Source: Actinophytocola xinjiangensis (GTDB lineage: Bacteria > Actinomycetota > Actinomycetes > Mycobacteriales > Pseudonocardiaceae). Taken from it: a stretch of DNA of 64,000 bases. Under the pieces are notes generated by a model. That model was not told the DNA's origin. It was given only the letters and a program-made list of their open reading frames with translations, and made no database searches. The stretch covers positions 1 through 64,000 of the forward strand of contig NZ_MSIF01000026.1 in assembly GCF_001921215.1 (NCBI RefSeq). Reading direction: 5' to 3'. Shown here piece by piece: positions 1 to 64,000 of this stretch (the first letter of the stretch is position 1; each line of letters opens with the position of its first letter). Made by a program: the position numbers and the translations under genes.

Positions 1-577
1 GCTGGCCGCGGTCCCGGGCGCCCGCGCCGCCGGTCTCGCCGCGCGGCTGGCGGAGCTGGCCGAGGACAACGGGATCGTCCTGACCGAGCCCGCCGCGCCG
101 GCCCGCGCGGACCTGGCGCTCGCCGCCGGCGGACCACCCGTTGGCCGGGATGTCGTGGTGCTGCGGGGAACGAGCCCGGTCGACTGGGCGCTGGTGCCGC
201 AGGGCGTGGTCGACGCGGCGGCGCACGCCAGCTGGACGGTGCTGCGGCGGGACGGCTCGTCGGTGGTCGAGGTGTCGGTGCCGCGCGCGCCGGGTGCGCG
301 GCGGGCGGGCCTGGCCGCGCGGTTCGGCCCGGTCGAGGTGGCGCTGGACCTGCCGGCGGGCGACGGCCCGGCGACCGGCCGGGCGCCGGTGCCGGACGCG
401 GTGGTCCTGCTGCCGGCCGGAGAGCGGACGCTGACCGTGTACGCGCCGGACTTCGCGGTGCCCGACCGCCTCCCCGACCCGGACGCGCCGGCCCGGCGGG
501 CGGCGATCGTCGCGCTGGCCAGGACGCGGGTGGGTTCGCCCGGCGCCACGCTCGCCGAGTACGTGGCCGGCGCATGA
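1..577 (+). CDS. Hypothetical protein, 5' end outside the window
   Basis: The frame is open from base 2 to a TGA at 575-577, giving about 191 visible residues; the true start lies upstream of the window. The sequence is rich in Ala, Pro and Val, with no signal peptide, membrane segment or motif I recognise. Its stop overlaps the start of the TPR gene (ATGA at 574-577), so it is very likely the first visible member of an operon with the TPR and CHAT genes and may be a partner or substrate of that pair. Function unknown. A GTG at 155 could serve as an internal start, but the open frame upstream of it makes a longer protein more likely. Confidence 0.6.
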   Translation, partial: LAAVPGARAAGLAARLAELAEDNGIVLTEPAAPARADLALAAGGPPVGRDVVVLRGTSPVDWALVPQGVVDAAAHASWTVLRRDGSSVVEVSVPRAPGARRAGLAARFGPVEVALDLPAGDGPATGRAPVPDAVVLLPAGERTLTVYAPDFAVPDRLPDPDAPARRAAIVALARTRVGSPGATLAEYVAGA

Positions 578-2694
578 GCGACTGGCGGCGGCTGCACGAC
601 GAGGGCGTCGCGCTGGCCGGGTCGGGCGACCTGGACGGCGCGGTCGGCGCGTTCGAGGCTGCCCTGGCGGCGGTGGACGGGGAACCGGTGGCGGTTCGGG
701 CGTCGGTGCTGGTGAGCCTGGCGGCGTTGGTGGAGCACCGGGGTGAACTGGACCGGGCGGTCGAGCTGGCCGGCGAGGCGATCGGGTTGGCACGCGACGG
801 CGGCGAGCCGCTGACCCTGGTGAACGCGTGCGCGCTGCGTGCCCAGGCCCTGCTGCGCGGCGGCCGGGCCGAGGAGGGGTTCGCCGACCTCGATCTCGGG
901 CTGACCGTGGACGACGAGCCGGTGACGGTCGTCCTGCACGTCGTGCGGACCGGGTTGCTGATGGCCACCGGCCGGCTCGACGAGGCAGAGGAGTCCGCGA
1001 TCCGGTCGGTCGAGCTGGCGCACGCGCACGCCCCCGAGCACCTGCCGCACGCCTACACCAACCTCGCGCTCATCGCCGAGGCCGTCGGCGACGACGAGCA
1101 CGCCGCGCGCTGCCGGTTGCTGGCCGAGAACCCGGACGCGCCCCGCCCGGTCGGGCAACGCTGGCGGCAGGTCGTCGAGCTCAACGCCAGGGCCGCCGAA
1201 CTCGCCGGTGCCGGGGACCCGAGGGCCGCGTCGGCGGTGTTCGACGAGGCGTACCGGGCGACCCTGGTGCCCGACAACGAGATGGACGACGTGGAGGCGC
1301 TGGTGTGTCGGGCGGCGGTGACCGGCAACCGGGCCGCGCTGGCCGCCGGGGTCGGCGATCTCGACGAGGCACTGCGGCTCGGTACCGAGACGATCGAGCT
1401 GGCCAGGCAGGTCGAGTCGCGGGTCGGCGACCGGTACGGCACGGCCGCCGACCGGGTCACCGCGCTGGCCGCGCGGGCGAGCTACCTGCGGCAGCGTTCG
1501 CGCACCGACGAGGCGCTGGCCGACCTGGACGAGGCGGTCGCGACGACCCGGGACGAGGCGGTGGTCGCGTCGCTGCGTACCGCCCGCGCCGGTGTGCTGG
1601 CCGGCGGCGGCCGGTTCGAGGAGGGCCTGGCCGAGGCGACGGCCGCGCTCGACCTGGCCGGTGAGCACGCGCCGCACCTGGTGCCCTACGCGCACGTGGC
1701 GCTCGCCGACCTCGCCGACGCGACCGGCGACACGGCGGCGAGCGCCGAGCACCTCACCGTCGCCCGGATGCTCCTGGCCGCCACCGGGGACACCAACGCC
1801 GAGGCCACCACCCTCCTCAGCCTCGCCCGACTGTCCTATTTGGACAGCGAGTTCGACGCGGCGGACGCCCACTACGACGACGCCGAGGACCTGTTCACCC
1901 GCCTGGGCAACACCACCCAGCTCGTCACCTGCCTCCACGGCCGCGCGGCGATCGCCGTCCACCGGGGCCGGCCGGCCGACGCGCTGACCATGCTCGACCG
2001 GGTGCTCGACGCGCTGGGCACCGACCCGCCCCCGCTCGCGGCGATCGCCACCGGCCAGGTCCGGGGCGCCGCCCTGGAGGCCCTCGGCCGGTTCGCGCAG
2101 GCGCGCGCGGAGTACCTGGCGGCCCGCGACCTCAGCGACCGCGCCGGCCTCTGGCACGTGGCCCTCGGCCTGGACTGGTGGCGAGCCGACTCACTCACCC
2201 GCTGGGCCCACGCCGCCGCCAACCCCGACCCCGACACTGCCCCCGACCCCGACGCTGTCTCTGCCTCTGCCTCTGCCTCTGCCTCTGCCGACGACCTGCG
2301 TCGCCAGGCGCTGGACGTCGCGCTGCCGGCCGCCCTGGCCGCCGAGGCGCTGCGCCGCCGCTTCTCCCCCGGCCCGCTGCGGGAACGTTGGGTGGCGCTG
2401 GCCGCCGCGCCCGCCACCCGCTCGGCCCTGACCGCCATCACCGCCTCCGGCGACCTCGCCCTCACCGCCGCCTACCTCGACCACCTCGCCGCCACCGTCT
2501 CCCTCGACGGCCCGGCCCGCCCGGCCCTCGGCGAGGTGGCCTCACTGCCCAGGCCGCCGGACACCACCTTCGGCCCGCCACCCAGGGTGCGGGTCGACCC
2601 GGCGGTGCGCGGCCCGCTGGACGACTGGATCGACCTGGCCGAGCGGCGCTACGGCTTCGCCGTCCGCTCGGCGGAGGTGGTGCGGTCGTGGTGA
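574..2694 (+). CDS. Tetratricopeptide-repeat protein, partner of a CHAT protein
   Basis: A 706-residue, probably cytoplasmic, helix-rich protein built from repeated Ala/Leu/Asp-rich units of roughly 34-40 residues (for example 'GDLDGAVGAFEAALAAV' near residue 17 and 'GELDRAVELAGEAIGLA' near 58), the pattern of TPR helix pairs. TPR arrays normally act as protein-binding scaffolds. A Ser-Ala repeat near residues 563-572 is encoded by a hexanucleotide microsatellite. The start ATG overlaps the previous stop, and its own stop overlaps the GTG of the CHAT gene, so translation of all three is probably coupled. TPR-CHAT pairing is a known bacterial caspase-like arrangement; the role here is inferred. 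No peptidase motif is seen in this protein. Confidence 0.8.
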   Translation: MSDWRRLHDEGVALAGSGDLDGAVGAFEAALAAVDGEPVAVRASVLVSLAALVEHRGELDRAVELAGEAIGLARDGGEPLTLVNACALRAQALLRGGRAEEGFADLDLGLTVDDEPVTVVLHVVRTGLLMATGRLDEAEESAIRSVELAHAHAPEHLPHAYTNLALIAEAVGDDEHAARCRLLAENPDAPRPVGQRWRQVVELNARAAELAGAGDPRAASAVFDEAYRATLVPDNEMDDVEALVCRAAVTGNRAALAAGVGDLDEALRLGTETIELARQVESRVGDRYGTAADRVTALAARASYLRQRSRTDEALADLDEAVATTRDEAVVASLRTARAGVLAGGGRFEEGLAEATAALDLAGEHAPHLVPYAHVALADLADATGDTAASAEHLTVARMLLAATGDTNAEATTLLSLARLSYLDSEFDAADAHYDDAEDLFTRLGNTTQLVTCLHGRAAIAVHRGRPADALTMLDRVLDALGTDPPPLAAIATGQVRGAALEALGRFAQARAEYLAARDLSDRAGLWHVALGLDWWRADSLTRWAHAAANPDPDTAPDPDAVSASASASASADDLRRQALDVALPAALAAEALRRRFSPGPLRERWVALAAAPATRSALTAITASGDLALTAAYLDHLAATVSLDGPARPALGEVASLPRPPDTTFGPPPRVRVDPAVRGPLDDWIDLAERRYGFAVRSAEVVRSW
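2260..2289 (+). repeat. Hexanucleotide tandem repeat (TCTGCC x5)
   Basis: Five perfect copies of TCTGCC lie in frame inside the TPR gene and encode an alternating Ser-Ala run. Copy-number change would add or remove two residues without a frameshift, so the tract could vary in length between strains while keeping the protein intact. It probably forms a flexible linker before the last helical segment. Confidence 0.85.
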
Positions 2695-3830
2695 GACCAA
2701 CCGTCCAGCTCACGTTCGTCGACGCCGGCGAGATGTACGTGATGTGGCGCTGGGAGCACGCCCCCGGTGAGCCGCACGTCGACCTCCAGGCCCGCGCGCA
2801 CGCCACCGGGGTGCTGGCCGAACTGGACCGGGCCCTCCCGTCACCGCTGCCCGGCGAGAGCACCGGGGACGCGCTCGCGCGGGCGCTGGCCGGCGGCCCG
2901 CTGACCGACCCCGACCGCGAACGCGACCTGTCCCGGCGACTGGCCGACGCGCTGATCCCGCCCGCGCTCGCCGCGCGGCTGTCCACGGCCGAGGACCGCG
3001 TGCACCTGCGGATCCAGCCTTCGCCGTCGACCGCGCGGGTGCCGTGGGAGGCGTTGCGGCTCGGGGACGGTGGGCGCCTCGTGCACCGGTGTGACGTGTC
3101 GGTGCTGGTGCCGGCGACCGTGCGCAACGCGCCAGGCCGGCGGGTCTCGCCCTGGGACCCGAGCGGGCCGGTGGTCGCGGTGCTCGACCCGGTCGTGCCC
3201 GACCTCGGCCCGGTCCTTGGCCAGGACGAACGCGCGCGGGTGGCGGACGAGATCGGCGCCGTCCACGCCGACCTCGACCGCGACCGGCTCGAACAGGCGC
3301 TCGACGGCGCCGCGCGGCTGCTCTACGTCGGGCACGTCACCACCGCCGGGCACGGCCTGGACGCGCGCCTGCACCTGTCCTGCGGACCCGCGACGACCGG
3401 TCGCGCCGCCCTGCTCGGCACCCACCGCCCGCTCACCGCCGGTGACCTCGTTCTCGGCCACCGCCCGCACGACCCGACACCGTGGCGCTTCCCCAACCGG
3501 GTGGCCCTGGTCGCCTGTGAGAGTGGCGCCGACGCCCGGTTCGCCGAGCCGACCGGCCTGGTCACCGCCATGGTCAACGGCGGCGCCGAGTACGTGACGT
3601 CCACCCGGTGGGTGCTGCCGACCGACGCCGGCCTGGCGCGCCACGGGTTCGCGCCGGCCGTCACCGGCGTGATCGTCGCGGTGCACACCGCCCACGGGTC
3701 GGCCGACCCGGTCGCCGCGCTCGGGGCGTGGCAGCGCGACCTGGCCGCACGCTGGGACGACACCGGCGACCGGGCGTGCTCGCCGGTCCTGTGGGGGGCG
3801 TTCTGGACGGCGTACGCGCCGAACCTGTGA
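2691..3830 (+). CDS. CHAT-domain (caspase-like) protein
   Basis: A 379-residue protein whose C-terminal half has the CHAT peptidase layout. The candidate catalytic His is H215 in 'LYVGHVTTAGHG' and the candidate Cys is C276 in 'VALVACESGAD', followed by 'GAEYVTSTRWVLP', which fits the strand after the Cys in this clan CD family. The N-terminal 200 residues are less conserved-looking and contain a segment 'LRIQPSPSTARVPWEALRL' typical of the region leading into CHAT domains. The GTG at 2691 overlaps the TPR stop (GTGA) and is preferred to the adjacent GTG at 2688. Protease activity is predicted from the dyad; the target is unknown, with the TPR protein or the upstream partial gene product as candidates. 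Confidence 0.85.
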   Translation: MRPTVQLTFVDAGEMYVMWRWEHAPGEPHVDLQARAHATGVLAELDRALPSPLPGESTGDALARALAGGPLTDPDRERDLSRRLADALIPPALAARLSTAEDRVHLRIQPSPSTARVPWEALRLGDGGRLVHRCDVSVLVPATVRNAPGRRVSPWDPSGPVVAVLDPVVPDLGPVLGQDERARVADEIGAVHADLDRDRLEQALDGAARLLYVGHVTTAGHGLDARLHLSCGPATTGRAALLGTHRPLTAGDLVLGHRPHDPTPWRFPNRVALVACESGADARFAEPTGLVTAMVNGGAEYVTSTRWVLPTDAGLARHGFAPAVTGVIVAVHTAHGSADPVAALGAWQRDLAARWDDTGDRACSPVLWGAFWTAYAPNL

Positions 3831-3864
3831 CCGGTAGGCCGGCACCGGGCGGCACGCTGCTCGC

Positions 3865-4254
3865 ATGTACCCCGCGTTGGTCAGCTTCGGCGTCCCGGCG
3901 TTGGTCTGCGGGCTGTTCACCTGGCTGGGCATGGACCTGCCAGGGCACGCCCCGCCGCTGATCGCGCTGTCGGCCGGCATCTACGGCTTCCTGTTCTGGG
4001 TGTACCTGCGGTCCCGGCCGCTGCGCGACCCGCCCCTGGAGGCGACCGTCACCGGGCGGGTCACCGGGGAGCGGACCGTCATCCACGTCGTGGTGCGGAC
4101 ACCGGAGGGCCTCCGGGAGGCCGTGCTGGCCGACGAGATCGCCGGCGAGCACCTCCACCGGTTCCAGCCGGACACCACGTGGTCGGTGCACACCGTCGAC
4201 GACCGCCCGACCGAGGTCCACCTGGACCGCGTCCACCGCGAGGTGCGGGGATGA
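3865..4254 (+). CDS. Small membrane-anchored protein, unknown (paralogue 1)
   Basis: A 129-residue protein with two hydrophobic segments (about residues 4-22 and 30-47) followed by a soluble, beta-rich-looking C-terminal domain containing 'VLADEIAGEHLHRF' from residue 87. The next gene encodes the same arrangement and nearly the same motif, so the two are tandem paralogues. The soluble part resembles small SH3-like barrels appended to membrane hairpins in actinobacterial proteins, but I cannot assign a named family with certainty. It starts 34 bp after the CHAT gene and may be read from the same promoter. No catalytic residues are evident. Confidence 0.65.
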   Translation: MYPALVSFGVPALVCGLFTWLGMDLPGHAPPLIALSAGIYGFLFWVYLRSRPLRDPPLEATVTGRVTGERTVIHVVVRTPEGLREAVLADEIAGEHLHRFQPDTTWSVHTVDDRPTEVHLDRVHREVRG

Positions 4255-4751
4255 TGGCGTGGGCGCTGCGGCTGGGGGTGCCGGCGTACCTGCTGTGGAT
4301 CGTGGCCACGTTCCGGTTCGACCTGCCGTGGTACGTCTCGCCGCTGCTGGTCGTGCCGGTCGCCGTCGCCGGACTCGGGGGGTGGCTGGCGTACCTGTGG
4401 TTCGGGCCGCTGCCGGCGCTGGACCCGGTGGCCCGGCAGGCGACCGTCACCGGCCACACCACCGAGGTGATCGACGAGTACGACCGGCGGTGCCCGGTCG
4501 TGCACCTGCGGGTGGACGCCCCCGACGGCCCGTTCGACTCGGTGCTGGCCGACGAGATCGCCGACGAGCACCGGGACAGGTTCGTGCGGGGCAGCCGGTG
4601 GTGGGTGCGCACGTTCACCAGCCGGCCCGAGCGGGTGTTCCTCGCCGGCGCCCACGACGACGTGCTGCGGATCGGGTACCACCTCGACGGTGTGCGGCTG
4701 GCCGAGGAGCGCGTCCACTGGCGTCGGCCGAGGGGTGGCTCATGGACCTGA
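4251..4751 (+). CDS. Small membrane-anchored protein, unknown (paralogue 2)
   Basis: A 166-residue protein starting at the ATG that overlaps the previous stop (ATGATG at 4251). It has two predicted membrane segments (about residues 5-20 and 27-47), then a soluble domain with 'VLADEIADEHRDRF' from residue 98, matching 'VLADEIAGEHLHRF' in the previous gene. The shared order of membrane hairpin, Ala-Thr-Val-Thr-Gly strand and VLADEIA motif points to tandem duplication and divergence. The C-terminus is about 25 residues longer than in paralogue 1. Function unknown. Confidence 0.65.
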   Translation: MMAWALRLGVPAYLLWIVATFRFDLPWYVSPLLVVPVAVAGLGGWLAYLWFGPLPALDPVARQATVTGHTTEVIDEYDRRCPVVHLRVDAPDGPFDSVLADEIADEHRDRFVRGSRWWVRTFTSRPERVFLAGAHDDVLRIGYHLDGVRLAEERVHWRRPRGGSWT

Positions 4752-5464
4752 CGATGTGGCTGGTCGTCGGGGTCGGTGGGCTGGCGCTGCTGGTGGCGTT
4801 GGCCGGGCGGGACGCCGTCAGCACGCCGGCGGAACTGGCCGCCACCGCCGCGCGGATCGCCGGGGCGACCCGGGAGTCGTGGGAGCGGGAACCGAGGGCG
4901 CTCACCGATCTGCTGTGTGTCGACGCCCGGTACGGGCCGGCGGTGGGGGTTCTGCGGTGGCGCGAGGGGTTTGTCCGGCCCCGCGTCGGGCGGCTGGAGT
5001 GGTGGTCGACCGAGGGGATCTCGGACGGGCTGGAGACGGTGACGTTGGCGTTGCGTGTGGACGGACAGGTGGTGGTGGTCACCGAGTATCCCCGGGAGGT
5101 CGACGGGCTGCGGCCGGGGATGCTGCTGCCGGTGGTGGATCTGGGTGAGGGTTTTCGGCTCGCCCTCGGGTATCCGGCCGGTGAGCTGCTGGCGCTGTTG
5201 GCCGATCACCGTCGCGAGGCCGGGTTGCTCGACGATTTCGCGCACGCCGCCTGGTTACGTGGCCGGCGTTCGGTGGTCGCGGTGGCGGACGTGTGTCCGA
5301 CCGGGCGGGTTCGTGACGACCACGTGGAGGTGGCGGTTCTGGTGGGTTCCGAGCGGGTGGTGGGGTTCGTTCGGCCGGAGGAGGCCGGGGCGATCCGGCT
5401 GTCGCGGCAGGTGCCGGTGTGTGTGCTCGACGGGCGGGTCGCGTTGGGGTGGTTTCCGTTCTGA
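4742..5464 (+). CDS. Hypothetical protein with one N-terminal membrane segment
   Basis: A 240-residue protein beginning MDLTMWLVVGVGGLALLVAL, a single hydrophobic anchor, followed by a soluble domain with many short Val-rich strands. It overlaps the preceding stop by 10 bp and is followed by a TGATG junction, so the four genes from 3865 to 6009 form one translation unit. No conserved motif known to me is present. Base use changes within this gene: third codon positions shift from C towards G, and TTG and GTT codons increase, unlike the TPR and CHAT genes upstream. It may share a distant fold with the two paralogues, but similarity is too weak to assert by eye. Confidence 0.6.
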   Translation: MDLTMWLVVGVGGLALLVALAGRDAVSTPAELAATAARIAGATRESWEREPRALTDLLCVDARYGPAVGVLRWREGFVRPRVGRLEWWSTEGISDGLETVTLALRVDGQVVVVTEYPREVDGLRPGMLLPVVDLGEGFRLALGYPAGELLALLADHRREAGLLDDFAHAAWLRGRRSVVAVADVCPTGRVRDDHVEVAVLVGSERVVGFVRPEEAGAIRLSRQVPVCVLDGRVALGWFPF

Positions 5465-6009
5465 TGACGGTGCGCTACGTGTCGATCCTGGGGGTCGAGG
5501 ACAACGTGAGCCGGCGGTGTCAGTATCCGCGTCGGGTGTTGGCCTTGCGGATCGCCGTGGGGTTGCCCGAGCCGGGGTTGGTGGTGGTGTCGGTCGATCC
5601 CGCCCGGTGGGCGTTGGTGCGGGTCGGCCGGATCCTGGGTGTTCGGGTCTGTCCGGGTGGTGTCGTGCTCGCCGAGGAGGAACCCCGGGAGGTTCGGTTG
5701 GCCGGGTTGGTCGCGCAACGTGTCTCCGAGGGGTTGCTTCCCCGTCCTGAGGGGGTGCTCCGTTCGGGGACGTTGCTGGGGGTTCGGGTCGGGCCGGAGC
5801 GGGTCGGGGACCGGGTCGCGGTGTCCTTCGACGTCGAGGTGGCGGGGGTTGTTCGGGTGGCGACCGGGTTGTATTCGGCTGAGGAGCTTGCCGGGTACGC
5901 GCCCGGGATTCGGGTTCGGGTTCGCGGGGACGTGCTGTGGCCGGATCTCGAGTTGGTGGACCTCGGCGGAGATCCAGTTGGGCCTCACCTGGGCAGAGTG
6001 CGGAGGTAG
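5464..6009 (+). CDS. Hypothetical soluble protein
   Basis: A 181-residue protein starting at the ATG of a TGATG junction with the previous gene. It has no membrane segment or signal peptide and is dominated by Val, Gly and Arg in alternating patterns suggesting beta structure. The coding strand is strikingly G-rich, with frequent TTG, GTG and GGG codons. Its 3' end overlaps the 3' end of the convergent substrate-binding protein gene by 25 bp (5985-6009), so no terminator separates them. Function unknown; position makes it the last gene of the 3865-6009 unit. Confidence 0.55.
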   Translation: MTVRYVSILGVEDNVSRRCQYPRRVLALRIAVGLPEPGLVVVSVDPARWALVRVGRILGVRVCPGGVVLAEEEPREVRLAGLVAQRVSEGLLPRPEGVLRSGTLLGVRVGPERVGDRVAVSFDVEVAGVVRVATGLYSAEELAGYAPGIRVRVRGDVLWPDLELVDLGGDPVGPHLGRVRR

Positions 6010-6953
6010 GTGGCGAAACCTTCCAGGCCGTCGATGTTGCGGGGACCGCTGATGCCCTCGTTGTAGTTCAGGATGTAGAAGTTGTTGTTCACCACGGCGG
6101 GCAGGGTGGCGGTGGTCGGGGAGGTGCGCAGGAAGTCGATCTTCTCGGCCGCCGGCTGGTCGCCGTAGTCCAGGATGATGATCACTTCGGGGCGGGCACG
6201 AACCACCGCTTCCCAGCCGACCTGGGTCCAGCGTTGGTCCAGGTCGGCGAAGATGTTGCGGCCGCCGGCGAAGGAGATGATCTCGTTGGGGGGCACCTGG
6301 TTTCCCGCCGTGAACGGTTGGTCGGTACCCGAGTCGTAGAGGAAGACCGGAACCGGGTCGCCCTGGGGAGCCCGGGCGGTGACGGCGTCCACGCGGGCGC
6401 GGAGGTCGGCGACCACCCTGGCGGCCCGGTCCGGGACGCCGAAGATCTCGCCCAGACGGGTCAGGTCGGTGTACAGGGCCTCGAACGGGGGATGGCGTTC
6501 GGGATGGCCGGGATAGTTGAAACAGGACTCGGCGTGCAGGAAGCTCTGGATTCCCAACCGGTCCAGGATCTCCGGGGTGATGCCGCGCTGGTCGGAGAAG
6601 CCGGAGTTCCAGCCGGCCACCACCAGGTCGGCGCGGGCATCGACCACGAGTTCACGGTTGAGCAGATCATCGCCCAGGAAGCGGACCTTGGCGTACTCGG
6701 CCACCCAGGGCGATTCCTCCACCGGCGGGTTGGCCGGGGGCATCACGTAGCCCAGCACGTGGTCGGTGAGACCCAGGGCGAACAGCTTGTCGGCACTACC
6801 GGCCTCGTAGGCCACCACCCGGTGGGGCGTGGTGTAGGAGACCTGTTCGCCGCAGCGGGCGACCGTCACGCGGGTTCCCGGGTCGGTTGGTTCGATCTTG
6901 GCTCCGCAGCCGGTCAGGAGCAGCACCGCCACGCCCAGCAACACGATCCTCAT
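5985..6953 (-). CDS. ABC transporter substrate-binding lipoprotein (metallophore/B12 class)
   Basis: A 322-residue lipoprotein. The signal 'MRIVLLGVAVLLLTGC' places the lipidated Cys at residue 16. The body contains the bilobal helical-backbone pattern of FecB/BtuF-type binding proteins, with 'HRVVAYEAGSADKLFALGL' near residue 45 and 'ARADLVVAGWNSG' near residue 107. It is the last gene of a permease-ATPase-binding-protein operon; its ATG overlaps the ATPase stop (ATGA). Substrates of this class are ferric siderophores, haem, cobalamin or metal-loaded zincophores. A Fur/Zur-like site at the operon head favours a metal-linked substrate. The exact ligand cannot be read from sequence. Confidence 0.85.
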   Translation of the reverse strand: MRIVLLGVAVLLLTGCGAKIEPTDPGTRVTVARCGEQVSYTTPHRVVAYEAGSADKLFALGLTDHVLGYVMPPANPPVEESPWVAEYAKVRFLGDDLLNRELVVDARADLVVAGWNSGFSDQRGITPEILDRLGIQSFLHAESCFNYPGHPERHPPFEALYTDLTRLGEIFGVPDRAARVVADLRARVDAVTARAPQGDPVPVFLYDSGTDQPFTAGNQVPPNEIISFAGGRNIFADLDQRWTQVGWEAVVRARPEVIIILDYGDQPAAEKIDFLRTSPTTATLPAVVNNNFYILNYNEGISGPRNIDGLEGFATYLRTLPR

Positions 6954-7726
6954 CTGAGACTTCCTCTTTCCGGTAACGAATGGAGTAACTGGGGTACGCC
7001 CCGGTGGTGGACGATCGTGACCGTTGTGCCGAACACCTCTCGGACCAGCGCTTCGGTCAGGACCTCGTGCGGGGTGCCGGAGGCGACCAACCGGCCTTCG
7101 CTCAGTACGCCCAGGCGGTCGCAGGTGGCCGCCGCCAGGTTCAGGTCGTGCAGGACGACCAGTACGGTCAGGCCGAGATCCCTCAGCAGCACCAGCAGGC
7201 CCGCCTGGTGGCGGATGTCGAGGTGGTTGGTGGGCTCGTCAAGGACCAGGACCTGGGGTTCCTGCGCCAGTGCCCGGGCGATCAGCACCCGTTGCCGTTC
7301 ACCGCCGGACAGGGACAGGACGCCTCGGGTGGCGAGGTGGGCGACGTCGAGTCGTTCCATCGCCGTGTGGCACAGGGCGCGCTCGCGGGCGCCCAGTCGT
7401 TGGTTGCCGGTGTGGTGCGGGGCCCGGCCGAGGGCAACCACCTCCTCCACGGTGAAGTCGAGGTCCAACCCGTTGTGCTGGGTCAGCGCGGCCACCGAGC
7501 GGGCACTGTCCTTTCTGGACATCGACGCCAGGTCCGTCCGCCCCAGCCAGATGGTTCCGGTGGTGGGGCGCAAGGCGCGGTAGACGCAGCGCACCGCGGT
7601 GGACTTGCCGGATCCGTTGGGGCCCACCAGGCCCACGACCTGACCGGAGGGCACTTCCAGCGACAGCCGGCGGACGATCTCCCGACCGTCCAGCACCGCG
7701 GTGACCTCGTCGAACGCCAGACGCAT
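6950..7726 (-). CDS. ABC transporter ATPase, FepC/BtuD class
   Basis: A 258-residue ATP-binding subunit that powers the importer encoded with it. Walker A is GPNGSGKST (about residues 35-43), the signature is LSGGE (139-143) and Walker B is VLVLDEP (159-165) followed by TNHLD; the switch His lies in 'VVLHDLNLAA'. The length and 'HHTGNQRLGARERA' insert region fit the iron-siderophore/cobalamin subfamily. The ATG at 7726 is joined to the permease stop by TGATG, and its own stop overlaps the start of the binding-protein gene, so subunits are translationally coupled. It acts at the inner face of the membrane. Confidence 0.92.
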   Translation of the reverse strand: MRLAFDEVTAVLDGREIVRRLSLEVPSGQVVGLVGPNGSGKSTAVRCVYRALRPTTGTIWLGRTDLASMSRKDSARSVAALTQHNGLDLDFTVEEVVALGRAPHHTGNQRLGARERALCHTAMERLDVAHLATRGVLSLSGGERQRVLIARALAQEPQVLVLDEPTNHLDIRHQAGLLVLLRDLGLTVLVVLHDLNLAAATCDRLGVLSEGRLVASGTPHEVLTEALVREVFGTTVTIVHHRGVPQLLHSLPERGSLR

Positions 7727-8754
7727 CAGCGGCCACCGAACAGGTAGGCGCGGCGACGCAGCAGGACGATGAACACCGGGACACCGACCAGCGCGGTGAT
7801 CGCCCCCAGGGGCAGTTCGCGGGGCGCGACCAGTGTCCGGGACACCAGGTCCACCCACACCATCAGCACACCGCCCACCAGCGGCGCCACCACCAACACC
7901 CGGCGGTGGCCGGCGCCGGTCACGATGCGCACCACGTGCGGGACCACCAGGCCGACGAAACCGATGGCGCCGCTGACCGCGACCATCGCCCCGGTCACCA
8001 GGGAGGTCAGCACGAACAGCCGGCCGCGCAGGCCGGCAGCGTCGACCCCGAGGCTCGCCGCGGTCTCGTCGCCCAGCGACAGCACGTCCAGTGGGCGGCT
8101 CAGCCGGCGCAGCACGACCAGTCCGATCAGGACGGTCAGGGCGACGACCGGGAGCACGCCCCAGGTCGCCGCGCCGAAACTGCCCATCGTCCAGTACAGG
8201 ACGGCGCTGGTCGCCTCGGCGTCCGGGACCAGGTAGATCAGCACGCTCAACAGGGCCTGGAAACCGAAGGCCATCGCCACCCCGGTCAGTACCAGCCGCA
8301 GCGGTGTCGTGCCGGCGCGCGACCGGGCCGCCAGGTGGACCAGGACCGAGGCCGCCAACGCGCCGAGGAACGCCCCGGCCGAGACGGCGTAGATGCCCAA
8401 CGCTCCCCACACGCCGAGGACGCTGACGCCGACCGCGCCGACCGAGGCCCCCGACGACACCCCCAGGATGAACGGGTCGGCGAGGGCGTTGCGTACCAGC
8501 GCCTGCACCGCCACCCCGACCGCCGCCAGCCCGCCGCCGACCACGGCCGCCAGCACCACCCGGGGTGCCCGGATCTGCCAGACGATCTGGTAGCTGGTCA
8601 CCTCGCCGGCGGCGATCTCCCCGCCGGTCACCGCGGCCCACAGGTACCGCGCGGTGTCCGCCGGCGCGACGGTCGCCGCGCCCAGTCCGATGGCCAGCAG
8701 CACCGACACCGCCAGCGCCACCACCAGCCCGGCGATCCGAACACCGCCAGCCAT
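7726..8754 (-). CDS. FecCD-family ABC transporter permease
   Basis: A 342-residue polytopic permease with about nine to ten hydrophobic helices. It has the FecCD hallmark 'ALADPFILGVSSGASVGA' and the coupling-region sequence 'GAIGFVGLVVPHVVR'. The ATG at 8754 is chosen because GGTGGAG lies seven bases upstream; a GTG four codons earlier would sit inside that ribosome-binding site. It is the first gene of the importer operon and is preceded by a Fur/Zur-like inverted repeat within 16-32 bp of the start. FecCD permeases work as homodimers with BtuD-like ATPases. Confidence 0.92.
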   Translation of the reverse strand: MAGGVRIAGLVVALAVSVLLAIGLGAATVAPADTARYLWAAVTGGEIAAGEVTSYQIVWQIRAPRVVLAAVVGGGLAAVGVAVQALVRNALADPFILGVSSGASVGAVGVSVLGVWGALGIYAVSAGAFLGALAASVLVHLAARSRAGTTPLRLVLTGVAMAFGFQALLSVLIYLVPDAEATSAVLYWTMGSFGAATWGVLPVVALTVLIGLVVLRRLSRPLDVLSLGDETAASLGVDAAGLRGRLFVLTSLVTGAMVAVSGAIGFVGLVVPHVVRIVTGAGHRRVLVVAPLVGGVLMVWVDLVSRTLVAPRELPLGAITALVGVPVFIVLLRRRAYLFGGR

Positions 8755-8769
8755 GATCAACTCCACCTA

Positions 8770-8786
8770 TTGGCAACGATTATCAA
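8770..8786 (-). promoter_or_regulatory. Fur/Zur-family-like operator before the FecCD operon
   Basis: The 17-mer TTGGCAACGATTATCAA fits TTGnnAAnnnTTnnCAA, an imperfect inverted repeat. Its 15-bp core (8771-8785) matches the actinobacterial Zur consensus TGAAAATGATTTTCA at 11 of 15 positions by my count, and also resembles the 7-1-7 Fur box. It sits directly upstream of the ribosome-binding site, where a bound repressor would block the promoter, and the minus-strand TGATAAT could itself be the -10. Which metalloregulator binds is not decided by sequence. Confidence 0.5.
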
Positions 8787-8887
8787 ATTCGACTGGACGT
8801 TAGCCGGCGACCCCCGACCCCGGCAAGCCCCCACCCGCCGGAAAACGTGGTGACGGTCGCGACACCCGACCGCTTTACTTCTCCGCC

Positions 8888-10048
8888 ATGGAGAACCTGC
8901 CCCCCGCACTGCGCGCACGGGTGCTCCGGCTCAACGCCGACCTGACACTGGAGGAACTCGACCCCGAGCCGGTCGTGTGGCTGGCCTGCGACCTGCTGGT
9001 CGCCGGGGCGGACACGCCGGCACTGTGCGAACTGGCCGGGGAGTCACCCACCGGCCTCACCCTGGCCGACGCCGAGCCGCTGGTTCGGCGGATGCTCACC
9101 GAACTCGGTGTCGAACCCGTCGACACGGTGCGGGCTCCCCGGATCGTGGCCCACGACATCGCCCGGCGGATGATCAGCGGAAGCCTGGCGCCCGAGGACG
9201 GCGCGGACGAACTGTGGAGCCTGTGGCCCTACCGCGACGACATGGCGGAGATCAGCGCACTCACCGGCCCACTGGAACGGTGGGAGGACACGCCGGCCGA
9301 ACACCGTGACGAGGACGCGCTGCGCGCCGAGCTGCTCGACGTCGCCGAACAGGTCATCCGCACTGTCGGGTGTTGGCCTGACAGCGCGAGCGGCGACGGG
9401 CCGTTACCGTCGCCGGGCACGGGTTCGGCGACGCACGAGGTGAGTTCGATCTACCAGCAGCAGTGGCCCGGCGGTTACGGCCCGCCGCCGCCGGCGTACC
9501 CGCCCCAGGGACCACCACCGGGACCACCGCCGGGACCACCGCCGTCGACCAGGCCGTTGACCGCGGCGAAGTGGACCACCTTCGGCATCGCGCTGTTGTT
9601 GTTGCCGTTGATGGGGTTGTGGGTGCGGCACGGGTACGACGTACTGGAGGACCTGCGCACGCTCTCCGCCCTCGCGGGCGCCGACTCCGGGGACGGCAAG
9701 GGACTCAAGGGCGGTGACGAGGCCATCGCCTGGTGGGAGTTCCTGGTCATCGTCGAGTGGGCGACGCTGGTCGCGGTGGTGCTGCTGGCGATCGTCGCGT
9801 TCGTCGCGGGGACCGGGAAGGCGTGGGCGCGGGGGGTGTGCACGTTCCTGCTGCTGTTCCCGATCGGCGTGATCATCTTCGGGGTGATCGACAGCGGGCC
9901 GGACGGCCTCTGGGGCGCGGCGTTCCTCGTCCCGTTCGGTGTGCTGTTCGCGCTGTGGTGGCGGCCGGCGACGACCAGGGCGATGCGGGTCAAGGCCAGG
10001 AAGAACCCGTGGCCGCACCACCAACAGCCGATGTACTACGGGCGATAG
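8888..10048 (+). CDS. Hypothetical protein: soluble domain, Pro-rich linker, four membrane segments
   Basis: A 386-residue protein in three parts. Residues 1-165 are a soluble acidic domain ('MENLPPALRARVLRLN...'). Residues about 195-220 are a Pro/Gly-rich linker made of GPPPGPPP repeats. The C-terminal part has four hydrophobic segments (near 'FGIALLLLPLMGLW', 'EFLVIVEWATLVAVVLLAIV', 'GVCTFLLLFPIGVIIFG' and 'WGAAFLVPFGVLFALWW'). The Pro-rich stretch followed by membrane helices is typical of a separate actinobacterial small membrane protein, so this may be a fusion of two neighbouring genes or, less likely, loss of a stop; a GTG near 9440 could start the second part. No clear ribosome-binding site precedes the ATG. 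Function unknown. Confidence 0.6.
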   Translation: MENLPPALRARVLRLNADLTLEELDPEPVVWLACDLLVAGADTPALCELAGESPTGLTLADAEPLVRRMLTELGVEPVDTVRAPRIVAHDIARRMISGSLAPEDGADELWSLWPYRDDMAEISALTGPLERWEDTPAEHRDEDALRAELLDVAEQVIRTVGCWPDSASGDGPLPSPGTGSATHEVSSIYQQQWPGGYGPPPPAYPPQGPPPGPPPGPPPSTRPLTAAKWTTFGIALLLLPLMGLWVRHGYDVLEDLRTLSALAGADSGDGKGLKGGDEAIAWWEFLVIVEWATLVAVVLLAIVAFVAGTGKAWARGVCTFLLLFPIGVIIFGVIDSGPDGLWGAAFLVPFGVLFALWWRPATTRAMRVKARKNPWPHHQQPMYYGR

Positions 10049-10785
10049 GACGGCAGGGTCCCGCGCGGCAGCGGGCCCTTGTTGCGCGTGCCGTTCGTGG
10101 TCTCCTCCCACGCGTGCGCCAGGATGCCGACGCTGCGGCTGAGCACGAACAGCCCGCGCGCCAGCGCCGGCGCGAACCCCAGCTCCGCGTAGATCACCGC
10201 CGTGGCACCGTCGATGTTCAGCGGGACCGGCGCGAGGCGGTCCTCGACCGCGCGCGCCGCCCGCAGGTACGCCCCGGTCACCACCCCGTCGGCGACGGCC
10301 GCGTCGACCAGGGCCAGCAGCGGGTCCCGGCGGGGGTCGACCGGATGGAAGCGGTGACCGAAACCCGGCACGTACCGGTGTCCGGCCACGACCCGCTCGA
10401 CGGCCTCGGCCAGCGGGGTCCCCGACCCGGTGGCCGTCACGATCCCGGTGAGCACCTCGACGCACTGCTCGCCGGCACCGCCGTGCACGTCGCCCAGGGC
10501 GTTCACGCCGGAGGCCATCGCGTTGTTCAGACCGACGCCACAGGTCGCGGTCATCCTGGCGACGGCGATCGACGGGGCCTGCGGGCCGTGGTCGACCGAG
10601 GCGACCAGCGCCGCCTCCAGCAGCGCCGCCTCACCGTCGGCGGGCAGCGCACCGCGCACCATCAGCCAGATCATCGACGTGAACCCGACCGTGCCGATCA
10701 GCTCCTGGACGGGGATCCCGCGCAGTTCCAGCACTCCGGGCGCCATCCGGGTGATGCCGGTGGCCCACCAGTCCTCGGGCGTCAC
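10036..10785 (-). CDS. Citryl-CoA lyase-like protein (citrate synthase family)
   Basis: A 249-residue member of the citrate synthase superfamily, short for a true citrate synthase (about 370-430) and closer to stand-alone citryl-CoA lyase-like proteins. Catalytic-type histidines are seen in 'LGDVHGGAGEQC' (H101) and 'PGFGHRFHP' (about H144), with an acidic residue in 'LNIDG'. Family members cleave or form citryl-CoA-like thioesters to oxaloacetate and acetyl-CoA. The GTG start overlaps the CoA-transferase stop (GTGA), so the transferase probably makes the CoA ester that this enzyme cleaves. The natural substrate might be another 3-hydroxy-3-carboxyacyl-CoA. Its 3' end overlaps the previous convergent gene by 13 bp. 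Confidence 0.75.
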   Translation of the reverse strand: MTPEDWWATGITRMAPGVLELRGIPVQELIGTVGFTSMIWLMVRGALPADGEAALLEAALVASVDHGPQAPSIAVARMTATCGVGLNNAMASGVNALGDVHGGAGEQCVEVLTGIVTATGSGTPLAEAVERVVAGHRYVPGFGHRFHPVDPRRDPLLALVDAAVADGVVTGAYLRAARAVEDRLAPVPLNIDGATAVIYAELGFAPALARGLFVLSRSVGILAHAWEETTNGTRNKGPLPRGTLPSYRP

Positions 10786-11956
10786 CGGCCGGCCCCCGTC
10801 CACCGGGTGACCAGGTCGGCGACCTGGTCGTTGTGCTCGCCGAGGACCGGCGCCGGACCGGTGGGCGCCAGCGGCTGACCGTCGACCAGCACGCCGTTGC
10901 CGCAGGTCCGGACCACCCGGGTGGCGTCGCCGGGGAACGGGACGTCGGTGAAGAAGCGGCGGTGGGCCAGCTGGCCGGATTCCACCGCCTCCGGCACCGA
11001 CAGGACCCTGGCCGCCGGAACCCCGGCCTCGGGCAGCAGCCGTTCCCACTCCCGGGCGGGGCGCGTGCGCAGCGCGCCGGTCAGCTCGGTGTCCAGCGCG
11101 TCCCGGTTGCGTTGGCGTGCCTCACGTTCGGCGAAACGAGGATCGGTCGTCAGGTCCTCGCGGCCCAGCAGCCGGCACAGCGTCTCGAACTGGGACTGGC
11201 GGTTGGCGGCGATGTTCAGCAGCCCGTCGGCGGTCTCGAACGTGCCCGACGGCGCGGCCGTCGCGTTCTGCCGGCCGGCCGGCACCGGGGTCACGCCACC
11301 GATCACGTGGTGGGACACCGTCCAGCCCATCGCCGAGACCGACGCCTCCAGCATCGACAGGTCCAGGAAGCAGCCCTGCCCGGTCCGTTCCCGGCCGGCG
11401 AGCGCCGAGGTGATCGACAGCGCCGCCATCAGGCCGCCGATCGTGTCGCAGACCGGGAAACCGACGCGCAGCGGCGCGGTGTCCTCGGTGCCGGTGACGC
11501 TCATCATCCCCGACAGGCCCTGGATGATCTGGTCGTAGGCCGGGGCCTGGCTGCTCGGGCCGGTCTGCCCGAACCCGGTGATGGCGCAGTAGACCAGCCG
11601 GGGGTTGATCGCGCGCAGCCGGTCGGCGTCGAACCCGAGGCGGCCCAGTACGCCCGCGCGGAAGTTCTCCACCAGCACGTCCGCGCCGCGCACCAGGTCG
11701 GTGAACACCGCGCGGTCCTCGTCGTCCTTGAGGTCGAGTTCGACCGACTTCTTGCCGGCGTTCTGGGCGAGGAACGACGCGCCGAGGCCGGCGTCGTTGA
11801 GCGCGGGGTCCGGGCCGAGCTGGCGGGCCAGGTCCCCCGAGCCAGGGCCTCGACCTTCACCACCTCGGCGCCGAAGAGCATCAGCTGGTAGGCGCAGTAC
11901 GGGCCGGCCAGCACGTTGGTCAGGTCCAGGACGCGGATCCCGTGCAGCGGCGCCAT
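10782..11956 (-). pseudogene. CaiB/BaiF CoA-transferase gene with a frameshift
   Basis: The N-terminus 'MAPLHGIRVLDLTNVLAG' (start 11956) and the long C-terminal part ('VRGADVLVENFRAG' onward) lie in different frames. Family proteins read VE-x-PGSGDLARQLG here; restoring one C in the run at about 11847-11852 (complement GAGGCCCCTGGCTCG) rejoins the frames as 'VEAPGSGDLARQLGPDPA', giving about 391 residues. So this is either a sequencing error or a recent single-base deletion. CaiB/BaiF enzymes transfer CoA between carboxylic acids. It lies 4 bp after the IclR gene and overlaps the citryl-CoA-lyase-like gene, implying one regulated unit for activation and cleavage of a di- or tricarboxylate. 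Confidence 0.85.
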
Positions 11957-11960
11957 GTCC

Positions 11961-12719
11961 TCAGCTCCCCGCCTGGCGGAACGGGTGGTCGAAGCCACGG
12001 CGGTGGAGCTGCCCGGCGGCCTCGGTGAGCGCGGCGGCGAACTCGGCGACCCGCTCGTCGGGGAACCGCACGCTCGGCCCGGACAGCGACAGCGCGGCGA
12101 TGACCGTGCCGGCGCGGCCCTGGACCGGGACGGCGACGGCCGACAGCCCGGCCTCGCGTTCGCCGTGGCTCACCGCCCAGCCGCGCGCGGCCGCCTCGTC
12201 GACCCCGGCGCGCAGGGTGGCGAGGTCGCCGTGCGGGGACGTCGCGGCGACCCTGGCCAGGTGCTCGTCGTCGGCGTCGGCGAGCAGGACCGTGGCCGCC
12301 GCGCCGCCCCACAGCGGCAGTTCGTCACCGATGCGCACCACGTGGCGCAGCGCCTGCTGGCTCTCCTGCTGGGCGACGCACACGCGGTGGACGTCGCGGC
12401 GGACGTAGAGGTTGACGGTCTCGCCGTGCCGTCGCGCCAGTTCGCGCATCAGCTCGGTGGCCTCCGGCGGGAGTTCCCAGCTGCCCCTGGCCAGGTGCGC
12501 CCAGCGCCACAGGCTCGGGCCGGCCAGGTAGCCGTGTGCGGTGGCCCAGAGCAGGCCGTTGCGTTCCAGGGTCTGCACGAGCCGGATGACGGTGGTCTTG
12601 GCCAGGCCGGTCTCGCGCACGATCTCGGCCACCGAGACCGCCGGCCGGGACTCGGTGAGCAGCCCCAGGATGTCGACGCAGCGCTGCACGCTGCGTACCC
12701 CGCTGTCGTCCGTGGTCAC
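11961..12719 (-). CDS. IclR-family transcriptional regulator
   Basis: A 252-residue regulator. The N-terminal winged helix covers about residues 5-65 ('VQRCVDILGLLTESRPAVSVAEIV' region with 'GLAKTTVIRLVQTLERNG' as recognition helix), and the effector-binding domain follows ('GETVNLYVRRDVHRVCV', 'GWAVSHGEREAGLSAVAVPV'). The GTG at 12719 gives the usual family length; upstream in-frame codons would add an atypical tail. It heads the minus-strand unit IclR, CoA-transferase, citryl-CoA-lyase-like, which it probably controls in response to the acid substrate, and it is divergent to the MFS gene, 88 bp away. Confidence 0.88.
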   Translation of the reverse strand: MTTDDSGVRSVQRCVDILGLLTESRPAVSVAEIVRETGLAKTTVIRLVQTLERNGLLWATAHGYLAGPSLWRWAHLARGSWELPPEATELMRELARRHGETVNLYVRRDVHRVCVAQQESQQALRHVVRIGDELPLWGGAAATVLLADADDEHLARVAATSPHGDLATLRAGVDEAAARGWAVSHGEREAGLSAVAVPVQGRAGTVIAALSLSGPSVRFPDERVAEFAAALTEAAGQLHRRGFDHPFRQAGS

Positions 12720-12807
12720 GGCGAGGACCCTAGACGAAGTCCGCACAACGGTCCAGATGTGCCACCCAGTGGTACGGGAGAATGGGGGCGACGCGCGGAG
12801 GTGACCG

Positions 12808-13971
12808 GTGGCCGGGTACGCGGCACTGCTGGCCCGGCCGGTGACCTGGTGGTGGCTGGCGGCCACGCTGTCCACCCGGCTGGCCGTGTGCACCGTCCCG
12901 CTCGCCTCGGTGTTCGCCGCCGGGCAGCACACCGGGTCCTACGCGTGGGGCGCGGTGCTCGCCGGTGCCTACGCGGCCGGTGAGGCGCTCGGCGCGCCGG
13001 TGATGGGCGCGCGGATCCAACGCCGCCCGCTGCGCCGGGAACTGTCGTGGGTCGCGGTCGCGGAGGCGCTCGCCCTGGCCGGTGTGGTGGCGTCGCTGCG
13101 ACTCGGGGTCCCGGCGGTGGCCGTGCCGCTCGCGGCGCTGGGCGGCGGTGTCGCCAGCGGGACCTTCGGTGGGCTGCGCACCCTGCTGGTGGCCGCCGCC
13201 CCCGGCGCGCGGGCCAACGCCCTGGCGCTGGACGTGATCGCGAACCAGCTCTGCCAGGTCGCCGGCCCCGCGCTGGCGGCCGCCGCCGTGGTGGCCGGCA
13301 GCGCCGACGCCGCCCTGCTGGCGGTGGCCGGGGCACTGCTGGCGACCGTGCCGGTCGCCACCCGCCTGCCGCCGGCCCTGCCCGGCGCGGACGGGCCACG
13401 ACCGGGACCCCGGCGGCGGGTCCTGCGGTCGATCTGGCCCTCGGCGGTCGTGGTGACCGTCGTGCTGGCGGTGCAGGCGGCGGTCGAGGTGAGCCTGCCC
13501 GGGGTGCTGGAACGACGCGGCGGGCCACCGGAATGGGCCGGGATCGCGCTTTCCGCGTTGGCCGTGTCCAGTGTGGCCGGCAGTTTCCTCTACGGACTGC
13601 GACGCTGGGCCGGTCCCGCGCTGCTGCACACCCTGCTGCTGGCCTCGGTGTTCGGCGCGATCGTCGCGGCCGTCGGCGTGCTGGACTCGCCGGTGGCCAC
13701 GGTCGCGCTGGTCGGCTGCGCGGGGTTCTTCCAGGCCGCCGCCAGCACCGCCCGCAGCCTCACCGTGACCGACGCGCTGCCACCGGCTGACTGGTCAGCC
13801 GGTTTCTCGGTGCTCTACGCGTGGGGCGCGGTCGGGTTCACCGTGGCCAGCGCGGCCGGCGCGCTGTTCCTCGCCACCGGCGACCCGGCCGTGCTGCTCA
13901 CCGCACTGGGCGCCGGCGCCTGCCTGACCTTCGCGTTCACCGGCTGGGCCGAGCGGCGGTTCACGTCCTGA
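12808..13971 (+). CDS. MFS transporter
   Basis: A 387-residue integral membrane protein with about twelve hydrophobic segments, consistent with the major facilitator superfamily. A conserved-loop-like segment 'GARIQRRPLRRELSWV' follows helix 2-3. The GTG start has GGAGG seven to eight bases upstream (near 12795). It is divergent to the IclR gene and convergent with a MarR gene, overlapping it by 11 bp at the 3' end. It could import the organic acid handled by neighbouring enzymes or export an inhibitory intermediate; sequence alone does not separate these. Confidence 0.8.
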   Translation: MAGYAALLARPVTWWWLAATLSTRLAVCTVPLASVFAAGQHTGSYAWGAVLAGAYAAGEALGAPVMGARIQRRPLRRELSWVAVAEALALAGVVASLRLGVPAVAVPLAALGGGVASGTFGGLRTLLVAAAPGARANALALDVIANQLCQVAGPALAAAAVVAGSADAALLAVAGALLATVPVATRLPPALPGADGPRPGPRRRVLRSIWPSAVVVTVVLAVQAAVEVSLPGVLERRGGPPEWAGIALSALAVSSVAGSFLYGLRRWAGPALLHTLLLASVFGAIVAAVGVLDSPVATVALVGCAGFFQAAASTARSLTVTDALPPADWSAGFSVLYAWGAVGFTVASAAGALFLATGDPAVLLTALGAGACLTFAFTGWAERRFTS

Positions 13972-14521
13972 CGGTGTCGCCCCGGCGGCGGGTGTCGCGG
14001 TCCCGGCGTTGGGACAGCAGGCGTTCCTGGTTGGGGGCGAGCAGGTTGGCGAGCAGGGCGCCGAGGTCCTCGACGCCCTGCTGGTCGAGGGTGGTCAGCA
14101 TGTCCTCGGCCAGCTCGTCCTCGGCGAGTTGGGAACGCTGGCACAGTTTCGCGCCGGCGGCCGTCAACCGCAGCACCACCGCGCGGCGGTCGTTCGGATT
14201 CGGTTCGCGCACCAGCAGGTCGCGGCGGACCAACGCCTCCAGGGTCTCGGAGATGGCCGGCGGCGTGATGCCGAAGAACTGCGCGAGGTCGCGAGCGGAG
14301 GACACGCCGGCGTTGACGTGCTTGAGGATGCGCATCTGCCGGTAGCTCAGGTCCAGCTTGTGCAGCGACAGCTCCTCCAGCCGCACGATGACCTGCGCCA
14401 ACTGCACGAGCCGCCGGCCGATCAGCACCCGTTCCGGCTCGTCGCCGGTGATGACCGCGACCGACCACGCGTCACGGGTGCCGGGGGCCGCGTCGCCGTT
14501 GCGAGAACTCACACCGATCAC
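13961..14521 (-). CDS. MarR-family transcriptional regulator
   Basis: A 186-residue regulator with the MarR winged helix: 'LSYRQMRILKHVNAG' (about residues 58-72), recognition helix 'ITPPAISETLEALVRRDLL', and the wing 'REPNPNDRRAVVLRLT'. The N- and C-terminal helices provide dimerisation. The GTG start overlaps the stop of the upstream crotonase gene (GTGA), making it the last gene of the long minus-strand operon running from 19862. MarR proteins of catabolic clusters usually respond to aromatic acids or their CoA esters, so it is a candidate regulator of this island. Confidence 0.88.
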   Translation of the reverse strand: MIGVSSRNGDAAPGTRDAWSVAVITGDEPERVLIGRRLVQLAQVIVRLEELSLHKLDLSYRQMRILKHVNAGVSSARDLAQFFGITPPAISETLEALVRRDLLVREPNPNDRRAVVLRLTAAGAKLCQRSQLAEDELAEDMLTTLDQQGVEDLGALLANLLAPNQERLLSQRRDRDTRRRGDTVRT

Positions 14522-15306
14522 CTAACCACAGCGGGGCCGGTGGGCGCCGAGCCGTCCGGCCAGCTCCCGTGTGCGCCAAGGCCTTCCAGCGCGAGGCCGG
14601 CGGTGAGGTCCGCGCGCAGCGACCGGCGCAGCGAGCCGGTGATCGCCGCGCGGGCGTAGCGCAGCGTCGTGTCGGGCTGGCGGGCCAGGTCGCGGGCGTG
14701 CTCCCAGGCCCGGTCCAGGACCGTGCCGTGCGGCAGGATCTCGTTCACCACACCGAGGTCGAGCGCCTGCGCGGCGGAGATCCGCTGGCCGGTCAGCAGG
14801 AAGTAGCGGCCCCGGTTGGGGCCCAGCAGCAGCGGCCAGACCACGTGCACGCCGTCGCCGGGGACCGCGCCGGCCCTGAAGTGCGGCGAGTCGGCGAACT
14901 CGGCCCGGTCGCTGGCCAGCACGATGTCGCTGAGCAGGCCGATCTCGGCGTGCACCCGCGCCGGGCCGTTGAGCACGCCGATCACCGGGACCTCGATGTC
15001 CAGCAGGTTGAGCAGCAGCCGGTGCCCGTTGTGGAAGATCCGGCTCCACAGCTCGGGGGTCATCGTGCCGACCCAGCTGTCGTCCAGGCCCGAGATGAAC
15101 CGGTCACCGGCGCCGGTGATGATCACGACCCGGTTGTCCCGGTCGGCGGCGACGTCGGCGAAGCAGTGCCCCAGCTCGGAGTGCGGGCCGTCGCCCCAGC
15201 GCAGCGGGCCACCGTCGCTGTGCAGGGTCAGTTCCAGGATGCCGTCCTCGCGGCGCATCCGGACGTGCCGGTAGGCGTCGGCGTACTGCTCGAAGGGAAC
15301 CTTCAC
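14518..15306 (-). CDS. Enoyl-CoA hydratase/isomerase family protein
   Basis: A 262-residue crotonase-fold protein. Oxyanion-hole-like motifs are 'ITGAGDRFISGLDDSW' and 'IGVLNGPARVHAEIGLLSD', the latter replacing the usual GGG/AGG loop with RVHAEI, so catalysis may differ from classical hydratases. The usual catalytic Glu region reads 'DSPHFRAGAVPGDGVHV', without the common GE motif. The GTG start lies just before the stop of the fused CoA-transferase gene. It probably hydrates, isomerises or hydrolyses a CoA ester in the pathway encoded by the operon. The unusual active-site loops leave the precise reaction open. Confidence 0.8.
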   Translation of the reverse strand: MKVPFEQYADAYRHVRMRREDGILELTLHSDGGPLRWGDGPHSELGHCFADVAADRDNRVVIITGAGDRFISGLDDSWVGTMTPELWSRIFHNGHRLLLNLLDIEVPVIGVLNGPARVHAEIGLLSDIVLASDRAEFADSPHFRAGAVPGDGVHVVWPLLLGPNRGRYFLLTGQRISAAQALDLGVVNEILPHGTVLDRAWEHARDLARQPDTTLRYARAAITGSLRRSLRADLTAGLALEGLGAHGSWPDGSAPTGPAVVR

Positions 15307-15307
15307 G

Positions 15308-17560
15308 TCACTCGCTCCTGCCGTTGTCGTACGCGTCGGGCCAGTCGGCGGTCACCTCGGCCAGCGTCGCGATGTCCTGGTCGGTCAGGCCGAGCCACTC
15401 GGTGAGCACCTCGGCGGTGTGTTGGCCCAGCGTCGGCGCCGCCGTGCGGTTCCACCGCACGTCGTGGCGCGCCGAGCGGAACGGAAGTCCCGGCACCACA
15501 TGGGTTCCGGCGACGGGGTGGTCGACCGGCTCGAAGAACCGCCGGTGGGCCAGCTGCGGGTTGCCGGTCAGCCGGCCGGGTCCGGTGACCACGGCCGCCG
15601 GGACACCGTGCGCCTCCAGGGCCGCGACCAGCTCGGCCGGCGGGTGGCGGCGGGTCCAGCGGGTGATCGCCTCGTCGATCTCGTCGTGGTGGTGGCGGCG
15701 CTGCCCGGCGGTCCGGGCCGGCTGGCCGATGAGGCCGGCCAGCGCCGCCCACTCCCGGTCGTCGCGCACGCTCAGCGCGATCCACCGGTCCGGCTCGGCG
15801 CTCGGGTAGACGCCCTGCGGGGCGTGGCTCGGGTCGCGGTTGCCCAGCCGTTGCGGGGCGATGCCGGCCACCTGCCAGGCGGCGAGCTGTCCGAAGCTGG
15901 CACGCACGGCCAGTTCCAGCATCGGCACCTCGACCGTGCCGGCGACGCCGGTCCGGTCGCGGTGGCGCAGCGCGGCCAGGCAGGCCAGCGCCGCGTGCAC
16001 GCCGGCCAGCGGGTCGCACACCCCGCGCGGGGCCAGCGGCGGGCCGTCCGGGTAGCCGGTGGTCCAGGCCAGCCCGCTGGCCTGCTCGATGGTCTGGGCG
16101 AAGCCGGTGCGGTCGCGCCAGCTCCCGGTCAGACCGAAGGCCGGCATCCGCACGGTGACCAGACGGGGGTTGTCGCGGCGCACCGCCGGCCAGTCCAGCG
16201 GGAACGAGTCGAGCACGCGCGGGGTGAAGTTCTCGATCAGCACGTCGGCGCGCCGGGCGAGGTCACCCAGCACCGCCGCACCCTCCGATGTGGACAAATC
16301 GAGGGCGATGCCGCGCTTGTTGGTGTTGAGCGCGAAGTACACCGGGCCGTACTCCCACCACTGGCGCGCGGTCGGGTCGGCGACGAACGACAGGCGCATC
16401 CCGTCCGGGCGACGCGCCGACTCGACCTTCACCACGTCGGCACCCAGTGCCGCCAGCAGGTGGGTACTGGCCGGGCCGGCCCACCACGCGGTCAGGTCCA
16501 GCACCCGCAGCCCGGCCAGCGGCAGACCGTCGCGGTCACCGGTGTCCGGCCGGGACGGTGCCGTCCCGTCCCCGGTGAACCGCAGCGGCGGGCCGGGGCG
16601 GGTCAGGCCGTCGGCGCCGGTGGTGAAGAAGCCGCGCTCGCGCAGCTGTTCGTTGTCCAGCAGGGTGTCCCCGGAGCCGACCGGGGCGACCGGGATCCGG
16701 AACGCCGAGGCGAGGTCGACGACCTCGGCGGTGGTCAGCGACGCCGCCCAGTCCACGATCGCGGCCTTCAGCTCGTCCTGGCGCTGCTGGCGGGCGGTGC
16801 CGTAGGCCAGCGACTCGTCGTCGGCCAGGTCCGGGCGCCCGACCAGGACCATCAGGTCCTGGCGCTGGCGCGCGGAGATCGTGCACAGGCCGACCCAGCC
16901 GTCGCGGGTGCGTTCGATCGCCGGGATCTGCACCGACCGGCCGGGGAAGTCGGTGCCCTCGTGGCCCCACAGGCTGGCGTGGGTGGTGCCGAAGGTCGTC
17001 AGGCCGAGGTTGGTGGCCTCCAGGACCGACAGGTCGAGGTGGTCGCCGAGGCCGGTACGGGCCGCGCCGCGCAGGCAGGCCAGGGCACCGGCCAGGGCGT
17101 AGGCGCCGGCCAGGTACTGCTCGATCTCCCCGCCGGCCTGTACCGGCGGCGCCGACGGCTCACCGCGCCAGGCCGTCGACCCGGCGGCGGCCTGGAGCAC
17201 CGCCGAGGTCGCCGGGCGGCCGGTCCACGGCCCGGTCGACCCGAAGTCGGTGATCGTCACGACCACCACCTCCGGGCGCCGGGCGCGCAGCGCGGCGACG
17301 TCGAGCGTGCCGTCGTCGAGCACCAGGTCCGCCGACTCGACGGCACCGGGGCCCGCCGGCAGCGAGCCCTCGGTGAGGTAGCCGGTCAGGGCCGCGCGCG
17401 CGGCCGGCAGGCCGCCGGTGCCCGCGTCGCTGAAGCGCACCGGCAGGCCGGCCGGGCGGTGGACGGTCGCGCCGAGTTCGTGGCACAGCCGCGCGGCGTA
17501 CACCCCGGCCAGACCGGTGGACAGGTCGCCCACCGTCAGCCCGGTCAGCAGGGCGGTCAC
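15308..17560 (-). CDS. Tandem-fused CaiB/BaiF CoA-transferase
   Basis: A 750-residue protein made of two CaiB/BaiF domains in series, roughly residues 1-375 and 395-750. The first begins 'LLTGLTVGDLSTGLAGVYAA' and the second 'LAGLRVLDLTAWWAGPAS', each followed by the 'GADVVKVES'-type strand. Single-domain family members are about 400 residues and form interlocked dimers; the fusion supplies both halves in one chain. The second half has the more typical sequence and may hold the only working active site. The GTG at 17560 overlaps the OB-fold gene stop (GTGA). It probably transfers CoA to the pathway acid from a CoA donor such as succinyl-CoA. Confidence 0.88.
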   Translation of the reverse strand: MTALLTGLTVGDLSTGLAGVYAARLCHELGATVHRPAGLPVRFSDAGTGGLPAARAALTGYLTEGSLPAGPGAVESADLVLDDGTLDVAALRARRPEVVVVTITDFGSTGPWTGRPATSAVLQAAAGSTAWRGEPSAPPVQAGGEIEQYLAGAYALAGALACLRGAARTGLGDHLDLSVLEATNLGLTTFGTTHASLWGHEGTDFPGRSVQIPAIERTRDGWVGLCTISARQRQDLMVLVGRPDLADDESLAYGTARQQRQDELKAAIVDWAASLTTAEVVDLASAFRIPVAPVGSGDTLLDNEQLRERGFFTTGADGLTRPGPPLRFTGDGTAPSRPDTGDRDGLPLAGLRVLDLTAWWAGPASTHLLAALGADVVKVESARRPDGMRLSFVADPTARQWWEYGPVYFALNTNKRGIALDLSTSEGAAVLGDLARRADVLIENFTPRVLDSFPLDWPAVRRDNPRLVTVRMPAFGLTGSWRDRTGFAQTIEQASGLAWTTGYPDGPPLAPRGVCDPLAGVHAALACLAALRHRDRTGVAGTVEVPMLELAVRASFGQLAAWQVAGIAPQRLGNRDPSHAPQGVYPSAEPDRWIALSVRDDREWAALAGLIGQPARTAGQRRHHHDEIDEAITRWTRRHPPAELVAALEAHGVPAAVVTGPGRLTGNPQLAHRRFFEPVDHPVAGTHVVPGLPFRSARHDVRWNRTAAPTLGQHTAEVLTEWLGLTDQDIATLAEVTADWPDAYDNGRSE

Positions 17561-17895
17561 CGGCGGCTCCGCTCGACCAGCAGCGCCGTGCTCGGCACGT
17601 CCGCGCCGGCCGGCGCGGAGTCCACGACCGACACCTCGGCGCCGAGGGGCAGCGGCGGGCCGTCGACCAGCGCGAGCACCCTGGGTCCTTCGGCCAGCTC
17701 GACCAGGACCGTCTGGTACGGCACCCGGGCGGCGTACTCCTCGGTCATCGCCTGGTGGGTGACCGTGGCGGAGAAGACCGTGCCGCGACCGGACACCGGC
17801 GCGACCACCAGCGGCGTGCCGCAGCCGCAGCGGTCCCTCGCCATGGCGTACCAGCGTCGGCACGCCGGGCAGTGCTGGAGCCTGACCTGGTTCAT
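17557..17895 (-). CDS. DUF35 OB-fold protein with zinc ribbon, thiolase partner
   Basis: A 112-residue protein. An N-terminal rubredoxin-like zinc ribbon is visible as C9-P-A-C12 and a second pair in 'DRCGCGTP' (about C23 and C25), followed by a Val-rich OB fold ('GRGTVFSATVTH...LVELAEGPRVLALVDG'). DUF35 proteins form complexes with non-condensing thiolases and 3-ketoacyl-CoA processing enzymes; in steroid side-chain catabolism the ChsH2 DUF35 domain activates the Ltp2 retro-aldolase. Here the gene directly follows and overlaps such a thiolase gene (stop of the thiolase at 17892). The ATG at 17895 is the only good start. Confidence 0.85.
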   Translation of the reverse strand: MNQVRLQHCPACRRWYAMARDRCGCGTPLVVAPVSGRGTVFSATVTHQAMTEEYAARVPYQTVLVELAEGPRVLALVDGPPLPLGAEVSVVDSAPAGADVPSTALLVERSRR

Positions 17896-19070
17896 CGCCC
17901 CTCCCTGCGCAGCACCGCGATGCTGCCGTCGCCGAGGTCGCCCCAGCCGGTGACCACGCCCAGCCGGGCGCCGTCGACCTGCCGGGGGCCGGCCTCGTGC
18001 CGCAGTTGGCGCACGGCCTCCACGACGTGGTTCATCCCCAGCGCGTGTGCCTGGGACAGCAGGCCGCCGTGGGTGTTGATCGGCAGCCGGCCGCCGGGGT
18101 CGGTGTGTCCGGACAGGACGAAGTCGCCGGACTCACCACGCCCGCAGAACCCGGCCTCCTCCAACTGCTGGAGCACCTCGAAGGTGAAGCAGTCGTAGAT
18201 CTGCGCGAAGTCCATGTCCGACGGTCCGACCCCGGCCATCGCCCACGCGGCCGGCGCGGCGGTGGTCAGCCCGGTCTCGAAGAAGTCCGCCCGGTTGTAC
18301 ATGTCCAGCGGCTCGGACGGGCGGGCGTCGGCCCAGCCGTCGAGCACCGCGCGGGCCCGCCCGGTGTGCCGGGGGTCGTCGGCCGCGGTGACCACGACCG
18401 CCGCCCCGGCGTCACTGTCCATGCAGCAGTCCAGCAGCCGGTAGGGCTCCACGATCCACCGTGACGCCAGGTGGTCCGCGAGGGCCATGGGCTTGCGCAT
18501 GATGGCGTTGGGCGTGGCGACGGCGTGCGCGCGGGTGTTGACCGCGACCCTGCCCAGCGCCTCGGCCGGCGTGCCGAACTCGTGCTGGTGGCGCCGCGCG
18601 ACCTGCGCGTAGACCTGGGAGGGGCTGTGCACGCCGTTGGGCGCGTACAGGCCGCGGACCGCCTTGCGGTAGGACGTGGTCGGTTCCGCGGCCGACAGCG
18701 CCCGCGCGCGCCGGCCGCTGTAGCCGGCCCAGCCGACCGGGACCAGCACGGTCCTGGCCAGCCCGGCGGCCACGGCCGACGCGGCGTACCCGAGTGCGGC
18801 CACCGGGCTCGCGCCGCCCAGGTTGACCTGGGCGCAGAACCGGACCCCGGTCAGCCCGAGGTTGGCGATGAGTTCCTCGGCGGTGGCCCCCATGTAGGGC
18901 GGGACCAGCCCGTCGACGTCACCGGGGGTCAGTCCGGCGTCGGCGAGGGCGGCGGTCGAGGCGTCCAGTGCGACCGAGACGTCGGTGACCCCGTCGGTGC
19001 CACCGCGCGTGTAGGCGCTCTCCCCCACCCCGACCACCGCCGCGACGCCGCGCAGCGCCTGTGCGGTCAC
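17892..19070 (-). CDS. Thiolase-fold protein of the lipid-transfer/retro-aldolase type
   Basis: A 392-residue thiolase-superfamily protein. The place of the nucleophilic Cys reads 'AQVNLGGASPVAALG', with no Cys, so it should not condense acetyl-CoA. 'FAQIYDCFTFEVLQQLEEAG' and 'INTHGGLLSQAHALGMNH' match the C-terminal half of Ltp2-like SCP2 thiolases, where tyrosines of that region act in retro-aldol cleavage. Adjacent DUF35 and crotonase genes support cleavage of a 3-hydroxyacyl-CoA into a carbonyl product and a shorter acyl-CoA. The GTG start at 19070 follows the crotonase stop by three bases. The substrate is unknown; steroid enzymes such as KstD or HsaC are not seen in this window. Confidence 0.85.
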   Translation of the reverse strand: MTAQALRGVAAVVGVGESAYTRGGTDGVTDVSVALDASTAALADAGLTPGDVDGLVPPYMGATAEELIANLGLTGVRFCAQVNLGGASPVAALGYAASAVAAGLARTVLVPVGWAGYSGRRARALSAAEPTTSYRKAVRGLYAPNGVHSPSQVYAQVARRHQHEFGTPAEALGRVAVNTRAHAVATPNAIMRKPMALADHLASRWIVEPYRLLDCCMDSDAGAAVVVTAADDPRHTGRARAVLDGWADARPSEPLDMYNRADFFETGLTTAAPAAWAMAGVGPSDMDFAQIYDCFTFEVLQQLEEAGFCGRGESGDFVLSGHTDPGGRLPINTHGGLLSQAHALGMNHVVEAVRQLRHEAGPRQVDGARLGVVTGWGDLGDGSIAVLRREGR

Positions 19071-19073
19071 CCC

Positions 19074-19862
19074 TCACCGTCCCTTGTAGACAGGCGGTCG
19101 CTTCTCGGTGAACGCGCGGGGGCCCTCCTTGGCGTCCTCGGTGCGCAGCACCGCGCCGGAGATGTAGTACTCCAGCTCGAAGGGCATCTCCAGCTGCATG
19201 CCCCGGACCGCGATCTCCTTGGCCGCGCGCACCGCGAGCGGCGCGTTGGACGAGAGCGTCGTGGCGATCTCCATCGCCCGGTCCAGCAGCCGGTCCGGCT
19301 CGACGATCTCGTTGACCAGGCCGACCTCGTAGGCGCGCTGGGCGCTGATCGGGCGGCCCATCAACAGGATCTCCATGGCGACCGCCCAGGGGATCTGCCG
19401 GGGCAGGCGCACGTGCGAGCCGCCGCCGGGGGTGATGCCCCAGCGGACCTCGCCGAGCCCGAACTTGGCGTGCGGCACGGCGATCCGCAGGTCGGTGCCC
19501 TGGAGGATCTCGAGTCCACCCGCGACACACAGGCCGTTCACCGCGCCGATGATCGGCTTGTAGATGTCGGAGAAGAAGCGCTTGGTGATGTCGGCGAAGT
19601 GGCGCGGCGCCCCGGCGGTCAGCTTGGTGATGGTCTTGCCGAGGTCGGCGCCGGTGCAGAAGGACTTCTCACCGGCGCCGGTGAGGATGGCGACGTCGAG
19701 GTCGTCGTCGCGGGCGAACTCGTCGAAGGCGGCCATCAACTGGTGGAACATCTCGGGCGTGTAGGCGTTGTGTTTCGCCGGCCGGTCGAGCGTCACCACG
19801 GTGACCCGGCCGTGGCGTTCCACGGTGACCTGTCCGTCCTCGTTGGCGTTGTCAGGTTTCAC
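19074..19862 (-). CDS. Enoyl-CoA hydratase
   Basis: A 262-residue crotonase with a canonical-looking active site: 'GAGEKSFCTGADL' for the first oxyanion-hole strand, 'GAVNGLCVAGGLEI' for the second, and 'LGEVRWGITPGGG' carrying a probable catalytic Glu. It should hydrate an enoyl-CoA to the 3-hydroxyacyl-CoA that the neighbouring retro-aldolase-like pair could cleave. The start is GTG at 19862, with GAGAGGA about eight bases upstream. It is the first gene of the minus-strand operon 19862 to 13961 and faces the divergent ligase operon across an 81-bp promoter region with an inverted repeat. Confidence 0.9.
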   Translation of the reverse strand: MKPDNANEDGQVTVERHGRVTVVTLDRPAKHNAYTPEMFHQLMAAFDEFARDDDLDVAILTGAGEKSFCTGADLGKTITKLTAGAPRHFADITKRFFSDIYKPIIGAVNGLCVAGGLEILQGTDLRIAVPHAKFGLGEVRWGITPGGGSHVRLPRQIPWAVAMEILLMGRPISAQRAYEVGLVNEIVEPDRLLDRAMEIATTLSSNAPLAVRAAKEIAVRGMQLEMPFELEYYISGAVLRTEDAKEGPRAFTEKRPPVYKGR

Positions 19863-19880
19863 CCGGAATCCTCTCTTGAC

Positions 19881-19897
19881 TAGTTAACGGTCCTTAA
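19881..19897. promoter_or_regulatory. Inverted-repeat operator in the divergent promoter region
   Basis: TTAACGGTCCTTAA (19884-19897) is an imperfect palindrome with TTAA ends, preceded by TAG to give TAGTTAACGGTCCTTA. It lies between the crotonase start (19862, minus) and the ligase start (19944, plus), so one bound dimer could control both operons. It shares the pattern TAAnnGnCCTTA with the repeat at 24358-24375. The spacing resembles TetR-family operators; no TetR gene is present in the island, so the regulator is elsewhere or the MarR protein is involved. Confidence 0.5.
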
Positions 19898-19943
19898 TGT
19901 TAGGTACCTTTACGATTCGTCGTCAAGGCTACGGAGAGCGCGG

Positions 19944-21419
19944 ATGACCCTCGCGGTACTGCTCGACACAGCGGCGGACCTGGTGTCCGAGCGGCCGGTT
20001 CTCGGCCGCCGGCCGGGACTGCCGGTGAGCGGTCTGCGACAGCGCGCCATCGCCGCCGCCGCCTGGCTGCGCCAGCGCGACGCCGCCGGCCTCGCGTTCC
20101 TCGGCCTGAACGGACCGGCCGTGCCGATCGGCGTCTTCGGCACCGCCTACGCCGCGATCCCCTTCGCGCCACTGAACTACCGGCTCGCCGACGACCGCCT
20201 CGCCGCCGTGCTCGACCGCCTCGACGGCGCCACCGTGGTCGCCGACGACGACCAGTGCGACCGGCTGCGCGCCATCGGCGCCAACCCGGTCCCCACCGCA
20301 CAGTGGCTCGACATCCTGGCCAGCGCGGAACCCGGTGTCCCGCAAGGACAACCGGCCGACGAGGACATCGCGGTACTGCTGTTCACCAGCGGCACCACCG
20401 CCGAGCCGAAGGCCGTCCCACTACGCCACCGCCACCTGACCTCCTACGTGCTCAACACCGTCGACCTCGGCGGCGCCGGCGAGGACGAGGCCACCCTGGT
20501 CAGCGTCCCGCCCTACCACGTCGCCGCCATCGGCTCGGCGATCACCAACGTCCTGTCCGGACGCCGGCTGGTGCACCTGCCCCGGTTCGACCCGGCCGAC
20601 TGGCTGGACACCGTGCGCCGGGAGGGGATCACCTCGGCCATGGTCGTACCGACCATGCTCGCCCGCCTGGTGTCCCACCTGGACGGTGAACCGGCGGCGT
20701 CGCCGTTGCGGGCACTGGCCTACGGCGGCGCACGCATGCCACCGACCGTGCTGGAGCGGGCACTGCGGGTGTTCCCGGACGTCGCGTTCACCAACGCCTA
20801 CGGGCTGACCGAGACCAGCTCGACGATCGCCGTACTGACCCCCGAGGACCACCGCGCCGCCCTGGCCGCACCGGACCCCACCGTCCGGGCGCGACTGTCC
20901 AGTGTGGGCCGTGCGGTGCCGGGGATCGAGCTGCGGGTGCGCGACGCGGACCAGGACGGCTACGGCGAACTGCTGGTCCGCGGCGAACAGGTCTCCGGCG
21001 AGTACGTCGGCACCGGGTCGGTGCTCGACGCGCAGGGCTGGTTCGGCACCAGGGACGAGGCGCGGATCGACGACGAGGGCTACCTGTTCGTCCGGGGCCG
21101 CGCCGACGACACGGTCATCCGAGGCGGGGAGAACATCGCCCCGGCCGAGGTCGAGGACGTGCTGACCGCCCACCCGCTGGTGTCCGACGCCGGCGTGGTC
21201 GGGCTGCCCGACCAGGAGTGGGGCGAGAAGCTCGCGGCGGCCGTCGTCTGTCCGAACGGGACCGTCGAGCCGGCGGAGCTGCGGGAGTGGGTGCGGGCCA
21301 GGCTGCGCTCCGCGCGCACCCCGGACGTGATCGTCGCCGTGGCCGAGCTGCCCTACAACGCCACCGGCAAGCTGCTGCGCCGCGAACTGCGGCAGCGGTT
21401 GATCGAGGGAGGGTCATGA
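19944..21419 (+). CDS. Acyl-CoA ligase (AMP-forming)
   Basis: A 491-residue ANL-superfamily ligase that activates a carboxylic acid with ATP and CoA. The phosphate-binding loop is 'LLFTSGTTAEPKAVPL' (about residues 145-160), the adenine motif 'NAYGLTETSST', the hinge motif 'GRADDTVIRGGENIAP', and the C-terminal lysine lies in 'YNATGKLLRREL' (about 470-481). The length suits a medium or aromatic acid ligase. It is the first gene of a plus-strand operon with the desulforedoxin-like gene (ATGA overlap), a second ligase and a flavoprotein. Its ATG at 19944 is preceded by GGAGAG. The substrate is unknown. Confidence 0.9.
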   Translation: MTLAVLLDTAADLVSERPVLGRRPGLPVSGLRQRAIAAAAWLRQRDAAGLAFLGLNGPAVPIGVFGTAYAAIPFAPLNYRLADDRLAAVLDRLDGATVVADDDQCDRLRAIGANPVPTAQWLDILASAEPGVPQGQPADEDIAVLLFTSGTTAEPKAVPLRHRHLTSYVLNTVDLGGAGEDEATLVSVPPYHVAAIGSAITNVLSGRRLVHLPRFDPADWLDTVRREGITSAMVVPTMLARLVSHLDGEPAASPLRALAYGGARMPPTVLERALRVFPDVAFTNAYGLTETSSTIAVLTPEDHRAALAAPDPTVRARLSSVGRAVPGIELRVRDADQDGYGELLVRGEQVSGEYVGTGSVLDAQGWFGTRDEARIDDEGYLFVRGRADDTVIRGGENIAPAEVEDVLTAHPLVSDAGVVGLPDQEWGEKLAAAVVCPNGTVEPAELREWVRARLRSARTPDVIVAVAELPYNATGKLLRRELRQRLIEGGS

Positions 21420-21730
21420 CGGACGGGACGCTGCGCACCGGGACCAGGCTGCGCAGCCAGGTGTGTGACACCGAGATCATCGTGGTCCGCGCGGAGGGCG
21501 TCGACCGGCTGCACTGCGGCGGCCGGCCCATGGTCGCGCTGGACGCCGACCGGGCCGGCGGCTCCCCGGAGTCCGGTTTGGACACCGGCACCCAGCTCGG
21601 CAAACGCTACGGCCGCACCGGCGACGGGCGGGTCGAGGTCCTGGTGACCAGGGCCGGCGCCGGCACGCTGTCGGTCGGTGACGACGTCCTGCCGGTCCTC
21701 GCGGCCAAGCCGCTGCCCTCCAGCGACTGA
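21416..21730 (+). CDS. Small desulforedoxin-like protein with reduced Cys set
   Basis: A 104-residue protein starting at the ATG overlapping the ligase stop. Residues about 14-42 read 'QVCDTEIIVVRAEG' then 'RLHCGGRPMVALDA', which resembles the desulforedoxin pattern (K-C-x-x-C-G-N-x-V-E-V ... C-C-G-x-P-M). Only two of the four iron ligands remain as Cys (C17 and C34); the others are Thr/Glu and His. It may therefore have lost iron or bind a different metal. The rest is Gly- and Thr-rich, ending 'LPVLAAKPLPSSD'. Co-translation with two acyl-CoA ligases suggests a pathway-specific role, but family membership is by eye only. Confidence 0.55.
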   Translation: MTDGTLRTGTRLRSQVCDTEIIVVRAEGVDRLHCGGRPMVALDADRAGGSPESGLDTGTQLGKRYGRTGDGRVEVLVTRAGAGTLSVGDDVLPVLAAKPLPSSD

Positions 21731-21742
21731 GAGGTGGCCGAC

Positions 21743-23260
21743 GTGACGAACCCCCGGCTACCGGCCGAGTTCGGCCCCCGGACGATCCCCGCCCTGCTGG
21801 CCGACCGTGCCGCCGCCCACCCCGACCGGACGGCGGTCACCGGCCTGGTCGGCGGGCACTACCGCACGCTCACGCTGTCCGAACTGGACACCAGGTCGCG
21901 CCGGCTGGCGGCCGGGCTGCTGGCCAGGGGGCTGGTCGAGCCGGGGTCGACGCTGGCCTGGTCGCTGGGCAACGACCGGGGCGGCGAGGCGCTGGTGCTC
22001 TACCACGCGGTGCTGCGGGCCGGCGCGGTCAACGTCCCGCTCAACCCCCGGCTCTCCCCCGCCGAGGCGGCGCAGCTGGTCGGGCACAGCGGCGCGCGGG
22101 TGCTGACCCCCGGTGACCCGGACGGACGCTGGCTGGCGGAGCTGTCCGCCGAGCCGGTCGAGGACCACCCGGTGACCGAGGACGACCTCGCCGTCATCCT
22201 CTACACCTCCGGCACGACCGGGCTGCCCAAGGGCGTCGAGCACACCCACGGCTCGGCGCTGGCCGCCGGCATCGGCTGGGCCGACTGCTTCCGGCTGACC
22301 CCCGGCGACGTGGTGCACAGCCCGTTCCCGGTGTTCAGCGGCGCCGGCCTGCACTTCAACGGGCTGGCCGCGCTGTGGTCGGGCGCCGGTTTCCTGGTCG
22401 ACCAGCCCGACGTCGGGCCGACGCTGGAACGCGTCGCCCGCCACCGGTCCACGGTGTACGTCGCGGTGCCCAGCGTCTACCAGTACTGGCTCGACCACGA
22501 CCGGTTCGCCGACCACGACCTGACCTCGTTGCGGGTACTGGACTTCGGTGGCTCCGCCATGGCCCCGGCGGTGATCGCCCGGCTGCGCGCGGCGCTGCCC
22601 GGCGTGGCCCTGATGCAGACCTACGGGTTCACCGAGGCCGGCCCCGGCGGGACCTATCTGCCCGAGGAGTACCTGCCCGGTCACCCGGGCTCGATCGGCA
22701 ACCGGGTCGCCGGCCGGTACACGGCCGTGCGGGTGCTCGACGAGCACGACCGGGAGGTCGGCCCTGACCAGCCGGGCGAGCTGGTCCTGCGTGGACCGTC
22801 GATGATGCGCGGCTACCACAACGATCCGGCCGCGACCGAGGCCGTGCTGCGCGGCGGTTGGCTGCGCTCGGGCGATCTCGTGCGCTACGACCGCGACGGC
22901 TTCCTGTACTACGTCGACCGCCTGCGGGACCTGATCGTGCGCGGCGGCTACAACATCGCGCCGGCCGAGATCGAGGAGGCCCTGCTGGCGCACCCGGACG
23001 TGCTGGAGGCCGCCGCCTTCCCGGTCCGCCACCCCACGCTCGGCGAGGTGCCGGCCGCGGCCGTCGTCCCCCGGCCGGGCACGACCGTGACCGGCGAGCG
23101 GCTGCGGGCGCACTGCGCCACGGTGCTCGCCGGGTTCAAGGTGCCCACCACGGTGTCGCTGCGCGCGTCGCTGCCCAAGAACGCCGCCGGCAAGGTGCTG
23201 CGCCGCGTGCTGCGCGACCAACCACCGGCCGACGACCAGACCAGTGAGGAGTCCTCATGA
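21743..23260 (+). CDS. Acyl-CoA ligase (AMP-forming)
   Basis: A second ANL ligase of 505 residues. Motifs: 'ILYTSGTTGLPKGVEH' (about residues 152-167), 'MQTYGFTEAGPGG', 'RLRDLIVRGGYNIAPAEIE', and the catalytic Lys in 'LPKNAAGKVLRRVLR' (about 475-489). GTG at 21743 is preferred because GAGAGG lies eight bases upstream; the GTG at 21734 would overlap that ribosome-binding site. The two ligases of this operon differ clearly in sequence, so they probably activate different acids, for example the imported compound and a cleavage product. The 3' end overlaps the next gene (ATGA). Confidence 0.9.
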   Translation: MTNPRLPAEFGPRTIPALLADRAAAHPDRTAVTGLVGGHYRTLTLSELDTRSRRLAAGLLARGLVEPGSTLAWSLGNDRGGEALVLYHAVLRAGAVNVPLNPRLSPAEAAQLVGHSGARVLTPGDPDGRWLAELSAEPVEDHPVTEDDLAVILYTSGTTGLPKGVEHTHGSALAAGIGWADCFRLTPGDVVHSPFPVFSGAGLHFNGLAALWSGAGFLVDQPDVGPTLERVARHRSTVYVAVPSVYQYWLDHDRFADHDLTSLRVLDFGGSAMAPAVIARLRAALPGVALMQTYGFTEAGPGGTYLPEEYLPGHPGSIGNRVAGRYTAVRVLDEHDREVGPDQPGELVLRGPSMMRGYHNDPAATEAVLRGGWLRSGDLVRYDRDGFLYYVDRLRDLIVRGGYNIAPAEIEEALLAHPDVLEAAAFPVRHPTLGEVPAAAVVPRPGTTVTGERLRAHCATVLAGFKVPTTVSLRASLPKNAAGKVLRRVLRDQPPADDQTSEESS

Positions 23261-24360
23261 GAACGCCCATCTGCGTGCGGCTCGGGATCGAGTACCCGAT
23301 CTTCGCGTTCAGCCACTGCCGGGACGTGGTGGCGGCGGTGAGCCGGGCCGGCGGGTTCGGCGTGCTCGGCGTCTCCCGGCACAGTCCCGAGGAGCTGGCC
23401 GTCGACCTGGAGTGGATCGCCGAGCAGAGCGGCGGGCGGCCCTTCGGCGTCGACCTGATCTTCCCGACGACCTTCGCCGGCAACGACCTGGACGCGCTGG
23501 GCGCGAGCGTGCCCGACGAGCACCGGGCGTTCGTCCGGGGGCTGATGGAGCGCTTCGACGTGCCGGCGCCGGCCGACCAGGACAGTGCCCGGCTGTACTC
23601 GGCGCACAAGCTGACCCCGGACAACGCGCGGGCGCTGGCCGAGGTCGCGTTGGACGCCGACATCGCCATGCTGGTCTCCGCGCTCGGCCTGCCGCCCGAG
23701 GACCTCGCCGACCGGGCGCGGGCCAGGGGGATCGTGCTCGGCGCGCTGGTCGGCACGCCTCGCCAGGCCCAGCGCCAGCTCGACGGCGGCATGGACGTGC
23801 TGATCGCGCAGGGCAACGAGGCCGGTGGGCACGTCGGCGACATCTCCACGATGGTGCTGGTGCCCCAGGTCGTGGACCTCGCCGGGGACCGGCCGGTGCT
23901 GGCCGCCGGCGGGATCGCCGACGGGCGGCAGGTGGCGGCGGCGCTGGCGTTGGGCGCGCAGGGCGCGTGGCTGGGGTCGGCGTGGCTGACGACCCAGGAG
24001 TCGGACCTGCAGCCGGGTCTGGTGGCGCGGCTGCTCGACGCGTCCTCTTCGGACACCGTGGTGTCCAAATCGTACTCCGGCAAGCCGGTGCGGCTGCTGC
24101 GCACGCCGTGGGTGAAGGCGTGGGAGGAGGACGGCGCGCCGCGCCCGCTTCCCGCGCCACAGCAGGGACTGCTGGTGCGGGACGCGATGACCAGTGCGGT
24201 CGAGCACGGGATTCCTGAGGTGCTCGGCACGCCGCTCGGGCAGGTCGTCGGGCAGCTGCGCCGGCAGGAGACCTGCGCGATGGTGGTCGGCCGGTTGGTC
24301 GAGGAGTTCATCGCCTCGGCGGGTTCGGTGTCGGAACTGTTGGACGCCGACGACAATTAG
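23257..24360 (+). CDS. Nitronate monooxygenase-like flavoprotein
   Basis: A 367-residue TIM-barrel FMN protein of the nitronate monooxygenase/2-nitropropane dioxygenase family. Features: 'RLGIEYPIFAFSHCRDVVAAVSRAGGFGVLG' begins the barrel, 'VLIAQGNEAGGHVGD' is the conserved Gly/His flavin-site segment, and 'LAAGGIADGRQVAAALALGAQGAWLGS' is the phosphate-binding end. Members oxidise alkyl nitronates, but many act as or are misnamed relatives of enoyl reductases (FabK fold). In this acyl-CoA island a reductase or oxidase role on an unsaturated intermediate is possible. The ATG overlaps the ligase stop, and its TAG stop is the first triplet of an inverted repeat. Confidence 0.85.
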   Translation: MRTPICVRLGIEYPIFAFSHCRDVVAAVSRAGGFGVLGVSRHSPEELAVDLEWIAEQSGGRPFGVDLIFPTTFAGNDLDALGASVPDEHRAFVRGLMERFDVPAPADQDSARLYSAHKLTPDNARALAEVALDADIAMLVSALGLPPEDLADRARARGIVLGALVGTPRQAQRQLDGGMDVLIAQGNEAGGHVGDISTMVLVPQVVDLAGDRPVLAAGGIADGRQVAAALALGAQGAWLGSAWLTTQESDLQPGLVARLLDASSSDTVVSKSYSGKPVRLLRTPWVKAWEEDGAPRPLPAPQQGLLVRDAMTSAVEHGIPEVLGTPLGQVVGQLRRQETCAMVVGRLVEEFIASAGSVSELLDADDN

Positions 24361-24375
24361 TAAGAGGCCTTACTA
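24358..24375. promoter_or_regulatory. Inverted-repeat operator before the ABC/acyl-CoA dehydrogenase operon
   Basis: TAGTAAG-AGGC-CTTACTA has perfect 7-bp arms around a 4-bp spacer. It overlaps the stop of the flavoprotein gene and lies about 90 bp before the ABC ATPase start, suited to control a new promoter for the 24464-30161 operon. Its core TAAGAGGCCTTA matches the site at 19881-19897 at nine of twelve positions (TAAnnGnCCTTA). AT-rich arms and lack of a T-run argue against a terminator. Confidence 0.55.
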
Positions 24376-24463
24376 TTAAGGTCCCGAAACACTATGGTGA
24401 CGACCACATCGTTGACGACCACGAGGCCGTCGGTCCACGAAGAACTCAGTCAATGGAGACCGC

Positions 24464-25243
24464 GTGGTAACCAAGATACAAATCTCGGAAGTGGGGAAAC
24501 GCTACGAGGGCAGGAATCCGGTCGAGGCACTCAGTGACGTCACGCTCACCGTCGACGACAGCGAGTTCGTGTGCCTGGTCGGGCCCTCCGGATGCGGCAA
24601 GTCCACGCTCCTGCGAATGATCATGGGCCTGCACCGGCCGAGCGCCGGCACCGTTGACGTGTTCGCCGACGACCCGGTCCTGCCGCCGACGGCCATGGTC
24701 TTCCAGGACTACAGCATCTTCCCGTGGAAGACCGTCGAGCAGAACGTCCGGTTCGGCTTCGAGGGCCGCCGCCTGCCGCGCGCCGAGTGCGACGCCCGGG
24801 TCGACAAGTGGCTCGAACGCCTTGGCCTGTCCCAGTTCCGCCGCGCCTACCCGGCGGCGCTGTCCGGCGGCATGCGCCAGCGGGTGTCCATCGCCCGCGC
24901 GCTGGCCGTCGAGCCGGAGGTGCTGCTGATGGACGAGCCGTTCGCCGCGCTGGACGCGCAGCTGCGCCGGGTGCTCCAGGAGGAGCTGCTCGCCCTGTGG
25001 CAGCAGGACCGCCGCACGGTCGTGTTCGTCACCCACAGCCTGGAGGAGGCGATCCTGCTGGGCGACCGCATCGTGGTCATGTCCGCGCGGCCCGGGCGGA
25101 TCATCGCCGACATCCGCGTGCCGTTCGACCGGCCGCGCTCGCCGCAGATCCGCACCGCGCCCGAGTTCGCCGAACTCGAGGGCGAGATCTGGGCGCAGCT
25201 GCGCGACGAGGTCGACCGGTCGCTGGTCGGAGGTGCGCGGTGA
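24464..25243 (+). CDS. ABC transporter ATPase, NitT/TauT class
   Basis: A 259-residue ATPase of the nitrate/sulfonate/taurine class. Walker A is GPSGCGKST (residues 40-48), the signature is LSGGMRQR (about 132-139), Walker B is 'VLLMDEPFAALDAQLRR', and the Q-loop sits in 'MVFQDYSIFPWKTVEQNV', whose FPWKT is typical of this class. The C-terminus 'ILLGDRIVVMSARPGRI' also fits. GTG start with GGAG upstream. Encoded with its permease and binding protein. Importers of this class carry small anions such as sulfonates, aromatic carboxylates or pyrimidine precursors. Confidence 0.93.
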   Translation: MVTKIQISEVGKRYEGRNPVEALSDVTLTVDDSEFVCLVGPSGCGKSTLLRMIMGLHRPSAGTVDVFADDPVLPPTAMVFQDYSIFPWKTVEQNVRFGFEGRRLPRAECDARVDKWLERLGLSQFRRAYPAALSGGMRQRVSIARALAVEPEVLLMDEPFAALDAQLRRVLQEELLALWQQDRRTVVFVTHSLEEAILLGDRIVVMSARPGRIIADIRVPFDRPRSPQIRTAPEFAELEGEIWAQLRDEVDRSLVGGAR

Positions 25244-26124
25244 GGGCCTCGCAGATCTCCGACCGGACCACCGGCACCGGCGACGACGGCCGGCGCCGCT
25301 GGCGCGTCCAACCCGGCCAGCAGGAACGCAACCCGCGCGCGTTCGCCCGCCGCCGCCGGCTGGAACGCCGGCTGCTGGGCGTGCTGGTGCCGGTCGTGCT
25401 GCTGGTGGCCTGGGAGCTGTGCGCCAACGCCGGCCTGATCGACACCCGGTTCTTCCCCGCGCCGAGCCAGATCGGCTCGACCGCGGTCGACATGATCGGC
25501 AACGGCATCCTGCTCACCGACCTGACGGTGACCGTGCGGGTCCTGCTCATCGGACTGGTCAGCGGCTTCGTCGTCGGCACCGTCGCCGGCCTGCTGCTCG
25601 GCCTGTCCCGGATCGCGCGGGCGGCGCTGGAACCACTGCTGTCCGCGCTCTACACCATTCCGAAGCTCGCGGTGCTCCCGCTGCTGCTGCTGATCTTCGG
25701 TGTCGGGGAACTGCCGAAGGTCATCCTGGTGGGACTCGGGGTGTTCTTCATCGCCTGGATCAGCGTCCTGGAGGCCATCCTGGACCTTCCCGGCGCCTAC
25801 GGGGAGGCCGCGACCGCGTTCGACGTGCGCGGCTGGCGAAGGATGCGGCACGTCACGCTGCCCGCCGTCCTCCCCCAGGTGCTCGTCGGCCTGCGCATCT
25901 CGGTGGGCAACGCCGTGCTGATCGTGGTGGGCGTGGAGTTCGTCAGCGGTGACGAGGGCATCGGTTACCGCATCTGGAACTCCTGGTCCATCTTCGCCGC
26001 CGACCGGATGTACGTCGGCATCGTCGTGGTCGCCCTGCTCGGCTACCTGCTCTCACTGCTGGTCCAACTGCTCAGTCGCGTCTGCGTGCCGTGGGCACCG
26101 AGCACAGCCGCTCGCCGCGACTAG
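25240..26124 (+). CDS. ABC transporter permease, NitT/TauT class
   Basis: A 294-residue permease with a long basic, hydrophilic N-terminus (about 45 residues) followed by six membrane segments. The coupling-helix region is 'YGEAATAFDVRGWRRMRHVTLPAVLPQVLVGL', matching the EAA loop of SsuC/TauC-type permeases (given here in part: EAATAFDVRGW and TLPAVLPQ are the key stretches). The GTG at 25240 overlaps the ATPase stop (GTGA) and has GGAGG upstream, which settles the start. It forms the channel, probably as a homodimer, for the substrate delivered by the lipoprotein encoded next. Confidence 0.92.
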   Translation: MRASQISDRTTGTGDDGRRRWRVQPGQQERNPRAFARRRRLERRLLGVLVPVVLLVAWELCANAGLIDTRFFPAPSQIGSTAVDMIGNGILLTDLTVTVRVLLIGLVSGFVVGTVAGLLLGLSRIARAALEPLLSALYTIPKLAVLPLLLLIFGVGELPKVILVGLGVFFIAWISVLEAILDLPGAYGEAATAFDVRGWRRMRHVTLPAVLPQVLVGLRISVGNAVLIVVGVEFVSGDEGIGYRIWNSWSIFAADRMYVGIVVVALLGYLLSLLVQLLSRVCVPWAPSTAARRD

Positions 26125-26140
26125 TTCAATCGGAGGAAAC

Positions 26141-27187
26141 ATGAATCGACAGCGTGGTCGTGGCGCCCTGGCGGTGGTCGCGGGCCTGGCGATGTTCGCG
26201 GTCGGCTGCGGGTCGCCGGAGGCGTCCGGCGGCGGGGCGACCATCGGCGATGACGGCAAGCTCACCGAGCGCACCGAACTGACCATCGCCATCCCCGGCA
26301 AGCAACTGCCCATCTTGGCGCCGATCATGGCCAAGGCGTGGAAGAAGTTCGACGAGCGCAACCTCGACGTCACCATCGAGACGCTCGCCTCCGACGAGGC
26401 GTTCCCGCTGCTGGCCACCGGCAAGCTCGACGGTATCTGGACCGGCCCGAGCGTCGGGCTGTTCAACGCCGTGGCCGGCGGGGCCGACGTGCGGATGGTC
26501 TCGCCCGGCAACTACCTGTCCGAGGAGTCCGGCGGCGGGATCTGGGTCAGTTCGGCCCTGCTGAACGGACGCGAGTTCGAGCCGTCCATGTTGCGCGGCA
26601 AGAAGTTCGCCTCCAGCCAGGGCAACACCGGGACCTCGATGGTGGCCTTCAGCCAGCTGCTGGAGTCCGGCGGGGTCGGCGTCGACGAGGTCGAGATCGT
26701 CACCATGAGCGCCTCGGACGCGGTGCCGGCACTGGAGAACGGCTCGATCTCCGGCGCGATCGTGCAGGAACCGCTGGACGTGGCGCTGGAGAAGAACAAC
26801 AGCGCGGTGCGGGTCTCGCCGCAGTTCCCGGACGGCTGGAACAACACGACACTCCTGTTCGGACCGTCGCTGCTGCGGGACAACCCCGACGCCGGCAAGG
26901 TCTTCGTGGCCGCCCTGCGTTCCACGTTCGTCGACAAGCTCCAGGGCGACTACCTGGCCGACCCGGAGCGGGTCGCCGACATCGCCGAGCAGCTGGAGCA
27001 GCCGGTGGAGACACTGCAACAGTCCACCAGCGACCTCTACCCGACCGAACTGTCCTTCCCGGACGAGTACGTCGCCACCCACGAGCAGGTGTGGCGGCAG
27101 TGGCCGGACCTGCTGACCTACGACGAACCGCTGACCACCGAGCAGGTGATCGACACCCAGTTCATGGACTGGGCCAACGAGCACTGA
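26141..27187 (+). CDS. ABC transporter substrate-binding lipoprotein, NitT/TauT class
   Basis: A 348-residue lipoprotein with signal 'RGALAVVAGLAMFAVGCGS' placing the lipidated Cys near residue 23. The mature part follows the SsuA/TauA pattern: 'LTIAIPGKQLPILAPIMAKA', 'SDEAFPLLATGKLDGIWTGP', 'LRGKKFASSQGNTGTSMVAF', and 'SASDAVPALENGSISGAIVQ'. It should capture a small anionic substrate outside the membrane. ATG at 26141 has CGGAGGA seven bases upstream. Because the same operon continues into acyl-CoA dehydrogenases and a hydratase, the imported compound is probably the acid degraded by this island. Confidence 0.92.
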   Translation: MNRQRGRGALAVVAGLAMFAVGCGSPEASGGGATIGDDGKLTERTELTIAIPGKQLPILAPIMAKAWKKFDERNLDVTIETLASDEAFPLLATGKLDGIWTGPSVGLFNAVAGGADVRMVSPGNYLSEESGGGIWVSSALLNGREFEPSMLRGKKFASSQGNTGTSMVAFSQLLESGGVGVDEVEIVTMSASDAVPALENGSISGAIVQEPLDVALEKNNSAVRVSPQFPDGWNNTTLLFGPSLLRDNPDAGKVFVAALRSTFVDKLQGDYLADPERVADIAEQLEQPVETLQQSTSDLYPTELSFPDEYVATHEQVWRQWPDLLTYDEPLTTEQVIDTQFMDWANEH

Positions 27188-27202
27188 GGACGGAATCCTG
27201 TC

Positions 27203-28330
27203 GTGGACATGAGTTACTCCCCCGAGGAGCGGCGTTTCCGGGACCAGGCACGGTCGTGGCTGGCGGACAACGTGCCGGCGCGACCGTTGCCGTCCGGGGA
27301 CACCAGGGAGGGCTTCGCCGCCCACGTCGAGTGGGAGCGGCGCCTGTTCGACGCCGGCTGGTCGGTGGTGTCCTGGCCGCGCGCCTACGGCGGGCGGGAG
27401 GCGTCGCTGTGGGAGTGGCTCATCTTCGAGGAGGAGTACCACCGCGCCGGCGCCCCGGCCAGGGTCACCCAGAACGGCATCTTCCTGCTCGCGCCGACGC
27501 TGTTCGAGTTCGGCACACCCGACCAGCAGGACCGGTACCTGCCGGCGATGGCGGCGGCCGAGCAGCTGTGGTGCCAGGGGTGGTCCGAGCCGGGCGCCGG
27601 CAGTGACCTGGCGGCCATCACCAGCCGGGCGGTGCGCGACGAGGCGGCCGGCGGGTGGCGGCTGTCGGGGCAGAAGACCTGGACGACCCGGGGCGCGTTC
27701 TGCACCCACCTGTTCGGCCTGTTCCGCACCGACCAGGAGCAGAGCCGGCACCGGGGCCTGACCTACTTCCTGGTGCCGCTGGACGCCCAGGGCGTGACGG
27801 TCAACGGGTTCACCCGCCTCGACGGTGACGAGGGCTTCGCCGACGTGTTCCTCGACGAGGTGTTCGTGCCCGACGAGGACGTGCTGGGCGGGGTCGGCAA
27901 CGGCTGGCGGGTGGCGATGGCCACGACCGGGTCCGAGCGCGGGCTGAGCCTGCGCTCCCCCGGCCGGTTCCTGGCCACCGCCGAACGCCTGGTCGCGCTG
28001 TCGGTCGAGCGGACGGGCGCGGTGACCGAGGACGTCGCCCAGGCGTGGATGGACGCGCAGGCCTACCAGCTGATGACGCTGAGCCAGGTCACCGGCCTGG
28101 CCGACGGCGGTGAGCTCGGCGCGGCGTCGAGTCTGAGCAAGCTGTGCTGGTCGGAGCTGGACGTGCGGCTGCACGAGAGCGCCGCCGGTCTGCTCGGCGC
28201 GGAGGCGGAGGTCGCCGGTCCGTGGAGCAAGGGGCTGCTGTTCGCCCTCGGCGGGCGGATCTACGCCGGTACCAACGAGATCCAGCGCAACATCGTGGCC
28301 GAGCGGCTGCTCGGCCTGCCGAGGAGGTGA
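27203..28330 (+). CDS. Acyl-CoA dehydrogenase, large-type subunit
   Basis: A 375-residue FAD acyl-CoA dehydrogenase. Seen: N-terminal helical domain ('SPEERRFRDQARSWLADNVP'), the middle-domain flavin motif 'CQGWSEPGAGSDLAAI' with 'GQKTWTTRGAF', and the C-terminal 'GGRIYAGTNEIQRNIVAERLLG', where the family usually places part of the FAD site. It introduces an alpha,beta double bond into an acyl-CoA. An ATG at 27209 is an alternative start. It is followed by a shorter, divergent homologue with overlapping genes; such pairs often form alpha2beta2 enzymes for bulky (steroid-like) substrates. Confidence 0.92.
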   Translation: MDMSYSPEERRFRDQARSWLADNVPARPLPSGDTREGFAAHVEWERRLFDAGWSVVSWPRAYGGREASLWEWLIFEEEYHRAGAPARVTQNGIFLLAPTLFEFGTPDQQDRYLPAMAAAEQLWCQGWSEPGAGSDLAAITSRAVRDEAAGGWRLSGQKTWTTRGAFCTHLFGLFRTDQEQSRHRGLTYFLVPLDAQGVTVNGFTRLDGDEGFADVFLDEVFVPDEDVLGGVGNGWRVAMATTGSERGLSLRSPGRFLATAERLVALSVERTGAVTEDVAQAWMDAQAYQLMTLSQVTGLADGGELGAASSLSKLCWSELDVRLHESAAGLLGAEAEVAGPWSKGLLFALGGRIYAGTNEIQRNIVAERLLGLPRR

Positions 28331-28335
28331 CGCTG

Positions 28336-29322
28336 GTGCGGTTCGCGTTGAGCGCCGAGCAGGCCCAGTTCCGGGACCTGGTCCGCGACCTGCTGGCCGC
28401 CGAGTGCCCCGCGCAGGTGGTGCGCGCCGGCTGGGCCGGTGAGCCGGCCGCCGTCGGTCGCGTGTGGACGATGCTGGCCGAGCTGGGCGTGACCGGTCTG
28501 CTGGTCGCGGCGCAGGACGGCGGGCTCGCACTCGACGAGGTGTACCTGGTGCCGGTGCTGACCGAGGTCGGCTACGCCGGCCTGCCCGGCCCGCTGGTCG
28601 AGACGGTCACCGGCGCCGCCCTCGGCGCCGCGCTGCCGGCCGGAGCGTTGGACGCGGTCCTGGCCGGCACCGGGCGGATCGCGGTGGACGAGGACGACGA
28701 CGGCCTGGTGGCCCACGGGGTCGGGGCGACGGTCCTGCTGCGTGGCGGGTGGGCCGGGGGCACCCCGGTGCGTGTCGTGTCCACGGTGGACCTCGAACCG
28801 GTGGCGGCGGTCGACCGCACCCGGGCCCTGGCCCGCTACCGGTCCGACGGCACGCCCGTCGACCTGCCGGTGGCGGTGTTCTGGCAGCGGGGCGTCCTCG
28901 GCACCTCGGCCGCCCTCACCGGCCTGGCCAGGCGACTGCTGGACCTGACGGTCGACTACGTCACCCAGCGCGAGCAGTTCGGCGTGCCGATCGGCAGTTT
29001 CCAGGCCGTCAAACACCAACTGGCCGAGCTGGCGCTGGCGATCGAACTGGCCAGCCCGGCCGTGCTGCGGGCCGCGCACTCGCTGGCCACCGGCGACCCG
29101 GCGGCGGCCACCCACGTGTCGATGGCCAAGGTCCTCGCCGGTCAGGCCGCCGCGCGCGCGGCGACGACGTCCATCCAGTGCCACGGCGCGATGGGCTACA
29201 CCGAGGAGTCCGACGTGCACCTGTTCGCCAAGCGGGCGCTCGCGCTGGCCGGCGCGTGGGGCCCGACCGGCTGGCACCGCCGCGCGGTCGCCGCCGACCT
29301 CACCCCAGGCAAGGAGTCCTGA
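28336..29322 (+). CDS. Acyl-CoA dehydrogenase, divergent partner subunit
   Basis: A 328-residue, shortened acyl-CoA dehydrogenase. The N-terminal helical domain is clear ('FALSAEQAQFRDLVRDLLAA') and the C-terminal domain carries 'YVTQREQFGVPIGSFQAVKH' and 'IQCHGAMGYTEESDVHLFAK', but the middle beta domain is reduced and lacks the usual flavin-contact motif. GTG at 28336 has GAGGAGG eight bases upstream; GTG at 28327, overlapping the previous stop, is possible. The combination suggests a heteromeric partner of the preceding dehydrogenase, as known for paired FadE proteins of cholesterol catabolism (family knowledge; pairing here is inferred). Confidence 0.88.
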   Translation: MRFALSAEQAQFRDLVRDLLAAECPAQVVRAGWAGEPAAVGRVWTMLAELGVTGLLVAAQDGGLALDEVYLVPVLTEVGYAGLPGPLVETVTGAALGAALPAGALDAVLAGTGRIAVDEDDDGLVAHGVGATVLLRGGWAGGTPVRVVSTVDLEPVAAVDRTRALARYRSDGTPVDLPVAVFWQRGVLGTSAALTGLARRLLDLTVDYVTQREQFGVPIGSFQAVKHQLAELALAIELASPAVLRAAHSLATGDPAAATHVSMAKVLAGQAAARAATTSIQCHGAMGYTEESDVHLFAKRALALAGAWGPTGWHRRAVAADLTPGKES

Positions 29323-30161
29323 TGTCCGACCAGCCCGTCACCTACGAGGTCCGCGACCGGGTCGCGGTCATCACGATGAACCGCCCGCGCTACCGCAACG
29401 CCCAGAACTCGGCCATGACCTACGCCCTGGACGACGCGTTCTACCGGGCCGCGGCCGACGACGAGGTCGCCGTGCTGGTCCTGGCCGGTGCCGGCGACCA
29501 CTTCTCCGCCGGCCACGACATCGGCACCCCGGAGCGGGACGCGGACGTCTCCTTCCCCCGCCGCGCCGGCCTGTGGTGGGACCACGTCGGCAAGTCCGGC
29601 GCGGAGAGCCGCCTGGCTCGGGAGTCGGAGGTGTACCTGGGGATGTGCCGGCGGTGGCGGGAGCTGCCCAAGCCGTCGATCGCCATGGTCCAGGGCGCGT
29701 GCGTGGCCGGTGGTCTGATGCTGGCCTGGAGCTGTGATCTGCTGATCGCCGCCGACGACGCGTTCTTCGCCGATCCGGTGGTACGGATGGGAATCCCGGG
29801 CGTGGAGTACTTCGCCCACCCGTGGGTGATGGGCCCGCGCTTCGCCAAGGAGTTCCTGTTCCTCGGTGAACGGGTGCCGGCCGCGCGGGCCCACGAACTC
29901 GGCATGGTCAACCGGGTCGTGCCCCGCGACCAGCTGGCGACGGAGACCTTCGCCGTGGCCGGCCGGATCGCCACCATGCCCCGCCTTGGCCTGGCGCTGA
30001 CCAAACGCGCGGTCAACCACGCCGAGGACCTGATGGGCCTGCGGTCCGGAATGGACGCCGCGTTCGCCCTGCACCACGTGGCACACGCGCACAACGCCGA
30101 GGTCGGCAGCGACTCGCTCGCCGGCCACGACGCCCGCTCCATGCGCGACGCCGCCCGGTGA
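29322..30161 (+). CDS. Enoyl-CoA hydratase/isomerase
   Basis: A 279-residue crotonase. First oxyanion-hole strand 'LAGAGDHFSAGHDIGTP', second 'IAMVQGACVAGGLMLAW', and the region of the catalytic acid 'ADPVVRMGIPGVEYFAHPWV', where an Asp appears in place of the usual Glu. An insert near residues 70-100 ('RRAGLWWDHVGKSGAES') is typical of a subgroup of actinobacterial hydratases. TGATG joins it to the dehydrogenase gene, so it should act on the enoyl-CoA those subunits make. It ends 7 bp from the convergent amidohydrolase gene. Confidence 0.9.
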   Translation: MSDQPVTYEVRDRVAVITMNRPRYRNAQNSAMTYALDDAFYRAAADDEVAVLVLAGAGDHFSAGHDIGTPERDADVSFPRRAGLWWDHVGKSGAESRLARESEVYLGMCRRWRELPKPSIAMVQGACVAGGLMLAWSCDLLIAADDAFFADPVVRMGIPGVEYFAHPWVMGPRFAKEFLFLGERVPAARAHELGMVNRVVPRDQLATETFAVAGRIATMPRLGLALTKRAVNHAEDLMGLRSGMDAAFALHHVAHAHNAEVGSDSLAGHDARSMRDAAR

Positions 30162-30168
30162 CCCGGGG

Positions 30169-31509
30169 TCAGTGAACCCGGTGCCCGGCGATCACCGTAC
30201 GGCGGACCATCGCCGCGCGGGGGTGGCGCAGGGTCTGCGCGAGCGGTTCGGCCAGCAGGACCAGGTCGGCCACCGCGCCCGGTTCGACCCGGCGCGGCGG
30301 GCCGCCGGGGTGGTCGGCCGGGGCGAGGTAGCCGGCCAGCGCGGTCCGGGCCGCCACCCGCTCGTCCGGGGCGATCGCCCTGGTCACCGAGGCGTCGATG
30401 ACCGTCCAGGGGTCCAGCGGGCCGTAGGGTGCGTCGCTGGAGGGCGCCACCGGGACACCGGCGGCGAGCAGGCTGGCGTAGCGGTACAGGTCGCGGTGCT
30501 CGGCTGCCGGGACGTCGCGCCGGTAGTCCGCGCCACGGTCGGTGAGGAACGCCGGCTGGGTCACCACGGTCAGCGGCCGGGCGGCCAGGCCGGCCAGCAG
30601 GTCGTCGGGGACCAGGGCGGCGTGCTCGATCCGGTCGCCGGGGTGGCCGCCGGTGAGGTCGAGCGCGGCCAGCAGCAGGACCAGCGCCTCCACCGTGACG
30701 CAGTGCGCGGCGATCGCCCGGCCGGTGGCGTGCGCGGCGGCGATCACCCCGGTCAGGTCGTCGAGGGTGGGCAGGCCGGAGTCGGCCAGGACGATCTTGT
30801 ACGGGCCGGCGGTCAGCCCGTCGGGGACCGGGCCGGTCAGCGGGGCGCCGAGCAGGCGCACGTGTTGCGGGAGCGCCCCGGCGAAGGCGGCGGGGTCCAC
30901 GTCGGGGGTGGCGTCGGTGACCGAGGTGATGCCGTGGGCGGCCAGCCGGGCGCCGACGTCGGCCAGTGGCGGCGGTGCGCCGGCGGGCAGCCTGGAGCGC
31001 AGCCAGGGGTCGGCGCGCCAGAGCCGGCCGGTGGCGGTGCCGTCGGCGGCGCGTTCCACTCCGGGGTGGCTGGCGGTGGCGAGTCCGACGGCGCGGGCGG
31101 CGGCGGTGTTGAGCATCCACAGGGCGCCACCTCGGTGTTGGACGCGGACCGGGCGGTCGGGGTGCAGCGCGTCGAGGGCCGCGGCGTCCAGCGGGCCGGC
31201 GACGTCCTCGGTGTAGCCGGTGCCGCGTACCCAGCCGTGCTCGTCGGCGGTGGCACGGCGCAGCGCGTCGGCGAGGCCGGCCCGGTCCAGCGGCGGTCCA
31301 CAGTGGACGGACGTGGCGGCGCGGGCGAGCGCGTGCAGGTGCAGGTGGTGGTCGGTCAGGCCGGGCAGCAGCGCGCCGCCGGCACAGTCCACGACCTCCC
31401 CGACCCCGGCCGTCGGCAGGCCTGGCCCGACGGCGGCGACCCGGTCGGCCACGACGAGCACGTCGAGCACGGCGCCGGCCACCTCGGCCCGCCGGTACAG
31501 GGTGCTCAC
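30169..31509 (-). CDS. Amidohydrolase (YtcJ/amidohydrolase-3 type)
   Basis: A 446-residue metal-dependent hydrolase. The metal motif 'GLTDHHLHLHA' follows a short beta sandwich, later ligand histidines are seen in 'AIAAHCVTVEAL' and 'DRIEHAALVP', and the terminal Asp in 'APSSDAPYGPLDPW'. The C-terminal sandwich closes with 'PGAVADLVLLAEPL'. Enzymes of this group cleave amide, cyclic amide or similar C-N bonds. GTG at 31509 overlaps the stop of the upstream CoA-transferase (GTGA). It could release the free acid used by the island from an amide or lactam precursor. Confidence 0.85.
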   Translation of the reverse strand: MSTLYRRAEVAGAVLDVLVVADRVAAVGPGLPTAGVGEVVDCAGGALLPGLTDHHLHLHALARAATSVHCGPPLDRAGLADALRRATADEHGWVRGTGYTEDVAGPLDAAALDALHPDRPVRVQHRGGALWMLNTAAARAVGLATASHPGVERAADGTATGRLWRADPWLRSRLPAGAPPPLADVGARLAAHGITSVTDATPDVDPAAFAGALPQHVRLLGAPLTGPVPDGLTAGPYKIVLADSGLPTLDDLTGVIAAAHATGRAIAAHCVTVEALVLLLAALDLTGGHPGDRIEHAALVPDDLLAGLAARPLTVVTQPAFLTDRGADYRRDVPAAEHRDLYRYASLLAAGVPVAPSSDAPYGPLDPWTVIDASVTRAIAPDERVAARTALAGYLAPADHPGGPPRRVEPGAVADLVLLAEPLAQTLRHPRAAMVRRTVIAGHRVH

Positions 31510-32678
31510 GACAACCCCACCTCGCGCAGGACCTCGGCGGTGTCCGCGCCGCTGGCCGGCGCGGTGCCGGTGACCTCGCCGTGCCGGGGCGCGCGGACCT
31601 CGTGGCCCCCGACGACCCAGCGCCCGCCGGCCCACTCGGCCGCCGGTGCCGGGCCCACCGGGCCGGGCGGGAGGGTCGCGGCGACCACCCCGGCCATCGG
31701 GACGTCGAGCAGGGTGCCCGGCGGCGCCGACAGCGCCAGGACGGCCGCCGCGAGGCCGGTGAGCGGGTCGGCGAGCGCGTCGCCGCAGAACAGCGGGGTG
31801 CCGGCCGCGTCCCGGGCGACCAGGCCGGCGCCGGCCGCGACGTCGTCGCCGAAACCCACCCGGTCCGACGCCCGGCCGGCGGCGGTGATCGACACCCAGG
31901 TCGTGCCGGCGGCGGCGCACGCCCGCGCGTCCAGGCCGAACCCGGCCAGCGCCCGGGGCCGGGAGGCCTCCACGACGAAGTCGGCCGCCGCGACCAGTCC
32001 GGCCATGGCGGCCCGGCCGTCGCGGGTGGCCGGGTCCAGCACCACACTCCGGTGGCCGGCGTGCAGCAGGCGGTAGAAGCCGGCGTCGGCCAGCCGGGCA
32101 CCGTCCGGGCGGGACGGTGTCTCGACCTTGACCACCCGCGCCCCGGCCAGCCCCAGCAGCCGCGCGCACAGCGGACCCGCCCACAGCGCGCTGAAGTCCA
32201 CCACCAGCGCGCCGTCGACCCGCCGGCCCGGCGCGGCACCGAGATCCACGGCCGGGGCCGGGGCGACCGGGGTGGCCGCCAGACCCAGCAGGGTCGCCCG
32301 GTCGGCGAGATCCGCGCCGGTGTGCCCGGCCAGCCACGCGGTGATCGCCGGCCACGGGTCGCCCTCGATCGGCGACTCCACCAGGGCGCCGAACAGGGCC
32401 GGATCGTCGGGGCGGGCGCAGGACACCGCCGCCCAGCCGTCGGCGGTGGGCAGCAGCCGGGCGTGCCCGCCGGCCGAGCGCGTGCCGCGCCGGGTCACTC
32501 CGGTGAACGCGGCCCGCTCGGCCAGCAGCGCCGGGCCGTCGACGGGGAACGGCAGTCGGCGCGCCAGCCGCAGCGCGACGGCGGCCGCGTCGCCGGGCGG
32601 AACCAGCGGCGGCCCGTCGGCGTGACCGGTGAGCGCGACGACGCCGCTGCTCGCCCACTGCGCCGTATCGTCTGCCAC
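31506..32678 (-). CDS. CaiB/BaiF-type CoA-transferase with permuted domain order
   Basis: A 390-residue protein with CaiB/BaiF elements in an unusual order. The first 140 residues look like the middle and C-terminal parts of a normal member ('SSGVVALTGHADGPPLVPPG', 'LPTADGWAAVSC'), whereas the canonical N-terminal Rossmann-like part comes later ('VDFSALWAGPLCARLLGLAG', 'ARVVKVETPSRPDG', near residues 155-190). This equals the central section of a tandem fusion such as the gene at 15308-17560. GTG at 32678 has no ribosome-binding site; TACAAT lies 7 bases before it, so the message may be leaderless. It is coupled to the amidohydrolase gene. Confidence 0.75.
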   Translation of the reverse strand: MADDTAQWASSGVVALTGHADGPPLVPPGDAAAVALRLARRLPFPVDGPALLAERAAFTGVTRRGTRSAGGHARLLPTADGWAAVSCARPDDPALFGALVESPIEGDPWPAITAWLAGHTGADLADRATLLGLAATPVAPAPAVDLGAAPGRRVDGALVVDFSALWAGPLCARLLGLAGARVVKVETPSRPDGARLADAGFYRLLHAGHRSVVLDPATRDGRAAMAGLVAAADFVVEASRPRALAGFGLDARACAAAGTTWVSITAAGRASDRVGFGDDVAAGAGLVARDAAGTPLFCGDALADPLTGLAAAVLALSAPPGTLLDVPMAGVVAATLPPGPVGPAPAAEWAGGRWVVGGHEVRAPRHGEVTGTAPASGADTAEVLREVGLS

Positions 32679-32695
32679 GGGAGGGATTGTAGCCG

Positions 32696-33721
32696 TTGAA
32701 CCACAAGGAATGGACAGTCGAACAGCTCGCCTCCGAGTCCATTGTGGACCCCTTGGGCGACCCGGTACGGATCGTCAACGTACCGTCCACGGTGGACCCC
32801 GGGTTGATCGACCGGGCCCGCCGGGCGGCGCTGGCATCGCACCGCGTCCTGGTCGGCGTGTGCCGGGTCCCGCCGGCCTCCGGGCTGACCGGTCTGCTCA
32901 CCGCGCTGGACGTCACCCTCGCCCCGACCGCGCCGCACCGCTGCTGCGTGGCCACCGCCGACCCCGACCGCGCGGCCGGCGAACTGGCCGACGCGGTGAC
33001 CGCCCACCCGCACGCGGCCCTGGTCCTGGCCCGGCTGCTGCGCTGGAGCGGCACCCTGGAGGTCCCGGCCGCGCTGGACGCCGAGTCGCTGGCGTACTCG
33101 ACGCTGCTGGCCGGCCCGGAGTTCGCCCGGTGGTCGGCCGGCAACACCCGCCGGCCGCCGGCCGCCCACCCCGACCCGGTGCTCGTCGACCGGACCGGCG
33201 ACACGCTGACGATCACCCTCAACCGGCCCGACCGGCACAACGCCTACGGCCGGGCCCTGCGGGACGCGCTGGTCGACGCGCTGCGCGTCGCCGAGATCGA
33301 CCCGACCGCCGAGCGGGTCGTGCTGCGTGGCGCCGGCCCGACGTTCTGCTCCGGCGGCGACCTCGGCGAGTTCGGCACCACCCCCGACCCGGTCACCGCG
33401 CATCTGGTCCGCACCGGCGCCGGCGCCGCGCCGCCGCTGCACCGGCTGGCCGGCCGGGTCGAGGTCAGGGTGCACGGCCGGTGCGTCGGCGCTGGCGTGG
33501 AACTGCCGGCCTTCGCCGCCCGGGTGGTGTCCACCCGGGACGCGACGTTCCGGCTGCCGGAGCTGTCGATGGGCCTGATCCCCGGCGCGGGCGGCACGGT
33601 CTCGCTGCCGCGCCGGATCGGCCGCTGGCGCACGTTCCACCTCGCCGGCACCCAGCACGCCCTGGACGCGGCCACCGCTCTCGCGTGGCGACTGGTCGAC
33701 GAACTCACCGACCCTGAGTGA
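32696..33721 (+). CDS. Enoyl-CoA hydratase family protein with N-terminal extension
   Basis: A 341-residue protein: about 165 N-terminal residues of unclear origin ('VNVPSTVDPGLIDRARRAAL', 'SLAYSTLLAGPEFARW') and a C-terminal crotonase domain ('ITLNRPDRHNAYGRALRDAL', 'GAGPTFCSGGDLGEFG', 'RVHGRCVGAGVELPAF', 'ELSMGLIPGAGGTVSLPRRIG'). The extension may be a degenerate crotonase half. The TTG start at 32696 is chosen because GGGAGGG lies eight bases upstream. Its start codon is only 17 bp from that of the divergent CoA-transferase, so the promoters must overlap the opposite gene or each other. Confidence 0.82.
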   Translation: MNHKEWTVEQLASESIVDPLGDPVRIVNVPSTVDPGLIDRARRAALASHRVLVGVCRVPPASGLTGLLTALDVTLAPTAPHRCCVATADPDRAAGELADAVTAHPHAALVLARLLRWSGTLEVPAALDAESLAYSTLLAGPEFARWSAGNTRRPPAAHPDPVLVDRTGDTLTITLNRPDRHNAYGRALRDALVDALRVAEIDPTAERVVLRGAGPTFCSGGDLGEFGTTPDPVTAHLVRTGAGAAPPLHRLAGRVEVRVHGRCVGAGVELPAFAARVVSTRDATFRLPELSMGLIPGAGGTVSLPRRIGRWRTFHLAGTQHALDAATALAWRLVDELTDPE

Positions 33722-33749
33722 ACCCGTTACCCCACAAGGAACCACAAGT

Positions 33750-33767
33750 GACCACCATCGGGTGGTC
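33750..33767. terminator. Short hairpin after the crotonase gene
   Basis: GACCACC-ATCG-GGTGGTC forms a perfect 7-bp stem with a 4-base loop, 29 bp after the stop at 33721. It lacks a T-run, which is common for actinobacterial terminators. It separates the acyl-CoA island from the disulfide-formation genes. Confidence 0.45.
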
Positions 33768-33847
33768 TCGCCGACATCCGGGAGTCACAGGCCGGTGGGT
33801 GGGGCCGACCTGACCGATCATGGGCCAACCCCAGCGAAAGGTCAGGC

Positions 33848-34588
33848 ATGCCACGCTCCTCCCCGAACATCCCCCGCCGAGGACTGTCCCCCAACGCCAT
33901 CGTCACGATCGTCATCGTCGTGGTGGCCGTGCTCGTCATCGGCGGAGTGCTGCTGTTCAACCGGTCCAGCCAGCGCGACGACGAGGGCGGTGCCGGCAGC
34001 GGCGAGATCCCGGCGGAACTGCGCGTGCAACCGGACAGCAACACGCTCACCACCACGCCGGGCAACACGGTCACGCTCGTCGAGTTCCTCGACTTCCAGT
34101 GCCCCGCCTGCGCCGCGTACTACGAGCACGTCACCAATGCGATCGAGACCGACTACGCCGGCCGGATCACCTTCGTCACCCGCAACTTCCCGATCGAGAG
34201 CCACCCGCTCGCCCAGCCGGCGGCGCGGGTCGCCGAGGCGGCGGCCAAGCAGGGCAAGTACCGCGAGATGTACCACACGCTCTACGACAACTACCAGGAC
34301 TGGGCGATCAGCGAGGACGGCGAGCAGCTCAGCGACGACGAGCGGCGCGCGGCCACCTTCTTCGACCGCTACGCCACCGAGATCGGCCTTGACCTGGACC
34401 GCTTCCGCGCCGACCGGGACTCGGCGGCGGTGCAGGAGCGCATCGACGCCGACCAGGCCGCCGGCCAACAGGTCGGGGTGACCGGCACCCCGACGTTCTT
34501 CGTCAACGGCAAGCGTTTCCACCCCTCCAGCGACCAGGTCACCGACGTCGACAAGCAGTTGCGGACGATGCTCGACGAGGCCATGTGA
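33848..34588 (+). CDS. DsbA-like membrane-anchored thiol oxidoreductase
   Basis: A 246-residue protein with one N-terminal membrane anchor (about residues 18-38) and an external thioredoxin-like DsbA domain. The active site is C85-P-A-C88 in 'LDFQCPACAAYY', and the cis-Pro segment is 'GVTGTPTFFVNGKRF'. It catalyses disulfide formation in exported proteins. The next gene encodes a VKOR-type membrane protein that would reoxidise it; TGATG joins the two genes. This DsbA-VKOR pair is the standard actinobacterial arrangement. Confidence 0.92.
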   Translation: MPRSSPNIPRRGLSPNAIVTIVIVVVAVLVIGGVLLFNRSSQRDDEGGAGSGEIPAELRVQPDSNTLTTTPGNTVTLVEFLDFQCPACAAYYEHVTNAIETDYAGRITFVTRNFPIESHPLAQPAARVAEAAAKQGKYREMYHTLYDNYQDWAISEDGEQLSDDERRAATFFDRYATEIGLDLDRFRADRDSAAVQERIDADQAAGQQVGVTGTPTFFVNGKRFHPSSDQVTDVDKQLRTMLDEAM

Positions 34589-35202
34589 TGGCCCATGGGA
34601 TGACCGGGGAGATGGCTGGGGACACGACCGGCGGGCTGACCAGGGCGACGGCGTGGCTCTACGTCGTCGGCGGGGCGATCGGCCTGGCCGGGGCCGGCGC
34701 GCTGATCCTGGAACGGCTCGCCGTGCTGGCCGACCCGGACTACGTGCCGACCTGTTCGATCAACCCGATCATCTCCTGCGGCTCGGTGATGGACTCCGCG
34801 CAGGCCGAGGCGTTCGGGTTCCCCAATCCGCTGATCGGCGTCGCCGCGTTCGCGGTGGTGGTGACCGTCGGCGTGGCCCGGCTGGCCGGGTTCGCGCCGC
34901 CGTACTGGTTCCAGCTGGGGATGCAGGTCGGCACGACCTTCGGTGTGGTGTTCATCCACTGGCTCATCGCGACCAGCCTGTACTCGCTGCACGCGCTGTG
35001 CCCGTACTGCATGGTCGTGTGGGTCGTGACCATCCCGATCTTCTGGTACACGACGCTGGACACGCTGCGCGCGGGCGAGCGGACCCGCGCGTTCGGCGAG
35101 CGGCTCGCGCGCTACCACTCCACGGTTCTGGCGGCCTGGTACGTGGTGATCATCGTGCTCGTGCTGGTCGAGTTCTGGGACTACTGGTCGACCCTGTTCT
35201 GA
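34588..35202 (+). CDS. Vitamin K epoxide reductase (VKOR)-family protein
   Basis: A 204-residue membrane protein with five hydrophobic segments. It holds the loop cysteines C56 and C64 ('PTCSINPIISCGSVMDS') and the CxxC quinone-site pair C137-P-Y-C140 in 'LHALCPYCMVVW', the four-Cys relay of bacterial VKOR. It passes electrons from the DsbA-like partner to menaquinone. The ATG at 34588 (TGATG) is taken as start; GTG at 34585 is possible. No fused thioredoxin domain is present, consistent with the separate partner gene. Confidence 0.93.
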   Translation: MAHGMTGEMAGDTTGGLTRATAWLYVVGGAIGLAGAGALILERLAVLADPDYVPTCSINPIISCGSVMDSAQAEAFGFPNPLIGVAAFAVVVTVGVARLAGFAPPYWFQLGMQVGTTFGVVFIHWLIATSLYSLHALCPYCMVVWVVTIPIFWYTTLDTLRAGERTRAFGERLARYHSTVLAAWYVVIIVLVLVEFWDYWSTLF

Positions 35203-35236
35203 GCCCGCACCCGTCCCGACCAGCGGGATCAACCTC

Positions 35237-35260
35237 TTGACATCCTGTACGTACAGGATG
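35237..35260 (+). promoter_or_regulatory. Perfect 20-bp palindromic operator overlapping a -35 element
   Basis: CATCCTGTACGTACAGGATG (35241-35260) is a perfect palindrome. A consensus TTGACA (35237-35242) overlaps its left end, so a bound repressor would occlude RNA polymerase. The site is 38 bp before the aldehyde dehydrogenase start and heads the 35298-42440 gene set, which includes a GntR/HutC gene that is the obvious candidate ligand. The TGTACGTACA core agrees with GntR-type sites, though this is inference. Confidence 0.65.
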
Positions 35261-35297
35261 ACATGATGCCCTCCACGTCCCCAGCGAGGAGGTTGCC

Positions 35298-36701
35298 GTG
35301 CCGTCGAGCGGTGAGGTCATCGAGGTCCACAGTCCCGCCACCGGCGCGGTACTCGGGACCGTCCCGGTCGCCGACGAGCAACGGGTCGCCGAGGTGATCG
35401 CCGCCGCACGCGAGGGCCGGCGGCGGATGGCCGCCCTGCCCGCCCACGCCAGGGCCGGCCTGCTGACCACGGTCGCCGACCGGCTCCGGGAACGGCACGA
35501 GGAACTGTCGCGGATGCTGGCCGCCGAGAACGGCAAGCCGCTGGACCAGACCCGGGGCGAGGTCGCCGCCGCGGCCAACATCTTCACCGGCTTCGCCGAG
35601 GAGGCAAAGCGGCTGTTCGGCCGGCAGGTCCCGCTCGACGTCTCCCCCGGCCTCGAACACCACCTGGCCTTCACCATCCGCGAGCCGCTCGGGGTGGTCG
35701 CCGCCGTCGTGCCGTTCAACTACCCGGTCGAGCTGTACGCCTACAAGGCCGCCGCCGCGCTCGCCGCCGGCAACGCGGTCATCGTCAAGCCGCCGGAGAA
35801 GTGCCCGCTGACCCTGGAGGTGGTCGGCCGGATCGTGGCCGAGGCCGGCCCGCCGCCGGGCGCCCACCAGATCGTCCACGGTGGACCCGAGGTCGTCCGC
35901 GCGCTCGCGCTGAGCCCCGACATCCAGCTGATCAGCCTCACCGGCAGCACCACCGCCGGCCGCGCCATCGCCGAACTCGCCGCCGGCACCCTGAAGAAGG
36001 TCCAGCTCGAACTCGGCGGCAACGACCCGATGATCGTCTGCGCGGACGCCGACGTCGACCGCGCCGCCGAGGCCATCGTGCTCGGCCGGCTGGCCAGGGG
36101 CAACGGCCAGATCTGCTGTGCGGTCAAACGGATCTACGTCGAGGACGCCGTGTACGACGAACTCGCCGCCAACCTCACCGCCCGCGCCAGGGCCCTGACC
36201 GTCGGCGACCCGCTGACCGAGGGCGTCGACGTCGGCCCGCTGATCACCGAGGCCGCCGCGCGCGACGTCGAGGACGCCGTGCGGCGGGCCGTCGAGGGCG
36301 GCGCGCACCTGGCGGCCGGCGGGATCCGTGAAGGGAACTTCGTGCACCCCACCGTGCTCACCGGGGTGCGCGCCGACGAGCCGGAGATCGCCAAGGAGAT
36401 CTTCGGGCCGGTCGCGCCGCTGGTGCGGGTCGCCGACGCCGAGGAGGCGCTGCGGCTGGCCAACGACTCCGACTTCGGGTTGCAGGCCGCGATCTTCACC
36501 CGCGACATCAACCGCGCCCTCTCGCTCGCACGGCGACTGGAGGCCGGCGGCGTGATCATCAACGGCTCGACCGCGCTGCGCTCGGAGCACCTGTCCTTCG
36601 GCGGGCCGAAGAACACCGGCGGCAGCCGGGAGAGCCTGCACGACACGTTACGGGAGATGACCGAGGAGAAGACGATCATCGTGATGGAAGCGCTCGCCTG
36701 A
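35298..36701 (+). CDS. NAD(P)-dependent aldehyde dehydrogenase
   Basis: A 467-residue aldehyde dehydrogenase. The general base is E238 in 'QLELGGNDPMIV' and the nucleophile is C273 in 'GNGQICCAVKRI'; the cofactor loop is 'SLTGSTTAGRAIAE'. C-terminal 'FGGPKNTGGSRES' is usual for the family. It oxidises an aldehyde to the acid, perhaps a short or sugar-derived aldehyde (lactaldehyde, glycolaldehyde or succinate semialdehyde type), which fits its place in a sugar-uptake regulon. GTG start with GAGGAGG upstream. TGATG joins it to the ABC ATPase gene. Confidence 0.92.
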   Translation: MPSSGEVIEVHSPATGAVLGTVPVADEQRVAEVIAAAREGRRRMAALPAHARAGLLTTVADRLRERHEELSRMLAAENGKPLDQTRGEVAAAANIFTGFAEEAKRLFGRQVPLDVSPGLEHHLAFTIREPLGVVAAVVPFNYPVELYAYKAAAALAAGNAVIVKPPEKCPLTLEVVGRIVAEAGPPPGAHQIVHGGPEVVRALALSPDIQLISLTGSTTAGRAIAELAAGTLKKVQLELGGNDPMIVCADADVDRAAEAIVLGRLARGNGQICCAVKRIYVEDAVYDELAANLTARARALTVGDPLTEGVDVGPLITEAAARDVEDAVRRAVEGGAHLAAGGIREGNFVHPTVLTGVRADEPEIAKEIFGPVAPLVRVADAEEALRLANDSDFGLQAAIFTRDINRALSLARRLEAGGVIINGSTALRSEHLSFGGPKNTGGSRESLHDTLREMTEEKTIIVMEALA

Positions 36702-38182
36702 TGCTGGTCCTGGACGGGGTCCGCAAGTCCTACTCCGGTGTCGAGGTGCTGCACGGCATCGACCTGGACGCCGGGCCGGGCGAGGTGCTCGCCGTGGTCG
36801 GCGCCAACGGGGCGGGCAAGTCGACCCTCATCAAGATCCTGTGCGGCGCGGTGAAACGCGACGGCGGCACGGTCACCGTCGACGGCAGGCCCGAGCAGTT
36901 GGGCAACCCGCACGCCGCGGCGGCGCTGGGCATCCGCACGGTGCACCAGGAGCTGAGCCTGGTGCCCGATCTGACCGTCACCGAGAACATCCTGCTCGGC
37001 GACCTGCCGACCCGCGCCGGACTGGTCGACTGGCCGGCCGCGCACCGGCGGGCCGGGGAACTGTTGCGCCGCACCGGGTTCTCCGGCATCGACGTGCGCA
37101 CCCCGGCCCGGCGGCTGTCGGTCGCGCGGCGGCAGATGGTGGAGATCGCCAAGGCGATGGCGTCCGAACCGAGGATCCTGATCCTCGACGAGCCCTCGGC
37201 CGTGCTCGCCGGCGACGACCTCGACCAGCTGTTCGCGCTGATCCGCTCGCTGCGCGCCGAGGGCGTACTGGTGCTCTACGTCTCCCACCGCCTTGAGGAG
37301 ATCATGGCCATCGCCGACCGGGTGGTCGTCATGCGCGACGGCGTGATCACCGCCGACACCACGCCGGCGCGGACCGACGAGGCCGAGCTGGTGCGGCTGA
37401 TGGCCGGCCGCCGCCTCGACCAGATCTACCCGGCGCGGCGCACCGAGCCCGGCGCGGAACTGTTGCGCACCACCGGTTTGAGCCGCGAGGGCTGCTTCAC
37501 CGACGTGTCGGTCACGATCCGCGCCGGTGAGGTCGTCGGCATGTTCGGGCTGGTCGGCAGTGGCCGCAGCGAACTGGCCGAGGTGCTGTTCGGCGCGGCC
37601 GCGCGCACCGGCGGCGAGATCGCGCTGGCCGGCCGGCCCGCGCGGCTGCGCTCGCCCCGGGAGGCCATCGACGCCGGGATCGCGCTGGTCACCGAGGACC
37701 GCAAGGCCACCGGGCTGGTGCTGGACCTGTCGGTGCGGGACAACGCCTCGCTCGCCACCATGCGCACCTTCCGCCGCCGGGGCCTGATCGACCGGGTCCG
37801 CCAGGCGCGGTCGGTCGGCGACCTGGCCGAGAGGCTGGACCTGCGGCCCCGGGGGATCTCCCGGCCGGTCGGCCAGCTTTCCGGCGGCAACCAGCAGAAG
37901 GTCGTGCTCTCGAAGTGGCTGCTGGCCAGGCCCAAGGTGCTGATCCTCGACGAACCGACCCGGGGCGTGGACGTCGCCGCCCGCGTCGACCTGTACCGCA
38001 TGGTCGACGAACTGACCCGCGCCGGGCTCGGCGTGCTGATGATCTCCTCCGACCTCACCGAGGTGCTCGGCATGAGCGACCGCGTGCTCGTCATGCACGA
38101 GGGCCGCGTCGTGGCCGACCTGCGCAGCGCGGAGACCGACGAGGAGGAAGTACTCGCGTACTCGATTGGAGTCGCCGCGTGA
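36701..38182 (+). CDS. Sugar ABC transporter ATPase, two-domain (RbsA type)
   Basis: A 493-residue ATPase with two tandem ABC domains. Domain 1 has 'VGANGAGKSTLIKILCG' and a degenerate signature 'LSVARRQMVEIAKAM'; domain 2 has the modified P-loop 'GLVGSGRSELAEVLFG' and signature 'LSGGNQQKVVLSKWL' with Walker B 'KVLILDEPTRGVDVAAR'. This asymmetry is characteristic of RbsA/XylG/MglA proteins. It drives uptake of a monosaccharide or polyol through the permease encoded next. Start ATG in a TGATG junction with the aldehyde dehydrogenase gene. Confidence 0.94.
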   Translation: MLVLDGVRKSYSGVEVLHGIDLDAGPGEVLAVVGANGAGKSTLIKILCGAVKRDGGTVTVDGRPEQLGNPHAAAALGIRTVHQELSLVPDLTVTENILLGDLPTRAGLVDWPAAHRRAGELLRRTGFSGIDVRTPARRLSVARRQMVEIAKAMASEPRILILDEPSAVLAGDDLDQLFALIRSLRAEGVLVLYVSHRLEEIMAIADRVVVMRDGVITADTTPARTDEAELVRLMAGRRLDQIYPARRTEPGAELLRTTGLSREGCFTDVSVTIRAGEVVGMFGLVGSGRSELAEVLFGAAARTGGEIALAGRPARLRSPREAIDAGIALVTEDRKATGLVLDLSVRDNASLATMRTFRRRGLIDRVRQARSVGDLAERLDLRPRGISRPVGQLSGGNQQKVVLSKWLLARPKVLILDEPTRGVDVAARVDLYRMVDELTRAGLGVLMISSDLTEVLGMSDRVLVMHEGRVVADLRSAETDEEEVLAYSIGVAA

Positions 38183-39156
38183 CCGGTGTGGACCAGCGGA
38201 CCCAGGACGTCGGCGACGTCCGCGAACAACGACGGGTCCCCAGCAGGAACCTGCTGATCAACGGCGGCTTCGCGGTCGCGTTCGTGGTGCTGCTGGTCGT
38301 GGCGGCCACCTCGACCGACTCGTTCCTGACCGACGACAACCTCACCAACCTGCTGCGCCAGTCGGTCACCACCGGGTTGCTGGCGCTGGGGATGCTGATG
38401 GTCATCCTCACCGGCGGCATCGACCTGTCGGTCGGTTCGGTGGTGGCGCTGACCGGCATCATGGCCGCCGGTCTGGCCGAAGGCCTGCCGGTGCCGGTGG
38501 CGATGCTGGCCGCGATCGGCATCGGCGGGGTGTGTGGGGCGGTCAACGGCGTACTGGTGGCACACTTCCGGCTCGCGCCGTTCGTGGTCACGCTCGCCGC
38601 GCTGACCACCATCCGCGGCCTGGCCTACGTGTACTCCGAAACCCCGATCACCCCGACCGAGATCAACTTCCTCACCCTGGGCACCGAACTGCTCGGGCCG
38701 ATCCCGGTCGCCACCCTGCTGATGGTCGTCGCGTTCGCGCTGGCCTGGCTGTTCCTCACCAGGACCACGGCCGGCCGGGCGATCGTGGCGATCGGCGGCA
38801 ACCGGGAGGCGGTGCGCCTGGCCGGCATCAACGTGCCGCGCCACGTCCTGCTGACCTACGTCATCAGCGGGCTGCTCGCCGGCCTGGCCGGCGTGATCCT
38901 CGCGTCCCGGGTCGGCATCGCCCAGCCCAGCGTCGGCATGGCGCTGGAGCTCAACGCGATCGCCGCGTGCGTCATCGGCGGGGCGCGCCTGTCCGGCGGC
39001 CGGGGCAGTGTTCCCGGCACCTTCGCCGGAGTCGTGCTGCTGGCGCTCATCGACAACCTGCTCACGCTCCACGACGTGCAGAGCTACTGGCAGCAGGTGC
39101 TCAAGGGCCTGATCATCGTGGCCGTCGTGCTCGCACGGCGCCGCGAGGACGCCTGA
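38179..39156 (+). CDS. Sugar ABC transporter permease (RbsC type)
   Basis: A 325-residue permease with eight to ten hydrophobic helices and the family hallmark 'ILTGGIDLSVGSVVALTG', plus 'GRAIVAIGGNREAVRLAGI' as the cytoplasmic coupling loop. The hydrophilic N-terminus of about 30 residues lies before helix 1. GTG at 38179 overlaps the ATPase stop (GTGA). Works as a homodimer with the two-domain ATPase and the lipoprotein encoded downstream. Only one permease gene is present, as in ribose-type systems and unlike two-permease systems such as Lsr. Confidence 0.93.
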   Translation: MTGVDQRTQDVGDVREQRRVPSRNLLINGGFAVAFVVLLVVAATSTDSFLTDDNLTNLLRQSVTTGLLALGMLMVILTGGIDLSVGSVVALTGIMAAGLAEGLPVPVAMLAAIGIGGVCGAVNGVLVAHFRLAPFVVTLAALTTIRGLAYVYSETPITPTEINFLTLGTELLGPIPVATLLMVVAFALAWLFLTRTTAGRAIVAIGGNREAVRLAGINVPRHVLLTYVISGLLAGLAGVILASRVGIAQPSVGMALELNAIAACVIGGARLSGGRGSVPGTFAGVVLLALIDNLLTLHDVQSYWQQVLKGLIIVAVVLARRREDA

Positions 39157-39189
39157 GATTTCCCTTTCATACCAACAAGGAAGGTTGCC

Positions 39190-40149
39190 ATGCGGCGACT
39201 AATCGCACTGGTCGGCGTCGCGACGACGATGTTGGCGGCCGTGGCTTGCGGATCCGGTGACGGCGGCGACGCCGACGACGGCACCCGCACCATCGGCATG
39301 GTCAACTTCACGCTCGGCGCGCCCTACTTCATCGGCATCTCCAAGACCGTCGAACGGGCCGGTGACAAGGCCGGCGTCGAGGTGCTGGTCACCGACGCGC
39401 GCGGCGACGCCGCCACGCTCACCTCCAACGTCTCCGAACTGCTCGCCAAGGACGTCGACGGCATCATCATCTCCGGCGGACCTCTGGAGGCGGCACCGGC
39501 CGCGCTCACCGCCATCGCCCAGAAGGACATCCCGGTCGTGCTCGTGGACCGCAAGTTCCAGACCGGCGAGTACACCAGCTGGGTCGGCCCGGACAACAAG
39601 GCGATCGGTGAGCAGGACGGCGAGTACATCGCCGAGCGGTTGGGCGGCAAGGGGAAGGTCGCGATCATCCGCGGTGGCCCCGCCGACAACTCGATCGGCA
39701 TCGCCCGCACCGAGGGCGTGAAGTCCGTACTGGACGGCGAGACCGGCATCGAGCAGGTCATGGCCCCGGAGTTCGCCGAGTGGAGCAGCGACGGCGGCCT
39801 GCGGGTGATGGAGAACCTGCTGGCCCAGCACTCCGACCTCGACGCCGTGTTCTGCGAGAACGACTCGATGTGCCTTGGCGCGCAGAAAGCCGTCGCCGAC
39901 GCCGGCCGCGCCGACCAGATCTTCCTCGCCGGTGTCGACGGGCAGAAGGAGGCCCTCGCGGCCATCGCCGAGGGCGGCAACTACGCGGTCACCGGGCTCA
40001 ACAACGCCGTGGAGATGGGCGACGCCGCGTTCGAGCGGCTCACCTCGATCCTCGACGGCGAGCAGGCGCAGAAGGACACCGTGATCCCCTCACCCCGGAT
40101 CACCAGCGACAACGTGGCCGAACACTACGACCCCAACAGTGAGTTCTGA
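39190..40149 (+). CDS. Sugar-binding lipoprotein (RbsB type)
   Basis: A 319-residue periplasmic-binding-protein-type lipoprotein: signal 'LIALVGVATTMLAAVACGS' with the lipidated Cys at residue 20, then the type I binding fold ('IGMVNFTLGAPYFIGISKTV', 'LAKDVDGIIISGGPLEAA', 'AVFCENDSMCLGAQKAV', 'IFLAGVDGQKEALAAI'). 'GPDNKAIGEQDGEYIAERLG' matches the ribose/galactose group. It delivers a sugar to the importer. ATG start with AAGGAAGG upstream. The ligand (pentose, polyol or other) cannot be chosen from sequence. Confidence 0.92.
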   Translation: MRRLIALVGVATTMLAAVACGSGDGGDADDGTRTIGMVNFTLGAPYFIGISKTVERAGDKAGVEVLVTDARGDAATLTSNVSELLAKDVDGIIISGGPLEAAPAALTAIAQKDIPVVLVDRKFQTGEYTSWVGPDNKAIGEQDGEYIAERLGGKGKVAIIRGGPADNSIGIARTEGVKSVLDGETGIEQVMAPEFAEWSSDGGLRVMENLLAQHSDLDAVFCENDSMCLGAQKAVADAGRADQIFLAGVDGQKEALAAIAEGGNYAVTGLNNAVEMGDAAFERLTSILDGEQAQKDTVIPSPRITSDNVAEHYDPNSEF

Positions 40150-40165
40150 TTCGGAGAGAGGGCCG

Positions 40166-41566
40166 ATGAGTCGACGACGATCAAGAGCCGTTCCCCTGCT
40201 GACCGCCGCGCTGTTCGTGACCAGTATGGTCACCCCCGGCGCGGTGGCCGCCCAGGAGACCACCGCCAAGGGCAGAGGTGACGACGGCTGGCAGTTGCTC
40301 TACGCCGAGGACTTCAGCACGCCGTTACCCACCGACGCCCAGTGGCGTCTGGAGAACTACGGTGATCCGTTCGACACGATCACCGACGACAACGGCCTGT
40401 GGTACGAGAACGACTACGGGCAGGCGTGGAACGACCAGATGGCGGGCTTCCGCACCTACCGCAAGGACTACGCGTTCGGCACCAACGGGTGGCTGACCGC
40501 GTCGCTGTCCGCGCGGGACTGGAACGCCGACGGCGTGATCGAGGACGAGCCGACGATCAGCACCGAGAACCTGCGCGGTGCCGGCAAGGTGGCCCAGATC
40601 GACGTCCCGGACCACACCGGCGGCGCGATCTTCCGCCCGACCAACCAGCTCCCGCAGGAGTACCGGATCGAGTACAAGCTCAAGACACTCGACTTCGGCG
40701 GCAAGCGCGGCGGCGAGATCAACTACGACGGCCGGGAGAACGGCTACTCCACCGAGGGCTGCAAGACCCAGCACCCGTGGGGCGAGGGCCCGAGGACCCC
40801 CGGCTGGGAGGGCGACGCCTCAGCTCCCTACTGCGAGTGGCAGGACGTCCGAAGTGGACCGTACGGCTACAACGGCTACCACTTCATGACGATCGTGGAC
40901 TTCGCGGACCCCGCGCCGAGGAACAACCACTTCTGGCACTACCACCGCAAGGTCCTGATGGACTCCTTCGCCCAGCACCCCGACCGGGTCGGCGACGGGA
41001 CCGGCGGGCGCATCTGCGACGCCAAGACCAAGACCTACTACAACTACCGCGACAGCAACTACAACACCGTCAACATGTGGATCTCCGGAATGCCGAACTA
41101 CTCGCCCGGCGAGGGCGGGCTGGCCGGCAACTCGCAGTGGTTCATGACCTCCTGCTCGGACGGCAAGGCCGAGCAGCAGCTGTCCACCGCCGGGGAGATG
41201 CTGCCCGAGCTCATGCCCAAGCACGACTACACGATCGCCATCGAGCGCAGCAGGACCGCGTACACGCTGGAGATCAGCGGCATGTTCGCCCGCTCCGGGG
41301 AGCAGACGTTCCGGTTCACCCGTCCGTTCGTCGTCGACGGCAAGCCGATCTGGCACTACAACGTCACCCCGGACGAGTACGACGGCCAGTTCGACGGTGA
41401 CCTGAAGCAGAACGGCGTCGTCGCCGACCGCACCTGGCCCGACCAGTGGGCGAAGGGTTCGGCCTACCCGGACTACTTCGTCATCGGTGACCTCTACACG
41501 AACGTGTACGAGGGCAAGGCCTCGCTCGACGACATCAAGCTGTTCGTTCCGAAGAAGAAGAGATAA
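40166..41566 (+). CDS. Secreted protein of unknown function, lectin-like fold suspected
   Basis: A 466-residue exported protein. The signal peptide runs from the basic N-terminus 'MSRRRSRAV' to a likely cleavage after 'GAVAA'. The mature part starts 'LLYAEDFSTPLPTDAQWRL', a common opening of concanavalin-A-like jelly-roll domains, and is rich in Tyr, Trp, Asn and Asp ('YDGRENGYSTEGCK', 'HFWHYHRKVLMDSF', 'TYYNYRDSNYNTVNMW') with several Cys that could form disulfides. No GH16 ExDxxE motif is present. Placement between a sugar-binding protein and a GntR gene suggests a polysaccharide- or glycoside-acting enzyme or binding protein. ATG at 40166 has GGAGAGAGG upstream. Confidence 0.7.
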   Translation: MSRRRSRAVPLLTAALFVTSMVTPGAVAAQETTAKGRGDDGWQLLYAEDFSTPLPTDAQWRLENYGDPFDTITDDNGLWYENDYGQAWNDQMAGFRTYRKDYAFGTNGWLTASLSARDWNADGVIEDEPTISTENLRGAGKVAQIDVPDHTGGAIFRPTNQLPQEYRIEYKLKTLDFGGKRGGEINYDGRENGYSTEGCKTQHPWGEGPRTPGWEGDASAPYCEWQDVRSGPYGYNGYHFMTIVDFADPAPRNNHFWHYHRKVLMDSFAQHPDRVGDGTGGRICDAKTKTYYNYRDSNYNTVNMWISGMPNYSPGEGGLAGNSQWFMTSCSDGKAEQQLSTAGEMLPELMPKHDYTIAIERSRTAYTLEISGMFARSGEQTFRFTRPFVVDGKPIWHYNVTPDEYDGQFDGDLKQNGVVADRTWPDQWAKGSAYPDYFVIGDLYTNVYEGKASLDDIKLFVPKKKR

Positions 41567-41573
41567 CGACCGA

Positions 41574-41617
41574 GGAATCGGGTGTGCCGGACATTCCCGT
41601 TCGGCGCACCCGATTCC
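41574..41617 (+). terminator. Strong hairpin terminator after the secreted-protein gene
   Basis: A 16-bp stem (41574-41589 with 41602-41617, one G.U pair) encloses a 12-base loop, beginning 8 bp after the stop codon. There is no following T-run, but stem length and position make it a good intrinsic terminator of the aldehyde dehydrogenase to secreted-protein operon. It also precedes the GntR gene by about 30 bp, so read-through or a separate promoter would be needed for that gene. Confidence 0.75.
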
Positions 41618-41648
41618 GGATCAGGGGAATCCGTTGGGGGCGTATCGT

Positions 41649-42440
41649 ATGGCGGTGCCCGGCGACCGAATCGATCGCGACTCACCGCTGCCCTACTACG
41701 CGCAGCTCAAGCAGCTGCTCGAGGGGCGGCTGGACACCCACTGGGAGGCGGGCTCGCGCCTGCCGGGTGAGGTCCAACTGTGCGAGCAGTACGGCGTGTC
41801 CCGGACCGTGGTGCGCCAGGCGCTCGACGAGCTGGAGGCCGAGGGCCGGGTCGTGCGCCGCAAGGGCCAGGGCACCTTCGCCGCGGCCCGCAAGGTCGAC
41901 GAGACGCTGTTCCAGTCGCTGACCGGGCTGCACGAGGACGTCGAGGCGCGGGGCGGCACGCTGCGCAGCAAGGTGCTCCAGCAGGAGCTGATCCCGGCCC
42001 CGGCCGGGGTGGCCGCCGAGCTCGGCCTGGCCGAGGGCGACCCGGTGGTGTGCCTGGAGCGGCTGCGCTACGCCAACGGCGAGCCGTGGGTGCTGGCCAG
42101 GACCTACCTGCCGCCGGCCATCGCACCCGGCATCCTCGGTGAGGATCTCACCGAGCTGTCGCTCTACGGGTTGCTGGAGAACAAGTACGGCGTGGAGCTG
42201 GACAACGGCACCCGGATGCTGGAGGCCGTTCCGGCCTCGGCCAGCATCGCCGAGGCGCTGCGCCTGGAGGCCGGCGACCCGGTACTGCTGCTGCACAGCA
42301 CGGCGTGGGACGTGCTGGGCCGCCCGGTCGAGCACTTCCTGGCCTACCACCGGGGCGACCGCAGCCGCTTCCAGGTCCGCCTGCGCCGGCGCCGTTCGCC
42401 GGCCACCGGGCTGCCAGCGATGGTCGTCACGCAGGACTGA
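41649..42440 (+). CDS. GntR-family regulator, HutC subfamily
   Basis: A 263-residue regulator. The winged helix covers about residues 8-75 ('PLPYYAQLKQLLEGRL', 'GSRLPGEVQLCEQYGVSRTVVRQALDELEAEG' contains the recognition helix around GVSRTVVRQAL), and the C-terminal UTRA effector domain follows ('GDPVVCLERLRYANGEPWVLARTYL', 'EFLAYHRGDRSRFQVRLRR'-like end). HutC/UTRA proteins sense sugars, sugar phosphates or histidine derivatives. It is well placed to repress the sugar regulon through the palindrome at 35241-35260. ATG at 41649 is the best start; GTG at 41655 is possible. Confidence 0.9.
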   Translation: MAVPGDRIDRDSPLPYYAQLKQLLEGRLDTHWEAGSRLPGEVQLCEQYGVSRTVVRQALDELEAEGRVVRRKGQGTFAAARKVDETLFQSLTGLHEDVEARGGTLRSKVLQQELIPAPAGVAAELGLAEGDPVVCLERLRYANGEPWVLARTYLPPAIAPGILGEDLTELSLYGLLENKYGVELDNGTRMLEAVPASASIAEALRLEAGDPVLLLHSTAWDVLGRPVEHFLAYHRGDRSRFQVRLRRRRSPATGLPAMVVTQD

Positions 42441-42486
42441 ACTCCCCTGGTCACCGGCCGCCGCTGCGCATAGGGTTCGGCTCGGT

Positions 42487-42500
42487 GTTCGACGTAGAAC
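42487..42500. promoter_or_regulatory. Imperfect palindrome before the FGGY kinase gene
   Basis: GTTCGACGTAGAAC pairs at 12 of 14 positions (GTTCnACGTnGAAC). It lies 51 bp before the kinase start, in the 110-bp gap after the GntR gene. It shares an ACGT centre with the 20-bp palindrome at 35241 but not its arms, so common regulation is only a possibility. Confidence 0.35.
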
Positions 42501-42550
42501 GAGAGGCCACCGGCCCGCGTCGCACCGCGAACCCTGCGAGGCGGGAGCAC

Positions 42551-44029
42551 ATGATCGTCGCGCATGACCTCGGCACGACCGGGAACAAGGCTTCACTGCA
42601 CACCGACCACGGCGAGCTGGTCTCGTCGGTCACCGTGCACTACCCGACGACCTTCGCCGCCGGTGGGGTCGCCGAGCAGGACCCGGCCGACTGGTGGCGG
42701 GCGGTGTGCACCGCCACCCGCGAGCTGCTCACCCGCACCGGGACCGCCGCCGACGAGGTCATGGCCGTGGGCTTGGGCGCCCAGATGATGGGCGCGGTGC
42801 TGCTCGACGCGGCCTGTGAGCCGGTGCGCCCGGCGATGATCTGGGCCGACCACCGCAGTACCGCCGAGGCCGACCGGCTCAACGAGGCCGTCGGCGCCCG
42901 GCACGCCTACCGGCTGCTCGGCCACCGGGTCCACCCGACGTACTCGCTGGCCAAGGTGCTGTGGGTACGCGACCACGAACCCGACGTGTTCGCCCGCGTG
43001 CGGCACGTGTGCCTGGCCAAGGACTACGTGGTCCTGCGAATGACCGGACAGTTGCTCACCGACCACTCCGACGCGTCGTCCACCAACGCCTACGACCAGC
43101 GCCGCGGCACGTGGTCGGCCGAGCTGCTGGCGGCGGCCGGGCTGTCCCCGGAGCTGTTCCCCCCGATCGTCCCGTCGGCCACGGTCGCCGGGGGCCTGCG
43201 CCCGTCGGTGGCCGCCGAGCTGGGCCTGTGCGCCGGCACTCCGATCGTCCTCGGCGGTGGCGACGGGCCGCTGGCCGCGCTGGGCGCCGGCGTGCTCGAC
43301 CCGTCCGACGGGGCCTACGTGTACCTGGGGTCCTCGTCCTGGGTGTCGGTGTCGGCGACCGAGCCGCTGCTCGACACCCACCTGCGGACGATGACCTTCG
43401 ACCACGTGGTGCCCGGCCGTTACGTCCCGACCGCGACCATGCAGGCCGGCGGGGCGTCGCTGGACTGGGTGGCCGAGGTCCTGCGCCCGTCGGTCACCGC
43501 TCCCCTGCCCGCGCTGCTGGCCGAGGCGGCCGACGCCGACACCACCGGCCTGTACTTCCTGCCCCACCTGCTCGGCGAACGCTCCCCGCACTGGAACGCC
43601 GCCGCCACCGGCGCGTTCCTCGGCCTGGCCCGCCACCACGGCCCCGCCGCGCTGACCAGGGCGGTACTGGAGGGCGTGGCGTTCAACCTGGCGACGTGCG
43701 TGGACGCGTTCCGCGAGGCCGGGGTGCCGGTGGACCGGATCGACGCCATCGGCGGCGGCGCCGCCAGCGACCTGTGGCTGTCCATCCTGGCCGACGTGTG
43801 GGGCGCGACGGTCCGCCGCCGCACCATCGTCGAGGAGGCCAACAGCCTGGGCGCCGCCGTCACCACCGCCGTGGCCGTCGGCCTGGTCGAGGACTTCTCG
43901 GTGGCCCGCGACCTGTCCACGGTCACCGCCGAGTTCACCCCCGACCCGACGCGGCACGACGAGTACCGCCGCCGCCACGCCCGGTTCGCCGACGCCTACC
44001 GCCGCCTGGAGCCCTGGTTCACGACCTAG
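42551..44029 (+). CDS. FGGY-family carbohydrate kinase (xylulokinase-like)
   Basis: A 492-residue sugar kinase with the actin-like ATPase fold. N-terminal phosphate motif 'MIVAHDLGTTGNKASL', substrate-side 'MIWADHRSTAEADRL', second-domain 'IVLGGGDGPLAALGAG', and adenosine motif 'IDAIGGGAASDLWLSILADVWGA' near residues 395-415 (key stretch GGGAASDLW). FGGY kinases phosphorylate xylulose, ribulose, glycerol or related sugars and polyols. It would trap the imported sugar as a phosphate. ATG with GCGGGAG upstream. The 3' end overlaps the convergent sigma factor gene by 11 bp. Confidence 0.9.
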   Translation: MIVAHDLGTTGNKASLHTDHGELVSSVTVHYPTTFAAGGVAEQDPADWWRAVCTATRELLTRTGTAADEVMAVGLGAQMMGAVLLDAACEPVRPAMIWADHRSTAEADRLNEAVGARHAYRLLGHRVHPTYSLAKVLWVRDHEPDVFARVRHVCLAKDYVVLRMTGQLLTDHSDASSTNAYDQRRGTWSAELLAAAGLSPELFPPIVPSATVAGGLRPSVAAELGLCAGTPIVLGGGDGPLAALGAGVLDPSDGAYVYLGSSSWVSVSATEPLLDTHLRTMTFDHVVPGRYVPTATMQAGGASLDWVAEVLRPSVTAPLPALLAEAADADTTGLYFLPHLLGERSPHWNAAATGAFLGLARHHGPAALTRAVLEGVAFNLATCVDAFREAGVPVDRIDAIGGGAASDLWLSILADVWGATVRRRTIVEEANSLGAAVTTAVAVGLVEDFSVARDLSTVTAEFTPDPTRHDEYRRRHARFADAYRRLEPWFTT

Positions 44030-44936
44030 CGACGTCGACCGGTGAGCCGGTCGTCCACTGACGGAGCTTCTCGGGGTTGCGCACGGCCCAGATGCGGGTG
44101 ATCCGGTCGCCGACGACGTCGAACGAGTAGACGGTGACGGTGACGCCGTTCACCTGGGCGATCAGCCCGGGTTCGCCGTTGACCGTCCGCTCCAGGAACG
44201 TCAACGTGCGCAGCCGGTCCTCGATGTGGACCAGCGAGGCCACGATCCGCTCGGCGCCCGTGTTCGGCCGGGAGATCACGCTGGCCAACCCGCCACCGTC
44301 GGCGATCGCGACAGCGTCGGGGTCGAGGAGGGAGACGAGGGCGTCGATGTCCCCGGCCTCCCACGCCAGCCGGAACTCCCGGACGAGCCGGGCCCGCCTG
44401 GCCGGGGGCGTCGCGGGCGTGTCGCGGACCCGGCGACGGGCCGAGGAGGCCAGTTGCCGGCACGCCGCGGGCGTGCGGCCGGTGATCCCGGCGATCTCGG
44501 CGAAGGAGTACCGGAACACGTCGTGCAGGACCAGCGAGACGCGCTGGGCGGGTGTCATCGCCTCGAGCGCGACGAGGAACGCCATGCTGACCGACTCGTC
44601 CAGGGTGACCCGGTCGGCCGGGTCGGCCACGGCGCCCGCCCACTCGGTGTGGTCGGGCAGCGGCTCAGGGATCCACTCGCCAACGTACCGCTCACGCCGG
44701 GCCCGCGCGGAGCCGAGCACGTCGAGACAGACGCGGCTCGCGACGGTCGTCAGCCACGCGCCGGGCGAGGCGATGGCCTCCTGCTGCCGCCGGGACATGG
44801 CGTACCACCGGGCGTAGGTCTCCTGCACGGCGTCCTCGGCCTCGGCGACCGACCCGAGGAGCCGGTAGGCGAGGTTGATCAGGTGGCGCCGCTCGCTGAC
44901 GATCGCGCGCAACCCCGCGTCCGGCCGGTCGGTCAT
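44019..44936 (-). CDS. ECF41-type RNA polymerase sigma factor with SnoaL-like extension
   Basis: A 305-residue sigma factor. Region 2 is 'LINLAYRLLGSVAEAEDAVQETYARWY', with 'AWLTTVASRVCLDVL' after it (core stretch GSVAEAEDAVQE); region 4 is 'LVLHDVFRYSFAEIAGITGR'. The C-terminal SnoaL-like extension has 'AIADGGGLAS' and ends with 'IWAVRNPEKLRQW', a variant of the NPDKL motif typical of ECF41 (SigJ-like) factors, where the extension controls activity in place of an anti-sigma factor. ATG at 44936 has GGAGAG upstream. It is divergent from the oxidoreductase unit, with a 305-bp gap, and could drive it. Confidence 0.9.
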   Translation of the reverse strand: MTDRPDAGLRAIVSERRHLINLAYRLLGSVAEAEDAVQETYARWYAMSRRQQEAIASPGAWLTTVASRVCLDVLGSARARRERYVGEWIPEPLPDHTEWAGAVADPADRVTLDESVSMAFLVALEAMTPAQRVSLVLHDVFRYSFAEIAGITGRTPAACRQLASSARRRVRDTPATPPARRARLVREFRLAWEAGDIDALVSLLDPDAVAIADGGGLASVISRPNTGAERIVASLVHIEDRLRTLTFLERTVNGEPGLIAQVNGVTVTVYSFDVVGDRITRIWAVRNPEKLRQWTTGSPVDVARS

Positions 44937-44991
44937 GATCTCTCCTCACGTCGGTGCCCTCACCGTTCCGACGAGACGGCACCGCCGATCG

Positions 44992-45177
44992 TCAGGCCGT
45001 CTGGTGTTTCGTGATGGCGGGCGTGGTGGCCAGGTTGATCAGCCCGGCGCCGAACGCGGCCTGCCGCGATGCGTCCACAGTGGACATCTGGCTGGTGGGG
45101 CTGTTGCCCTGCCAGGTCATCGCACCGGTGCGGCCGTTGCCGACGGTCAGCCCGTGGGCGGGCCTGGTGACCTCCAC
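44992..45177 (-). CDS. Possible small protein or gene remnant
   Basis: A 61-codon frame, GTG-started, reading 'MEVTRPAHGLTVGNG' to 'LINLATTPAITKHQTA'. Composition is closer to a real protein than to a random GC-rich frame (few Arg and Pro), and it lies in the sense direction of the sigma factor gene 56 bp downstream. There is no recognised domain, signal or clear ribosome-binding site. It could be the surviving end of a larger degraded gene or a genuine small protein translated with the sigma factor. Confidence 0.3.
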   Translation of the reverse strand: MEVTRPAHGLTVGNGRTGAMTWQGNSPTSQMSTVDASRQAAFGAGLINLATTPAITKHQTA

Positions 45178-45182
45178 TCTGA

Positions 45183-45211
45183 GTGACAGGTGTCACATCG
45201 CTACCTGTCAC
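45183..45211. promoter_or_regulatory. TGTCAC inverted repeat, possible ECF41 promoter
   Basis: GTGACAGGT and ACCTGTCAC form perfect 9-bp arms around an 11-bp spacer. The sequence contains TGTCACA at 45191-45197, identical to the -35 motif reported for ECF41 promoters. A CGTC -10 motif occurs at 45211-45214, giving a spacing of 13 rather than the expected 16, so promoter assignment is tentative. The oxidoreductase starts 31 bp further on at 45242. Confidence 0.45.
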
Positions 45212-45241
45212 GTCGCGAGGGGTCGACGGTGTCCAGTGGGC

Positions 45242-46399
45242 ATGACAGAGCACACCACGGTCGTGGTCATCGGCGGCGGCTACGCCGGGACCCTCGCGGC
45301 CAACCACCTGCGCCTGCGCGAGGACGTCGACGTCACCCTGGTCAACCCGCGTCCCGAGTTCGTCGAACGGATCCGGCTGCACCAGTTCGTCGCCGGCACC
45401 GGCACCGCGACGGTCGACTACGGCTCGCTGCTCGGCGAGGGCGTCCGGCTGGTCGTCGACAGCGCCACCTACCTGGACACCACCGCGCGCACCGTCCAGC
45501 TCGCCTCCGGTCGCCTGCTGGACTACGACTACCTGATCTACGCCGTCGGCTCCACCACCGGCATGCCGGCCACCGTCCCCGGCATCGAGTTCGCCTTCCC
45601 CATCGCCGAACTCGAAGCGGCGCAACGGTTGCGCGACGCGCTGGCCGACCTGCCCACCGACGCGCCGGTGACCGTGGTCGGCGGCGGCCTGACCGGCACC
45701 GAGGTGACCGCCGAACTCGCCGACCTCGGCCGCCCGGTCACCCAGGTCTGCGGCGGCGCGCTGGCCCCGCCGCTGAGCGAACCCGGCCGGCGTTCGGTGG
45801 CGAAGTGGTTGACCCGCCACGGGGTCACCGTCCTGCAGGACGTCGCGGTCACCGAGATCCGCCCCGACGAGGTCGTGCTGACCGACGGCACCACCCGGCC
45901 CAGCGCGCTCACCATCTGGACGGCCGGCTTCGGCGTGCCGGTGCTGGCCACCGCCAGCGGCCTGCACACCGACGCGCTCGGCCGCCTGCTCACCGACGAG
46001 ACCCTGACCAGCATCGACGACGACCGGGTCATCGCCGCCGGGGACGCCGCCGCGCCGTCGGGCCGGCCGCTGCGGATGAGCTGCCAGGCTGCGGCGCCGC
46101 TGGGCGCCCAGGCGGCGAACACCGTACTGAGCCGGATCGCCGGCACCGAGCCGGCGGTGATCGACCAGGGCTTCACGGGGTCGGCGATCAGCCTCGGCCG
46201 GCGCGCCGGCACCCTGCAACTGGCCCGCCGCGACGACACCTCGATCGACTACCACGTCGGCGGCCGGCTCGGCGCCGCGCTCAAGGAGGGCGCCTGCCGG
46301 CTCGCGCTGTGGGGCATCCGGCGCGAGGCCGCCAAACCCGGTTCGGTGTTCTGGACAAGGGGTGGCCGGCGCAGCGACCAGTTCGAGGGCGCGCGGTGA
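45242..46399 (+). CDS. FAD-dependent NADH dehydrogenase-like oxidoreductase
   Basis: A 385-residue pyridine nucleotide-disulfide oxidoreductase-fold protein. FAD motif 'VVVIGGGYAGTLAANHLR' at the N-terminus, NAD(P) motif 'VTVVGGGLTGTEVTAELAD' near residue 145, and 'VIAAGDAAAPSGRPLRMSC' as the second FAD contact. It lacks a redox CxxC pair and resembles type II NADH dehydrogenases and AIF-like quinone reductases. Oxidoreductases are one of the gene classes usually linked to ECF41 sigma factors. ATG at 45242; the stop overlaps the second sigma factor gene (GTGA). Confidence 0.88.
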   Translation: MTEHTTVVVIGGGYAGTLAANHLRLREDVDVTLVNPRPEFVERIRLHQFVAGTGTATVDYGSLLGEGVRLVVDSATYLDTTARTVQLASGRLLDYDYLIYAVGSTTGMPATVPGIEFAFPIAELEAAQRLRDALADLPTDAPVTVVGGGLTGTEVTAELADLGRPVTQVCGGALAPPLSEPGRRSVAKWLTRHGVTVLQDVAVTEIRPDEVVLTDGTTRPSALTIWTAGFGVPVLATASGLHTDALGRLLTDETLTSIDDDRVIAAGDAAAPSGRPLRMSCQAAAPLGAQAANTVLSRIAGTEPAVIDQGFTGSAISLGRRAGTLQLARRDDTSIDYHVGGRLGAALKEGACRLALWGIRREAAKPGSVFWTRGGRRSDQFEGAR

Positions 46400-47292
46400 C
46401 CGTCGACGAGCACGCCGAGCGGTTCACCCTGTTGCGGCCCCTGCTGTTCACCATCGTCTACGAGATCCTCGGCTCGGCCACCGAGTCCGACGACGTGCTC
46501 CAGGACAGCTACCTGCGCTGGGCCTCGGTCGACCTCGGCACGGTCCGCGACACCAGGTCCTACCTGGCCCAGTTGGTGACCCGGCAGGCGCTCAACACGG
46601 TGCGCGCCAACGCCCGCCGCCGCGAGGACTACATCGGACCGTGGCTGCCCGAGCCGCTGCTGCTCGACGAGCACGACCCGTCGGCCGACGTGGTGCTCGC
46701 CGAGTCGGTGTCGATGGCGATGCTGGTGCTGCTGGAGACGCTGACCCCCGACGAGCGCGCGGTGTTCGTGCTGCGCGAGGTGTTCGGCTTCGACTACGAC
46801 GAGATCGCCGGGGCCGTAGGCAAGTCGGTGACCGCGGCCCGCCAGGTCGCCCACCGCGCCCGCGAACACGTGCACGCGCGGCGCCGCCGGTTCGCGCCGG
46901 CCGACACCGCGCAGACCGAGCGGATCACCGCGCGGTTCCTGGCCGCCGCCGACAGCGGTGACCTGGAGGGTCTGGTCGCCCTGCTCGCGCCCAACGCCAC
47001 CTGGACCGCCGACAGCGGCGGGAAGGCCACCGCCGCGCACCGCCCGGTCGTCGGCGCGGCGACGGTGGCCGCGTTCCTGCTGGAGATCTTCCACCCGCGC
47101 CGCCGGCCGCCGGGGTTGCGCGTGGAGATCGTCAACTGCAACCACACCCCCGCCGTCGTCGCCCACCGCGACGACCGGCTCGACGGCGTGTTCCTGATCG
47201 AGGTGGCCGGCGGGCTGATCACCAACTTCTACGCCATCCGCAACCCCGACAAGCTGGTGGCCGTCACCGCCGTCCGCCGGATCAGCCGATGA
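46396..47292 (+). CDS. ECF41-type RNA polymerase sigma factor with SnoaL-like extension
   Basis: A 298-residue sigma factor. Region 2 'LLFTIVYEILGSATESDDVLQDSYLRW' (core GSATESDDVLQD), region 4 'FVLREVFGFDYDEIAGAVGK', then a SnoaL-like C-terminal extension with 'WTADSGGKATAAHRPVVG' and the exact NPDKL motif in 'NFYAIRNPDKLVAV'. GTG start overlaps the oxidoreductase stop (GTGA), and its own stop overlaps the small membrane protein gene (ATGA). It is clearly different in sequence from the factor at 44019, so the two are not a recent duplication. Activity is probably controlled by the extension. Confidence 0.92.
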   Translation: MTVDEHAERFTLLRPLLFTIVYEILGSATESDDVLQDSYLRWASVDLGTVRDTRSYLAQLVTRQALNTVRANARRREDYIGPWLPEPLLLDEHDPSADVVLAESVSMAMLVLLETLTPDERAVFVLREVFGFDYDEIAGAVGKSVTAARQVAHRAREHVHARRRRFAPADTAQTERITARFLAAADSGDLEGLVALLAPNATWTADSGGKATAAHRPVVGAATVAAFLLEIFHPRRRPPGLRVEIVNCNHTPAVVAHRDDRLDGVFLIEVAGGLITNFYAIRNPDKLVAVTAVRRISR

Positions 47293-47732
47293 CCGGCCGG
47301 GGCTCCTACGGCGTGCTGCGCTGGCTGGTCACGGCGCACGCCGTGGTGATCTTCGTGCTGCCGGTGCTGGCCGGTCGCTACCTGGTCGGCGACGCCGGCA
47401 TGCTGGCCGGGCACCGCCTGGCCGCCGACGTGGGCACCGTGGTCGGGCTGGCGCAGCTGGTGGCGGCCGCGGTGGTGTGGTGGCGGGCCGGGGCGCGCTG
47501 GCCGCTGCTGGCGAGCCTGCCGCTGGTGGCCGGCGAGGCCGGGCAGTACGCGGTCGGCGTGTCCGGCGCACTGGACCTGCACGTGCCGCTGGGGGTCGCG
47601 CTGGCCGGCTACGTGACGGCGCTGGCGCTGCTGGTGTGGCGGCCGTTCACCGCAACCCGTCGTAGTAGGGCTTCAGCGACGGGTAGTACTCGGCGAAGTC
47701 CGGTAGTGGTCGACCGGAACGACTGGCGGTGA
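47289..47732 (+). CDS. Small four-helix membrane protein
   Basis: A 147-residue protein with four hydrophobic segments (near 'LVTAHAVVIFVLPVLAGRYL', 'VVGLAQLVAAAVVWW', 'WPLLASLPLVAGEAGQYAV', 'GVALAGYVTALALLVW'). The ATG overlaps the sigma factor stop, so it is a probable target or companion of the ECF41 system. The last 28 residues, basic and low in complexity, lie over the 3' end of the convergent SRPBCC gene (86-bp overlap). A single-base change could have extended the frame past an earlier stop; the membrane part itself ends near 47650. Function unknown. Confidence 0.65.
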   Translation: MTGRGSYGVLRWLVTAHAVVIFVLPVLAGRYLVGDAGMLAGHRLAADVGTVVGLAQLVAAAVVWWRAGARWPLLASLPLVAGEAGQYAVGVSGALDLHVPLGVALAGYVTALALLVWRPFTATRRSRASATGSTRRSPVVVDRNDWR

Positions 47733-48138
47733 GCATGTCCAGGTAGTACTCCCAGCCGGGCCCGGTCTCGCCGAGGCCGGCGGTGTCGTCGAGGTGGAAC
47801 ACCAGGCGCAGTTCGGTCTGCCCGGCGTCGTGGGCCAGCAGCAGCTCGATGTGCCAGTCCCCGGCCGCGTCCGACATGGACAGTGCCAGCCGGTGCGGTG
47901 GTTCGCAGGCGTCGACGCGCAGGTCGCACCACGGGGTCTGGTCCTCGTGGTCCATCCGGACCCTGATCACGTTGCCGGGGGCGGCGTCGCCCTCCCACGG
48001 CCCGAACCAGCGCGCGGTCCGCTCGGACTCGGTGACGCTGGCCCACACGTCCTCGACGGGCGCCCGGTAGGTGCGGCTGAGCACGAGGTCGTGGCCGGCG
48101 CCCACGGGGATCAGCCGTCCGGTCGGTGGGGTGGTCAT
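47647..48138 (-). CDS. SRPBCC (AHSA1-type) protein
   Basis: A 163-residue START-like protein. 'LVLSRTYRAPVEDVWASVTE' and 'RTARWFGPWEGDAAPGNVIR' form the N-terminal strand-helix pair of the AHSA1 family, and 'GPGWEYYLDMLTASRSGRPL' is the C-terminal helix. It has a hydrophobic ligand cavity by family knowledge; the ligand is unknown. It is co-translated with the ArsR gene (ATGA overlap at 48135-48138), a very common two-gene module in actinobacteria in which the ArsR protein controls both. Not an enzyme by any visible motif. Confidence 0.88.
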   Translation of the reverse strand: MTTPPTGRLIPVGAGHDLVLSRTYRAPVEDVWASVTESERTARWFGPWEGDAAPGNVIRVRMDHEDQTPWCDLRVDACEPPHRLALSMSDAAGDWHIELLLAHDAGQTELRLVFHLDDTAGLGETGPGWEYYLDMLTASRSGRPLPDFAEYYPSLKPYYDGLR

Positions 48139-48485
48139 GCGTGTTTCTCCTGTCGTTGGGTCGTGCCACGCTCGCGACGGGTGCGGTGGACCTCGGTCGC
48201 CAGCGCGTCCAACCGGTGTTCCCAACCGGATGGTCGGTTGAACTGGGCCAACCAGCCGGTCAGTTCCGCGAGCCGGTCGGCCTCCAGGGAGTACCACCGC
48301 TCGCGCCCGGTGAGCGTGTCGCGCACCAGCCCGCTCTCCCGCAGCACCCGCAGGTGCCGGCTCACCGCCGGGCGGCTGATCGGGAACCGCTCGGCGATCC
48401 GGCCCGCCGGCAGGTCCCGCTCCCGCAACATCACCAGGATGTCCCGGCGCACCGGATCCGCGATCGCCGCGGCCACGTCGTCCAC
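48135..48485 (-). CDS. ArsR-family transcriptional regulator
   Basis: A 116-residue winged-helix repressor: 'IADPVRRDILVMLRERDLPAG', 'RFPISRPAVSRHLRVLRESGLV' as recognition helix, and wing 'DTLTGRERWYSLE'. The metal-binding CxC motif of ArsR/SmtB sensors is absent, so it senses something other than a thiophilic metal. The GTG at 48485 is used; a GTG at 48476 is possible. It precedes and overlaps the SRPBCC gene and follows a palindromic site at 48494-48511 suited to autoregulation. Confidence 0.88.
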   Translation of the reverse strand: MDDVAAAIADPVRRDILVMLRERDLPAGRIAERFPISRPAVSRHLRVLRESGLVRDTLTGRERWYSLEADRLAELTGWLAQFNRPSGWEHRLDALATEVHRTRRERGTTQRQEKHA

Positions 48486-48493
48486 CCCTGAAG

Positions 48494-48511
48494 CGTAACG
48501 ACCCTGTTACG
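48494..48511. promoter_or_regulatory. Inverted repeat before the ArsR gene
   Basis: CGTAAC-GACCCT-GTTACG has perfect 6-bp arms and a 6-bp spacer. It lies 8 bp before the ArsR start codon and overlaps the last codons of the WYL regulator gene. ArsR-family repressors commonly bind such sites at their own promoters. Confidence 0.5.
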
Positions 48512-49475
48512 CGTCTGGCAATCCGGCGCGGGTGAAGCGCGCGGCCCAGTCGGCGACCTCGTCGCGCAGCTCGGGCGGCCCGACGACGTGGAAGTCGGCC
48601 CCGGCGACCCCGAGGGCCAGCAGTGCCCAGGACAGCGCGTGCGTGGTCAGGTGCACCCGGCAGCGGTTGTCGTCGACCTCGTCGACCGTGGCCCACTGGC
48701 CGACGCGGGCGCGCACCACCACCGCCGGGGCGTCCACCAGCGCCTCGACGGTGTGCGGGCGCGAACCCCGGTCCAGCCGGGAGCGGACGAACTCGGCGGC
48801 GTCGGGCGCCGGGAGCTCGCGCGGCCGGAAACGGGCACCGGTCACGGCCGGGGCGCTGAGCCGGTCGACGCGGAAACTGCGCCAGTCGTGGCGGACCAGG
48901 TCGTAGGCGACCAGGTACCAGCGGCGGCCCAGGCTCACCAGGCGGTGCGGCTCGACGTGCCGATCGGTGCCCTCGCCGGTGGCCGAGGTGTAGGCGAAGC
49001 GCAGCCGCTCGGTGTCCCGGCAGGCCAGGGCGACGGTGGTGAGCATCTCGGCGTCCACGTTCGGGCGCGGGCCGGCGACCCACTCCAACGGCACGGTCAT
49101 CGTCCGCAGCGCCTCGGCGCGGCGACGCAGCCTGGCCGGCATGACCTGGGTGACCTTCGCCAGCGCCCGCACCGACGCCTCCGCCACGCCGGACACCGCG
49201 CTGCCGGCGGCGTGGCGCAGCCCGACGGTCAGCGCCACGGCCTCGTCGTCGTCGATCAGCAGCGGCGGCAGGGCGGCGCCGGCCGCCAGCTGGTAGCCGC
49301 CGTCGACGCCCCGGGTGGCCTCGACGGGGTAGCCGAGCTCGCGCAGGCGGTCGATGTCGCGGCGCAGCGTGCGCGGGGACACGCCGAGACGCTCGGCCAG
49401 TTCGCCGCCCGGCCAGTAGCGGTGGTGCTGGAGCAACGAGAGCAGCCGCAGCGTCCGTGAGCTGGTGTTGGCCAT
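48507..49475 (-). CDS. WYL-domain transcriptional regulator (YafY type)
   Basis: A 322-residue regulator. The N-terminal HTH includes 'RLLSLLQHHRYWPGGELAERLGVSPRTLRRDIDRL' (key part GVSPRTLRRDIDRL), and the WYL domain includes 'LGRRWYLVAYDLVRHDWRSF' followed by 'RVDRLSAPAV'; a C-terminal WCX extension ends the protein. WYL regulators sense nucleic-acid ligands or small molecules by family knowledge. It is divergent to the DinB-like gene, with a CTGTC-N10-GACAG repeat between, a common pairing, so it probably regulates that gene. ATG at 49475. Confidence 0.9.
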   Translation of the reverse strand: MANTSSRTLRLLSLLQHHRYWPGGELAERLGVSPRTLRRDIDRLRELGYPVEATRGVDGGYQLAAGAALPPLLIDDDEAVALTVGLRHAAGSAVSGVAEASVRALAKVTQVMPARLRRRAEALRTMTVPLEWVAGPRPNVDAEMLTTVALACRDTERLRFAYTSATGEGTDRHVEPHRLVSLGRRWYLVAYDLVRHDWRSFRVDRLSAPAVTGARFRPRELPAPDAAEFVRSRLDRGSRPHTVEALVDAPAVVVRARVGQWATVDEVDDNRCRVHLTTHALSWALLALGVAGADFHVVGPPELRDEVADWAARFTRAGLPDA

Positions 49476-49484
49476 GAAAAAAGA

Positions 49485-49504
49485 CTGTCACACATTGAGG
49501 ACAG
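49485..49504. promoter_or_regulatory. CTGTC-N10-GACAG inverted repeat between WYL and DinB genes
   Basis: Perfect 5-bp arms (49485-49489 and 49500-49504) lie 10 bp upstream of the WYL start and 61 bp upstream of the DinB-like start. The position between divergent genes suits a WYL-regulator operator. Arms are short, so chance occurrence cannot be excluded. Confidence 0.4.
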
Positions 49505-49564
49505 AAACTGGCCGCAATGGTGGATAGCGTTCTGCGCAAGCACCACCGACCAGGGAGAACGAGA

Positions 49565-50086
49565 ATGACGACCGTGATCGACACCGAGCGCACCGACCTG
49601 CTGGACATGCTGGCGACCAGCCGCCACTTCCTGCGCTTCACCACCCGCGACCTCACCGACGACCAGGCCAGGCAGCGCACCACCGCCAGCGAGCTGACCC
49701 TCGGCGGCCTGATCAAGCACGTCGCCAAGGTCGAGGCGACCTGGGCCGACTTCATCGTCAACGGCCCGGCCCCGTCCTCGAACGTCACCTCGATGACCGA
49801 CCACGACTTCAGCGAGTGGGCCGCCGGGTTCCAGTTGCTGCCCGAGGAGACCCTGGCCGGGGTGCTCGCCGAGTACGCCGAGGTCGCCGCCAGGACCGAC
49901 GAGCTGGTCAGGTCGCTGCCCGACCTCAACGTGTCGCACCCGCTGCCCGTCGCGCCCTGGTACGAGCCGGGCGCGAGCTGGACGGCCCGCCGCGCGCTGA
50001 CCCACATCATCGCCGAGACCGCGCAGCACTCCGGCCACGCCGACATCATCCGCGAGTCCCTGGACGGCGCCAAGACGATGGGCTGA
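49565..50086 (+). CDS. DinB-family protein
   Basis: A 173-residue four-helix-bundle protein. The usual three metal-ligand histidines are seen in 'GGLIKHVAKVEATW' and 'RRALTHIIAETAQHSGHADI'. DinB/YfiT-like proteins include thiol-dependent (bacillithiol or mycothiol) S-transferases; a mycothiol link is plausible in an actinomycete but not shown by sequence. The ATG at 49565 has GGGAGAACGAG upstream. It is divergent from the WYL regulator. The protein ends 'HADIIRESLDGAKTMG', as is typical for the DUF664 branch. Confidence 0.85.
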   Translation: MTTVIDTERTDLLDMLATSRHFLRFTTRDLTDDQARQRTTASELTLGGLIKHVAKVEATWADFIVNGPAPSSNVTSMTDHDFSEWAAGFQLLPEETLAGVLAEYAEVAARTDELVRSLPDLNVSHPLPVAPWYEPGASWTARRALTHIIAETAQHSGHADIIRESLDGAKTMG

Positions 50087-50119
50087 CCGGCGGCGTCTGA
50101 CCAGCTACGATCCCGTCCG

Positions 50120-50785
50120 GTGCGCACGATCCCCACCCGCGCCGCCGGCGCGCTGTTCCTCGCGTTGGCCGCCGGACACCTGGCCACGCAGCTCGCCGGC
50201 GCGGACACCGCCGCCCAGGCCACCCAGTTCCTGCTGATGCCCGCGCTGGCCGCCGTCGTGCTGACCGTGCCGCCCGGCCCGCTCACCCGGCCGCTGCTGG
50301 TCGCGCTGGGTTTCTCCTGGCTCGGCGACAGCGTGCCGGCGCTGTTCACCGGCGACACCGCGTTCCTCACCATGGTCGGGCTGTTCCTGTGCGCCCAGAT
50401 CACCTACGCGGTGGCCTTCTGGCCGCTGCGCGGCGAGTCGGTGCTGGGCCGCCCGGCGGTCGCGGTGTACGTCGCCGCGTTCGGTGGGCTGCTGGTGGCC
50501 TGCGTGCCGGGGGCGGGCGGGCTGCTGGTTCCGGTGGTGGTCTACGGCCTGTGCCTGACGCTGGTGGCCGTGCTGTCCACCGGCGTGCACCGGCTGGCCG
50601 GCATCGGCGGGGCGCTGTTCTTCGTGTCCGACGGCCTGATCGCGCTGCGCGCGTTCGCCGACTGGTACACCCCGCCGGTGCCGGGCTTCTGGGTGATGCT
50701 GACCTACGTCGCCGGCCAGGCCCTGATCACGGCCGGCGTGCTGGCGCGCCAACGGGTCCCGGTGGCCGCCGGCACGCCGGCCTGA
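50120..50785 (+). CDS. YhhN/TMEM86-family membrane protein
   Basis: A 221-residue protein with about seven to eight hydrophobic helices. Conserved acidic residues of this family are seen in 'LGFSWLGDSVPALFTG' and 'GGALFFVSDGLIALRAF'. Eukaryotic members are lysoplasmalogenases; bacterial members are usually annotated as such, but activity is not established for most. It starts with GTG 33 bp after the DinB gene and ends 15 bp before the convergent GH76 gene. No regulatory site was recognised nearby. Confidence 0.82.
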   Translation: MRTIPTRAAGALFLALAAGHLATQLAGADTAAQATQFLLMPALAAVVLTVPPGPLTRPLLVALGFSWLGDSVPALFTGDTAFLTMVGLFLCAQITYAVAFWPLRGESVLGRPAVAVYVAAFGGLLVACVPGAGGLLVPVVVYGLCLTLVAVLSTGVHRLAGIGGALFFVSDGLIALRAFADWYTPPVPGFWVMLTYVAGQALITAGVLARQRVPVAAGTPA

Positions 50786-50800
50786 GGGTCGGTCCGGGGG

Positions 50801-52267
50801 TCAGTGGGTCGCGTTCAGCACGGCCAGCGCGCTGGCCTGACAGCCGGGGCCGGCCGGCCTGGTCCACGCCGACCAGGACAGTGAGTACTGGTCGAAGGCG
50901 TTGCGGGACCGGGAGTACGCGGTGTCGGCCTGGCGGTCGAGGTAGGCGGTGTACGGGCCGCCGGAGACCGCCGCGTTCAGCTCGGCCAGGCCCCTGGCCA
51001 GCCCGGCCTTGAAGTAGGCGCCGTCCTTGAGGCAGTCGTCCCAGCCCTCGGCGGGGTCGTGCAGCACACCGGAGGAGTCGGTCAGCGGGGAGCCGGGGCG
51101 GGTCGTCGCGTCGGCGACCTGGCGGGCGCGGGCGCGCGGCCCCGGGTCGCCGGTGAGGGCCGACAGGGCGGTGAGACCGGACATCAGCACGCCCTGGTTG
51201 TAGGTGAACACGGTGCCGCCGGGGGCGCAGCCGGACTCGTCGAGGCCGTCGCGGACCAGGTTGTCGCCGCCGATCAGGCCGGTGCCGGCGAACCAGGACC
51301 AGCCGGCCAGGGCGCGGTCGCGGAACCGGGTCTCGCCGGCCCTGGCCGCCAGCGTCGCGTTGACCTGCACGTACAGGCTGTTGGAGATCGAGGCCTTGTA
51401 GGTCGAGCCCTCCTTCCACCGGATGCCGCCGCCGCAGGCGCCGGTCCAGAAGGTGTGCATGTGGTCGGCGGCGATCCGCGCGGTGTCCAGGTAGCGCTGC
51501 TCGCCGGTGAGGGCGTGCGCGTCCAGCCAGGCCATCGCCCACCAGCCGGTGTCGTCGGAGAACTCGTTGCGGAAGTGCCCCCGGCCGGCGTTGACGTTGC
51601 GCTCGTAGGTGGTGGCGATGGCGTACCGGTAGCTGGGCAGGTTGGTGACGGCGGCGTTGCGGATGACCCCGGTCAGGGCGACGGCGCTGCCCCAGAACCC
51701 GCCGCCCCGGAAGTAGCCGGTGGTGTTGTCGTAGAGCGCCATCAGCGCGGTCGCCGCCGCGTCGGTGCGGTTCGCGGCGTTCCAGGTGGTTCTGGCCCAC
51801 TGGGTGCAGGCGATGGCGCCGGTGTCGACGGCCCGGCCGCAGGCGCGCAGGGCGCCGACGCCCCGGTTGTTCCAGTCGTCGTTGTTGTACATCTGGGTGC
51901 GCCAGCCACCGAAGCCCTGGGGGGCGGTGGTGACGCCCAGGCGGCCCTCCCAGGTGGCGCCGGCGTCGAAGGAGCGGTCGAGCCACACCTCGTCACCGGG
52001 ACGGACCTGGTCGATGGCGGCCCAGCCCATGGGGTCGCCGTCGGCCAGGTGCAGCGACAGCGTCCGCCCGGACAGGCCGGCGGTGACCGGCACGCGGTCA
52101 CCGCCGGCCTGGGACGGGTCGCGGGCGTCGCAGTAGCGGTTGCAGATCGTCGCCGCGGGCGCGGGTGTGGGTGTTGGTGTGGGTTGGGCGATGGCGGGTT
52201 GGGCGCCGGCCACCAGTGCGGCGGCGACCAGGACGGGGAACAGCATCCGTGTCACGGGGAACCTCAT
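50801..52267 (-). CDS. Secreted glycoside hydrolase family 76 protein (alpha-1,6-mannanase-like)
   Basis: A 488-residue exported protein. The signal peptide is 'MLFPVLVAAALVAGAQPAIA' preceded by a few residues; a Thr-Pro repeat linker follows ('PTPTPTPAPA'). The catalytic Asp-Asp pair of GH76 is in 'NEFSDDTGWWAMAWLDA', with 'DHMHTFWTGACGGGIRWKEG' downstream. GH76 enzymes cleave alpha-1,6-mannan backbones. An extra 90-residue segment near the N-terminus precedes the (alpha/alpha)6 barrel. ATG at 52267 is used; GTG at 52255 has the better GATGAGG site. The ATG at 52297 is rejected because it touches the operator. Confidence 0.88.
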   Translation of the reverse strand: MRFPVTRMLFPVLVAAALVAGAQPAIAQPTPTPTPAPAATICNRYCDARDPSQAGGDRVPVTAGLSGRTLSLHLADGDPMGWAAIDQVRPGDEVWLDRSFDAGATWEGRLGVTTAPQGFGGWRTQMYNNDDWNNRGVGALRACGRAVDTGAIACTQWARTTWNAANRTDAAATALMALYDNTTGYFRGGGFWGSAVALTGVIRNAAVTNLPSYRYAIATTYERNVNAGRGHFRNEFSDDTGWWAMAWLDAHALTGEQRYLDTARIAADHMHTFWTGACGGGIRWKEGSTYKASISNSLYVQVNATLAARAGETRFRDRALAGWSWFAGTGLIGGDNLVRDGLDESGCAPGGTVFTYNQGVLMSGLTALSALTGDPGPRARARQVADATTRPGSPLTDSSGVLHDPAEGWDDCLKDGAYFKAGLARGLAELNAAVSGGPYTAYLDRQADTAYSRSRNAFDQYSLSWSAWTRPAGPGCQASALAVLNATH

Positions 52268-52297
52268 CTGTCGCAGGGAAATTTCACCGTGACCCAT

Positions 52298-52309
52298 GAA
52301 AGCGCTTTC
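52298..52309. promoter_or_regulatory. LacI-family operator GAAAGCGCTTTC
   Basis: A perfect 12-bp palindrome with the CG centre typical of LacI-family repressors of carbohydrate genes. It lies 30 bp before the chosen GH76 start and about 125 bp before the divergent secreted-protein gene. It implies substrate-dependent induction of the hydrolase; no LacI gene is in the window. Confidence 0.65.
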
Positions 52310-52434
52310 CGCCAGGTCCGAAAGGGTGTCATGGCGTCGAACGCACCGCCTGACCAGCGACGCTGCGCGACCGTGGCGGCGGACGTACGGTGGGGCGCGA
52401 CGGGGAAGACCAAACGTGGGGTGAGGTCACAACC

Positions 52435-53724
52435 ATGCGCACATCAAGGAAAACGCTGTCCGCGGCCGCCGCGCTCGCCGTGCTGGTGACGACGGTGACG
52501 GTGCCCTCGGCCTCGGCCGCCGCCGCGAGTCCGCCGGCGCTGTCGGACTTCCAGCTCGTGCCGACCCAGACCGACAAGCAGACGATCGTCGACCAACTGG
52601 ACGCGCGGTTGCCGAAGCTGGGGGTGCAGAACATCCTGACCCAGGCCAACCGCGACGACGCCCCGAAGGGCGCGGCCTGCACGTCGCCCGCGTTGGACAC
52701 CAACACCCTTCCCGTTCGGGACAAGTTCTGTTTCAACGACGGCGACGTCAGGACCACGGAGTGGGTCCCGCAGGGCATCACCACGGTCGCCGACGCGCAG
52801 GACGACCAGTACTGGGGCGACAAGCAGGCCGTCCTGGTCAGCTGGTACGACAAACAGACCGACCCGGTCAAGGGCGTGCGAGTGTCCTTCTTGGACACGG
52901 CGACCGGGAACTACCAGCACGTGCTGCTCGTGTACCCGTACACCAACACCAGTGGCAACCCCTCCTACGAGCAGGTGACCACACCGCAGTCCGGCGACCA
53001 CGGCAGTGTGCACGCCGGCGGGATCGTCTGGTACGGCAACTACCTCTACCTCGTCGACACCAACCGGGGCATCCGGATGTTCGACATGCGCTACATCTTC
53101 GACATCAAGTCCGCCGGCGACGGGGACGTCACCGACTCGAGCCGGGTCGGCCGCCACGACGGCACCTACTACAGCTACGGCTACCGCTACGTCATGCCGC
53201 AGGTCTCCGGCTGGTCCAACCCCGACGGCCTGGCCGAGTTCCCGCCCGACTACAGGTGCGCCGCCTCCGGCCCGCAGAAGTTCTCCTACCTCGGCCTGGA
53301 CCGCTCCACCAACCCGGACTCGATCGTCACCGGTGAGTACTGCGCCGACCAGGACGACGACAACCTCAACGGCCGGGTCGCCCGGTGGCCGCTCGACGGC
53401 GACACCGGCAAACCCGCCCCGGCCGCCGACGGCCGGTGGAAGGCCAGCCAGGCCTACCGGCTGCCCACGCCGAGGGTGCAGGGCGCCGTGTCGGTCGACA
53501 ACCGGTGGTACCTCAACAGCACCGGCGGCGGCACGACCGGTCCCGGCCACCTGCGGGCGGCCGTCCCGACCGGCGGCAACCCCGGCGTCCTGGCCACCGA
53601 CGGCGCCGCCCACGACGTGGCCGTCGGCGTGGAGGACCTGTCCTACTGGCCGGGGCGCGACCAGCTGTGGACGGTCACCGAGCACGACACCCAGCGGATC
53701 ATGTACGCCGTCTCCCGCCCCTGA
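52435..53724 (+). CDS. Secreted protein, probable beta-propeller, unknown function
   Basis: A 429-residue exported protein with a signal peptide ('TSRKTLSAAAALAVLVTTVT' then a likely cut after 'SASAAAA'). The mature part has repeated strand-turn units with aromatic and Asp/Gly turns ('EWVPQGITTVADAQDDQYW', 'GGIVWYGNYLYLVDTNRGIR', 'VGVEDLSYWPGRDQLWTVTE'), which suggests a beta propeller. Two or three Cys pairs could form disulfides. There is no catalytic motif I know. It is divergent from the GH76 gene with the LacI-type site between, so both may respond to the same carbohydrate. ATG at 52435 has GTGAGGT upstream. Confidence 0.7.
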   Translation: MRTSRKTLSAAAALAVLVTTVTVPSASAAAASPPALSDFQLVPTQTDKQTIVDQLDARLPKLGVQNILTQANRDDAPKGAACTSPALDTNTLPVRDKFCFNDGDVRTTEWVPQGITTVADAQDDQYWGDKQAVLVSWYDKQTDPVKGVRVSFLDTATGNYQHVLLVYPYTNTSGNPSYEQVTTPQSGDHGSVHAGGIVWYGNYLYLVDTNRGIRMFDMRYIFDIKSAGDGDVTDSSRVGRHDGTYYSYGYRYVMPQVSGWSNPDGLAEFPPDYRCAASGPQKFSYLGLDRSTNPDSIVTGEYCADQDDDNLNGRVARWPLDGDTGKPAPAADGRWKASQAYRLPTPRVQGAVSVDNRWYLNSTGGGTTGPGHLRAAVPTGGNPGVLATDGAAHDVAVGVEDLSYWPGRDQLWTVTEHDTQRIMYAVSRP

Positions 53725-53728
53725 CACC

Positions 53729-54574
53729 TCACCCGGCGGCCAACGCCCCGGCCGGCACGATCCGGTCGGGGCGGGTGTAGACGTTCATCGAACCGTCGCG
53801 GACGAAACCGGCGAGGGTCAGGCCGGACTCCTCGGCCAGGTCGACCGCGAGCGAGGACGGGGCGGACACGGCGGCCAGCATCGGCACGCCGGCCATCACC
53901 GCCTTCTGCACCAGCTCGAACGACGCCCGCCCCGACACCACCAGCACGCACCCGGCGGCCGGCACCCGCCCGGCCAGCAACGCCCAGCCGAGCACCTTGT
54001 CCACGGCGTTGTGCCGCCCGACGTCCTCGCGCACCACCAGCGCCTCACCCTCGGGCGTGCACAGACCGGCGGCGTGCAGGCCGCCGGTGCGGTCGAACAC
54101 CCGCTGGTGGTCGCGCAGCACGCCGGGCAGGGCCGAGAGCACCGCCGAGGCGATGCTCAGCGGGTCGGCGGCCGGCGGGAACCGGGTCCGCAGGCGCACC
54201 GCGTCCAGCGACGCCTTGCCGCACACCCCGCACGAGGACGTGGTGTAGAAGTTGCGCTCCACCCCGGTGTCCGGCGCGGGCACGCCGTCGGCCAGGCCGA
54301 CGTCGAGCACGTTGTAGGTGTTGACGCCCTTGTCGTCGCGCGAGGAGCAGTAGCGGGCGTCGCGCACGTCGGCGGCGTCGCCGACGACGCCCTCACTGAG
54401 CAGGAACCCGTGTGCCAGTTCGACGTCGTGGCCGGGGGTGCGCATCGTGACGGCCAGCGGGCGCCCGCCGACCCGCAGTTCGAGCGGTTCCTCGACGGCC
54501 AGCGAGTCCGGGCGCCGGCGCTGGCCGTCGGGGGTGAGGCGCAGCACCGGTTTCCTGGCGATCAGCCGGCCCAC
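53729..54574 (-). CDS. fdhD: Formate dehydrogenase accessory sulfurtransferase FdhD (FdsC)
   Basis: A 281-residue maturation protein. The sulfur-carrier Cys pair is in '[16 protein letters not shown]', and '[20 protein letters not shown]' and '[20 protein letters not shown]' are the conserved cofactor-contact segments. FdhD moves sulfur from IscS to the molybdenum bis-MGD cofactor before it enters the catalytic subunit. It is the last gene of the formate dehydrogenase operon. GTG at 54574 gives the usual length and lies 1 bp after the fdsD stop. It ends 4 bp from the convergent secreted-protein gene. Confidence 0.95.
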
Positions 54575-54575
54575 C

Positions 54576-54797
54576 TCAGCCCCCCGCGCGCAGCCGGCGC
54601 GCGGCGGCCACGGCCAGGTCGTCCAGACCGTCGCCACCGGCGTCGACGTGCGCGTACAGGGCGGTGAGCATCCGGGGTTCCCAGAACGACCGCAGGTGGG
54701 TGGCGATCTCGGCCGCCGCCGCGTCCGGGTCGCGGTGGTGGAACTGGACGGCGATCTCGTTGGCCAGCCGGACCGTGGCCGGGACGGTGGCGGTCAC
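54576..54797 (-). CDS. fdsD: Formate dehydrogenase delta subunit FdsD
   Basis: A 73-residue soluble protein, '[20 protein letters not shown]' to '[15 protein letters not shown]', matching the small FdsD/FdhD-delta family found only in soluble NAD-formate dehydrogenase operons. It probably helps cofactor insertion or complex stability. The GTG at 54797 overlaps the fdsA stop (GTGA). Such a short gene could be missed by automatic annotation, but position and the '[10 protein letters not shown]' motif identify it. Confidence 0.92.
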
Positions 54798-57616
54798 GAG
54801 CCCACCCGCGTCCGGTCCCTGGCCAACTCCTCGCGCACCGACGCCTGCTCGGTGGTCAGCGCCACCTGGACGGCGGTGACCTTGTACTCCGGGCAGTTCG
54901 TCGCCCAGTCGGAGTTCTCCGTGGTGATCACGTTCGCGCCGGTGACCGGGTGGTGGAAGGTCGTGTAGCAGACACCGACCGGCATCCGGTCCGACAGCAG
55001 CGCCCGCAGCGTCGTGCGCCCCACCCGGCTGGACAGCGCCACCAGGTCGCCGTCGCGGATGCCCCGGACCTCGGCGTCGTGCGGGTGCAGCTCCAGCAGG
55101 TCCTCCGGGTGCCAGGCGACGTTCGCGGTGCGCCGGGTCTGGGCGCCGACGTTGTACTGGCTCAGGATCCGGCCGGTGGTCAGGATCAACGGGAACTTGC
55201 GCGTGCTGCGTTCGCTGGTCGGCACGTACACGGTTTCCACGAACCGACCCAGGCCGCGCACGAACCCGTCCTGGTGCATGATCGGCGTGCCGTTGGGCGC
55301 GGCCTCGTTGCACGGCCACTGCACGCTGCCCACCCTGTCCAGGTGCTCGAAGGACACCCCGGCGAAGGTCGGGGTGGTCAGCGCGATCTCGTCCATGATC
55401 TGGGCGGACGACTCGTAGTGCATCGGGTAGCCCATCGCCTGCGACAGCTCGCAGACGATCTCCCACTCGTGCTTGCCGGTGCGCGGACGCATGACCGGGC
55501 GCACGCGGTTGATCCGCCGCTCGGCGTTGGTGAACGTGCCGTCCTTCTCCAGGAACGACGTGCCGGGCAGCAGCACGTGCGCGAACTTGGCCGTCTCGTT
55601 GACGAACAGGTCCTGCACGACCAGCAGGTCCAGCGCGGCCAGCGCCGCGTGCACGTGCTGGGTGTTGGGGTCGGACTGGGCGATGTCCTCGCCCTGCACG
55701 AACAGCGCGCGGAACGAGCCCTCGGTGGCGGCGTCGAACATGTTGGGAATGCGCAGCCCCGGCTCGTCCTGCAGGTCGACGCCCCACAGGTGCTCGTAGA
55801 TCCCGCGCACGTCGTCGTCGCCGACGTGCCGGTAGCCGGGCAGCTCGTGCGGGAACGAGCCCATGTCGCACGAGCCCTGCACGTTGTTCTGGCCGCGCAA
55901 CGGGTTCACGCCCACCCCGTCGCGGCCGATGTTGCCGGTGGCCATCGCCAGGTTGGCCATGCCCATGACCATCGTGGAGCCCTGGCTGTGTTCGGTGACG
56001 CCCAGGCCGTAGTAGATGGCGCCGTTGCCGCCGGTGGCGTAGAGCCGGGCGGCGGCGCGCAGCTCGGCGGCCGGGACGCCGGTGATCTCCTCGGCGGCCT
56101 CCGGACTGTGCTCCTCGCCGGCGATGAACTCCGCCCACTCCTCGTAGCCCTCACACCGCTGCGCGACGAACTCCCTGTCCGCCAGCCCTTCGGTGACCAC
56201 CACGTGGGAGAAGGCGTTGACCACGGCCACGTTCGTGCCGGGTGCGAGCTGGAGGTGGTGTGCCGCCTCGATGTGCGGCGAGCGGACCAGGCTGATCCGC
56301 CGGGGGTCGATCACGATCAGCTTGGCGCCCTCGCGCAGCCGGCGCTTCATCCGCGACGCGAACACCGGGTGCGCGTCGGTCGGGTTCGCGCCGATCACCA
56401 GGATCACGTCGGACCTGGCCACCGACCTGAAGTCCTGGGTGCCGGCCGAGGTGCCGAAGGTCTGCTTGAGGCCGTAGCCGGTCGGCGAGTGGCACACCCG
56501 CGCACAGGTGTCGACGTTGTTGTTGCCGAACACCGCGCGCACCATCTTCTGGACGACGTAGACCTCCTCGTTGGTGGTGCGCGAGGAGGTGATCCCGCCG
56601 ATCGACCCGACGCCGTGCTCGGCCTGGATCTCCCGCAGCCGGCGCGCGGTGAACCCGATCGCCTCCTCCCAGGAGACCTCCCGCCACGGGTCGGCGATCG
56701 AGTCGCGGACCATCGGGGCGAGCACCCGGTCGGGGTGGTCGGCGTAGCCGAAGGCGAACCGGCCCTTCACACACGAGTGGCCCTCGTTGGCGCCGCCGTC
56801 CTTGTAGGGCACCATCCTGACCAGCTCGTCGCCGCGCAGCTCGGCCTTGAACGAGCAGCCGACACCGCAGTAGGCGCAGGTCGTCACGACGCTGCGGGTC
56901 GGCATGCCCAGCTCGACCACCGACCGCTCCTGCAGGGTCGCGGTCGGGCAGGCCTGCACGCACGCGCCACACGACACGCAGTCCGACTCCATGAACGAGC
57001 CCCCGGCGCCGGCGGCGACCTTCGAGTCGAAGCCGCGGCCGTCGATGGTCAGCGCGAACGTGCCCTGCACCTCGTCGCAGGCCCGCACGCAACGCGAGCA
57101 CACGATGCACTTGGAGGCGTCGAAGTCGAAGTAGGGGTTGGAGGTGTCCTTGGGCGCGTCCAGGTGGTTGGCACCGGCGTCCACACCGGACCCGTAACGC
57201 ACCTCGCGCAGCCCGGTCACGCCGGCCATGTCCTGCAACTCGCAGTCGCCGTTGGCCGAACAGGTCAGACAGTCCAGCGGGTGGTCGGAGATGTAGAGCT
57301 CCATGACGCCCCGGCGCAGCCGGCCCAGCTTCTCGGTCTGGGTGCGCACGGCCATGCCGTCGCTGACCGGGGTGGTGCAGGAGGCGGGGGTGCCCCGGGC
57401 GCCGTCGATCTCGACCACGCACAGCCGGCAGGACCCGAAGGCCTCCAGGCTGTCGGTGGCGCACAGCTTCGGGATGTCCACCCCGGCCTGCTTGGCCGCG
57501 CGCATGACCGACGTGCCGGGCGCGACGGCCACCGCGATGCCGTCGACGGTCAGCTCGACGGTGGCCGCGCCCTCGCGGGCCGGCGTGCCGAAGTCGGGTT
57601 CCCTGAGCAGACTCAT
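54794..57616 (-). CDS. fdsA: NAD-dependent formate dehydrogenase alpha subunit
   Basis: The 940-residue catalytic subunit of a soluble molybdenum formate dehydrogenase. In order: N-terminal [2Fe-2S] domain ('FGSCRLCVVEIDG'), a NuoG-type His/Cys cluster ('HPLDCLTCSANGDCEL'), two [4Fe-4S] ferredoxin motifs ('CIVCSRCVRACDEVQG', 'CVSCGACVQACPTATL'), the [4Fe-4S] site of the catalytic domain ('CAYCGVGCSF'), and the bis-MGD domain. The Mo ligand is Cys, C375 in 'CARVCHSPTGYGL', not selenocysteine. It oxidises formate to CO2 and passes electrons to FdsB/FdsG for NAD reduction. ATG at 57616 overlaps the fdsB stop (ATGA). Confidence 0.96.
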   Translation of the reverse strand: MSLLREPDFGTPAREGAATVELTVDGIAVAVAPGTSVMRAAKQAGVDIPKLCATDSLEAFGSCRLCVVEIDGARGTPASCTTPVSDGMAVRTQTEKLGRLRRGVMELYISDHPLDCLTCSANGDCELQDMAGVTGLREVRYGSGVDAGANHLDAPKDTSNPYFDFDASKCIVCSRCVRACDEVQGTFALTIDGRGFDSKVAAGAGGSFMESDCVSCGACVQACPTATLQERSVVELGMPTRSVVTTCAYCGVGCSFKAELRGDELVRMVPYKDGGANEGHSCVKGRFAFGYADHPDRVLAPMVRDSIADPWREVSWEEAIGFTARRLREIQAEHGVGSIGGITSSRTTNEEVYVVQKMVRAVFGNNNVDTCARVCHSPTGYGLKQTFGTSAGTQDFRSVARSDVILVIGANPTDAHPVFASRMKRRLREGAKLIVIDPRRISLVRSPHIEAAHHLQLAPGTNVAVVNAFSHVVVTEGLADREFVAQRCEGYEEWAEFIAGEEHSPEAAEEITGVPAAELRAAARLYATGGNGAIYYGLGVTEHSQGSTMVMGMANLAMATGNIGRDGVGVNPLRGQNNVQGSCDMGSFPHELPGYRHVGDDDVRGIYEHLWGVDLQDEPGLRIPNMFDAATEGSFRALFVQGEDIAQSDPNTQHVHAALAALDLLVVQDLFVNETAKFAHVLLPGTSFLEKDGTFTNAERRINRVRPVMRPRTGKHEWEIVCELSQAMGYPMHYESSAQIMDEIALTTPTFAGVSFEHLDRVGSVQWPCNEAAPNGTPIMHQDGFVRGLGRFVETVYVPTSERSTRKFPLILTTGRILSQYNVGAQTRRTANVAWHPEDLLELHPHDAEVRGIRDGDLVALSSRVGRTTLRALLSDRMPVGVCYTTFHHPVTGANVITTENSDWATNCPEYKVTAVQVALTTEQASVREELARDRTRVGS

Positions 57617-59163
57617 GACCGGCCCCCGTTCGTCGTGGTGGCGGGTTCGGGGATGCCGAAGTCCGCGCCGAAGTGGCGGACCGCGCTGCGTACGGGCATC
57701 GGCGTGAGCCCGCCCATCGCGCACAGCGAGCCGTCGGTCATCAGCTCGCACAGGTCGTCGAGCAGCACGAGGTTGCGCTCGCGGTCCTGGCCGGTGCGGA
57801 TCCGGTCGATCGTCTCGACGCCGCGCACGGCGCCGACGCGGCAGGGCGTGCACTTGCCGCACGACTCCTCCGCGCAGAAGGAGAACGCGAACCTGGCCAT
57901 GGCGGCCATGTCCACGGTGTCGTCGAACACGACGACGCCGCCGTGGCCGAGCATCGCGCCCGCCTCGGCGAAGGACTCGTAGTCCAGCGACAGGTCGAAC
58001 TGGGTCGCCGGCACGTAGGCGCCCAGCGGCCCGCCGACCTGCATGGCACGCACCGGCCGGCCCGACGCGGTCCCGCCGCCGAGGTCGTTGACCAGCTCGC
58101 CCAGGGTCATCCCGAACGGGGTCTCGACGACCCCGCCACGCGCGATGTTGCCGCCCAGTTGGAAGACGCTGGTGCCGCGTGAGCGGCCGGTGCCCAGGGC
58201 GGCGTAGGCGGGTGCGCCGTCGGCCAGGATCATCGGCACCGAGGCGAGCGAGAGCACGTTGTTGACCACGGTCGGGCGCCGGAAAAGCCCTTCCAGGGCG
58301 GGGATCGGCGGCTTGGAGCGCACCGTCCCCCGTTTGCCCTCCAGGCTCTCCAGCATCGCGGTCTCCTCGCCGCAGATGTAGGCGCCGGCGCCGACCCGCA
58401 CGTGCAGGTCGAACGCGAAGTCGGTGCCCAGCACCCGGTCACCGAGCCAGCCGAGCGCACGGGCGGTGGCGATCGCCGACTCCAGTGCCTCGACCGCGTC
58501 GGGGTACTCGGAGCGGACGTAGACGTAGCCCTCGCTGGCGCCGACCGCGTAGCCGGCGATCGTCATGCCCTCGACGAGGGTGAACGGGTCGCCCTCCATC
58601 AGCATCCGGTCGGCGAAGGTGCCCGAGTCGCCCTCGTCGGCGTTGCAGCACACGAACTTCTGGTCGGCCTCCGCGCCCAGGACGGTGCGCCACTTGATGC
58701 CGGTGGGGAAGCCGGCGCCGCCCCGGCCGCGCAGCCCGGACTCGACGACCTCCTCGACGACCTGCGCCGGGGTCCTGGCCAGGGCGGCGCGCAGCCCGGC
58801 GCCGCCGCCGTGCGCGGTGAAGTCCTCGGCGCTGCGCGGGTCGACGACGCCGACGCGGGCGAAGGTCACCCGGTTCTGCCGGCGCAGCCACGGCAGGTCC
58901 TCGACGAGGCCGAGGTGTTCACCGCGACCCTCGAACAGGCCGGCGGCGACCAGCCCGTCGACGTCCTCCGGGGCGACCGGCCCGTAGCCGACGCGCCCGT
59001 GCGGGGTGTCGACCTCGACGAGCGGTTCGAGCCAGAGCATGCCGCGCGTGCCGGTGCGCACGACGGTGACGTCGTGGCCGTCGGCCAGGGTTTCGAGACG
59101 TTCGGCGACCTCGTCGGCGCCCACCGAGCGGGCGGCCGAGTCGCGGGGGACGTACACCTTCAC
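57613..59163 (-). CDS. fdsB: NAD-dependent formate dehydrogenase beta subunit
   Basis: A 516-residue flavoprotein of the NuoF family with an N-terminal thioredoxin-like ferredoxin segment. NADH/FMN-binding motifs are 'GLRGRGGAGFPTGIKW' and 'CNADEGDSGTFADRMLM', and the [4Fe-4S] site is 'CAEESCGKCTPCRVG'. It transfers electrons from the iron-sulfur chain to NAD+. GTG at 59163 overlaps the fdsG stop (GTGA), and its stop overlaps fdsA, so subunits are made in step. The 'VGAGAYICGEETAMLESLEG' stretch is intact, so the subunit should be active. Confidence 0.95.
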   Translation of the reverse strand: MKVYVPRDSAARSVGADEVAERLETLADGHDVTVVRTGTRGMLWLEPLVEVDTPHGRVGYGPVAPEDVDGLVAAGLFEGRGEHLGLVEDLPWLRRQNRVTFARVGVVDPRSAEDFTAHGGGAGLRAALARTPAQVVEEVVESGLRGRGGAGFPTGIKWRTVLGAEADQKFVCCNADEGDSGTFADRMLMEGDPFTLVEGMTIAGYAVGASEGYVYVRSEYPDAVEALESAIATARALGWLGDRVLGTDFAFDLHVRVGAGAYICGEETAMLESLEGKRGTVRSKPPIPALEGLFRRPTVVNNVLSLASVPMILADGAPAYAALGTGRSRGTSVFQLGGNIARGGVVETPFGMTLGELVNDLGGGTASGRPVRAMQVGGPLGAYVPATQFDLSLDYESFAEAGAMLGHGGVVVFDDTVDMAAMARFAFSFCAEESCGKCTPCRVGAVRGVETIDRIRTGQDRERNLVLLDDLCELMTDGSLCAMGGLTPMPVRSAVRHFGADFGIPEPATTTNGGRS

Positions 59164-59642
59164 CGGGACACCTCCCCGAGCAGCACGTCGAGGCGGGCCC
59201 GGCTGACCCGGCCGTGCAGCCGCTCGCCGACCTGGACGGCCGGGCCGAGGGCGCAGTTGCCGAGGCAGAAGACCTCGTCGAGGCTGACCGCGCCGTCGGG
59301 GGTGGTCTCGCCGAACCCGACGCCGAGCCGTTGCCGGGCGTGGTCGGCGAGTTCCCGCGCGCCGACGGCCTGGCAGGCCTCGGCCTGGCAGATCCGGACG
59401 GTGGCGCGGCCGGCGGGTTCGCGGCGGAAGTCCTTGTAGAAGGTGACCACGCCGTGCACCTCGGCGACCGACAGGTTCAGCACGTCGGCGATCACCGGCA
59501 GGTCGACGGTGTCGATGTGGCCCAGTTCCGCTTGGACGGCGTGCAGGATCGGCAGCAGCGCACCGCGCCGCTCGCGCAACCGCGTCGCGATCTCGCGAAC
59601 CCGGCCAACCCGCACCGTCGTCAGGTCGGAGACAGCAGTCAT
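59160..59642 (-). CDS. fdsG: NAD-dependent formate dehydrogenase gamma subunit
   Basis: A 160-residue NuoE-type protein that holds a [2Fe-2S] cluster. Ligand cysteines are seen in 'RICQAEACQAVGA' and 'DEVFCLGNCALGPAVQV', four in all. It forms the diaphorase unit with FdsB. It is the first gene of the order fdsG-fdsB-fdsA-fdsD-fdhD. ATG at 59642; upstream, TTGACC on the minus strand near 59670 may be a -35 element, but I cannot fix the -10. Confidence 0.95.
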   Translation of the reverse strand: MTAVSDLTTVRVGRVREIATRLRERRGALLPILHAVQAELGHIDTVDLPVIADVLNLSVAEVHGVVTFYKDFRREPAGRATVRICQAEACQAVGARELADHARQRLGVGFGETTPDGAVSLDEVFCLGNCALGPAVQVGERLHGRVSRARLDVLLGEVSR

Positions 59643-59826
59643 GCCACCAACTGTTTCGTTCTGACATGCTACAGGTCAAGACAATGAAATCGATGCCCCG
59701 ATAACCGCCGTCTATCACGATCGGCGGCGGCGAGGTCACCGGTGAGCGGCCGAAACGGCGCCACCGCGCCGGGGAGCGACCGCGCCGCCGGTCCGTGAGG
59801 CCATCGCGCCCGTCGATCGGGTTTAA

Positions 59827-59850
59827 TATGCAAACGCTACCGTTTGCGTA
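59827..59850. promoter_or_regulatory. TetR-type operator before the hydrolase-TetR operon
   Basis: TATGCAAACG-CTAC-CGTTTGCGTA pairs at 9 of 10 arm positions, with perfect inner arms GCAAACG/CGTTTGC. It lies 19 bp before the GTG at 59870 and therefore across the promoter. The TetR gene that ends this two-gene operon is the likely ligand. It may also influence the divergent fds operon, whose start is 185 bp away. Confidence 0.65.
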
Positions 59851-59869
59851 TTCGAAAAGGGGGTGGGTC

Positions 59870-61297
59870 GTGAAGCTTCTCGGCAAGGTCGCGCTGCTGG
59901 CGGCGTGCGTGCTGGTGATCGCCGCGACGCTGATCGTGCTGCGACTCAAGGACGTGCCGCTCGCGGTGCTCGCCGTGTACGGCCCGCTGCTGGTCGCCCT
60001 GGCCGCCGGCCTGCTGTGGCCAGGGGCGTTCGGCCGACGCCGGGTCGCCGTCCTGCTCGGTGTCCCGGCGGGTCTCGCGACGCTCGGGCTGTACTTCGCG
60101 GTCGTGTTCTACGTGACCGACACGCCCGTCCTGCTGGGACTGGGCGCGGTGACCGCCCTGGTCACGGCACTGGTGACGGTCCGGCGGACGCCAGCGGGGC
60201 CGAGCCGTTCCCGCCGGGTGTTCCTGCTCGGCGGCGCCGGGGTCGCGCTCGGCGCGCTGGGGGTCGCGTCGGTCGGCTGGGCGCGGGACCGGCGGCGTGA
60301 CCGGCTGGCCCCGGCTGCCCGCGCGCGGGCAGCGGCCCTGCACGCGCCGGGCCGGCGGCAGCGGGTGACCGACGGCGCGGTGCGGGTGTTCCCGCTGCAC
60401 CTGGGCGACACGGTCGTCACCTTCGGCCAGTTCCACGGCGGGCTCGATGACTGGGTGGGCGTCGAGGGCTATGTGCGCACGCTGCTGGACAAGACCCAGC
60501 TGACCGTGCCGGTGTACGCGTACCTGATCGACCACCCCCGCCACGGCGTGCTGATGGTCGACGCCGGAATCACCTGGGAGCAGGCCCACGACCACGACGG
60601 CTACTACAACCACAACGCGATGGTGTCGCGCCTGCTGAGCCAGCGCGACGAGTACCGGCAGGCCCCCGAGCAGGACCTGCGGGTGCGGCTGGGCCGGCTG
60701 GGCTACCACCCCGACGACGTCGCCACGGTGTTCCTGACCCACGTCCACGACGACCACGCCGGCGGCCTGCGCCACCTGCCGACGGCGACGGTCGTCCTGG
60801 ACCGGCGCGACTGGGACCAGGGCGTGCGCTACGGGTACTCGTTCGAGCGGGTCGAGGCGAACCTGCGGTTCCCGCGCTACGACTCGGGGGCGTACGGCAC
60901 GTTCCCGGACAGCCAGGACTATTTTGGCGACGGCAGCGTGATCCTGCTGCCGACCCCAGGGCACTCGCCGGGGCACCAGTGCGTGCTCCTGCGGATGGAC
61001 GACGGAAGTGTGCTGTTCATGGGCGACACCCTGTACACGCTGCGCCACCTCGCGGTCGACGAGGTCCGGCAGCTGACGCTCGGCGGTGCGGACACCGCCA
61101 ACCAGCTGGACGCGGCCCGCCGCGTCCAGGGCCTGCTGGCCGATCCCACGGTCGCGCCGCTGTTCGCCCACGAGACGACGCCCTACCGGTCTGTCGTCGA
61201 CGAGGTGTTCGCCACCGGCCGCCCGGACCCGGCCGGTTTCGCCGCGCTGCGCCGGCACCTGGACGGCGTGCTCACCCCGGACTGGCGGCTGCGGTGA
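59870..61297 (+). CDS. Membrane-anchored metallo-beta-lactamase-fold hydrolase
   Basis: A 475-residue protein. The first 165 residues hold about four to five hydrophobic helices; the rest is a metallo-beta-lactamase domain with the dinuclear metal motif 'LTHVHDDHAGGLRHL', 'TPGHSPGHQCVLLRM', the bridging Asp in 'VLFMGDTLYTLR', and a terminal His in 'VAPLFAHETTPY'. The HxHxDH spacing and 'GHSPGH' resemble N-acyl-homoserine lactonases and other lactonases, so a lactone or ester substrate is plausible. GTG at 59870 has AAGGGGG upstream. Its stop overlaps the TetR gene (GTGA). Confidence 0.85.
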   Translation: MKLLGKVALLAACVLVIAATLIVLRLKDVPLAVLAVYGPLLVALAAGLLWPGAFGRRRVAVLLGVPAGLATLGLYFAVVFYVTDTPVLLGLGAVTALVTALVTVRRTPAGPSRSRRVFLLGGAGVALGALGVASVGWARDRRRDRLAPAARARAAALHAPGRRQRVTDGAVRVFPLHLGDTVVTFGQFHGGLDDWVGVEGYVRTLLDKTQLTVPVYAYLIDHPRHGVLMVDAGITWEQAHDHDGYYNHNAMVSRLLSQRDEYRQAPEQDLRVRLGRLGYHPDDVATVFLTHVHDDHAGGLRHLPTATVVLDRRDWDQGVRYGYSFERVEANLRFPRYDSGAYGTFPDSQDYFGDGSVILLPTPGHSPGHQCVLLRMDDGSVLFMGDTLYTLRHLAVDEVRQLTLGGADTANQLDAARRVQGLLADPTVAPLFAHETTPYRSVVDEVFATGRPDPAGFAALRRHLDGVLTPDWRLR

Positions 61298-61872
61298 CCG
61301 GCCGCTCGCGGGGCCGGCCCCGCGACCCGCAGGTCGACGACCTGATCATGAAGGCCGCGCTGGAACTGTTCGTCGAGCAGGGCGTGGAGGGCGCGAACGT
61401 CGAGCGGATCGCGAAGCGGGCGGGGGTGGCCAAGGTCACGATCTACCGCCGGTGGCCCTCCAGCGAGGCCCTGCTGGTCCAGGCGCTGGAGCGGGCCCGC
61501 ACGGTCGTCCCGGAGGAGCGGCTCTGGGCGGAGAACGCCGGGCCGTCCGACGAGCGCCTGATGGACTCGTGGGTCACCACCCTGGGCGATCCCCGTTACC
61601 GGGCGGTGCTCGCGCAGCTCATCGGCTCCAGCACCAGCCACCCGGACCTGCTGGCCACCTACCGCGAGCAGTACCTGCGGCCCCGCCGCCGCCTGGTCCG
61701 CGAGGCCCTGGCCGCCGGCGTGGACCCCGAGGCCGACGTCGACATCGACACCGTGATCGACATGGTGGTCGGCGCCGCGCTGTACCGGATGCTGGTCGAC
61801 CCCGGTGAGCCGTCCGACCGCGACTACCTCGCCAAGCTCGTCCACCAGGCGAATCGCCTGCTGGGGCGGTGA
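61294..61872 (+). CDS. TetR-family transcriptional regulator
   Basis: A 192-residue repressor. The N-terminal HTH reads 'LIMKAALELFVEQGVEGANV' then 'IAKRAGVAKVTIYRRWPSSE', the TetR hallmark with recognition helix VAKVTIYRRW. The C-terminal helices form the ligand and dimer domain ('RAVLAQLIGSSTSHPDLLAT', a TetR_C family 16-like pattern). Co-transcribed with the hydrolase gene by GTGA overlap and almost certainly autoregulated through the site at 59827-59850. The inducer may be the hydrolase substrate. Confidence 0.92.
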   Translation: MTGRSRGRPRDPQVDDLIMKAALELFVEQGVEGANVERIAKRAGVAKVTIYRRWPSSEALLVQALERARTVVPEERLWAENAGPSDERLMDSWVTTLGDPRYRAVLAQLIGSSTSHPDLLATYREQYLRPRRRLVREALAAGVDPEADVDIDTVIDMVVGAALYRMLVDPGEPSDRDYLAKLVHQANRLLGR

Positions 61873-63291
<1,419 letters not shown>

Positions 63292-63389
63292 GTTCGTTGT
63301 TTGTGGGGTTGTGGGTTTCCCTGGTGGTGTGGGTTGTGGGGGGTTTGTTTGTCTTGCCCGGGTCTGGCGGTGGATTTTACGGGCGGCCA
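63292..63389 (+). other. G/T-rich spacer after gdhA with G-quadruplex potential
   Basis: The plus strand from the gdhA stop to about 63380 is almost devoid of A and C, with G-runs GGGG, GGG, GGG and GGGGGG separated by short T/G loops. This could form a G-quadruplex on the coding strand or in the mRNA 3' end. There is no convincing coding frame here. Confidence 0.5.
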
Positions 63390-63462
63390 CTCACGCCTCA
63401 AGAGGCCCTGAACTGGGCTTTGTCTGGGTTCGTGTTCACCTGTGGGCCTCTTGACCCGTGAG
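63390..63462. repeat. Long inverted repeat (19-bp arms, 35-bp loop)
   Basis: 63390-63408 and 63444-63462 are complementary at 17 of 19 positions (CTCACGnnTCAAGAGGCCC with its reverse complement). The left arm also contains a small GCCTC-AA-GAGGC hairpin. It is the first of four hairpins in the gap between the convergent gdhA and NarL genes and may act as a bidirectional terminator. Confidence 0.65.
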
Positions 63463-63489
63463 CCTCCGCCGCCCTGAGGCAGGGCCTTA

Positions 63490-63512
63490 GGGGCAGGGCT
63501 GCGCCCTGCCCC
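63490..63512. terminator. Perfect 10-bp GC hairpin
   Basis: GGGGCAGGGC-TGC-GCCCTGCCCC forms a perfect 10-bp stem with a 3-base loop. It is very stable, lies between convergent genes and is a probable terminator for either or both, although it lacks a T-run. Confidence 0.65.
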
Positions 63513-63530
63513 TGGCGGTGTCCACCGCCA
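63513..63530. terminator. Second hairpin, directly adjacent
   Basis: TGGCGGTG-TC-CACCGCCA is a perfect inverted repeat abutting the previous hairpin with no gap. Two strong stems side by side would stop transcription efficiently in both directions. Confidence 0.55.
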
Positions 63531-63609
63531 GACCCGGGTGGGCGAGGGCTCCGTGGTGGGGGGTTCTGGTTTGGCCTGTGTCTGTCCGTTGGAGGCTGGG
63601 CCGTGACGG

Positions 63610-63629
63610 GGAGGCTCGGGTGAGCCTCC
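63610..63629. terminator. Hairpin 69 bp downstream of the NarL-type gene's stop
   Basis: GGAGGCTC-GGGT-GAGCCTCC is a perfect 8-bp stem with a 4-base loop. It lies 69 bp beyond the stop of the minus-strand NarL gene and is the first hairpin that transcript meets. A short GGGTC tandem run (about 63640-63660) separates it from the gene. Confidence 0.6.
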
Positions 63630-63697
63630 GGCGGGCCGAGTCGGGTCGGGTCGGGTCGGTCGCTGGTGTGGGTCGGTCTCGAGGTCAAGCCCGAATA

Positions 63698-64000
63698 TCA
63701 GGGCTCTATCAACCCGGCCCGAATGGCATAGCGAGTCAACTCGACGCGATCCCGCAACCCCAGTTTCTGCAACAGGTTGGCTCGGTGGCGCTCCACGGTC
63801 TTCGCGCTGATCACCAGCATGGAGGCGATCTCCTTGGTGGAATGGCCCTCGGCCACCAGCTTGAGAATCTCCTCCTCCCGAACGGTGATGGGCCGATCAG
63901 GCGGGTCGTCCCCGTCATGCGCCCGGTCCAGATAGTTGCGGATCAACGCCGAAACCGCCCCGTGGTACAGGAACGGCTCGCCCCGCATGGCCGCCCGGCA
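63698..64000 (-). CDS. NarL/LuxR-family response regulator, 5' end outside the window
   Basis: The last 100 residues of a DNA-binding response regulator; the frame is open past the window edge, so the receiver domain lies beyond 64000. The LuxR-type HTH is complete: '[20 protein letters not shown]', '[20 protein letters not shown]' and '[20 protein letters not shown]'. The preceding '[23 protein letters not shown]' is the usual linker after a NarL receiver domain, which argues that ATG at 63988 is internal and not the start. It would activate or repress genes under a sensor kinase encoded elsewhere. Confidence 0.9.

Follow-up and report, generated by a model that had tools for sequence, protein, structure and literature searches.

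Class III CoA-transferases carry their small domain inserted within the large domain, and interlocked rings are the signature of these enzymes. The closest described members, FRC (1p5h), YfdW (1pt5), YfdE (4hl6) and SUGCT (9br7), share with the protein described here PF02515 homology, the presence of both domains, the position of the catalytic Asp, and the fold of the large domain (Z about 20), whereas the latter possesses a small domain that is N-terminal instead of inserted, a duplicated remnant, a gap of about 40 template columns, and Trp at the position of FRC Gln17. The benzylsuccinate CoA-transferase BbsEF (9fn0, 9fol) has the same large-domain fold and, according to the record titles, two different class III-type subunits; unlike the protein studied here, it consists of separate chains, whose order was taken as canonical from whole-chain matches. 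Alpha-methylacyl-CoA racemase MCR (1x74) shares the superfamily fold (Z about 17) but differs in its canonical order, racemase chemistry and lower similarity. In PMC3720670, the canonical class III ring is described as threaded by the partner subunit, and the YfdE active site as lying across subunits, with Asp173 and His233 contributed by different subunits.

The window, a stretch of 64,000 nt from Actinophytocola xinjiangensis, contains an ORF of 390 residues with a GTG start codon that encodes a class III CoA-transferase homologue. The ORF and the parts distinguished within it are as follows:

31506–32678, minus strand: ORF encoding the class III CoA-transferase homologue (390 aa), small domain first
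32229–32678, minus strand: segment A, residues 1–150, small domain and a large-domain-end remnant (hhalign, PF02515, structure)
32559–32657, minus strand: residues 8–40, remnant with the pattern WxxSG..LTG..DGPP..PPG and a helix, overlapping template 200–262, a segment represented in B too
32256–32498, minus strand: residues 61–141, small-domain core (secondary structure, PF02515, Z 6.2–7.7 to CaiB-family chains)
31506–32225, minus strand: segment B, residues 152–390, uninterrupted large domain (VIA alignment, PF02515 2–178)
31767–31769, minus strand: codon (GAC) of D304, the predicted catalytic Asp in GDALADPLTG, aligned with FRC Asp169
31509–31577, minus strand: residues 368–390, canonical C-terminal tail in its original terminal place (hhalign template 416–438, E 2e-4)

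It is close to certain that the small-domain part precedes the large domain in this protein. Residues 155–318 matched positions 2–178 of the 366 in PF02515 with 101.1 bits against a cut-off of 23.3, and segment A, when scanned alone, matched positions 221–311 with residues 65–138 (E 7e-4; 19.2 bits, under the same cut-off). The profile was matched at E <=10 by the A segments of 52 of the 61 aligned family members, the best having an E value of 4.5e-6. For profile-profile alignment (hhalign), a canonical template was built from 16 sequences, that is, 14 single-copy paralogues from the genome that holds the window and the second copies of two tandem proteins. Segment A mapped to template 200–376, segment B to 60–262, and the tail to 416–438. 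The score of A was 70.9, versus 24.1 for the best of 200 column shuffles and 15.0 for the reversed profile, and that of B was 204.5, versus 24.9 and 17.9, respectively. The predicted secondary structure of the small-domain core comprised the loop R.G..S.GG.CR, strands 73–78 and 81–86, three helices, and strand 135–137. The initial annotation had placed a middle and C-terminal type of segment before the N-terminal one, and for this order PF02515, hhalign and the shuffle controls are in agreement. A standard order emerging at remote similarity was ruled out, both segments having been compared with the same template, with shuffles and reversal, and separately with Pfam.

As in other class III members, a Rossmann-like large domain and a small domain can both be recognised, and in place of the canonical order (N-terminal part of the large domain, small domain, C-terminal part of the large domain) the small domain leads. 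The order is thus swapped, as the earlier term "circularly permuted" implied, but in a strict circular permutation each part would occur once, with new termini inside, whereas here about 60 template columns (200–262) are covered twice, by A and by B, and the C-terminal tail is unmoved; a simple circular permutation is therefore not what the protein represents. Similarly, the segment that comes first was described as middle and C-terminal, which is correct for the small domain and the remnant (the end of the first part of the large domain) but not for the true C-terminal tail, which is still last. About 40 template columns (376–416) are missing from the protein. A more fitting description of its architecture is a small domain from one copy placed ahead of a large domain from another, the trace that a trimmed-down tandem fusion leaves behind.

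The same order was observed in relatives. A homologue scan with one genome per species gave 157 relatives among the candidate stretches, of which the best 80 were fetched; these shared 54% to 69% identity in the best segment, in 76 of them the match began no later than residue 14 and ended no earlier than residue 384, and in all 80 a single alignment crossed both segments, so that the order is kept throughout these best 80. In a sample of 296 genomes from the phylum, with six candidates scored per genome, 12 genomes (the window's own included) had matches over both segments with 241 to 644 bits; the next best match, with 111.7 bits, covered segment B only. A whole-genome pattern search matched 3 of 50 genomes. 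Thirteen plasmid records were matched, 12 of them over both segments, including a Sphingobium plasmid; the gene was named "CoA transferase" in 11 of the 13, was unnamed in one, and lay in an unannotated record in one. Three plasmid-encoded proteins matched the family model end to end (298 to 640 bits). No relative of the 390-residue protein was found in the viral collection searched. The rearranged CoA-transferase family is thus bacterial and widespread, from Actinomycetota to a Sphingobium plasmid. A search of the open-access literature found no report of a permuted or tandem family III (CaiB) CoA-transferase, and for circular permutation in combination with CoA-transferase or enoyl-CoA hydratase it returned only work unrelated by title and the start of the abstract.

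A structural model was predicted with AlphaFold from 61 of 78 assembled sequences (L038, L051, L068 and L079 were left out of the first alignment). It had a pLDDT of 95.6 and a pTM of 0.93, the latter being a measure that cannot separate a canonical-like from a new arrangement, and the placement of A on B was predicted with confidence. Residues 152–390 aligned with positions 3 to 403 of YfdW (1pt5) over 239 residues at 2.3 Å with a Z of 20.5 (VIA structure alignment). Against the N- to C-terminal parts of the YfdW, FRC, SUGCT and BbsEF chains, segment B gave Z values of 19 to 21 at 2.3 to 2.7 Å, so that it represents a large domain from which the inserted small domain is absent. As Foldseek and VIA align in sequence order, the full model reveals segment B only, and segment A was therefore predicted separately. 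Segment A alone folded less well (pLDDT 82, pTM 0.52); 49 of its 50 best rows were CaiB-family chains with Z values of 6.2 to 7.7, the last row having a Z of 2.5. It spanned the range 137–358 of the FRC chain with an rmsd of about 12 Å, a value attributable to displacement of its two parts relative to canonical chains. Since the large domain is contiguous in the predicted model, no closed ring of the kind that links the two chains of canonical dimers is expected. The earlier suggestion that the chain could still work in the interlocked family fold is accordingly weakened, canonical-style interlocking being unlikely for a large domain predicted to be contiguous.

Tandem CaiB fusions, in which a two-copy origin is visible, differ from the family in that both large and both small domains are retained. 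One of them is encoded in the same island:

15308–17560, minus strand: 750-aa tandem CaiB fusion, with the catalytic Asp in copy 2 only

Nineteen tandem proteins, 18 compiled plus that of the window, were compared; nine were designated N-type (Nocardia and Gordonia loci) and ten window-type. The Asp was present in copy 2 of all 19 and in copy 1 of a single one, with a gap at this site in one further copy 1. In the N-type tandems, copy 1 kept the small-domain loop (GN in seven, GT in two) and had Ser replacing the Asp in eight, the ninth being cut at that site; copy 2 kept the Asp and had lost the loop in all nine. Among the ten window-type tandems, both Asp and GN were present in copy 2, and copy 1 was without GN in ten and without Asp in nine, a distribution at odds with a purely cross-copy active site. 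A WAGP ... RPDG motif was observed in segment B of 24 of the 26 family rows and in nine of the ten window-type second copies, and in none of 51 single-copy proteins, nine window-type first copies, or nine N-type second copies.

In the full large-domain tree, segment B grouped with the window-type second copies (98/92), and in the small-domain tree without long rows segment A grouped with the first copies (99/91). With all rows in the small-domain tree, the corresponding group consisted of A, nine first copies and one unrelated long row (78/84, not significant), and the AU test on the small-domain tree gave p values of 0.26 to 0.30 for two alternative placements, which were thus not rejected. 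In the thinned large-domain tree, B grouped with copy 1 (98/85), and constraining it to copy 2 was no worse. L009_s, a family member misfiled as a single-copy protein, was excluded from the trees and from the motif and profile-score counts; the thinned trees and AU tests also omitted another 12 to 13 long rows and alternate family rows. Long branches meet in these trees. By profile score, copy 1 did not stand out as the origin of A, and neither the scores nor the trees fix the copy from which A or B came. The protein had also been said to match the centre of the 750-residue tandem. By BLAST this was the case for the second segment, which shared 33% identity over residues 145–286 with the start of copy 2, and there was one further match, of 20 residues (E 0.009), which was to copy 2 and not to copy 1.

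Three longer relatives, in the family of L096 and L201–L203 (frames of 646 and 663 residues and one longer), share with the 390-residue family a small domain 1 and a large domain 2. Copy 1 was recognised in them only from model column 163–167, copy 2 mainly to column 228–280, and L203 had a weak further piece of a second small domain (columns 319–353). They differ from the 390-residue family by a long unrecognised N-terminus and by having no WAGP/RPDG motif in the sequences as read. This group, which came to notice through a gene at a contig end in the same genome, looks like a less reduced form of small domain 1 plus large domain 2; we read it as another instance of, or a step along, the same path.

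The 390-residue protein likely arose by reduction of a tandem fusion. The initial proposal that a tandem was trimmed at both ends is favoured, though not proven, by the duplicated segment, the WAGP/RPDG motif, the two high-scoring groupings and the intermediate-like family; the small-domain tree with all rows, the alternatives left standing by the AU tests, the thinned tree and the profile scores speak against it. Descent from a window-type tandem in particular is supported by the common motif, and is a step that the trees do not prove. The data show the order of the parts, what each segment is, the invariant Asp, a confidently predicted fold and the conserved gene linkage, whereas we infer CoA-transfer activity, a cis active site, loss of interlocking, a tandem origin and the kind of substrate. 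The explanation that we consider reasonably probable is that the protein is a class III homologue left after a tandem was cut down to small domain 1 plus large domain 2, with a proposed active site in cis or in a swapped dimer. The first copy would have contributed its small domain and a short remnant of its large domain, and the second copy its large domain, its own small domain having been lost. As the canonical site is made of the large-domain Asp of one subunit and the small domain of the partner, small domain 1 and large domain 2 would suffice for one active site of a tandem. The large domain would form one unbroken segment with the small domain hanging from its N-terminus, and there would be no closed ring. 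D304 would attack the donor acyl-CoA, followed by the usual aspartyl anhydride and then aspartyl-CoA intermediates, and the N-terminal small domain would close the active site within its own chain, in a monomer or a simple dimer, or across a swapped dimer. An unlinked cis active site is plausible.

The strongest alternative, although we regard it as rather unlikely, is that a single-copy gene underwent genuine circular permutation and that the chain would still form a domain-swapped dimer with the small domain covering the Asp of the partner. All protomer parts except the 40 or so missing template columns are present once or twice, canonical active sites are built across subunits according to PMC3720670, and the AU tests leave other origins of A possible. 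However, the double coverage of template 200–262 and the position of the tail are at odds with a simple permutation, and the predicted monomer on its own places A relative to B with confidence.

D304 was invariant in 61 of 61 aligned sequences, together with W166, S11, G12, G65, G70, R74, D80, G81 and W82, and W8, S11, G12, G18, P27 and G29 were invariant in the N-terminal remnant. The Asp motif was kept in 12 of the 12 members from the phylum sample (the window's own included), but the remnant was absent from several distant members, indicating that the core consists of the small domain and the large domain. The protein might instead be a degenerate paralogue without CoA-transfer activity, retained as a binding or regulatory protein of its gene module. 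Such a loss of function would be in line with the invariant W166 at the position of FRC Gln17 and with the remnant missing from distant members, but the probability of this reading is low in view of the Asp and many motif residues invariant across the 61 sequences, the Asp retained by all phylum-sample members, and the occurrence of the same WAGP motif and Asp in copy 2 of the window-type tandems (Asp in 10 of 10, WAGP plus RPDG in nine of 10).

That the odd order is an artefact of mis-assembly, of a frameshift or of coding sequence overlooked at the N-terminus can be dismissed with hardly any reservation, since a single alignment spans both segments in the 80 homologous loci, independently annotated Sphingobium and Streptomyces plasmid records carry the family, and several homologues have in-frame stops close upstream. 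Such stops lie 3 to 4 codons ahead of the match to query residues 1–2 in four homologues (L003, L019, L064 and L078). In the window, the divergent neighbouring ORF, taken from its earliest possible start, is only 17 nt away, which leaves scant room for a concealed N-terminal domain, and there is no upstream sign of the missing coding part that the initial annotation had allowed for. The ORF at 31506–32678 is intact and genuine, and the family represents a real, conserved and unusual architecture inside a known superfamily.

Two genes flank the CoA-transferase gene:

30169–31503, minus strand: Amidohydro_3 family enzyme (PF07969), directly downstream of the CoA-transferase gene
32696–33721, plus strand: divergent crotonase, probably with the C-terminal part first (PF00378 7–173 of 251 at residues 171–337)

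The PF00378 match of the crotonase halts at profile position 173 of 251 near the end of the protein. Its N-terminal segment corresponded to template 173–282 (hhalign score 38.6, probability 73%, versus a maximum of 21.2 in 200 shuffles and 16.1 reversed), and the remainder mapped to template 27–212. With more sequences, the N-terminal score was 36.3 and the probability 65%. When N-terminal extensions of crotonases were searched by HMM, 17 of 79 matched at E<0.01 and 67 of 79 at E<1. A weak second match of residues 43–80 to template 95–132 (E 0.04), earlier in the order, may be a faint trace of what a trimmed first copy would give. Judged from these alignments, the crotonase itself is probably rearranged, with an extension at its N-terminus that is homologous to the C-terminal part of crotonases, a view that we hold with moderate confidence.

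The arrangement of the three genes is conserved. A neighbouring gene was scored as present if its protein resembled the corresponding one of the window, so that a diverged neighbour counts as missing; by this measure the CoA-transferase gene is followed on its own strand by the amidohydrolase gene in 79 of the 80 loci (the best 80 of 157), and 52 of the 80 have a crotonase match on the other strand, in 49 of which it ends 3 to 865 nt upstream of the family match. Among ten distant loci (L100–L109), the amidohydrolase was found within the fetched flanks in eight (not in L101 and L109). Across 296 sampled genomes of the class, with kinship ignored, the CoA-transferase family was present in 58 and the crotonase in 60, with both in 57 and only one in 4; 6 to 7 candidates were scored per genome, and the limit of 165 bits for the crotonase was chosen after viewing the list. 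The two genes lay on the same contig in 52 of the 57 genomes with both, and less than 6 kb apart in 41. The match started only from model position 109 or later in 11 of the 58 CoA-transferase genomes, and only from residue 143 or later in 11 of the 60 crotonase genomes. The rearranged order was visible for both enzymes in 40 of the 57 genomes in which they co-occur.

In one actinobacterial genome the cluster is accompanied by genes for an AMP-ligase, an acyl-CoA dehydrogenase and a MaoC-like protein. A GntR regulator is among its companions in a second genome, where it lies beside PEP carboxykinase. On the Rhodococcus plasmid pDK3 the triad is close to aromatic-degradation genes, and on a Streptomyces plasmid it is close to mycofactocin genes. 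These companions and plasmid contexts suggest that a catabolic role of the CoA-transferase/amidohydrolase/crotonase module is likely, and the CoA-transferase homologue would probably activate a carboxylate from this catabolic module alongside the amidohydrolase and the crotonase. The gene order is reminiscent of Mycobacterium tuberculosis Rv0211–Rv0217c; in the open-access literature, nothing linking Rv0216 with fadE3 was found. As a tentative extension, which we hold with less confidence than the reduction itself, the protein may be an "unlinked" class III enzyme, in which a tandem was cut to one active site and an interlocked homodimer turned into a simple cis chain, the adjacent crotonase, acting at a neighbouring step, having been rearranged likewise and co-inherited.

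How linked dimers arise or come undone is a folding question that the rearranged family makes testable, as a natural family with the inserted domain at a terminus offers a direct comparison in which the parts of the active site are unchanged and the ring is expected to be gone. A graded series that starts with the symmetric enzyme, passes through tandems with the Asp in one copy and the loop in the other and through partly reduced forms, and ends with the family of 390 residues would document how a symmetric enzyme was pared down to one active site. With the crotonase probably rearranged too, the conserved gene module holds two such enzymes, from Actinomycetota to a Sphingobium plasmid, and marks an uncharacterised catabolic pathway.

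In the rearranged 390-residue CoA-transferase (31506–32678, minus strand), the position of Gln17 in FRC, a canonical class III enzyme, is occupied by an invariant tryptophan, W166, and the substrate pocket is therefore probably different. This tryptophan is common to copy 2, the second half, of tandem CaiB fusions of the type found in the window (WAGP in 10 of 10). Two further sets of CaiB proteins were found at the fetched loci:

About 5 kb downstream in L013, L018, L021, L027, L031, L037, L040, L050 and L063: tandem CaiB proteins.
L096:626–1375, minus strand, and also L201, L202 and L203: long-frame proteins that form a CaiB family of their own.

In the nine-locus set, Asp was confined to copy 2 (the copy 1 position being unreadable in L027) and the small-domain loop to copy 1, so that the losses are complementary between the copies. 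In the long-frame family, the small-domain part alone was still recognisable in copy 1, while copy 2 retained mainly the large domain; this family looks like a tandem reduced in part.

Two frames in the window matched crotonases:

32696–33721, plus strand: divergent crotonase, with an N-terminal extension similar in sequence to the C-terminal part of crotonases.
28464–30161, plus strand: 565-residue frame, with a crotonase match at residues 298–541 only.

The former, judged by its sequence, probably also has its C-terminal part first, which would make it the second such enzyme in the module, after the CoA-transferase. The N-terminal half of the latter overlaps an acyl-CoA dehydrogenase frame.

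The complete triad of CoA-transferase, amidohydrolase and crotonase was also present on a Sphingobium plasmid (NZ_CP016453.1, 355897–374841), and on a Streptomyces plasmid (NZ_CP108236.1) several mycofactocin (mft) genes adjoin the triad. Since Sphingobium lies far outside Actinomycetota, its plasmid copy suggests lateral transfer of the triad.
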